Assembly (NCBI GenBank): GCA_029218505.1
Contig: JAQXRL010000379.1
Span: 1 to 33,743 of the forward strand
DNA length: 33,743 nt
Direction: 5' to 3'
From: Eubacteriales bacterium
Lineage (GTDB): Bacteria; Bacillota; Clostridia; Christensenellales; Aristaeellaceae
Part shown: in pieces, positions 1-33,743 of the stretch
How positions within the stretch are numbered: the first letter of the stretch is position 1
Layout: every line of letters starts with the position of its first letter
Program-made: the position numbers and the translations under genes
Notes under the pieces: generated by a model
Databases searched by the model: none
The model's input: the letters and a program-made list of their open reading frames with translations, nothing else
Told to the model about the DNA's origin: nothing

Positions 1-5
1 TTCTC

Positions 6-968
6 TCAGCAGGTTTTGTTTACCTGGTTGGGAAGCGATTCTCCTGCCGCAAACTTCAAGATGGTATGAATCGCCGCGGAGGTCATCCGATGGAAGGCGT
101 CATCGCTCATGGAGGCGCTGTGCGGCGTCATAAAGCAGTTGTCCAGCTTGCGCAGAGGGCTTTCCGCGGGCAGCGGTTCCGTTTGGTAAACATCCAGGCC
201 TGCGCCCAACAACGTGCCATCAGCGAGTGCGGCGGCAAGAGCGTCTTCCTGCACAATTTCACCCCGGCTGGTGTTGATGAATATGGCGCCTGGCTTCAGT
301 TTATGGAACATAGCGAGATCAAACATATTCCGGCTTTCTTCCGTCAAGGGCAAATGCAGGCTCAAAACGTCGGCATGGGCCAATACAGCGTCCAGATCCG
401 CGAGTTCCACATGCAAATCTGCTGCGGCAACGCGATTGGGATACGGGTCGCAGGCCAGAATACGTCCCGCAATGGGACGGATCATCCGGGCGAAGATTCG
501 GGCGATGTTTCCGAAGCCTACCAGGCCCACGGTGCAGCCGGACAAGTCCACGGACTTGACGCCGGTTGCCCAACGGTCGGAGTGCATGTTGGCGTTGCAA
601 AGCCCTGCGTTTCTGGCCACGGCCATGGTAAGCATCAGGGTATGTTCCGCCACGGCGTTGGCGTTGGCGCCGGGGGTGTTTGCCACGGCGATGCCAAGCT
701 CGCCGGCGGCACGGATATCCACCCGGTCATAGCCTACGCCCAGGCGTACGATCAGTCGGAGTCCTGCGCTTTTCAACGCTTCCAGCACCGTTCGGGGAAA
801 ATACTCCCCGGAAGCGATGATCCAGGGATAGCCGGATAGCTGGCGGATGACGTCCGATGAATCGGTTTGCACGGGCTGCTTGTAGTCCACGCGGAAACCT
901 GCCTTTCGCAAAAGATCGTATTCATCGGGGCAATCCTGGGGATTGTACATGGTTGCGATCGCGTTCAT
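6..968 (-). CDS. D-isomer-specific 2-hydroxyacid dehydrogenase (phosphoglycerate dehydrogenase-like), NAD-binding
   Basis: 320 aa ORF with VGLVGFGNIARIFARM Rossmann motif, INTSRGEIVQEDAL and GAGLDVYQTEPLP signatures; last gene of a four-gene minus-strand cluster within the window. Confidence 0.92.
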   Translation of the reverse strand: MNAIATMYNPQDCPDEYDLLRKAGFRVDYKQPVQTDSSDVIRQLSGYPWIIASGEYFPRTVLEALKSAGLRLIVRLGVGYDRVDIRAAGELGIAVANTPGANANAVAEHTLMLTMAVARNAGLCNANMHSDRWATGVKSVDLSGCTVGLVGFGNIARIFARMIRPIAGRILACDPYPNRVAAADLHVELADLDAVLAHADVLSLHLPLTEESRNMFDLAMFHKLKPGAIFINTSRGEIVQEDALAAALADGTLLGAGLDVYQTEPLPAESPLRKLDNCFMTPHSASMSDDAFHRMTSAAIHTILKFAAGESLPNQVNKTC

Positions 969-969
969 G

Positions 970-985
970 AAAGGAGCGCTCCTTT
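970..985. repeat. 16-nt perfect palindrome AAAGGAGCGCTCCTTT containing the Shine-Dalgarno of the downstream minus-strand gene
   Basis: Read directly; lies between the aldolase stop (990) and the dehydrogenase start (968). Confidence 0.8.
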
Positions 986-989
986 GCGG

Positions 990-1763
990 TTATTGAATGC
1001 GGCGAAGTTCATCCATCGTTTCCTGGTAGCCGCGCAGATAGAATTGCAAATCGGAAGCCGTCCACAGCACGTTTGCGCCCATGGCGCGATAATGCGTGGC
1101 GTCGGCGGCGTCGTTGCAGAAAATACCGCAGGATTTTCCGTGCTTGCGGCAAATGTCGAATGTCCTTTGGATGGCGGCTTGCGCCGCTTCGCTCTTGGAA
1201 TTCATGGGCGTGCCCAGCATCACGGAAAGGTCGTTTGGCCCAATGATTACTGCGGACAGGAAATCGCCGTACTGATTCAGCATGCTTTCCAGATTGTCTA
1301 CGCCCTTTTGGCTTTCAATCTGAATCATGACAAAACGGCTTTTCTGGAAAGTTTGGAAATCCTCGCCGGCGCGAAATTGGCCGTAACCTCCGGCTCCCTT
1401 GCGGCCGATCGGCCCAAACCATACGGCATCCACCACCGTGCGCAGTTGTTCCAGCGTTTCCACGCGGGGAATCATCACGCCGTCCGCGCCCATATCAATG
1501 GCCTTGGCGATGAGGTGGTATTGGCTGTCCTGTACGCGCACAAAACTTGGCATGCCCAGCATCCGACAGGTGTGCAGCATGGGAATAACGTTCTGCGTGT
1601 CGAAGCGGCCGTGTTCTGCGTCCATCAGGATAAAATCCAATTCCGGATGGAGCATTTTTTCCAACAACAGCGGTTCGTCCAGCATAATCATGGTGGTACC
1701 CTGGATCTTGGCGCAGGAAGCAAATTTTTCCTGCAAAGACTCGTAACGATTCATGGCGTTCAT
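990..1763 (-). CDS. HpcH/HpaI-family aldolase (2-keto-3-deoxy acid aldolase-like)
   Basis: Protein with FILMDAEHGRFD, GADGVMIPRVET and VIIGPNDLSVMLG motifs of the HpaI class II aldolase family; start chosen at MNAMNRYESL, ORF track extends to 1802. Confidence 0.9.
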   Translation of the reverse strand: MNAMNRYESLQEKFASCAKIQGTTMIMLDEPLLLEKMLHPELDFILMDAEHGRFDTQNVIPMLHTCRMLGMPSFVRVQDSQYHLIAKAIDMGADGVMIPRVETLEQLRTVVDAVWFGPIGRKGAGGYGQFRAGEDFQTFQKSRFVMIQIESQKGVDNLESMLNQYGDFLSAVIIGPNDLSVMLGTPMNSKSEAAQAAIQRTFDICRKHGKSCGIFCNDAADATHYRAMGANVLWTASDLQFYLRGYQETMDELRRIQ

Positions 1764-1771
1764 CTCACATT

Positions 1772-2836
1772 CTATACGTTTTTGTTTTCCAATCCTGCGC
1801 AAAAGGGAATGCCGGTTCTCCGGGCGGATTCATGCAGCGCGGCCAGGGTGGAATCCGGCAAATCAACGCCTTCCGCCCGGGCCAGAGCTTCCCGTTCCTG
1901 TTCCAATTGACCGGGAAACAGAACGCGATCCGCGCCAGGGGCAGGCTTGGCGTTGATCAATTCATCCACCAAGTGCTCCACGCGCTGCGCCAAATTCTGA
2001 CCGGGATGCAAAAGATCCGGGTTTACGGCCAGAAACATATGGCCCACGTCGCCTGTGCTGTTGGGGTCGCAATTCCATGCATGAATGTTTTCCAGGGATG
2101 CCGCGCCGGACAAAAGGCCTGCAAAGCATTCCACCATGACGCTGAGGGAAAAACCCTTGTGCCCGCCAAAGGGCATAAGCGCTCCGCCCAGGTCGTACTG
2201 GTTTGGGTCGGTGGTGTCATTGCCCAACGGATCCTTTAGCCAGCCGATGGGAATGGGCTTGCCCTCCTGGGCGCACATGGAAATCTTCCCGGCGGCTACG
2301 GCGCTCATGGCTGCGTCGAAGCATACAAAGCGGTGTCTGCCGGCAGGCGCAGCATAAGAAAAAGGGTTGTTGCCGATGATGCGCCCGGCGCTGCTTGGCG
2401 CGGCCATGATGACGTCGCCGGTGGACATAACCATGGACAGAAAGCCACAATCGGCCATGGTGGAGGCGTAGTATCCGCATGCGCCGTGATGATGGCTGTT
2501 GCAAACGTTTACCATGGCAATTCCGGCGGTTCGAGCCTTTTCCATGGCCAACGTGGTGGCATACACGGATGCCGGAATGCCCAAACCGCGGTCCGCGTTT
2601 ACGGCGGCATAGGACGGGCCTTCCGCGGTGATAAACGGATGGGCGTCTGCGTTCACGCCGCCGGTCTGCAGGCATTTTACATATCCGATGAGCCGCACCA
2701 ACCCATGGGAATGAATTCCCCGCAGGTCGGCGTTTACCAGCGCATCGGCAGTCGTCCTGGCGTCCTTGGCGCAGACGCCGCAAACTTCCAACGTCCGCGC
2801 GCAATATTCGGACAATGCTTCGGGACAATACTTCAT
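1772..2836 (-). CDS. Ldh2-type malate/L-lactate/ureidoglycolate dehydrogenase family oxidoreductase
   Basis: MKYCPEALSEYC...DLRGIHSHGLVRL..., NSHHHGACGYY, IIGNNPFSYAAP and GGHKGFSLSVMVE motifs; start ATG at 2836 overlaps the upstream stop as ATGA. Confidence 0.9.
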   Translation of the reverse strand: MKYCPEALSEYCARTLEVCGVCAKDARTTADALVNADLRGIHSHGLVRLIGYVKCLQTGGVNADAHPFITAEGPSYAAVNADRGLGIPASVYATTLAMEKARTAGIAMVNVCNSHHHGACGYYASTMADCGFLSMVMSTGDVIMAAPSSAGRIIGNNPFSYAAPAGRHRFVCFDAAMSAVAAGKISMCAQEGKPIPIGWLKDPLGNDTTDPNQYDLGGALMPFGGHKGFSLSVMVECFAGLLSGAASLENIHAWNCDPNSTGDVGHMFLAVNPDLLHPGQNLAQRVEHLVDELINAKPAPGADRVLFPGQLEQEREALARAEGVDLPDSTLAALHESARRTGIPFCAGLENKNV

Positions 2837-3630
2837 CTTTCGTCTGCCTCCTGCCTTAACAAATCTTCCAGACGCGCTTCGCAGGACGTCAGGAATCGGT
2901 TCCATTCGCCGGAATCCACAAAAGGATTGCTGCCGGCGCGCATGCGGGAGATTTTCCCTTCCGTATCGTTCTGGTCGGGGTGGTTTCCCAGCACAATGTC
3001 CACGTGCTCTCTGGCCAGGCGGTGCAATCCTTCCCGAAACTGATCGCGCAAGGTTCGGGGAAGACCATAGGAGTCCAGAAACTTTCGGGACAGGCTGTTG
3101 ACGCCCACGCCGCCATGCATGGCGGCGACCATGGGCGTGCCATGCACAGATGTGTTCACAAACAGGGCATATGTGCCTTCCGTGTGGCCCGGCGCATGGA
3201 CGCAGCGGATGGTTTTACCGCCCAGCTGCAGGACGTCTCCATCCGAGAACAGGATGTCCGGCGTAAAACACTCCGCCGGCGCAAGTTCCAGTTCCTTTGC
3301 CCAGGAAAGATCGCGCTTTCCGGTGACGATATCCGCGTCCTCTCTGCCGATGAGCGATTTTGCACCCGTTTTCCGCAAAAGCTCGGCGGTGCTGCCGTAA
3401 TGATCGATGTGTCCATGACTGTGCAGAATGTATTTCACGTCCATGATGTCCAATCCCAGCGCTTTCATGTTTGCGGCAATGCCGTCCAGCATGCCGGGAT
3501 AACCGGTGTCCAGCAAAATCAAGCCATCTTTCGCAACAATGCAATGCGACGATACGGGCGTTCCGCCCACAAACGCAATGTCATCCGTCAACATGGCCGG
3601 AGGAATATCCGGCTTCCATTCTTTCTGCAT
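2833..3630 (-). CDS. MBL-fold metallohydrolase
   Basis: HSHGHIDHYGS metal-binding motif and APGHTEGTYALF; start set at MQKEWKPDIPP with GAGGGG SD just upstream; first gene of the minus-strand operon. Confidence 0.88.
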   Translation of the reverse strand: MQKEWKPDIPPAMLTDDIAFVGGTPVSSHCIVAKDGLILLDTGYPGMLDGIAANMKALGLDIMDVKYILHSHGHIDHYGSTAELLRKTGAKSLIGREDADIVTGKRDLSWAKELELAPAECFTPDILFSDGDVLQLGGKTIRCVHAPGHTEGTYALFVNTSVHGTPMVAAMHGGVGVNSLSRKFLDSYGLPRTLRDQFREGLHRLAREHVDIVLGNHPDQNDTEGKISRMRAGSNPFVDSGEWNRFLTSCEARLEDLLRQEADER

Positions 3631-3652
3631 CAAACCCCTCGCTTTCGTAACA

Positions 3653-3681
3653 ATTATACACCAGATCGGCAAAATGTGCAA
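3653..3681 (-). promoter_or_regulatory. Putative promoter of the minus-strand catabolic operon (-10 TATAAT; weak -35 TTGCAC overlapping an operator)
   Basis: Reverse complement of ATTATA at 3653-3658; GTGCAA at 3676-3681; 17 nt spacer. Confidence 0.6.
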
Positions 3682-3690
3682 TCGATTGCA
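3677..3690. promoter_or_regulatory. LacI-family/cre-type operator TGCAATCGATTGCA (perfect palindrome)
   Basis: 14-nt perfect inverted repeat with central CG; also matches the CcpA cre consensus TGNAANCGNTNNCA. Confidence 0.75.
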
Positions 3691-3766
3691 TATGTTAAAT
3701 AATTCGCACGGATACCGGACAAACAAGGCGATTGAAACTTCTCGAAAAATTGTTCCAAAATGCGGA

Positions 3767-3796
3767 TTGACAGGGGAATGGGTTGTAGGATATAAT
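3767..3796 (+). promoter_or_regulatory. SigA-type promoter TTGACA-N18-TATAAT for the GH36-like gene
   Basis: Consensus hexamers at 3767-3772 and 3791-3796. Confidence 0.85.
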
Positions 3797-3799
3797 TGT

Positions 3800-3813
3800 G
3801 GCAATCGGTTGCA
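3800..3813. promoter_or_regulatory. LacI-family/cre-like operator GGCAATCGGTTGCA just downstream of the -10
   Basis: Same core as sites at 3677 and 7169; overlaps the expected transcription start. Confidence 0.72.
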
Positions 3814-3836
3814 TGACGTTATTCAAACATGGAGGG

Positions 3837-5846
3837 ATGAAAATGCTGCTTGCGGATTTCTTTCAACGGTATTTTGAAGAAGGGATGCCCTGTTCATTCC
3901 ATTATGATCATCAACCGGCAGCGGCGGGATTTGGGCCGCTGACCCGGGACGAAGCGTCGGATGGAGACGGTTTTTTGGCCTATCGCCGTACGTTCAAGGA
4001 GGAAGCGGGAAATTTTGCCGCCGTGCTGAAAATCCGAAAGTTTGACGTTGCGGTGGAATGGTGGCTGGAAATGACGGGCACGGGCCTGTATGACAGCGAT
4101 CTTGTGGATGAATTGCGCTATGCGGACATTACCCTGCGGTGTGCGGATGCCTACCACAGCAGTGCGTGGAAGTTTCCCAGATTTCACTGGGCGCATGGTT
4201 CTCTGGCGCAGGAAGACGATTTTCAGCCGGTATGTCAGAACTTTTGCCCCGAGAGCAGGCATGTGCTGGAATGTGGCGGCGGCAGAAGCTCCTCCGGATG
4301 CATGCCGTATTTCAATTTGCAGATGGACGAAGGAAAGGGATGCGTGTTTGCCATTGGATGGAGCGGTCAGTGGCGGGCCACGATGGATTGCCAGCGGATA
4401 GACAACCGGCCCGTGCGGTTTACTGCGGAGATGGACGATGCCTGTTTCCGGGTGCAATCGGGCGAGACGTTGGTGCTTCCCAAGATGATGGCCATGCCCT
4501 GGGAGGGCGAATTGGTGGAGAGCTTCAACGCCTGGCGCAGATTGATCAAATGGAACATCCTGCCGAAGTACGATGGAAAGCCGCTGGAGGGCTATGTGCT
4601 GTTGCGTTCCTGGGGCGGTTTGACGCCGGAGATTCATCAGGCGAAGTTTGCCAACGTAAAAAAGCATCGGCTGAATGCGGAATTGTATCAAATTGACGCG
4701 GGCTGGCATGGCGACGAAACCACCCCGCAAAGCAAAAATTATTATTTTGATCTGTGGGGAAAGACGGTGGGCATTTGGAAACCCCTGCCTGCGCTGTATC
4801 CAGATGGATTTGGTTCGATGAACCGGGATTGCCGGGATGCGGGCATGGGCTTTTGCATTTGGTTTGAGCCGGAGCGCATGCCCAGTTGGAACAAGATGGT
4901 TTCCCAGCACCGGGAGTATTTTGTGGGGCCCAAATTGCCGGATCGCCCGAATCATGGCGAATTGTGGAATGCTTCCTTCAACATGATGGTAAATCTGGGA
5001 TATGAACCCGCCAGGGAATGGCTGTTGGGCGAGCTATCCAAGGTGATCGAAGATTCCCACATGGAAGTTTTTCGCATTGATTTCAATTACGAGCCGTTGG
5101 GGTTCTGGAAATACAACGACGCGATGGATCGCAGGGGCGTTTCCGAAATCAAGTATGTCAACGGCTGTTATGCCATGCTGGACGCCCTTTTGCAACGGCA
5201 CCCCGGGTTGAAGATCGACAACTGCGCCAGTGGCGGACGCCGTCTGGACTATCGCATGTTCCGGCGCAGCATTCCCATGATCTGCCGCAGCGACTATTTC
5301 TGCGGGCAGGATAACGAACCGGATCCCAAGCAGTGCCATACATACGGATTGTCCATGTGGACGCCATGCCATGCGGATTCCCTGGGATCCTGTATCGGCC
5401 ATACGCCGGAATGCATGGATACCTATCGCGTGCGCAGCAGCATGTGCTCTGGCGTGGGCATGACTGCGCCCTGGTGGGACATGAAGGAAGAAGAAGCCGC
5501 CTGGTATCGCAAGACGTTGGCGGACGCCAAGCGCGTTCGGGAATATATTTCGGAGGATTTCTATCCGCTCACGGGATATTCCCTCAGTCCGCTGGACTGG
5601 ATGGCGTGGCAAACAAATGCGCCCGCGACAGGCAAGGGCATGATTATGGCGTTTCGACGGGAAAAAAGCGGCGTTCGGGAAAACGCCTTTGCGCTGCATG
5701 GCATCGATCAAAGCGCCGAATATCGCCTGGAGGACATGGATTCCGGCGATTTAGGCGTAGTTTCCGGCAAAGAATTGGCGGAAGGCTACGTCGTGGCAAT
5801 TCCGGAAAAGCGCATGTGCCGGATACTGTTCTACGAAAAGCTTTGA
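3837..5846 (+). CDS. GH36-like glycoside hydrolase (alpha-galactosidase superfamily)
   Basis: QIDAGWHGD, GMGFCIWFEPERM, FRIDFNYEP (candidate nucleophile), IDNCASGGRRLDYRM, ICRSDYFC (candidate acid/base); start MKMLLADFF after GGAGGG SD. Confidence 0.8.
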   Translation: MKMLLADFFQRYFEEGMPCSFHYDHQPAAAGFGPLTRDEASDGDGFLAYRRTFKEEAGNFAAVLKIRKFDVAVEWWLEMTGTGLYDSDLVDELRYADITLRCADAYHSSAWKFPRFHWAHGSLAQEDDFQPVCQNFCPESRHVLECGGGRSSSGCMPYFNLQMDEGKGCVFAIGWSGQWRATMDCQRIDNRPVRFTAEMDDACFRVQSGETLVLPKMMAMPWEGELVESFNAWRRLIKWNILPKYDGKPLEGYVLLRSWGGLTPEIHQAKFANVKKHRLNAELYQIDAGWHGDETTPQSKNYYFDLWGKTVGIWKPLPALYPDGFGSMNRDCRDAGMGFCIWFEPERMPSWNKMVSQHREYFVGPKLPDRPNHGELWNASFNMMVNLGYEPAREWLLGELSKVIEDSHMEVFRIDFNYEPLGFWKYNDAMDRRGVSEIKYVNGCYAMLDALLQRHPGLKIDNCASGGRRLDYRMFRRSIPMICRSDYFCGQDNEPDPKQCHTYGLSMWTPCHADSLGSCIGHTPECMDTYRVRSSMCSGVGMTAPWWDMKEEEAAWYRKTLADAKRVREYISEDFYPLTGYSLSPLDWMAWQTNAPATGKGMIMAFRREKSGVRENAFALHGIDQSAEYRLEDMDSGDLGVVSGKELAEGYVVAIPEKRMCRILFYEKL

Positions 5847-5860
5847 GAAGCGGTTCCGGA

Positions 5861-5899
5861 AAAACGCTGCCGTTCTCCCGAAAGAGACGGCAGCGTTTT
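5861..5899. terminator. Bidirectional rho-independent terminator between convergent GH36-like gene and lacI-type gene
   Basis: Perfect 13-bp inverted repeat AAAACGCTGCCGT / ACGGCAGCGTTTT; overlaps the stop codon of the minus-strand gene. Confidence 0.88.
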
Positions 5900-6950
5900 A
5901 CGGTTGTTGTTTGTCCTCAAACAGGGAAAGATTGCTGCGCATGACGATTTGAGGGTTGGATTGCAAAATATGGGGAATTTCGGCGTTTTCCACGATGTGA
6001 CGGTACAAATTCGTGAATGCGTTTTTTCCTTGGCGGAAAGGGTCTTGATAAATGGTGGCGGAAACCACGCCGCTACGGATATAGGCATTCAATTGTTCGA
6101 AGGTGTCCGATGTCACCAGCGCCACTTTGCCCGCCAGATTGTGCTTCTCCAGGTATTCGCAAATGGGAATGGAATTCGCGGAACTGACATAGATGCCATC
6201 GATGTCATCGCGGGTGGAAAAAGCCTCTTCCACCAGGCGCTGGGCAAACGCGGGCATGTCCATGGTGTCGTAATTCTGCAAAAGGGTAAGCCCTTCCCGG
6301 GGACACGCGCTGGAAAAAGACAGAAACAGTTGCTGATGGATCGGGCTGGACATGCTGCCTGTAAAAATTACCACGTTTTTGCGCGGACGATGGATCAATG
6401 CGCTGAGCAATTCCGCCGCGATTTCTCCAATCATGCGGGTGTTGCTGGTAGAATTGAACAGGCGCTTGCTGGCGGGAAGGTCGTTGTGCAACGTTACCAC
6501 CGGAATGCCCGCATCCACCAATTCGTTGATTTTGAACACTGCGTCCTGATCGTAAATACCATGCAGAATCACGCCGTCGCAACCGGTTTCACGAAATTCA
6601 TTCAAAACCTGCGTCCATCGTTCTCCAATATCGTTTCCGGGGGAAAGCATGCGCACGTCCGCGGTGACTTTTTGCCATGCCAATTCCCGTTCCGCCGTCA
6701 AAATGCCGTTATACATGGCCTCATAAAAGGCGGGAATGCGGTTCACAATGGTGACGCCGATGCGGATATCCTGCCGGGAAAGCCTTGCGGCCGCGCGATT
6801 GGGCGAAAAACCGTATTTTCTTGCCGCAGCCAGAATGCGCGCGCGCTTCTCTGGACTCAAACGGGAAGTGGGATTGAATGCACGGCTCACCGTAGACGCG
6901 GATACTTCCAGCTCTTCTGCCAGGGTATAGATCGTGATTTTTTTGTTCAT
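5898..6950 (-). CDS. LacI-family transcriptional regulator
   Basis: N-terminal HTH ITIYTLAEELEVSASTVSRAFNPTSRLSPEKRARILAAARKYGFSPN followed by a periplasmic-binding-like domain. Confidence 0.95.
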   Translation of the reverse strand: MNKKITIYTLAEELEVSASTVSRAFNPTSRLSPEKRARILAAARKYGFSPNRAAARLSRQDIRIGVTIVNRIPAFYEAMYNGILTAERELAWQKVTADVRMLSPGNDIGERWTQVLNEFRETGCDGVILHGIYDQDAVFKINELVDAGIPVVTLHNDLPASKRLFNSTSNTRMIGEIAAELLSALIHRPRKNVVIFTGSMSSPIHQQLFLSFSSACPREGLTLLQNYDTMDMPAFAQRLVEEAFSTRDDIDGIYVSSANSIPICEYLEKHNLAGKVALVTSDTFEQLNAYIRSGVVSATIYQDPFRQGKNAFTNLYRHIVENAEIPHILQSNPQIVMRSNLSLFEDKQQP

Positions 6951-6993
6951 GCGCTGCTCCTGTCCTGCTCACGGCATAAATCTCATGCTTTTC

Positions 6994-7023
6994 ATTATAT
7001 CAGGAAATGTTGCCAACTGTCAA
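6994..7023 (-). promoter_or_regulatory. SigA-type promoter TTGACA-N18-TATAAT for the LacI-family gene
   Basis: Reverse complements of TGTCAA (7018-7023) and ATTATA (6994-6999). Confidence 0.8.
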
Positions 7024-7133
7024 ATGCAATTTCTCGTGAAAAAATACGCAATTTCATGACGCAAACGCACAATTCTATATCTTGAACATGGGGAAGACAT
7101 GGATTTTGTGTTGAATTTATTTTTGGGATTGTA

Positions 7134-7162
7134 TTGACAACGGATTGCGAAGATGATATAAT
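7134..7162 (+). promoter_or_regulatory. SigA-type promoter TTGACA-N17-TATAAT for the ABC transporter operon
   Basis: Consensus hexamers at 7134-7139 and 7157-7162. Confidence 0.87.
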
Positions 7163-7168
7163 CACTCG

Positions 7169-7182
7169 TGAAATCGGTTGCA
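7169..7182. promoter_or_regulatory. LacI-family/cre-type operator TGAAATCGGTTGCA downstream of the -10
   Basis: Same core ATCGGTTGCA as 3800; full match to cre consensus TGNAANCGNTNNCA. Confidence 0.75.
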
Positions 7183-7253
7183 AGGCCCGGAAGGTACCTC
7201 TGGAACGCGCAATCGAGGGAACGAAAAAATCGGAAGGAAAGAAGGACGGAATT

Positions 7254-8561
7254 ATGCGTAGGATTCTATCGATGCTGTTGTGCTTGGCGATGCTGTGCGT
7301 TCTGTGTGCCGGCGCGGCGGTTGCGGAGGGTGAGAAAAAGCAATTCGAGATCTGGCTGCCTGCGAATACCCAGCCCACTGAGGAATACAACGAGATGTGG
7401 TATTACCTGATCAACGGGTTTCAGACGGCATATCCCGACTACGAAGTGATCGTGACGCCCATCGGCGAAAACTCCGATGATGCGAACGCCAAATGGCAGA
7501 TGGCCGCGGCGTCAAACAATCTTCCGGACATGCTGTATGCCTCCGTCGGATACGTAGACGACTGGGCCAACGCCGGCCTTTTGCTGAACCTGGAGGGCAA
7601 GCTGGATGCGGAAACCATGGAACGCTTTGTTGACGGCGCAGTGGAATACACGAATCAGTGGAATGAAGTTGAAGGCATCTACGGCCTGCCCACTCGCGCC
7701 GAGACGCAAGGGTGGTTCTTCAACACCGATTTGTTTGAACAGGTGGGGTTGGAAATTCCCACAACCTGGACGGAATGGATGAATTGCATCAATGTGTTCC
7801 TGGAGAACGGCATTCAGCCCATCCAACACGGCGGATTGGATATCTGGTCGATTTGGGGATATCACGCCATGTTCTGCAACTATGGCCTGGATTACGACAT
7901 GGCCATGCAGCTTCAGAATCGCGAACTGAAATTTGCGGATTGCGATGCCTTTGTAAAGACCTTTGAGCGCATTGCGGAAATGGCCGCAGCAGGCGCGTAC
8001 AACGACGACGTTGCCACCTTGAACGATTCTGTGGCGAACGCCCGCTTTGCCGCCGGCGAATGCGCCATGTACAACGGCTATGACACCAAGTACACGGCGT
8101 TTGTGGATATGCTGGCGACCGAAGAGAGCGACATCGCCAACCATTGCGTGTTCGGCTTTGGCCCGGACTTTGAGGACGGTCCGGAAGGCTATTGCGGTAT
8201 TCGCATGTACGGCTGGACGCTGATGTGTTCCAGCAAGCTGGAGCAGGATGCGGATTCTCTGGAAGCGGCTATGGCGTTTTTGAAGTACTTCTTCAGCGAG
8301 GAAGGCACGCAGATCGTTGAGCAGTATCAGGTTCCGGCTACCGAGTTCACGGTGCAGGATACGGAAGATCTGACCATGCTGGAGGCTTCCATCTATGAAT
8401 CCTATCTGGCGGATATTACGCCTGTTCCGGACAGCAACCAGGTCTGGTTTGATCAGTCCATCAAGCCCACCTATCGCAATGCTGTTACGGGTCTGATCTG
8501 CGGCACCCTGACCGTGGACGAGGCTCTGCGCATGATGCAGGACTGGGCCGACACCATGTAA
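7254..8561 (+). CDS. Extracellular sugar-binding protein of a CUT1-type ABC transporter
   Basis: Signal peptide MRRILSMLLCLAMLCVLCAGAAVA, then typical SBP sequence (WQMAAASNNLPDMLYAS...); followed by two permease genes. Confidence 0.92.
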   Translation: MRRILSMLLCLAMLCVLCAGAAVAEGEKKQFEIWLPANTQPTEEYNEMWYYLINGFQTAYPDYEVIVTPIGENSDDANAKWQMAAASNNLPDMLYASVGYVDDWANAGLLLNLEGKLDAETMERFVDGAVEYTNQWNEVEGIYGLPTRAETQGWFFNTDLFEQVGLEIPTTWTEWMNCINVFLENGIQPIQHGGLDIWSIWGYHAMFCNYGLDYDMAMQLQNRELKFADCDAFVKTFERIAEMAAAGAYNDDVATLNDSVANARFAAGECAMYNGYDTKYTAFVDMLATEESDIANHCVFGFGPDFEDGPEGYCGIRMYGWTLMCSSKLEQDADSLEAAMAFLKYFFSEEGTQIVEQYQVPATEFTVQDTEDLTMLEASIYESYLADITPVPDSNQVWFDQSIKPTYRNAVTGLICGTLTVDEALRMMQDWADTM

Positions 8562-8572
8562 TGAAAAACCCG

Positions 8573-8604
8573 GTTCGAGGCGTGCCGGAAGGCGCGCCTC
8601 GAAC
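8573..8604. repeat. Intercistronic hairpin, 14-bp stem with GGAA tetraloop
   Basis: GTTCGAGGCGTGCC-GGAA-GGCGCGCCTCGAAC, one G-U wobble; lies between SBP and permease genes. Confidence 0.85.
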
Positions 8605-8723
8605 GATTTCCCGGCAAATGATTTTCAAGGATGGGAAAAACCGCGGACGGGCCGCGTGCGATTGCCTGTCTGGTGGGCAGAATTCGCAGGGGTTCGGCGA
8701 TCATTCTTCCAAGGAGTGGTTTT

Positions 8724-9587
8724 GTGAAATACTTATATACTCGCAGGAAGTGCCTACTATTGGTTTTGCCATTGTTTATCCTGTATACCATGTATACCAT
8801 TTATCCCATGATCAATTCCATCTACTATAGTTTCACCAGCTATCGCGGTCTGGGGACACCTCGCTGGAACGACTTCGCCAACTATCGCAGGCTGCTTACG
8901 GACCGGTATGTGTGGCTGTCCCTCAAGAACACGTTGGTTGCGGCCGTCGCAATGATGCTGATGACGCTGCCCATGTCCTTTGTCATTGCATATAACATCA
9001 AAAAGAGGACGCTGCGCAACAGGATATACCTGGCGGCAGTATTTGCTTCTTATATTGTTCCCGGAACGCTCACGGCATTGCTGTGGTATTTCCTGTTGAA
9101 TCCTTCGTTCGGCATGTTCAACGCCATCTTGACGAAGCTGGGCTTTTCCGGCGTGGAATGGATTGGCGGGTTGAAACTGAGCCCAATTTCCTATGCAATG
9201 GCGGCTTCCTGGGCAAACATGGGCTTTTATACGTGTCTTTGGAATGTAGCGCTCACCAGCATTCCCATGGAAATTTTGGAAGCCAGTTTGATTGACGGAT
9301 GCAACAAATGGCGGCAAATCGGGAAGATTATTTTGCCCATGATTCGTGAAAACATCGGTTCCATGGTCATTCTGATTTTGACTTCGGCGCTGAAAATATA
9401 TGAATTGGTGTATGTGCTCACGGGCGGCGGCCCCAACCACGCCTCGGAAACCATTATGTCTTACATGTATACCACGACGTTTACCGCACAGACGTATGGA
9501 TACGGCATGACCATTGGCGTGGTGGAATTTACCATTGCCGTAATCATCACCATGGTATCGCTGGCCATTTCCCGAAAGGAGCGTTGA
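8724..9587 (+). CDS. Sugar ABC transporter permease (MalF-like)
   Basis: Multiple TM segments and EILEASLIDGCNKWRQIGKIILPMI EAA motif; GTG start at 8724 with AAGGAG SD preferred over the 8631 ATG. Confidence 0.92.
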   Translation: MKYLYTRRKCLLLVLPLFILYTMYTIYPMINSIYYSFTSYRGLGTPRWNDFANYRRLLTDRYVWLSLKNTLVAAVAMMLMTLPMSFVIAYNIKKRTLRNRIYLAAVFASYIVPGTLTALLWYFLLNPSFGMFNAILTKLGFSGVEWIGGLKLSPISYAMAASWANMGFYTCLWNVALTSIPMEILEASLIDGCNKWRQIGKIILPMIRENIGSMVILILTSALKIYELVYVLTGGGPNHASETIMSYMYTTTFTAQTYGYGMTIGVVEFTIAVIITMVSLAISRKER

Positions 9588-9590
9588 ACG

Positions 9591-10460
9591 ATGGCGAAAA
9601 AGACGAGGAAGTATCATCCGCCCAAAGCGCATTGGACGGTGGGAAAGGTTCTTTGGGAGATCGTTCTGTTCCTGATCATTTGCTGTTCGCTGGTTCCGGT
9701 GCTGTGGGGATTTTTTCTCTCCCTCAAGACAAACCAGGAAATCTTGCTGCAGCCGTTTGCAATGCCGGAAAAACTGCGTTGGGACAATTACGCACGGGCC
9801 TTTGTTGGCGTGCCATATCTGAAAATGTTGAGCAACACGTTTCTTGTGGTGCTGGTTGCGTTGCCTGTCAGCGTAATCGTGGTCGTGATGGCGAGCTTTG
9901 CCGTTGGTCGCATGAAAATTGGCCGGGGACGCATGCAGGGCGCTTTGTACAAATACTTTATTGCAGGCGTCATTCTGCCCGGTTATGTGATGTTGTTTCC
10001 TATTTATATGATGAGCGTGAAGCTGGGCGTGTATGACACGCTGTGGGCGTTGATTTTGCCTGCAATGGGCGGCGGGGCGTGCATGGGCGTGATGTTGCTT
10101 TCCGCCAACTTTGCCGCCGTGCCCAGAGAATTGGACGAAGCGGCCATTGTGGATGGTTGCAGCATGACGCGGTTGCTGGTGCAAATTCTGGTGCCGGCGG
10201 TGAGTCCGGCAATCGCCACCCTGACCATTTTGAATTTTCTGGGAATCTGGAACAACTTCGTGTTGGCGCGCATTCTGGTCAACAAGGAAGATTTGCGCAT
10301 GATTTCGCAAGCTGTCATGTATTTTAAGGGGGAATATTCCACGGATTACGCATTGACGATGGCGGGTACGATGATTCTGGTGATTCCCCAGTTGGCGGTG
10401 TTTGTGGCCTTGCAAAAATACGTGGTGGAGGGCGTTACGGCAGGCGCCGTCAAGGGATGA
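9591..10460 (+). CDS. Sugar ABC transporter permease (MalG-like)
   Basis: ELDEAAIVDGCSMTRLLVQILVP EAA motif; C-terminal VVEGVTAGAVKG typical of MalG-type permeases. Confidence 0.93.
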   Translation: MAKKTRKYHPPKAHWTVGKVLWEIVLFLIICCSLVPVLWGFFLSLKTNQEILLQPFAMPEKLRWDNYARAFVGVPYLKMLSNTFLVVLVALPVSVIVVVMASFAVGRMKIGRGRMQGALYKYFIAGVILPGYVMLFPIYMMSVKLGVYDTLWALILPAMGGGACMGVMLLSANFAAVPRELDEAAIVDGCSMTRLLVQILVPAVSPAIATLTILNFLGIWNNFVLARILVNKEDLRMISQAVMYFKGEYSTDYALTMAGTMILVIPQLAVFVALQKYVVEGVTAGAVKG

Positions 10461-10583
10461 TCTTTTTCAAGGAATATTGGCAGGGGCTCGCCCGGGTTTT
10501 GTTTGGATAGACGAGTCCGAAATGCTATTGAGTCAGGGGTTGGATGGAGAAATATCCGCGGGGAGAAATGGAGTTGGGCTAGG

Positions 10584-11591
10584 ATGGAATATGGAAAAAT
10601 TCAATATGTGAACAAGCCGATTTCTCGCATCGTATTTGGCACGGCAACGCCCAAAATGTTTGCCGCGTTCCGCTCCAACTTTGGAACTGCGCCGGATTTT
10701 CCTCAGCGTTTGGAGACGGCGTTTGCGTTGCTGGATGAAATGTATGCAACGGGTGTGAACTGTTTTGACTGTTCGGATCATTATGGCGAGGAGCCCTTGG
10801 GCGAGTGGCTGGAAGCCAGGGGACTGCATGAAAAGGTGGTAATTCTGACCAAGGGCGCGCATTACAACCTGTGGCGCAAGCGCGTGACCGACTTTGATAT
10901 TTTGCATGATTGCCACAACTCTTTGGCAAAACTGAAGACAAACCATTTGGACATCTATATGCTGCATCGGGATAACCCTGAAGTGGCGGTAAAGCCCATC
11001 GTAGATGTGCTGAACCGGTTGCATGATGAGGGGAAAATCGGCGCCTTTGGCGTGTCCAATTGGACTGTGGAGCGCATCGAGGCGGCGAATGAATATGCAG
11101 CCAAAAGCGGGCTGATTCCCTTTAGCGTAGCCAGTCCCAACTTTGGCCTGGCGGATCAATTGGGGGATCCATGGGGCGGCGGATGCGTTACGATTTCCGG
11201 TCCGTCCAACAAAGCGGCTCGGGCCTATTACGCAGCCCACGGCATTCCCGTGTTTGCATATTCCACCATGGCCCGAGGATTTTTCTCCGGACTGCTGCAA
11301 AGCGATCATCCGGAGAAAGCAGGGGAAGTGCTGGACGAAGCGGGCATGAAGGGCTATTGCTATCCGGAAAACTTCGAACGGCTGAAACGTTGCGAAATCC
11401 TGGCGGCGGAAAAGGGCGTTGCGGTGCCCAGCATTGCGATGAGCTGGATTTTTCACCAAAAGGAGTTGGATGTTTATGCCCTAACCAGTCCGGTTACGCG
11501 GGAAATGATGGAAATGAACATCCGTGCTGCGTCCTTGCCGTTGACAGAGGCCGAATGTAAATGGTTGGATCTGGAAAGCGACGAGAGATGA
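10584..11591 (+). CDS. Aldo/keto reductase family protein
   Basis: FDCSDHYGEEPLGEWL, LDIYMLHRDNP, GKIGAFGVSNWTVERIEAA motifs; start at MEYGKIQYVNK. Confidence 0.88.
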   Translation: MEYGKIQYVNKPISRIVFGTATPKMFAAFRSNFGTAPDFPQRLETAFALLDEMYATGVNCFDCSDHYGEEPLGEWLEARGLHEKVVILTKGAHYNLWRKRVTDFDILHDCHNSLAKLKTNHLDIYMLHRDNPEVAVKPIVDVLNRLHDEGKIGAFGVSNWTVERIEAANEYAAKSGLIPFSVASPNFGLADQLGDPWGGGCVTISGPSNKAARAYYAAHGIPVFAYSTMARGFFSGLLQSDHPEKAGEVLDEAGMKGYCYPENFERLKRCEILAAEKGVAVPSIAMSWIFHQKELDVYALTSPVTREMMEMNIRAASLPLTEAECKWLDLESDER

Positions 11592-11660
11592 GATGGGAAC
11601 GCTTTCTGTTGTGCAATCGATGAGGGACGAACAGGCGCATATCAAGAAGCAGCATCAAGA

Positions 11661-11698
11661 CAGCGAACACGTTCGGGTAGGAAGGAACGTGTTCGCTG
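11661..11698 (+). terminator. Probable terminator hairpin downstream of the aldo/keto reductase operon
   Basis: Perfect 14-bp inverted repeat CAGCGAACACGTTC / GAACGTGTTCGCTG followed by ATGTTTTC. Confidence 0.65.
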
Positions 11699-11947
11699 AT
11701 GTTTTCTTCGCAGAAGAGGCGTTTCCTCCGGTTGAGCCGGAGCTCTTGAAGAAAATGTTTTGCAAAAGGCCGGCGCCATATCGCGGATGTGGCTCCAGGA
11801 GGAATCGTGAGATCGTGATACTGTACGAGACGGAATGCAGAACGCACTCTCGAAAATGGGATTCGCGCAGCGAAAAGTGCGCTTGACAACCATTTCAAGG
11901 ACCTATGAGAAGCCGGCGATCGCGAAGATTCAGTGCGGATCGGGCTT

Positions 11948-11982
11948 GGTCATCACCACCCGTTCAACGGGTGGTGATGACC
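11948..11982. repeat. 35-nt palindrome GGTCATCACCACCCGTTCAACGGGTGGTGATGACC
   Basis: 17-bp perfect arms around a single central C; read directly. Confidence 0.9.
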
Positions 11983-12024
11983 TTTATGCACCGATATCGG
12001 AGACAAGGTTTATTCACAAACCGA

Positions 12025-13587
12025 TTACCAGGGAATTCGGCAAGGGGACGGCGTTGCGGCGGAATAGACGATTTTCCCGTTTAACAAAACCTGATATCCT
12101 TCCTGCTTGCGATAATACACGCAAAGGTTCTGTCCGTGCACGGAGACGTCCTCCAAAACCGCATATGGCCATTCGGCCGGGAACAGCGGAGTTACGGACA
12201 GCGCCTCCCAGTCGGGGCGGACGCCAAACAGTCCCTCCAGAACCAAATCGCAAAAGCAGGAATGATTGTAGTCCTTGCCGCGTTCATAGCCGCCTTTGGA
12301 TTTCGGAAAGCGTTCTCCGCCCCAATTCATCAGCCGGGTTCGGGAAATCCAATCGCCCGTGTCCGGATGAAGGTTTTCGTCAATCCAGGAAACACAGCCT
12401 CCGTGCTCCAGATGCCGAATATGGGAAGCGGCATACTGGGAGAGCAGCATGAGATAGTCGATCGAATGGATGTTCTGCTGTTCTTCGCCTGTGGCCAGAA
12501 GATTGGCCAGCGCGGTGAGCATCATGGAAGTGGCGAATGGCCAACTGGGTCCGTTCCAGAGACATTCATGGCCCAATGGCCCGGTGGGCGGATCTCCACG
12601 AGACGCGTTCCAGGCGTTCAGGGCATCTCCCGTGTAGAATAAGCCAAAACAGGGATGGCGTCGTTCTGCGGTTGTGGGACCGTATGCCCCGCGGAAGCCT
12701 TCCGGATCCAGCAACTGACGAAATGCGTCGCTGCGCCCGGGCTCGGCCACGCCGAACATCCATGGAAGATAGCCAAATAATTCCCGCACTTGCCGCAAAG
12801 GAGACGGATTGGGCGACGCGTGGGTTTGCGATTGCGGCAAAGCGACATAAAACCGCATTTCCTCGTTCCACAGCAGGGTGTTGATCTTCTGGCGAAGGGC
12901 GCGGGCCTGTTTGTCCATGTCTTCAGCAAGGGCCGCGTTTCCGCTGCGCCGCGCAAAGCCGGCAACGGCCATGCGGTTTGCATATTGATAACAGTTCATG
13001 GTGGGGCGCAAGCCAGGTCCGCTGACGGAAAATTCGCTGCCGTCCCGGTTGTCGCTGGACCAGAAGAGACCTTGATCTCCCAATTGCCGGTTTTCCCACA
13101 TGCGCAGGTTGTTTGCGAAAGCATCCGTCAAATCCAGCCCCGTATCGTCTCCGCGCAGAATGGCCAAGGCCTCCACGGCGCTTTCCAGCCAGTTGCTGTA
13201 ACTGCGCAAATGCTCTCCGCCGTCCTGATACCAAAAGTGAATGTAATCGTCCAGAAACGCGTTGTCCCGCAGCCAACGGCCTTCACGAACATGGTGTCCT
13301 GCCGCGCAGGGAATGGTGTTGTATTTTCCCGCCCAAGAAACGTCAGGATGGAATTCTGTGATCACAAATCCTTCCGGCGTGCGCTTCAGATGTTTGCGAT
13401 AGGTCCACCAGCGAAAGTAATATGTGCGTTCAATCGCGGGATCCGGCAGGGAAACGCGGGGAATGCGCGAACCAAGCCAGTCCAGGGCTGCGGCATTGGG
13501 AATTGCCTGCACCACGTTTTCTTCGTCCTGCCGGTTAAAAAGATCCACATATTCTTCCAACAGGCGTTGTGTGTTGATGGTATTCAT
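12025..13587 (-). CDS. MGH1/GH63-like (alpha/alpha)6-barrel glycoside hydrolase
   Basis: 520 aa; CLWNGPSWPFATSMMLTALANLL, LLWNEEMRFYVAL, YQYANRMAVAGFARRSGN characteristic of MGH1-like/trehalase-like clan proteins; ATGA overlap with upstream gene. Confidence 0.72.
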   Translation of the reverse strand: MNTINTQRLLEEYVDLFNRQDEENVVQAIPNAAALDWLGSRIPRVSLPDPAIERTYYFRWWTYRKHLKRTPEGFVITEFHPDVSWAGKYNTIPCAAGHHVREGRWLRDNAFLDDYIHFWYQDGGEHLRSYSNWLESAVEALAILRGDDTGLDLTDAFANNLRMWENRQLGDQGLFWSSDNRDGSEFSVSGPGLRPTMNCYQYANRMAVAGFARRSGNAALAEDMDKQARALRQKINTLLWNEEMRFYVALPQSQTHASPNPSPLRQVRELFGYLPWMFGVAEPGRSDAFRQLLDPEGFRGAYGPTTAERRHPCFGLFYTGDALNAWNASRGDPPTGPLGHECLWNGPSWPFATSMMLTALANLLATGEEQQNIHSIDYLMLLSQYAASHIRHLEHGGCVSWIDENLHPDTGDWISRTRLMNWGGERFPKSKGGYERGKDYNHSCFCDLVLEGLFGVRPDWEALSVTPLFPAEWPYAVLEDVSVHGQNLCVYYRKQEGYQVLLNGKIVYSAATPSPCRIPW

Positions 13588-14498
13588 GCGTCAAACCCCA
13601 AATCCAATCCTTCATGGATCACCAAACCGATGTATTCGGCGTGCTGTTTGCGGCCGTTATACCACAAAAGCCAGCGATTGTTGGCATCGTCCCGGATGGC
13701 GAAAGGTTTGTAGCAGGCGTCCGCATCCCATTCGCCCGCCGTTGGAGAAACAATGGGGTTTGCAGGCAGGCGCTGCCATTGCGTAATGCCGTTTCGGGAG
13801 CGTGCGACGCAGATGCGCGCGGTGTCGATATCCTCGTATCCAATGTAAAACAGATAATGCCAACCGTCAAGGCGCAGGATTTGACAAGCGCCTACGCGCT
13901 CCTGTTCAAAAGGATTTTCTGAATTCTTTGTGAAAATGGGGTTGGCGGGAAGCTTGCTCCAATGGAGACCGTCCGGGCTGGTGGCGTAGCACAGCACGTT
14001 GGGCTCATAGGTTTCCCCGGCAGAATACCACATACGGAACAGGCCGGTATCCTCATCCCAGGCGACAAACGGATTCATCACGCTGGCGCCCTCGAAAGGA
14101 CGTTCGCTGAACAATACGGGTTGCGGGGACATGCGCTGCCAATGGTGTCCGTCCGTGCTGGTTGCATAGCCGATCCAGCTGTGGCCTCTGGCCTGGCCTG
14201 TATACCACATGTGCCATATGCCGTCCTTGTGCAATACGGTGTTGCGGTTCAGCCCGTCTTCCCATCCGGATTCCGGATTGGGAGAAAGCAGGATTTCCGG
14301 CTCGCTCCAGTGAATGCCGTCCGTGCTGCGACATACTGCCAGGGATTTTTTGGGGCGCCAGGAAAAATGCATCTGGTATTCGCCGGCTTCCTGCAATACG
14401 AATACATCGAAGCAAGTGCCCATTTCCGGTCCGCCCAACACGGGATTGCCGGAATATTTTTTCCAACCGCCGCTTGTTTCCGGATATTGATGCTTCAT
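13584..14498 (-). CDS. Five-bladed beta-propeller glycosidase-like protein (GH32/43/130-like superfamily)
   Basis: Repeated blade motifs SLAVCRSTDGIHWSEPEILL, IGYATSTDGHHWQRM, LCYATSPDGLHWSKLPANPI, WHMWYTG, RMWYSAG. Confidence 0.72.
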   Translation of the reverse strand: MKHQYPETSGGWKKYSGNPVLGGPEMGTCFDVFVLQEAGEYQMHFSWRPKKSLAVCRSTDGIHWSEPEILLSPNPESGWEDGLNRNTVLHKDGIWHMWYTGQARGHSWIGYATSTDGHHWQRMSPQPVLFSERPFEGASVMNPFVAWDEDTGLFRMWYSAGETYEPNVLCYATSPDGLHWSKLPANPIFTKNSENPFEQERVGACQILRLDGWHYLFYIGYEDIDTARICVARSRNGITQWQRLPANPIVSPTAGEWDADACYKPFAIRDDANNRWLLWYNGRKQHAEYIGLVIHEGLDLGFDA

Positions 14499-14534
14499 GG
14501 GATGGAGCCTCCATTCATTTTTTGGATTGGCATC

Positions 14535-14563
14535 ATTCTATCACAGCCAAAACGAAAGATCAA
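14535..14563 (-). promoter_or_regulatory. Putative SigA-type promoter TTGATC-N17-TAGAAT for the two minus-strand glycosidase genes
   Basis: Reverse complements of GATCAA (14558-14563) and ATTCTA (14535-14540). Confidence 0.55.
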
Positions 14564-14675
14564 GATACAGGAATTTACGAACATATTGCTGCGCGCACGC
14601 GGAAAAAGAACGCGGCGTCCATTTTTTTATTGGCGTGCAATTGTTGCAACGGCGGCGGATAGGCTTGAAATGAGA

Positions 14676-14704
14676 TTGCAATGCGCGAAAGAATCGGATA
14701 AAAT
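14676..14704 (+). promoter_or_regulatory. Putative promoter TTGCAA-N17-TAAAAT for the AraC-type regulator
   Basis: Hexamers at 14676-14681 and 14699-14704. Confidence 0.5.
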
Positions 14705-14712
14705 ACATTGGG

Positions 14713-16929
14713 GTGATGGGCGTGAGGATCTTCAAAAAACAGGATGCAGCAGAAGATATTCTTGGGAAAAAGCGATCTGCGCAGGCGAATGCAACGATAT
14801 TGTTGCTGTTGACCACCTCTTTCGTTCTGGCGGTGTTGGCCATTGTAGGTTCCATGTGGGTGCAACTGGCCATTTCCCAATATGCGGAAAACGATTACAC
14901 CTATGCTTTGCAAGACGTGGTGAACGAAATCGAAGGAAGCGTGGAGGCGTATCGCGCAAACGCATTGCAATTTGGAAACACCGGATGGGTGAAGAAAATT
15001 GCGTACATGCAGGGCGACAGCATAGATGCCAATCGGGTAACCAGTTACGATTTGCAGGAGTACCGGCAACAGATGGATTTATTTGCCTATTCCGCCAACG
15101 TTTTCGAAATGGGATTGATTTTTCTGGAAAAAGACTTGGTGATTGGTTCCAGCGCGAAGTGCGATATGACATATTTGGCAAACAACTACATTCATGTGGA
15201 GGGCATGGATGAGGAGACGTGGAGAGAGCTATGTGAAGAAGCGTTTCAGCGCGATTACGTTTTGCGAAGCGACGTATCTGTTTCCTGTTTTCTGGCGAAA
15301 TTCCGCGCCATGCTGATGCTCATTCCGGTAAACCCTGCGGACGATCCCTATTCTACCACCATGTTTGTGGTGATTCGCCACAGGGACTTGGAGCGGTATT
15401 TTGAAAATCTGCTGGACAGCGGTCAACAAATGTACATAACGGTTTCCCAGTCCGGAAGCGAAACGCCGTTTTTGACCATGGGACAGAAATTTGACGGAGA
15501 AACCAGCAAAATTGAAATCTATTCGGCCTTGACGGACCTTTGCTTTTCCCTTACCATGCCGCGAATGATCGTGCTGGCCAACGTAATTGCCGTTCGGAAC
15601 GCGTTGCTCATGATCGTGGGCGTGCTTTGGCTGATTTCCATGTTGATCAACATGGCGCTGGCGCGGCATGTGTTTAAGCCGCTTCGGCAATTGATGAATC
15701 TGATCAATGCGGAAACGCCGCTTCGCAGAGACATCAACGAATTTGATTCTTTGCAACGGGGCATTGAGGCGCTGAAACGCCGCGAACAGGATTTGCGCGC
15801 GGAATTGTCCGTTCGGCAGATGTATTTGCGCAACGCGGAATTGGATTGCCTGCTGAATGGAACGCAGGTGCACAGCGAGGAACAGGCGCGCCTGGCGGAA
15901 TTTATCCGGGATTTTGACTGCTTTTCCGCGTATCGCGTGTGCCTGATATTTTGGGAAAAAGAGATTGCCCAGGCGGATGTTCCGTCGTCCCGGACGATAG
16001 AAGACGCGTTGAAACAGGTTGGGGATGCCTGCGGCACCGGCGCGATTTCCGTGCTTCGGCGTTCCGGACATCACATTCTCATCGTGGGCTACGAGCAGTA
16101 CAGCGCGTATGAACAGGTCGTAACGGCGTTGCTGGAACGTTGGGAAGGCTGCTATGTTGCCATTGGCAGCGAAGTGCAAACGCTTTCGGATATTCACGTA
16201 TCTTACGAATCGGCCCGGGAAGCGAAGGACTACCGGTGTGTATCGGATGGATTTCGCGTGCTTCGGCATGACAATGTGCGTCGGGATATTGGATATTATC
16301 TTCCCCAGGAGGCGGAAAACCGTTTGACGGGCTTTGTGCGCAGCGGTCAAGGGGATAAGGCGGAGCAGGTGTTTCGGGAATTATACGAATCCAACGTCGC
16401 GGAGCGAAATACCACGGAAATTGGCATGCGGAACTTCATGGCGAACGTGGAACTGCTGGTCATCAAGCAGGTGCCGGCGGACGCATTGCCGTGTATGCCG
16501 CCGCAGGATTCCGTGGACGATCCGGAAATGATGCGGCGTCTCACGGTGGAATATATCCATCAGGCGGCGAATTTGCACGCCGAGCGAATCAAGAGCATGC
16601 CTACGCGGATGGAAAGCATTCTGTCCTATGTGGATGCCAATTTGATGGACAATACGCTGTCCCTGAACATGGTGGCGAGCCATTTTAACGTGTCGCCGTC
16701 TTTGATTTCCCGTTTGTTTGCGGAACAACATGGCGAAAACTTCCATACATATGTAAATCAATTGCGCATTGCCCGGGCGATGGAATACCTGGGCGATGAA
16801 AATGGAGACGACATTGCCTCGGTGGCGTTAAAGGTGGGATATACCAACGATGCAACGTTCCGGCGGCTGTTTAAGCGTTTTGCAGGGGTAACGCCTTCGG
16901 AATATCGGATACAAAACCACCGCGAGTAA
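14713..16929 (+). CDS. Membrane-anchored AraC-family transcriptional regulator with extracytoplasmic sensor region
   Basis: N-terminal TM, ~250 aa putative extracytoplasmic segment, second TM (NALLMIVGVLWLISMLINMAL), C-terminal AraC HTH (SLNMVASHFNVSPSLISRLFAEQHGENFHTYVNQLRI...VGYTNDATFRRLFKRFAGVTPSEYR). Confidence 0.9.
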   Translation: MMGVRIFKKQDAAEDILGKKRSAQANATILLLLTTSFVLAVLAIVGSMWVQLAISQYAENDYTYALQDVVNEIEGSVEAYRANALQFGNTGWVKKIAYMQGDSIDANRVTSYDLQEYRQQMDLFAYSANVFEMGLIFLEKDLVIGSSAKCDMTYLANNYIHVEGMDEETWRELCEEAFQRDYVLRSDVSVSCFLAKFRAMLMLIPVNPADDPYSTTMFVVIRHRDLERYFENLLDSGQQMYITVSQSGSETPFLTMGQKFDGETSKIEIYSALTDLCFSLTMPRMIVLANVIAVRNALLMIVGVLWLISMLINMALARHVFKPLRQLMNLINAETPLRRDINEFDSLQRGIEALKRREQDLRAELSVRQMYLRNAELDCLLNGTQVHSEEQARLAEFIRDFDCFSAYRVCLIFWEKEIAQADVPSSRTIEDALKQVGDACGTGAISVLRRSGHHILIVGYEQYSAYEQVVTALLERWEGCYVAIGSEVQTLSDIHVSYESAREAKDYRCVSDGFRVLRHDNVRRDIGYYLPQEAENRLTGFVRSGQGDKAEQVFRELYESNVAERNTTEIGMRNFMANVELLVIKQVPADALPCMPPQDSVDDPEMMRRLTVEYIHQAANLHAERIKSMPTRMESILSYVDANLMDNTLSLNMVASHFNVSPSLISRLFAEQHGENFHTYVNQLRIARAMEYLGDENGDDIASVALKVGYTNDATFRRLFKRFAGVTPSEYRIQNHRE

Positions 16930-16952
16930 AAATGTGCAGGATGCTGCAAGTT

Positions 16953-16981
16953 TTGCATGGCCGGGTTGTGCTGCGTATAAA
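16953..16981 (+). promoter_or_regulatory. Putative promoter TTGCAT-N17-TATAAA upstream of the module B SBP gene
   Basis: Hexamers at 16953-16958 and 16976-16981. Confidence 0.45.
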
Positions 16982-17065
16982 ATGTTGTCGGTTGACTGCC
17001 AGACGCCCGTTGGATATGATGAAAACGGCAGTTGCGAACGAACCCAATATAAAGGAGGCAGAAAC

Positions 17066-18601
17066 ATGAAAAAGACGATTGCCATGGTTATGTCCCTGCT
17101 GCTGGCGTTGGCCGGCCTGTCCGGTGCCGTCGCGGAACCCTTTGGCGAAGGAAAGACGCTTTCCTTTGCCTGCCTGGAGGGGTGGTATTCCGCGGTAACG
17201 GTGAACGACAACTTGCCCTCCTGGCAGAAGATTGAGGAAAACACCGGCGTAAAGATCAAATGGGAAGCCAATTCCGATTATAACACGGCCATGCAGCCCA
17301 GGGTTGCGGCCGGCCAAGAGCTTCCGGACATCATGCTGATTCCGCCGGCCTGGTCCAACAGCGGTGTGTACAAAATGGCGTTGGATGGAACCATCATTCC
17401 TCTGGACGACCTCATTGCGGAATACGCTCCGAACATCCAGCGCGTTCTGGAAGAAAATCCCGCGCTCAAGGGATTGATGACCGCCCCGGATGGACACATT
17501 TATTCCATTTGCGATACGCCGATGCTGGTAAACGACCTGGTGGTGCAAAACGCCATGTTTATTCGTCAGGATTGGCTGGAGGCATTGGGGCTCGAGGAAC
17601 CGAAGACCATTGAGGATTGGTACAATGTGCTCACGGCCTTCAAGGGCTACGATCCTACCGGTTATGGCGCGGAAACCATTCCCTTCAGCCGTTCCGGAGG
17701 CAAGCTGTATGACATCGTGAACGTGTTCACTTGCGCCTACGGTTTGCCGGCCAGCACCAGCTATTGGTGGTATGACGAAGATGGAAAGGTCTTCCTGACC
17801 TATGCGACGGAAGAATTCCGGGAATTTTTGACGGAAATGGCCAAGTGGTATCAGGAAGGCTTGATCGACATGGAAGTGCGAGATGAACCAAACTTCCAGT
17901 CTCTGGTATCCACAAATGTCGTGGGCGCGTTCTCCACGCTGTCCGAACGCGTGAAGCAGTATGATGGCCTGCTGGCCACTGCCGGCGTGACGGGAAACCA
18001 CATTCTTGTCGCTCCCCCGGCCAGCAAAGACAAGCTGCTGTTGAAGCGTGACACCACCTGGAATCATTACGGCATTACTTCCTATTGTGAAGATCCGGTG
18101 CTGGCCATTCGCTGGCTGGATTATGTGTGGGGATCCGAGGAAGGCGTAACCATTAACGAATGGGGCATCGAAGGCCTGTCCTTTGAGTACGATGAAAACG
18201 GCGACAAATATTTCACCGATTACGTGCTGAACAATCCTGACGGACTGGATCCTTACAACGCCCTGCGCAGTTTGGGCAGCGCAAACACCATTTTGGTGCG
18301 CACGCCGGCAGAGGTGTATGCCGCTCTGAATCCGGATTACGTGATTGAATATGGCGAAAGCTTGCTGGATCAGCGCATAGAGCCGTTCCCGCAGGTGATG
18401 GCTACGGAAGAAGAACAGACCGTGATCGATCGCATTCAGCCGGATTTGACCACGTATTGCGACGAATGCGTAGACAAGTTCATTGCGGGAATTATGCCAA
18501 TGAGCGAATTTGACAGCTTTGTGGAAAAACTCTACGAGATCGGACTGGAAGAGCTGCTTGCCGTGAAACAGGCGCAGTTTGACCGTTCGGGTGTGAGGTG
18601 A
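17066..18601 (+). CDS. Extracellular solute-binding protein (LplA/YtcQ-like)
   Basis: Signal peptide MKKTIAMVMSLLLALAGLSGAVA; AAGGAGG SD; LDDLIAEYAPNIQRVLEENP and DGHIYSI motifs typical of this SBP group. Confidence 0.9.
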   Translation: MKKTIAMVMSLLLALAGLSGAVAEPFGEGKTLSFACLEGWYSAVTVNDNLPSWQKIEENTGVKIKWEANSDYNTAMQPRVAAGQELPDIMLIPPAWSNSGVYKMALDGTIIPLDDLIAEYAPNIQRVLEENPALKGLMTAPDGHIYSICDTPMLVNDLVVQNAMFIRQDWLEALGLEEPKTIEDWYNVLTAFKGYDPTGYGAETIPFSRSGGKLYDIVNVFTCAYGLPASTSYWWYDEDGKVFLTYATEEFREFLTEMAKWYQEGLIDMEVRDEPNFQSLVSTNVVGAFSTLSERVKQYDGLLATAGVTGNHILVAPPASKDKLLLKRDTTWNHYGITSYCEDPVLAIRWLDYVWGSEEGVTINEWGIEGLSFEYDENGDKYFTDYVLNNPDGLDPYNALRSLGSANTILVRTPAEVYAALNPDYVIEYGESLLDQRIEPFPQVMATEEEQTVIDRIQPDLTTYCDECVDKFIAGIMPMSEFDSFVEKLYEIGLEELLAVKQAQFDRSGVR

Positions 18602-19554
18602 AACAGGTGAATTGCGGTTCCGAGATTTGGAACGGCAGGAAAGAGGGGCGTCAGAATTTCTGGCGCCGCCTCTATAAGGATCGCTTTTTTGTGGCAATGA
18701 TCCTGCCGGTGGTCGTGTATTATCTGTTGTTTTCGTATTATCCCATGTACGGCGTGTTGATTGCCTTTAAGAATTACATGCCCAGCAAAGGCATCATGGG
18801 CAGCGAATGGGTGGGCTTGGAATATTTCCGCCAATTTTTCGGGGGCATATATTTTTGGCGCCTTTTGAGAAATACATTGCTGATTTCTGTGTATAGCCTG
18901 CTTTGGGGATTTCCGATTCCCATTATTTTTGCGTTGATGCTCAATGAATTTCGGGATGGCGCGTTCAAACGCGTTGTGCAGACGTTCAGCTATCTTCCGC
19001 ATTTTATCTCCATCGTGGTCACGTGCGGCATGATCATCAATTTTCTGAGCCCGACGGGAGGCATCATAAACCTACTGGTGCGCGCTTTTGGGGGAAAGAG
19101 CATCAATTTTCTGGGGAAACCGCAATACTTCCGCACGATCTATGTGGCTTCAAATATTTGGCAGGAGTTTGGCTGGAATTCCATTATTTTCATCGCGGCG
19201 CTGTCCGGCGTGGATCCCCAATTGTATGAAGCCGCCAGAATCGATGGGGCAGGGCGCTTCAAGCAGATGCTGTATGTAACGATTCCGTCCATCATGAACA
19301 CCATGATCATCCTGTTGATTTTGAACATAGGCAATATCATGTCCGTAGGCTTTGAGAAGATCATTCTTTTGTACAATTCGGCTACCTATGAAACGGCGGA
19401 CGTCATTTCTACCTATGTGTACCGCATGGGTTTGCAATCGCTGCAATACAGTTATTCCTCTGCGGTGGGATTGTTCAATTCCGTGATCAACGTGGTGCTG
19501 CTGGTAACCAGCAATGCCGTGGCCAAGCGCATTACCGGAATGGGAATATGGTAG
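18598..19554 (+). CDS. ABC transporter permease (LplB-like)
   Basis: YYPMYGVLIAFKNYMPSKGIMGSEWVGLEYF motif; EAARIDGAGRFKQMLYVTIPSI EAA loop; GTG start overlaps SBP stop. Confidence 0.92.
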   Translation: MKQVNCGSEIWNGRKEGRQNFWRRLYKDRFFVAMILPVVVYYLLFSYYPMYGVLIAFKNYMPSKGIMGSEWVGLEYFRQFFGGIYFWRLLRNTLLISVYSLLWGFPIPIIFALMLNEFRDGAFKRVVQTFSYLPHFISIVVTCGMIINFLSPTGGIINLLVRAFGGKSINFLGKPQYFRTIYVASNIWQEFGWNSIIFIAALSGVDPQLYEAARIDGAGRFKQMLYVTIPSIMNTMIILLILNIGNIMSVGFEKIILLYNSATYETADVISTYVYRMGLQSLQYSYSSAVGLFNSVINVVLLVTSNAVAKRITGMGIW

Positions 19555-19565
19555 GAGGTGCTTTC

Positions 19566-20447
19566 ATGAGCAAAATACAAATGCCTGTGGAAGAGCGCAT
19601 TGGGAAGGTCATCATGGTGATCGTCTTGTGTTTGGCCAGCTTGGCGGCGCTGTATCCGTTTTTGTATGTGTTTTCCATGGCCATTAGTTCTCCGGAACAC
19701 GTGCTGCGCCGGGATGTTTATTTGTATCCCCGGGGAATCGGCCTGGAAGGGTACCGGCTGGTGTTTTCCAACGCCAACATATGGCGTTCCTATGCCAACA
19801 CAATCTATTACACGCTGGTAGGAACGGCCATCAATGTCACGTTGACCGTGTTGGCAGCCTATCCGTTGTCCAGGCCGCGATTCGTGCTGCGCCGGCCGCT
19901 TTCCTTGATGATTACCTTTACCATGTTTTTTGGCGGCGGCATGATCCCGTTTTTTATTGTAATTTCCAGATTGGGCTTGTATAACACGCGTTGGGGAGTG
20001 TTGCTTCCCTTTGCCGTCAGCGCCTGGAACATCATCATTGCCCGAACGTTTTATGAAAGCATCCCGGAAGCACTGATAGAATCTGCCACCATTGACGGGG
20101 CAGGAAACATGGTAACATTGGTAAAAATCGTCTTGCCGCTGTCGGGATCCATTCTTTCCGTGTTGGCGTTGTTTTATGCCGTGGGACATTGGAACAGTTA
20201 TTTTTGGCCGCTGGTGTTGCTGAACAATCCGGAATTGCAACCCCTGCAAATTTATCTGTATAAAATTCTGGTGCAGCTGAAGCAGGACACCATGGCGGGA
20301 GCGCAGATTGGCATCAGCCGCACCGTGGCTGCGGAGCAATTCAAGTATTCTTCGATTATTGTTTCCATTTTGCCCATTATTGTGGTATATCCTTTCCTGC
20401 AAAAGTATTTTGTCAAAGGCGTTATGATCGGCGCCGTCAAGGGTTAA
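19566..20447 (+). CDS. ABC transporter permease (LplC/YtcP-like)
   Basis: YPFLYVFSMAISSPEHVLRRDVYLYP; ALIESATIDGAGNMVTLVKIVLPL; C-terminal FLQKYFVKGVMIGAVKG; TAGGAGG SD. Confidence 0.92.
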   Translation: MSKIQMPVEERIGKVIMVIVLCLASLAALYPFLYVFSMAISSPEHVLRRDVYLYPRGIGLEGYRLVFSNANIWRSYANTIYYTLVGTAINVTLTVLAAYPLSRPRFVLRRPLSLMITFTMFFGGGMIPFFIVISRLGLYNTRWGVLLPFAVSAWNIIIARTFYESIPEALIESATIDGAGNMVTLVKIVLPLSGSILSVLALFYAVGHWNSYFWPLVLLNNPELQPLQIYLYKILVQLKQDTMAGAQIGISRTVAAEQFKYSSIIVSILPIIVVYPFLQKYFVKGVMIGAVKG

Positions 20448-20469
20448 AGCCAATCGTTTTCGAAACAGG

Positions 20470-20508
20470 AAACAGCGCATGACGCAAGATTCGCGTCATG
20501 CGCTGTTT
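20470..20508 (+). terminator. Terminator-like hairpin after module B permeases
   Basis: Perfect 16-bp stem AAACAGCGCATGACGC / GCGTCATGCGCTGTTT with 7-nt loop; short T tract. Confidence 0.8.
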
Positions 20509-20649
20509 GTGCTTTGATGGGATCTTGCGAGCGCGTTGTGGATGGTCATGTTTTTTTCGGCCGCCGTTCCGTTTACACGATGAAATTCGGCTTTGCTGCA
20601 AAAGGGCTTGCGCGAATCAGCTTTCGCATATCCGGTAAAATCTGACATA

Positions 20650-20679
20650 TTGACATGTCTTCTGACGGCATGATATGCT
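20650..20679 (+). promoter_or_regulatory. Putative promoter TTGACA-N18-TATGCT for module C
   Basis: Hexamers at 20650-20655 and 20674-20679, upstream of the permease ATG at 20721. Confidence 0.6.
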
Positions 20680-20720
20680 GAAAACGCAAAAACTGTGATG
20701 TTTGTGAGGAGTGAAGGCAA

Positions 20721-21656
20721 ATGCATGCATGTTTCGGCGGGAGCGCAGCGGCAAATTCGCGTTGGCGGAGTCTCGCAAAAAACTGGGAGTTATATTTGTT
20801 TGTGCTGCCGGCGGTGGCGTACATCATCCTATATTGCTATCTGCCGATGTATGGCGTACAGATTGCGTTCAAGGACTATCGCGTAGGAAAGGGCATTGAA
20901 GGCAGCGCCTGGGTAGGGTTGAAGCATTTCCAAAAGTTTTTGTCCACGCCATCCTGCCTGCAGCTGATTCGCAACACGCTCAACCTGAGCCTGTATTGGC
21001 TGGCCGTGGGTTTTCCCATGCCCATTCTCTTTGCCCTGGTGGTCAATGAACTTGCAGACGGGCGCTTTAAGAAATTTATACAGACCATCTCCTATGCGCC
21101 CCATTTTATTTCTACCGTGGTGATGGTCAGCATGATTACCATGTTTCTGGATGCCAGCAACGGCATCGTCAACAAACTCATTGGATATTTGGGGATTGGA
21201 CCGTATCCTTTCATGACCGTTGCGGCGTGGTTTCCTACGATTTATGTGGTTTCCGGCGTCTGGCAGAACCTGGGCTGGAGTGCGATTATCTATTTTGCCG
21301 CCCTTTCGGGAATTGATCCGGAGCTGCACGAGGCGGCGATGATTGACGGGGCGGGGAGACTCAAGCGCATTTGGCACATCAATTTGCCCGGAATTTTGCC
21401 AACCGTCACAATTCTGCTCATTCTCAGCGTGGGAAACATCATGTCCGTGGGCTTCGAAAAGGTATACTTGATGCAAAATGCATTGAATACGGAAACCAGT
21501 GAAATCATTTCTACGTTTGTTTACAAAATGGGGCTTCAATACAATCAATACAGCTATTCCAGCGCCATCGGACTTTTCAATTCCGCCATCAATTTTGTGC
21601 TGTTGGTTACGGTAAATTTCGTAACCCGGCGAATCGGTGGAACCAGCCTGTTCTAG
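20721..21656 (+). CDS. ABC transporter permease (LplB-like)
   Basis: CYLPMYGVQIAFKDYRVGKGIEGSAWVGLKHF; ELHEAAMIDGAGRLKRIWHINLPGI. Confidence 0.92.
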   Translation: MHACFGGSAAANSRWRSLAKNWELYLFVLPAVAYIILYCYLPMYGVQIAFKDYRVGKGIEGSAWVGLKHFQKFLSTPSCLQLIRNTLNLSLYWLAVGFPMPILFALVVNELADGRFKKFIQTISYAPHFISTVVMVSMITMFLDASNGIVNKLIGYLGIGPYPFMTVAAWFPTIYVVSGVWQNLGWSAIIYFAALSGIDPELHEAAMIDGAGRLKRIWHINLPGILPTVTILLILSVGNIMSVGFEKVYLMQNALNTETSEIISTFVYKMGLQYNQYSYSSAIGLFNSAINFVLLVTVNFVTRRIGGTSLF

Positions 21657-21666
21657 GAGGTGCGGC

Positions 21667-22596
21667 ATGAAGACGCGGCCAGCTTTTTCCGGCGCAAAGC
21701 GGCGCCAGCCCCAGGGAATTGACGACAAAATCATCGGTTCTTTGGCATATATACTGAGTATCCTTGTGCTTGTCTTGACGTTGTATCCCTTGCTCTATGT
21801 GGTCAGCGCATCCTTTTCGGATCCGGCCAGCGTAACCCGGGGCGATTTGGTGTTGTTGCCCATCCTTCCTACGCTGGATGGTTACGCCACGATCCTGGAA
21901 TACAAACCCATTTGGATCGGATATCGAAATACCATCTTTTATACCTTTGCCGGCACGCTGATCAACTTGGCCTGCACGCTTCCCTGCGCCTATGCGCTTT
22001 CCCGAAAGGATATGAAAGGCAGAAGCGCGTTGATGTTTCTGTTTACGTTTACGATGTTTTTCAACGGCGGCATGATTCCCACATATTTAATGATGAAGCG
22101 CTTGGCGATTCTCAATACCGTATGGGCCATGCTCATCCCCGGCGCGGTTTCGGTGTACAATCTGATCATTGCCCGCACCTACTTCGCCAGCAGCATTCCC
22201 CATGAAATCAGTGAGGCGGCCATGATCGACGGTTGCTCCAACACGCGGTTGTTTGCCACCATCATATTGCCGTTGTCCATGCCCATGGTTGCGGTAATCA
22301 TGCTTTATTATGCGGTAACCCACTGGAATTCCTATTTTAACGCATTGATCTATCTTGCGAACGATCAGCTCTATCCCTTGCAGCTCTATCTGCGAAATAT
22401 TCTGCTGGAGGACATGATGTTGGATTTGATCAGCGGTGATTCCGAAGCCATGGAGGCCATGATTCGCCGGTTGCAGCTAAAAGAAAGCATGCAATATGGC
22501 ATCGTGGTGATTTCTTCGCTGCCTGTGCTCGTCCTGTATCCGTTCATCCAGAAATACTTTGCCAAGGGCGTCATGATCGGCGCCATCAAGGGTTAA
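21667..22596 (+). CDS. ABC transporter permease (LplC/YtcP-like)
   Basis: YPLLYVVSASFSDPASVTRGDLVLLP; EISEAAMIDGCSNTRLFATIILPL; FIQKYFAKGVMIGAIKG; TAGGAGG SD, start MKTRPAFSG. Confidence 0.92.
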   Translation: MKTRPAFSGAKRRQPQGIDDKIIGSLAYILSILVLVLTLYPLLYVVSASFSDPASVTRGDLVLLPILPTLDGYATILEYKPIWIGYRNTIFYTFAGTLINLACTLPCAYALSRKDMKGRSALMFLFTFTMFFNGGMIPTYLMMKRLAILNTVWAMLIPGAVSVYNLIIARTYFASSIPHEISEAAMIDGCSNTRLFATIILPLSMPMVAVIMLYYAVTHWNSYFNALIYLANDQLYPLQLYLRNILLEDMMLDLISGDSEAMEAMIRRLQLKESMQYGIVVISSLPVLVLYPFIQKYFAKGVMIGAIKG

Positions 22597-22676
22597 TTCG
22601 GATCTTTGGAGCGGTCTGCGGCCGGGAACGCTCTTCAAGGATAAACGACATCATATCGAACAAGGAGGAACCCCCC

Positions 22677-24341
22677 ATGAAACAACTGCTGGCATTGGCA
22701 TTGGCGGTGGCGTTGCTGCTTTCCGGCGCGGCGCTTGGCGAAATGGTATCTGACATTCAGGACGTTACCACTGACGGTTTGTCCGCAACCTCGCTGCTTA
22801 CGGGAATGCCCACGCCCGAATTGCCCCTGGTGGACGAGCCGATGACGATTACGGTGATGTATCCCCGTTGGTCAAACCATGGCGATTTCAGCAACATGTG
22901 GTTTATGAACGCCGTGGAAGAAGCCACCGGCATCAAGTTGGAGGTTCAGGGCATTGAAAGCGCTGGCTGGGACGAGAAAGTCAGCCTGGTTTTTGCTTCC
23001 GGCGATTATTCCGATATTTATCTCAGCGGGATTTCCCTGAACGATGCTTCCGTGTATGGCGCGGCGGGTATGCTCATCCCCCTGGAGGATCTCATTGCCG
23101 AATATGCCCCCAACGCGCAGGCCATTTTGGATGCGCTGCCCGAATCCAAGAAATCCATCACTGCTTCGGATGGGCATATCTATCTGATGCCCGCGTTCGA
23201 CACGCCTGCGCGCGATATGGTTCAGAAGTGCGGCTTCATCAACGACGTATGGCTTGAGAATCTGGGCCTGGATCGTCCCACAACCGCAGACGAACTGTAT
23301 AACTGCCTGGTGGCCGTGCGGGACAATGACGCCAACGGCAACGGCGATGCGAAGGATGAAATTCCTTTGAGTTACGTATACAGCAGTGTCAATTACAACG
23401 CGGGTACCGTCATCCTGTATGCGTTTGGATTCGTGAATATGCTGCACGACGTTATCGACGACCAGTATGTGTATGTGCCCATGCAGGAAAATTTCCGGGA
23501 ATACCTGCGCTTTATGAACAAGCTGTATGAGGAAAAGCTGCTGGATCCCGAGGTGTTCACCCAGACCGACGCGCAATACAACGCCAAGTTGGGCGAATAC
23601 ACCGTGTTCTTTACTTCTCCCGAAATGCAGAACGTGTTGGCGGACGAGACGTTGCAGACAGCTTACAGCCTGATCGGTCCCTTGACCAGCGATGTCAACG
23701 ACACGCCGATGTGGGCTGCTCAGGCGTCCGAGAAAGCCGGCGTCGGTTCTATGATGATCACCGATAAATGTTCCGAAGAGAAGGCAATTGCCGCCATCAA
23801 GCTGTTGGATTATTTCTATTCTGAAGAAGGTTCCTTCATGATCAAATGCGGTCCCGAGAAGGGAAAATGGGACGGCGAAGGCGGATGGACCCGCAACATC
23901 GCGGAAGATGGCACCGTCAGCTACACCATTGATTATTTGCAGGATCAGGGGAAGTATAATTCCTTCTGGGATTTCCGCTGTGCCAATGGTTTGATGAACG
24001 TGCCCTTCCTGTATACCTCCGAACATGCCGCTCTGGTATTGGGCGCAAGCGTGTGGGGAAAGCATCTCTCCCAGTCCGTGTTTGACAGCGGCGCTTATGC
24101 GGCTCGCCGCTTCGGTTATCCTGCGGGCGTAACCTTCACGGAAGATGAGCAGGATACCTTGGCCATGTTCGTATTGTTGGACAATTATGTGGATCAGATG
24201 GTGGCCAAGTTTATCACCGGATCCGTAGACATTGACGACGACGCTCAGTGGCAGATTTACCTGGATACCATTGACAGCATGGATGTGGCTACGCTGATCG
24301 AAACCCGTCAGGCTGCCTACGACCGCTGGAACAACGGTTGA
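22677..24341 (+). CDS. Extracellular solute-binding protein (LplA/YtcQ-like)
   Basis: Signal peptide MKQLLALALAVALLLSGAALG; LEDLIAEYAPNAQAIL, DGHIYLMP, DNDANGNGDAKDEIPL (Ca-binding-like loop); AAGGAGG SD. Confidence 0.92.
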   Translation: MKQLLALALAVALLLSGAALGEMVSDIQDVTTDGLSATSLLTGMPTPELPLVDEPMTITVMYPRWSNHGDFSNMWFMNAVEEATGIKLEVQGIESAGWDEKVSLVFASGDYSDIYLSGISLNDASVYGAAGMLIPLEDLIAEYAPNAQAILDALPESKKSITASDGHIYLMPAFDTPARDMVQKCGFINDVWLENLGLDRPTTADELYNCLVAVRDNDANGNGDAKDEIPLSYVYSSVNYNAGTVILYAFGFVNMLHDVIDDQYVYVPMQENFREYLRFMNKLYEEKLLDPEVFTQTDAQYNAKLGEYTVFFTSPEMQNVLADETLQTAYSLIGPLTSDVNDTPMWAAQASEKAGVGSMMITDKCSEEKAIAAIKLLDYFYSEEGSFMIKCGPEKGKWDGEGGWTRNIAEDGTVSYTIDYLQDQGKYNSFWDFRCANGLMNVPFLYTSEHAALVLGASVWGKHLSQSVFDSGAYAARRFGYPAGVTFTEDEQDTLAMFVLLDNYVDQMVAKFITGSVDIDDDAQWQIYLDTIDSMDVATLIETRQAAYDRWNNG

Positions 24342-24360
24342 AAAAGCCGGACTTGACGCA

Positions 24361-24387
24361 GGTCGGGGAGGAAAAATCTCCCCGGCC
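24361..24387 (+). terminator. Intercistronic hairpin after SBP gene
   Basis: GGTCGGGGAG-GAAAAAT-CTCCCCGGCC, 10-bp stem with one G-U; no T tract, so may be attenuating or mRNA-stabilising. Confidence 0.6.
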
Positions 24388-24402
24388 TTCGGGTAGTTCA
24401 AG

Positions 24403-24420
24403 GGGCGCAAATTTGCGCCC
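24403..24420. repeat. 18-nt perfect palindrome GGGCGCAAATTTGCGCCC
   Basis: Read directly; lies between the SBP hairpin and the next gene's SD. Confidence 0.85.
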
Positions 24421-24449
24421 GAAAATTGCAATGGAGGAGGAACGCCGGT

Positions 24450-26051
24450 ATGGAAACGCTCTACAATGGAATTCAGCTCCCGGATGCATGGCCGCCCCGA
24501 AACATGGAGGATCGATGTCAGGATGATTTGCCGATCCCTTATCTGGAGAATCCGCCGCAGGTCATCAATGTTACGGTTGGCAGGCAACTGTTTGTGGATG
24601 ATTTTCTGATTCGAGATACCACCATGGAAAAGCGCTTTTTTCAAGCGGAGTTTTTGCCGGACGGACCGTTTCTGAAACCGGAGACGCCCCTTGAGATGTC
24701 TGGCGGATTGGCGCCGATCGCCGCGCCCTTTACGGATGGCTGTTGGTATGATCCATCCGATGGACTGTACAAATTGTGGTATCATGCCGGTTGGATGGCC
24801 GCCACTTGCATGGCGGTGAGTGCGGACGGCGTTCATTGGGTGCGCAAGATGCTGGACAACCGCCCGGGAACCAACATGGTGTATGTGCCGCCGAAGAATT
24901 GGCGGCGGGACGGATCTACTGTGTGGTTGGACAGCACGGCGGAGGATCCGGCGCGGCGGTTTAAAATGTTCACCTTCTATCGCACGCCGGAAGGCGAACA
25001 CGGCGAGGTGCAGACCAGCCGTGACGGACTTCATTGGGGCGAAGCTACGCGCGTTGGCCAATGCGGCGACAATTCTTCGTTTTTTTATAACCCATTCCGA
25101 AAAAAGTGGGTTTTCTCCATCCGAAGCGGCATGCCTTTGTTTGAACGATATACCCGCGCCCGCCGTTATCGTGAGTTTGATCGTTTTCCGGAGGACGCGT
25201 GTTGGCAGGATGGAGAGGAAGTGTTTTGGCAAAGGTGCGACCGCACGGATTTGACCGCTTGCCAGGTGGGCGCGCGTTACAGCGAAAGCTTGCCTCCGCA
25301 ATTGTACCATCTGAACTGTGTGGCATATGAAAGCGTGATGCTGGGGCTGTTTGGAATCATCAAGGGATTCGATGAATTTGACAACAGCGTCTGCGACAAT
25401 CTGGGCCGGCCGAAATGGATTGACCTGCATGCGGCGTTCAGCCGGGATGGTTTCCATTTCAGCAGACAGAACCGTTTGCCGCTGATTTGCGCCACGGGCC
25501 GGGAGGGAGATTGGAACCGAGGATATCTGCATGCTGCGGGCGGCTTGTGCCTGGTGGATGGCGACCGGCTGTTGTTTCCAGTGGGGGGCTTTTCGGGCAA
25601 GAGCGTTTTGCAAGGAGGGCATCTCTACGGCGGGGCTGCAACAGGCTTTGCGGCGCTTCGCAGAGATGGCTTTGCCGCCATGGTTTCGGGCTGGTCCCGC
25701 CAACAATTGACCACGCCCGTCGTGCGCTTTGATGAAGGCAGCCGTCTTTTCGTCAACGCCCAGGCGTTGGAGGGGTTCGTAGGCGCGGAGGTGTTGGATG
25801 CCCAAGGCCAAGCGATTCCTGGGTTCTCCTTTGAGGATTGTGTTCCGGCCCAGTCGGACGCAACTTGTCAGGAAATTCGTTTCGTTGGCGGACGAAGTTT
25901 GGGACAATTGCGGGGACAGCCATTGATGCTTCGCTTTTATGGAGTAAACGCGCGCCTGTACGCCTTCTGGTTTAGCGACAGTGCGCGTGGAGAGAGCGGC
26001 GGTTATGTGGCGGCGGGAGGTCCCGGATTTTCTGGTTGCAGGGACGTTTGA
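24450..26051 (+). CDS. Glycosidase-like beta-propeller protein (GH32/43-type superfamily)
   Basis: LYKLWYHAGWMAATCMAVSADGVHWVRKML, VQTSRDGLHWGEATRVG, RPKWIDLHAAFSRDGFHFSRQNRLPL blade motifs; start METLYNGIQL after GGAGGAGG. Confidence 0.68.
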   Translation: METLYNGIQLPDAWPPRNMEDRCQDDLPIPYLENPPQVINVTVGRQLFVDDFLIRDTTMEKRFFQAEFLPDGPFLKPETPLEMSGGLAPIAAPFTDGCWYDPSDGLYKLWYHAGWMAATCMAVSADGVHWVRKMLDNRPGTNMVYVPPKNWRRDGSTVWLDSTAEDPARRFKMFTFYRTPEGEHGEVQTSRDGLHWGEATRVGQCGDNSSFFYNPFRKKWVFSIRSGMPLFERYTRARRYREFDRFPEDACWQDGEEVFWQRCDRTDLTACQVGARYSESLPPQLYHLNCVAYESVMLGLFGIIKGFDEFDNSVCDNLGRPKWIDLHAAFSRDGFHFSRQNRLPLICATGREGDWNRGYLHAAGGLCLVDGDRLLFPVGGFSGKSVLQGGHLYGGAATGFAALRRDGFAAMVSGWSRQQLTTPVVRFDEGSRLFVNAQALEGFVGAEVLDAQGQAIPGFSFEDCVPAQSDATCQEIRFVGGRSLGQLRGQPLMLRFYGVNARLYAFWFSDSARGESGGYVAAGGPGFSGCRDV

Positions 26052-26058
26052 TGGAGGG

Positions 26059-28263
26059 ATGGCAATGCGGCGGCGGACGTCGTATTTCTGGTTCATTCTC
26101 AGAAACTATCTGTTGGCGGTGCTGCTGCCGGTGCTGATTTTGTGCTTCATGCTGTATCGCGTGGGCGTGGTGGAGTTGTTGCAGGCGGGTCGCTCCAGCC
26201 GGGCGGCCCACTTGAACACCGTGGCCGCCGTATTGGATCAACGCATGGCGGAGTTTTCCGATATCGCCATGCTGATGTCCATGGAGGATTCGCTGTTGGG
26301 AATTTCGGATCATTTGAGCACAGAAGAGGCGATCGCGGTGATACAGCGCTTGGCCCGCTATACCAGCACGAATGCCTTTTTCCACAAAATCATTATTATG
26401 CGGGAGGGCGTAAGCCTGATCTATACCTCTCAGGGAACCTTGTCCCGACAGGTTCTCTATCAGGATTTTTTGCATTTATCCGGCGAAGAGGCGTTGCTGT
26501 TTGAGGAATGCGAAGCATCCGCGGAAAGCCGAATTCAGTATTTCCCAACGGCGGATTTGGTCATTCGGTTTGTGCCCTTTCCTCTTTTGAATTCGGTCAA
26601 AAAAGGTTGCGCCGCGTATGTGATGGAAAAGACGCAATTGATGGGTCTGATGGAGCTTTGCCTGGACGAACCGGATTGCGCGCTGTTGCTGGCGGATTCC
26701 GAAAACCGCTTGCTTTACGGCTACAATGCGCTAGGGCTGGAATTGGATATCCAGGCGATTCGGGAAAATCAGGCGAATGCCTATGTGAACGTGGATGGCG
26801 TCCGGTGCATGTTATCCTGCCAAACCATATCGGAGGCGGGGTGGACGATCCTTTGGCTTAGACCCATGGCAGCTTTTGTGGAGGATATGCGGCTGAGCGT
26901 GATTGTGACCGGCACGGCGGCAGCGCTGATCATTGCCGGGCTGCTCATTATCACCCTGGCGCGCAGCCAGTATCGGCCCATTCACCGTCTTAGCAGCCTT
27001 TCCGGGAAGAACTCACCCAACGAATTGGTCAACATCCAGCGAGCCGTATGCGAATACAGGGATGTATTAAACAAAGTGGACCGGCAGCGGCAGCAGCTGC
27101 GGGACAATTTGATGCTGCGGTTGCTGGGAGGCGAGGCGTTTTCCCAGCAGGAACTCAGGCAAATGTGCGATGCGTTGGAATTCTTCCGGGACGGTCAGGA
27201 AGCCGTGGTGGTGTTGGCGCAGTTTGCGGCGGCGAATGCGCAGACCGTGCGCTCGGAAGCGGAACGCCGCATGTTCGCGGACAACGAAGGCTGCGTGCTG
27301 TGCATGGGAGAGGGCATCTGCATGATTTGTTCGAAGGATGGCGAGGACCAGCTGCAAAGCGATCTTTACGAGTTTGAGCAATGGTTTTTGAATACCTGGG
27401 GGTGCGTTGTGCGGTTTGGCATCAGCAACAGCCACCCTTTGTACAAGCTGTCCACCGGACTGCTGGAGGCTCAGACGGCCCTTTGTCAAACCAAGGCAAC
27501 CCGGCCGGACAATATGGCCTTCTATCAGGATGCCCGGGTAACGCCGCCGCAATTGGATGAAAACGCTCGACGGAACGAACATCGTTTTGCCTGTAGTTTG
27601 CGCCAGGGAGATGAGGCGATGGCGCTTCAGGCGTTGGATCAATGGCTGGAATGCCTGCGGGGGCAGGATTTCGGGCGTTCCATGCAGATTTATTACCAGT
27701 TTCGCATTGCCGAAACCATTGCGCATGTGGTTACCGACGATGCCGTGGCGGGGTATTTGAGCGCGGCGGATTTTGAAAAAATGTCTCCCCTTCTGACCAG
27801 CACGCTTACAAATGTTTCGTTGGAAGAATTTGCCCAATGCGCTCAGGAAATTGTCGGCAACGTGTGCGGCATCATGCGCGCGGTGGAACAGCGCAAACAG
27901 CAAAATCAGCGCCAGGTGGCGTGCGCATGGGTGCATGACAACCTGTCAAACCCTGAACTCTCTTTGGAGCTTCTTAGCAGCGACATGGGCTGTTCTCCGG
28001 CCTATTGGAGCCGTTTCTTCCGGGAACGAATCGGGATTAACTTCAACGACTATGTTTGGAATCTGAGATGCGAAACATGCAAACGGCTCTTGACCCAGAC
28101 CTCGCTGCCCATCAAACAGATTGTACAGGACGTGGGATACGTGGACGCTTCCAGCTTTACGCGTCGTTTCCGCCAACAGGAAGGCGTGACGCCAGGACAG
28201 TATCGGGAACAGCATCCGGAAAAGGAATGCGCGGACAACGGGCCTCCTCAAGCGCGTTTGTAA
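26059..28263 (+). CDS. Membrane-anchored AraC-family transcriptional regulator
   Basis: N-terminal TM NYLLAVLLPVLILCFMLY, second TM VIVTGTAAALIIAGLLIITLA, C-terminal AraC HTH (SLELLSSDMGCSPAYWSRFFRERIGINFNDYVWNLRCETCKRLL...VGYVDASSFTRRFRQQEGVTPGQYRE). Confidence 0.9.
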   Translation: MAMRRRTSYFWFILRNYLLAVLLPVLILCFMLYRVGVVELLQAGRSSRAAHLNTVAAVLDQRMAEFSDIAMLMSMEDSLLGISDHLSTEEAIAVIQRLARYTSTNAFFHKIIIMREGVSLIYTSQGTLSRQVLYQDFLHLSGEEALLFEECEASAESRIQYFPTADLVIRFVPFPLLNSVKKGCAAYVMEKTQLMGLMELCLDEPDCALLLADSENRLLYGYNALGLELDIQAIRENQANAYVNVDGVRCMLSCQTISEAGWTILWLRPMAAFVEDMRLSVIVTGTAAALIIAGLLIITLARSQYRPIHRLSSLSGKNSPNELVNIQRAVCEYRDVLNKVDRQRQQLRDNLMLRLLGGEAFSQQELRQMCDALEFFRDGQEAVVVLAQFAAANAQTVRSEAERRMFADNEGCVLCMGEGICMICSKDGEDQLQSDLYEFEQWFLNTWGCVVRFGISNSHPLYKLSTGLLEAQTALCQTKATRPDNMAFYQDARVTPPQLDENARRNEHRFACSLRQGDEAMALQALDQWLECLRGQDFGRSMQIYYQFRIAETIAHVVTDDAVAGYLSAADFEKMSPLLTSTLTNVSLEEFAQCAQEIVGNVCGIMRAVEQRKQQNQRQVACAWVHDNLSNPELSLELLSSDMGCSPAYWSRFFRERIGINFNDYVWNLRCETCKRLLTQTSLPIKQIVQDVGYVDASSFTRRFRQQEGVTPGQYREQHPEKECADNGPPQARL

Positions 28264-28502
28264 TTGGAATCTTGCGCCGGAACGTGGGCGGCAGCGCCTC
28301 TGCGAAGGGCGTCCGCCCCGGGCAGCGCGTGCTTTTCGGGTTCGGAGAGAAGCGGCATAGCCACGGCGCAACAGGAATCGGGAAAACCTTCCCGGCATCC
28401 GGGGAGTGCAAGAGGAACAGTGCAAGGCGGAAAGCCACGGATTCAGTCCGAACCGCAGGGAAAACTCATGTTTTCTTTCTCTGTGCAGGTTTCGACGCCT
28501 GA

Positions 28503-28531
28503 GCATACCGCAACGCCACCGGTCATATGCT
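28503..28531 (+). promoter_or_regulatory. Candidate SigE-type promoter GCATACC-N14-CATATGCT upstream of spoIVA
   Basis: Resembles the sporulation sigma-E -35/-10 pattern; positioned 33 nt before the spoIVA ATG. Confidence 0.4.
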
Positions 28532-28563
28532 GAAAAAGAAAAAGCAGGCGGGAGGCGTGTTCC

Positions 28564-30042
28564 ATGGATCAAACGACACTATACCGGGATATCGCCGGGC
28601 GTTGCGACGGGGACGTCTATTTGGGCGTCGTGGGGCCTGTGCGCACCGGAAAATCGACGTTCATCAAGCGGTTCATGGAGCTGCTTGTGCTTCCGAACAT
28701 CGATGGAGAACATCGCAGGGAGCGCGCTGTGGATGAATTGCCACAGAGCGGCGCGGGACGAACGATTATGACCACCCAGCCCAAATTTGTGCCCAATGAG
28801 GCGGTTTCCGTGCGTTTGCGGGATGAAGCCACCGTGCGCGTGCGGCTGGTGGACTGCGTAGGTTATCTCATTCCGGGCGTATTGGGCTTGAACGAAGGGG
28901 AAGAGGCGCGCATGGTGCGCACGCCGTGGTTTGATCATGACATTCCCTTTGAGGAAGCGGCGGAAATCGGAACCCGAAAGGTAATTCAGGAGCATTCCAC
29001 CATCGGCGCCGTGATCACAACCGATGGGAGCATCGTGGAAATGCCCAGAAGCGCTTATGCCGAAGCGGAAGAACGGGTAATTTCGGAACTCAAGGCGCTG
29101 GGGAAGCCCTTCGTGGTGGTGCTCAATTCCATCAATCCGGATTCGCCGGATACATCCCGGCTTCGGGATGCGCTTACGGGCAAATATGGCGTGCCGGTAA
29201 TGGCGATGGACGTAATGAACATGCGCATCGAGGATGTAAACGCTTTGCTGGAAAACGTGCTGTTTGAATTTCCTTTGAGCGAATTGCGCATTTCCGCGCC
29301 TTCCTGGCTCACGTCCCTGCCCGAGGATCACTGGTTGGGAAAGGCGGTTTTTTCCGCCGTGCGGGAAGCGGCAGAGGACATGGGGCGAGTGCGGGATCAC
29401 GGCCTTTTGCGAAGCGCGCTGAACGAATGCGAATATGTGGAAGACATGGCCTTGGTGGAAATTTCTTTGAACGACGGCACGGCAGAATACCGCATGACCA
29501 TGAAGGACGGACTGTTTTACAAGGTGCTGGGCGAGGCTTGCGGCGAGCCGATTGAAGGCGAAGAGTATCTGTTTTCGCTCATGGGCGAATTGGTGAAGGC
29601 AAAGCGGGAATACGATCGGGTGGCGGACGCATTGGAGGCGGTGCGCACGACCGGGTATGGCATGGTGGCCCCGGCAATGGACGAATTAACCCTCAGGGAA
29701 CCGGAAATCGTGAAACAGGGCGCTCATTTCGGCGTGCGCCTCAAGGCCAGCGCGCCTTCGCTGCACTTCATTCGCGTGGACATCCAAACGGAGGTCAGCC
29801 CGATTGTGGGAACGGAGAAACAATCCGAAGAATTGGTGCAATATTTGCTGAGTGAATTCGAGAACAACAAGGCGGGAATCTGGTCCACGGAGATTTTTGG
29901 GAAATCCCTGGACGATTTGGTTCGGGAAGGCTTAAGCAACAAATTGACCCGCATGCCGGAGGACGTGCGCATGAAAATACAGGAATCTTTGCAAAAAATC
30001 ATCAACGAAGGCAGTGGCGGGATGATCTGTATACTTCTGTAA
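28564..30042 (+). CDS. spoIVA: Stage IV sporulation protein A (spore coat morphogenetic ATPase)
   Basis: 492 aa; VYLGVVGPVRTGKSTFIKRFMELLVLPNI Walker A and full-length characteristic sequence ending GGMICILL. Confidence 0.97.
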   Translation: MDQTTLYRDIAGRCDGDVYLGVVGPVRTGKSTFIKRFMELLVLPNIDGEHRRERAVDELPQSGAGRTIMTTQPKFVPNEAVSVRLRDEATVRVRLVDCVGYLIPGVLGLNEGEEARMVRTPWFDHDIPFEEAAEIGTRKVIQEHSTIGAVITTDGSIVEMPRSAYAEAEERVISELKALGKPFVVVLNSINPDSPDTSRLRDALTGKYGVPVMAMDVMNMRIEDVNALLENVLFEFPLSELRISAPSWLTSLPEDHWLGKAVFSAVREAAEDMGRVRDHGLLRSALNECEYVEDMALVEISLNDGTAEYRMTMKDGLFYKVLGEACGEPIEGEEYLFSLMGELVKAKREYDRVADALEAVRTTGYGMVAPAMDELTLREPEIVKQGAHFGVRLKASAPSLHFIRVDIQTEVSPIVGTEKQSEELVQYLLSEFENNKAGIWSTEIFGKSLDDLVREGLSNKLTRMPEDVRMKIQESLQKIINEGSGGMICILL

Positions 30043-30065
30043 CGTTAAGTTTGTTAAATTCACTA

Positions 30066-30094
30066 TTGATTTACGAGGCAAAATTGTGTATAAT
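30066..30094 (+). promoter_or_regulatory. SigA-type promoter TTGATT-N17-TATAAT for darA-holB-ricT
   Basis: Hexamers at 30066-30071 and 30089-30094, upstream of darA. Confidence 0.75.
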
Positions 30095-30126
30095 AGAGAC
30101 GGGAACAATGCAGGGAGGTACGAAGA

Positions 30127-30456
30127 ATGAAGTTAATTATTGCAATCGTTCAGGATGAAGACGCTTCCCGTCTGATCAGTCAGCTGATGAACGAAGGCTA
30201 TGGCGTTACAAAACTGGCCACGACCGGCGGCTTCCTGCGCTCCGGCAACACCACGCTGCTGGTTGGCGTGGATGATGAACGGTATGACGGCGCTATGGCG
30301 GTCATCGAAAAGGTTTGCAAAAGCCGCAAACAAATCGCGCCTTCTCCATCGCCGATGTCTGGCACGGCGGGCGTATATGTGCCCTATCCCATTGAGGTAA
30401 TGGTTGGCGGCGCCACGATTTTTGTGATGAACGTGGAACATTTTGTAAAGATTTAG
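30127..30456 (+). CDS. darA: Cyclic-di-AMP receptor (PII-like, DarA/PstA/YaaQ family)
   Basis: 109 aa MKLIIAIVQDEDASRLISQLMNEGYGVTKLATTGGFLRSGNTTLLVGV, matches the family pattern. Confidence 0.95.
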   Translation: MKLIIAIVQDEDASRLISQLMNEGYGVTKLATTGGFLRSGNTTLLVGVDDERYDGAMAVIEKVCKSRKQIAPSPSPMSGTAGVYVPYPIEVMVGGATIFVMNVEHFVKI

Positions 30457-30467
30457 GAAGAACCAAT

Positions 30468-31409
30468 GTGAAACTAACGGATTTCGTTGGAAATGGGGAA
30501 ATGCTGGAACAGTTAATGCGTTCGGCACGTGCCGGGCGCATTGTTCATGCGCTTCTGTTTGCCGGCGCTTCCGGGGCCGGAAAGCGCACCGCCGCGAAAT
30601 TGTTTGTGCAGGCCTTGTATTGTACCGGCGCGGAAAAGCCCTGCGGCGCATGTCCGGCCTGTCGCCGGGTCGCGGAAAATACCCATCCGGATGTGCATGT
30701 GGTGCGGCCGGACGGGCGCAGCATTTTGGTGGAGCAGATTCGGGCCTTGATTGATGCGGTTTCCGCAATGCCATATGAGGGCGGTTTTCATACGGTCATC
30801 ATCGAACAGGCCGACAGGATGACGGATAGCGCCCAAAATGCACTGTTAAAAACGCTGGAAAACCCCGTGGTGCCGGTGATGTTTTTTCTGCTGTCGGAAT
30901 CCGTGGGCGGGATGCTGCCGACGGTGCAGTCCCGATGCCAGATTGTGCGGTTCCGTGCGCTTACCACAGAAGAATGCAAAGGCGTCCTGCTGAAACGTGG
31001 CATGGAAGTTCGCCGCGCGGAGCTGCTGGCGGGGCTTTCCGGCGGTTCGGTGGGCAGGGCGCTTGAAATGGATGCGGATGAGGAATACTTTCCCTTGCGG
31101 GAACGGGTGATCAAATCCTTAAAAACCTTGAAGGGCCCCGGCAGTGTCGCCGCAGCTGCATTCGTGCTGTCGGCGGACAAGGAAAAAAGCGGCGACGTAT
31201 TGGAGATTATGGAAACGCTTGCCCGGGACAGGATGGCGGTGGAAAACGGTGCGCCAGCCTTTGGACAGGAAGAAGCCGTTCCGCGGATTCCCGGAGTGAA
31301 TGGAGAGACGCTGCTGATGGGCGTAATGGAGATGCGCCGGAAGCTGCGTTCCAATGTATCATGGCAAAATGCGCTGGAGGAGATGTATTTTCGAATTTGT
31401 GCGCTTTGA
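30468..31409 (+). CDS. holB: DNA polymerase III subunit delta'
   Basis: ALLFAGASGAGKRTAAKLFVQAL, C-GACPAC zinc module (CGACPACRRVAENTHPDVHVV), ADRMTDSAQNALLKTLENP, QSRCQIVRF. Confidence 0.95.
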   Translation: MKLTDFVGNGEMLEQLMRSARAGRIVHALLFAGASGAGKRTAAKLFVQALYCTGAEKPCGACPACRRVAENTHPDVHVVRPDGRSILVEQIRALIDAVSAMPYEGGFHTVIIEQADRMTDSAQNALLKTLENPVVPVMFFLLSESVGGMLPTVQSRCQIVRFRALTTEECKGVLLKRGMEVRRAELLAGLSGGSVGRALEMDADEEYFPLRERVIKSLKTLKGPGSVAAAAFVLSADKEKSGDVLEIMETLARDRMAVENGAPAFGQEEAVPRIPGVNGETLLMGVMEMRRKLRSNVSWQNALEEMYFRICAL

Positions 31410-31430
31410 GATATTTTAGGAGGAAACAAT

Positions 31431-32570
31431 ATGGCGACGGTAATCGGCGTTCGCTTCAAAAAGGCGGGCAAGGTATATTATTTTGATCCGACGGACGTGT
31501 GGCCCAAGCCGGGAGACGACGTCATCGTGGAGACCGCCCGGGGAATCGAGTTTGGAGAAGTTGTGACGGGCGCGCGCAGTGTGGACGATCAGCAGATTGT
31601 TCCGCCGCTCAAAAAAGTGCTTCGCCTTGCCACGGAAGAGGACAAGCGCCGGGCGGAATTCAACACGCAACGGGAAAAAACCGCTTTCAGCGTTTGCCAG
31701 GAAAAAATCGCCCGGCATAAGTTGGATATGAAACTGGTGAGCGTAGAATACACGTTCGACAATTCCAAAATCATTTTCTATTTTACGGCAAACGGCCGCG
31801 TGGATTTCCGGGAACTGGTAAAGGACCTTGCTGCGGTGTTCAAAATGCGCATCGAACTGCGTCAAATCGGCGTGCGGGACGAAGCGAAGATGTTGGGCGG
31901 ATTGGGCTCCTGCGGCAGACCCATCTGCTGCGGCGCGTTTCTGGGGGATTTTCAGCCCGTGTCCATCAAAATGGCCAAGGAGCAGAATTTATCGCTGAAT
32001 CCCACGAAGATTTCCGGACAATGCGGCCGGCTGATGTGCTGTCTCAAATATGAACAGGACAATTATGAGCAAACGTTGAAGCGATTGCCGAAAATTGGTC
32101 GAGACATCGTGACGCCGGAGGGCACAGGCGTGCTCATGGAAATCAACGTGATTCGGGAACAGGTGAAGGTGAGATTGCGGCAGGCGGATGATACGTTTGT
32201 CGTAAAGGAATTTGCCGTTGACGACGTGCGCATTCCGGGACCGGAAGATGCCGCTGCGGTTCGGGAAGCGCCCAAGCAGCAGGAGCCATCCAAGGAGAAG
32301 CGCACGATGGACAAAGCCGATGGGGAAGAGGCGGAACAGGAGGAGAAGCGCAAGCGGTATCCGCGGCAAAAGGCGACAAAGAACCTGAGCACGGCGCAGT
32401 TCCTGGAAAAAATGCAAGGCGAAAAAGCGCCGGAAAAACCCAGGGAACCGGGGCAGGGCCGCAAGAATCGCCGCAAAGAAGGCCAGAGCGGAACCGCCAT
32501 GCCGCCAGCGCCGGCTTCAACAGAAACGCCTGCGGCAGCCAAAATAAATTCGGAAAAGAATGTGGAGTGA
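31431..32570 (+). CDS. ricT: PSP1-domain protein RicT/YaaT with a long charged C-terminal tail
   Basis: LGGLGSCGRPICCGAFLGDFQPVSIKMAKEQNLSLNPTKISGQCGRLMCCLKYE signature; gene order darA-holB-ricT conserved in Bacillota. Confidence 0.95.
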   Translation: MATVIGVRFKKAGKVYYFDPTDVWPKPGDDVIVETARGIEFGEVVTGARSVDDQQIVPPLKKVLRLATEEDKRRAEFNTQREKTAFSVCQEKIARHKLDMKLVSVEYTFDNSKIIFYFTANGRVDFRELVKDLAAVFKMRIELRQIGVRDEAKMLGGLGSCGRPICCGAFLGDFQPVSIKMAKEQNLSLNPTKISGQCGRLMCCLKYEQDNYEQTLKRLPKIGRDIVTPEGTGVLMEINVIREQVKVRLRQADDTFVVKEFAVDDVRIPGPEDAAAVREAPKQQEPSKEKRTMDKADGEEAEQEEKRKRYPRQKATKNLSTAQFLEKMQGEKAPEKPREPGQGRKNRRKEGQSGTAMPPAPASTETPAAAKINSEKNVE

Positions 32571-32605
32571 CCACGAATTTTTCCTGAGAAAAATGAAAAA
32601 AAGGC

Positions 32606-32634
32606 TGTACAATCGAGGTCAGTTGTGTTATAAT
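32606..32634 (+). promoter_or_regulatory. SigA-type promoter TGTACA-N17-TATAAT
   Basis: Hexamers at 32606-32611 and 32629-32634. Confidence 0.72.
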
Positions 32635-32640
32635 ACGGTC

Positions 32641-32756
32641 AGCCCCGATAGAACGATCTTAATCCGTATCCCTCCGGTGGATTTGCTACCGATGCCAGGA
32701 CTCGGTTACTAAGACAGGTCATCGTATGGGCAGACACAATTAGGAGGGTTTTTTCC
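32641..32756 (+). other. Putatively structured 5' leader of the zinc-ribbon gene
   Basis: ~115 nt non-coding between promoter and ATG; CCCTCC (32670-32675) complementary to SD GGAGGG (32743-32748); hairpin CGGTGG-ATTTG-CTACCG; alternative ACCGA/TCGGT pairing. Confidence 0.5.
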
Positions 32757-33050
32757 ATGTTCGAAGACAAGACTTTGGTTTGCCGTGAGTGCGGCGCGGA
32801 ATTCGTTTTCACCGCTTCTGAGCAGCAGTTCTATGCCGACAAGGGCTTCCAGAACGAGCCTGGTCGTTGCCCGGCTTGCCGTGCAGCTCGCCGTCAATCC
32901 AACGGTGGTGCTCGCGGTGGTGAGCGTCAGATGTACGATGTGATCTGCGATGGTTGCGGACAGCCCACCCAGGTTCCCTTCCAGCCCCGCGGAGATCGTC
33001 CGGTGTATTGCCGCGCGTGCTTTGAGGCCCAGCGTCAGAGCCGTTTCTAA
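32757..33050 (+). CDS. Small double zinc-ribbon (four CxxC) protein
   Basis: 97 aa with VCRECG / RCPACR and ICDGCG / YCRACF; TAGGAGGG SD. Confidence 0.9.
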   Translation: MFEDKTLVCRECGAEFVFTASEQQFYADKGFQNEPGRCPACRAARRQSNGGARGGERQMYDVICDGCGQPTQVPFQPRGDRPVYCRACFEAQRQSRF

Positions 33051-33063
33051 GTTGATTCGCCCG

Positions 33064-33095
33064 AAAGGTTCTCGTGAAAGCGAGAACCTTTTTTT
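33064..33095 (+). terminator. Rho-independent terminator of the zinc-ribbon gene
   Basis: AAAGGTTCTCG-TGAAAG-CGAGAACCTTT followed by T run. Confidence 0.95.
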
Positions 33096-33241
33096 GTACC
33101 AGGAAACCCTGCGCCAGGCGTGGGGTTCGCTAGAGTTTCAGCGGTAAAGAAGGAAGAAAAACTCCTTTTGCGAAAATGGAGATGCGGTCTGGCAACTGCA
33201 TGACGTAGAGCAAAAGGAGATCATGCTCTTCGGCGAACAAG

Positions 33242-33294
33242 AAAACGGAGCATCCTATATCTTGTCGTCAGACGATATACAACGCTCCGTTTTT
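33242..33294. terminator. Composite, possibly bidirectional terminator
   Basis: Outer stem AAAACGGAGC / GCTCCGTTTT; inner TATATC/GATATA and GTC/GAC. Confidence 0.75.
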
Positions 33295-33310
33295 CTGGCG
33301 AAGACCGACT

Positions 33311-33743
33311 TCAGCGGTTTATCATTCCTTCGGCAGCCTGCATAAGAATTTTCTGGATTTGAGACGCGTCTATGGCGGAGGGAGCGACGCCTGCACGAGC
33401 AGCCAATGCCGCCGCGATGCCGGCAGCCTCGCCCATGCCTACGCAGATGGGCATGGCCCGATAGTTGGAATGGGCCATGTGGGATCCGGAGATGTTCCGG
33501 CCTGCCAGCAGCAATCCTTCGATGCCTTCCGGAAGCAGGCAGCGGTAGGGAATGGTATAGCTGTTTCCCTTGGGAAAGTATTTTTGTACGCCGGTCTTGT
33601 CCAGCCCTGCGCCGGAAATGTTGTGCACGTCAAAGTTGAAACAGGCGTCCCGGACAACCCAGTCCGGGAATACGCGCTTGTCCAAAATGTCCTGCATGGA
33701 TAGCGTATAGCGGCCGCGGAAGTGCCGGGTTTCCCGCACGCCC
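33311..33743 (-). CDS. FAD-dependent oxidoreductase, C-terminal part (truncated by window edge)
   Basis: RETRHFRGRYTLSMQDIL, GIEGLLLAGRNISGSHMAHSNYRAMPICVGMGEAAGIAAALAA; reading frame stays open to the window end. Confidence 0.85.
   Translation of the reverse strand, partial: GVRETRHFRGRYTLSMQDILDKRVFPDWVVRDACFNFDVHNISGAGLDKTGVQKYFPKGNSYTIPYRCLLPEGIEGLLLAGRNISGSHMAHSNYRAMPICVGMGEAAGIAAALAARAGVAPSAIDASQIQKILMQAAEGMINR

Follow-up and report, generated by a model that had tools for sequence, protein, structure and literature searches.

The 5′ leader of the clostridial zinc-finger gene zf_Tbcl, a candidate bistable translational switch

Comparison of the leaders of zf_Tbcl genes suggests that the mRNA 5′ leader in the window (the whole 33,743-nt stretch of DNA analysed here) probably acts in cis as a bistable translational switch. 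The anti-Shine–Dalgarno (anti-SD) sequence, the strand shared between two competing helices and the Shine–Dalgarno (SD) sequence are conserved before zf_Tbcl, and comparison shows the helix P4 and the SD-sequestering (OFF) hairpin to be kept by coordinated changes. A sequence-only reading of this DNA had proposed a translational switch of no known riboswitch class; its anti-SD, the principle of mutually exclusive stems (here from comparison) and the lack of an Rfam class stood, but the specific alternative stems that it named were not the conserved ones.

The leader lies near the end of the window, where the gene order is spoIVA, a CdAMP_rec gene, the DNA polymerase III delta′ gene, a PSP1-domain gene and zf_Tbcl. 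The last of these (32757–33050, + strand) encodes a 97-residue protein with two treble-clef zinc-binding domains (PF13451, E = 3.2e-25; PF23477, E = 1.1e-19) and an Arg-rich segment; neither sequence nor fold searches found a PDB relative. Upstream lies a sigma-70-type promoter, TGTACA-17-TATAAT with an extended −10 (TG), TGTGTTATAAT (32606–32634, + strand; 10 of 12 matches), which is conserved in relatives, and transcription is expected to start near 32640. With the promoter ending at 32634, the leader is ~117 nt long, in agreement with the good promoter and ~115-nt leader described earlier. No intrinsic terminator was found in the leader on the + strand (32640–32756), so control would be at translation, and transcription attenuation was rejected on the same ground. 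Directly 3′ of the zf_Tbcl stop, a GAGAACC-TTTTTTT hairpin resembling an intrinsic terminator occupies 33050–33095, suggesting that the transcript from the 32606–32634 promoter is monocistronic.

Every motif named in the sequence-only reading was present where it had been placed (all features below are on the + strand). The anti-SD CCCTCC (32670–32675) is, as claimed, the exact complement of the SD GGAGGG (32743–32748), and it is conserved in relatives. Two other proposed pairings did not hold up: ACCGA/TCGGT (32688–32692/32702–32706) was 72% paired, with no excess over shuffles and no covariation, and TCTTA/TAAGA (32657–32661/32710–32714) was found in the window's own leader only. Absent from that reading were the main competing helices, P1 (32642–32645/32728–32731) and P4 (32690–32694/32720–32724). 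The P1 5′ strand, GCCC, is the conserved 5′ end of the leader; P1b, CGAT (32646–32649), lengthens P1 in the window's type by pairing with 32721–32724, and it competes with P4 (85% paired, weak excess over shuffles). P2 joins CCG-TAT-CC (32664–32671), whose pairing takes in the two leading C of the anti-SD, to GGA-CT-CGG (32698–32705); P3 is the hairpin CGGTGG-ATTTG-CTACCG (32675–32691; arms 32675–32680 and 32686–32691). The shared switching strand, CATCG-TAT-GGGC or CAUCGUAUGGGC (32720–32731), can pair with either the 5′ end (P1/P1b) or the P4 5′ strand CGATG (32690–32694), part of a stretch that also includes the 3′ arm of P3. P4 is nested inside the anti-SD:SD hairpin, and in a constrained fold of the OFF state it is extended upstream by pairing of TTTGCT (32682–32687) with GGCAGA (32729–32734).

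In the proposed ON state, the 5′ end would pair with the switching strand through P1/P1b, P2 and P3 would hold parts of the anti-SD, and the SD would be left accessible or weakly paired. Because P2 and P3 contain anti-SD bases, exposure of the SD is expected in the P1 state. Switching OFF would move the shared strand to the P4 5′ strand, opening P1 and P3, and the anti-SD would then close on the SD around P4. A conserved anti-SD, exclusive helices that share a strand and a leader that contains no terminator are the features by which we assign this leader, at the level of sequence, to putative bistable anti-SD switches.

The zf_Tbcl protein occurs in 183 of 200 genomes of the window's family, and 152 loci gave 119 leaders after deduplication on the last 120 nt. 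A raiA-type sequence was present in 24 of these. Among the remaining 95, a TGnTATAAT-like promoter was found in 92, which were trimmed from there (three could not be trimmed), and most raiA-less zf_Tbcl genes (PF13451 plus PF23477) of the family carry a similar promoter and leader. The 92 leaders typically show, from the 5′ end, (A)GCCC or CCAAGCC, a CCUCC-like element, GGGC or GGUUUGG, and a GGAGG SD. Grouped by our own sequence patterns into types A (the window's type) to E, they have P1, P2 and P3 sequences that are nearly invariant inside type A, and a P1–P3 domain whose sequence is almost wholly different between types; conservation of a putative aptamer core is strong inside type A but does not extend across types. 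P1 has counterparts in the other types (GCCU/AGGC, ACCC/GGGU, CCAAGCC/GGUUUGG and CCAAACU/AGUUUGG). Most invariant bases of the window's type lie in helices, with no large conserved unpaired core, and the protein is conserved far above its leader.

Taken alone, the window's leader is no more stable than its shuffles (z = −0.16), and whole-leader z values, being near zero, were uninformative; the case therefore rests on comparison. MAFFT/RNAalifold gave poor structures on mixed types, and we therefore used a covariance model (CM) together with alignment-free tests. The sequence-only reading had tied its proposal to covariation among homologous leaders, and in the CM-fitted alignment of 33 type A and B leaders, a fit that leans towards structure, compensatory changes were found in P3 and P4. 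The P3 hairpin, already noted in the window, proved conserved, with three pairs changed on both sides (a level reached by 1 of 500 shuffles) and a covariation score reached by none of 500. In P4 (CGAUG/CAUCG), two pairs changed on both sides (10 of 500 shuffles; covariation score, 0 of 500). P2 was 91% paired and covaried weakly (36–57 of 500 shuffles). Neither P1 (GCCC/GGGC, 100% paired) nor the anti-SD:SD pairing (98.5% paired) covaried near the window, because both are invariant among the closest leaders. In a wider set, likewise aligned by fitting to the structure, double changes affected 10 of the 13 pairs of P1, P3 and P4, compared with 2.1 in shuffled data.

Given this lean of CM-fitted alignments towards structure, we added tests in which strands were exchanged between leaders and native pairing was compared with exchanged pairing; the test windows finally used were chosen after trying several. 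For P4, scoring of the best single helix favoured native pairing, at z = 3.9 within type and 5.5 across all leaders (p = 1e-4, non-overlapping windows), and five control pairs from unrelated regions showed no significant excess. Swapping arms weakened the whole anti-SD-to-SD (OFF) hairpin (z = −5.9 within type, p = 1e-4; −8.2 overall), as well as its inner part, the P4 region without the SD (z = −4.7 within type, −6.1 overall). For P1, the effect across types was clear with duplex energies (all-cross z = −4.9) and within types marginal at best (p = 0.03 and 0.07 in two tests, not significant in another). The anti-SD swap was significant across types only (within types, p = 0.12 and 0.16), and P2, weak in the window's group, gained no support from swapping. 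An exact 6-nt SD complement lay 45–105 nt upstream in 28 of 55 representative leaders; dinucleotide shuffles predict 6.3, and none of the 24 raiA-type control leaders had one.

The two predicted states are not equally favoured in all leaders. Most leaders of types C, D and E had the OFF hairpin as their minimum free energy structure. The window's leader had the P1 state, with OFF predicted to lie 5 kcal/mol above it by nearest-neighbour energies, which leave out pseudoknots and tertiary contacts. For the window, a local GGAGG/UUUUCC pairing is predicted to engage the SD weakly in the P1 state as well. Three leaders (L023, L130 and L132) fit the two-state scheme poorly.

The type A model found one strong copy in the window's own genome, and an order-wide search with it gave strong matches in the window's family only, directly before zf_Tbcl where checked. 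The type A CM (R1) detects A and B leaders and is too narrow for most of types C, D and E. By eye, six leaders from a family of another order (type F) show the same layout in different sequence, including a 7-bp P2, CGGAUUA/UAAUCCG (CGGATTA/TAATCCG in DNA). Here GATAATGGGC can pair with the 5′ GCCCTTAT or the internal GCCTGTTATC; the switching strand GAUAAUGGGC has as its partners the 5′ GCCCUUAU or the internal GCCUGUUAUC, and CCUUCUC stands opposite GAGGAGG. Folding gave the OFF hairpin in most of the six and the P1 state in L191.

Searches against Rfam (4,227 families) gave no match at the gathering cut-off to the window's leader or to those of the relatives scanned, and only non-credible matches to the window's leader at E ≤ 5; the covariance-model search is thus consistent with the earlier view that no known riboswitch class is present. 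We found no description of the leader in the literature searched; the supplements of PMC8040213, a survey of candidate RNAs of the human microbiome whose main text does not mention zinc, lay outside that search and may contain the motif. The best reading is an orphan translational switch, new as a family but of a type already known. Like orphan translational riboswitches, it would be a one-gene 5′ leader with its own promoter, exclusive folds, an SD-sequestering anti-SD and no terminator; it differs from them in that its pairing scheme persists despite strong sequence divergence between lineages.

The same gene is headed by other structured RNAs. Many genomes of the family carry a second zf_Tbcl paralog, and 20 such extra copies (L134–L153; 58–70% identity to the window's protein) all have, by pattern, a raiA-type leader. 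In relatives from the order, too, zf_Tbcl is directly preceded by raiA-type RNA (L024, L026, L027 and L029, listed with L134–L153). The raiA RNA model (RF03072) was positive at four of four other raiA-type loci on which it was run, the remaining loci being assigned by pattern, and gave no match over the window's leader. The raiA RNA, also called ModT, measures about 209 nt and contains two core pseudoknots (PMC11751092); in C. difficile it has been described as abundant and acting in trans (PMC11706538). It also precedes zf_Tbcl elsewhere in Clostridia, a link not found in the literature searched. The window's own genome has one zf_Tbcl match and one raiA RNA (G000:C252:9332-9541, L237), which follows an open reading frame for a ComFC-like phosphoribosyltransferase and precedes one for a putative DNA methyltransferase rather than zf_Tbcl.

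A degenerate tRNA-like element, often located immediately 3′ of a tRNA-Gly(CCC) gene, forms the zf_Tbcl leader in many other Clostridia (L188, L189, L200–L203, L205, L208, L210, L213–L215, L219, L222 and L226). These elements scored 24–43 bits with the Rfam tRNA model, partly under its cut-off of 29, and ARAGORN found no ordinary tRNA among them, calling only L222, with an odd 4-nt anticodon. Another clostridial family has a third, unrelated conserved leader, GTTGCGGAGATTCGC...CCAGGGAAGGGTTTTCT (L178, L181 and L187), with no credible Rfam match for L178 or L187. In L168, L169, L180, L194 and L195, the raiA RNA and zf_Tbcl are separated by another conserved segment, GTTCTGGAGACCGTCACTA or CACCAACACCAGCCT, which appears to be structured. 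The presence of several unrelated structured leaders before one gene family suggests a link between RNA and either the protein or its function. A more speculative extension, which we consider rather unlikely as it stands, is that zf_Tbcl is RNA-binding, that its mRNA acquired the different leaders (switch, raiA and tRNA-like) in different Clostridia, and that the protein or its partners read them all, which would connect zf_Tbcl with raiA RNA.

As to what would trigger the switch, we rank a zinc-finger or other RNA-binding protein acting autogenously ahead of a small ligand or ion, and both ahead of co-transcriptional kinetics or cold. In the autogenous case, the zf_Tbcl protein or a partner would bind the leader and stabilize one fold, a possibility that leads the candidate triggers but is still less likely than not. 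The gene is the only constant among the switch, the raiA RNA and the tRNA-like element that head it, and the two zinc-finger domains, the Arg-rich segment and the far better conservation of the protein than of the leader all fit such a scheme; its RNA binding is putative, however, the protein has no solved relative and the leaders share no obvious binding site. The resemblance to ribosomal-protein and other autogenous leaders is similarly partial: a gene for a small protein of nucleic-acid-binding type lies behind a leader whose structure is kept while its sequence drifts, but zf_Tbcl is not a ribosomal protein.

Less probably, the P1–P3 domain could be an unrecognized aptamer of a metabolite or ion riboswitch, as its near-invariance within the window's type and a riboswitch-like layout, in which the upstream domain and the SD-sequestering hairpin have a switching strand in common, would allow. 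The almost complete replacement of this domain between types does not point to a single conserved aptamer, however; the mostly helical location of the invariant bases in the window's type, where no large unpaired core was seen, also argues against it, and the gene is neither metabolic nor a transporter gene.

An RNA thermosensor, in which heat would melt the anti-SD:SD pairing or cold would favour the P1 state, seems improbable. The SD would be occluded as in RNA thermometers (ROSE and FourU) and the cspA leader, whose two-fold scheme is formally similar. Low sequence conservation is usual in thermometers, which the divergence between leader types fits, and the predicted advantage of P1 over OFF in the window falls from 6.0 kcal/mol at 15 °C to 3.4 at 45 °C, the cold-ON direction. 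In silico, however, SD exposure barely changed between 15 and 55 °C in any type, so that the thermosensor option of the sequence-only reading is weak and a heat-opened thermometer, for which no useful rise on heating was predicted, is not favoured; the FourU and ROSE families gave no Rfam match. A simple thermometer needs no conserved second fold, and many relatives come, by record title, from gut or rumen, where temperature is stable. That short GC-rich complements near the SD arose by chance and were kept by common ancestry, with no switching, is already disfavoured and very improbable: the unexceptional stability of the lone leader and the non-conserved pairings proposed earlier would fit, but the compensatory changes, swap tests permuted inside sequence types and anti-SD enrichment over raiA controls argue against it.

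If the proposed translational switch is real, it would be an unlisted cis-regulatory RNA of uncultured gut and rumen Clostridia, with a scheme kept while the sequence was largely replaced. The zf_Tbcl protein, a widespread clostridial orphan, would then stand out for the structured RNAs, raiA among them, that repeatedly precede its gene. The raiA RNA is among the most abundant unexplained bacterial RNAs, and the connection between zf_Tbcl and raiA would become directly testable.
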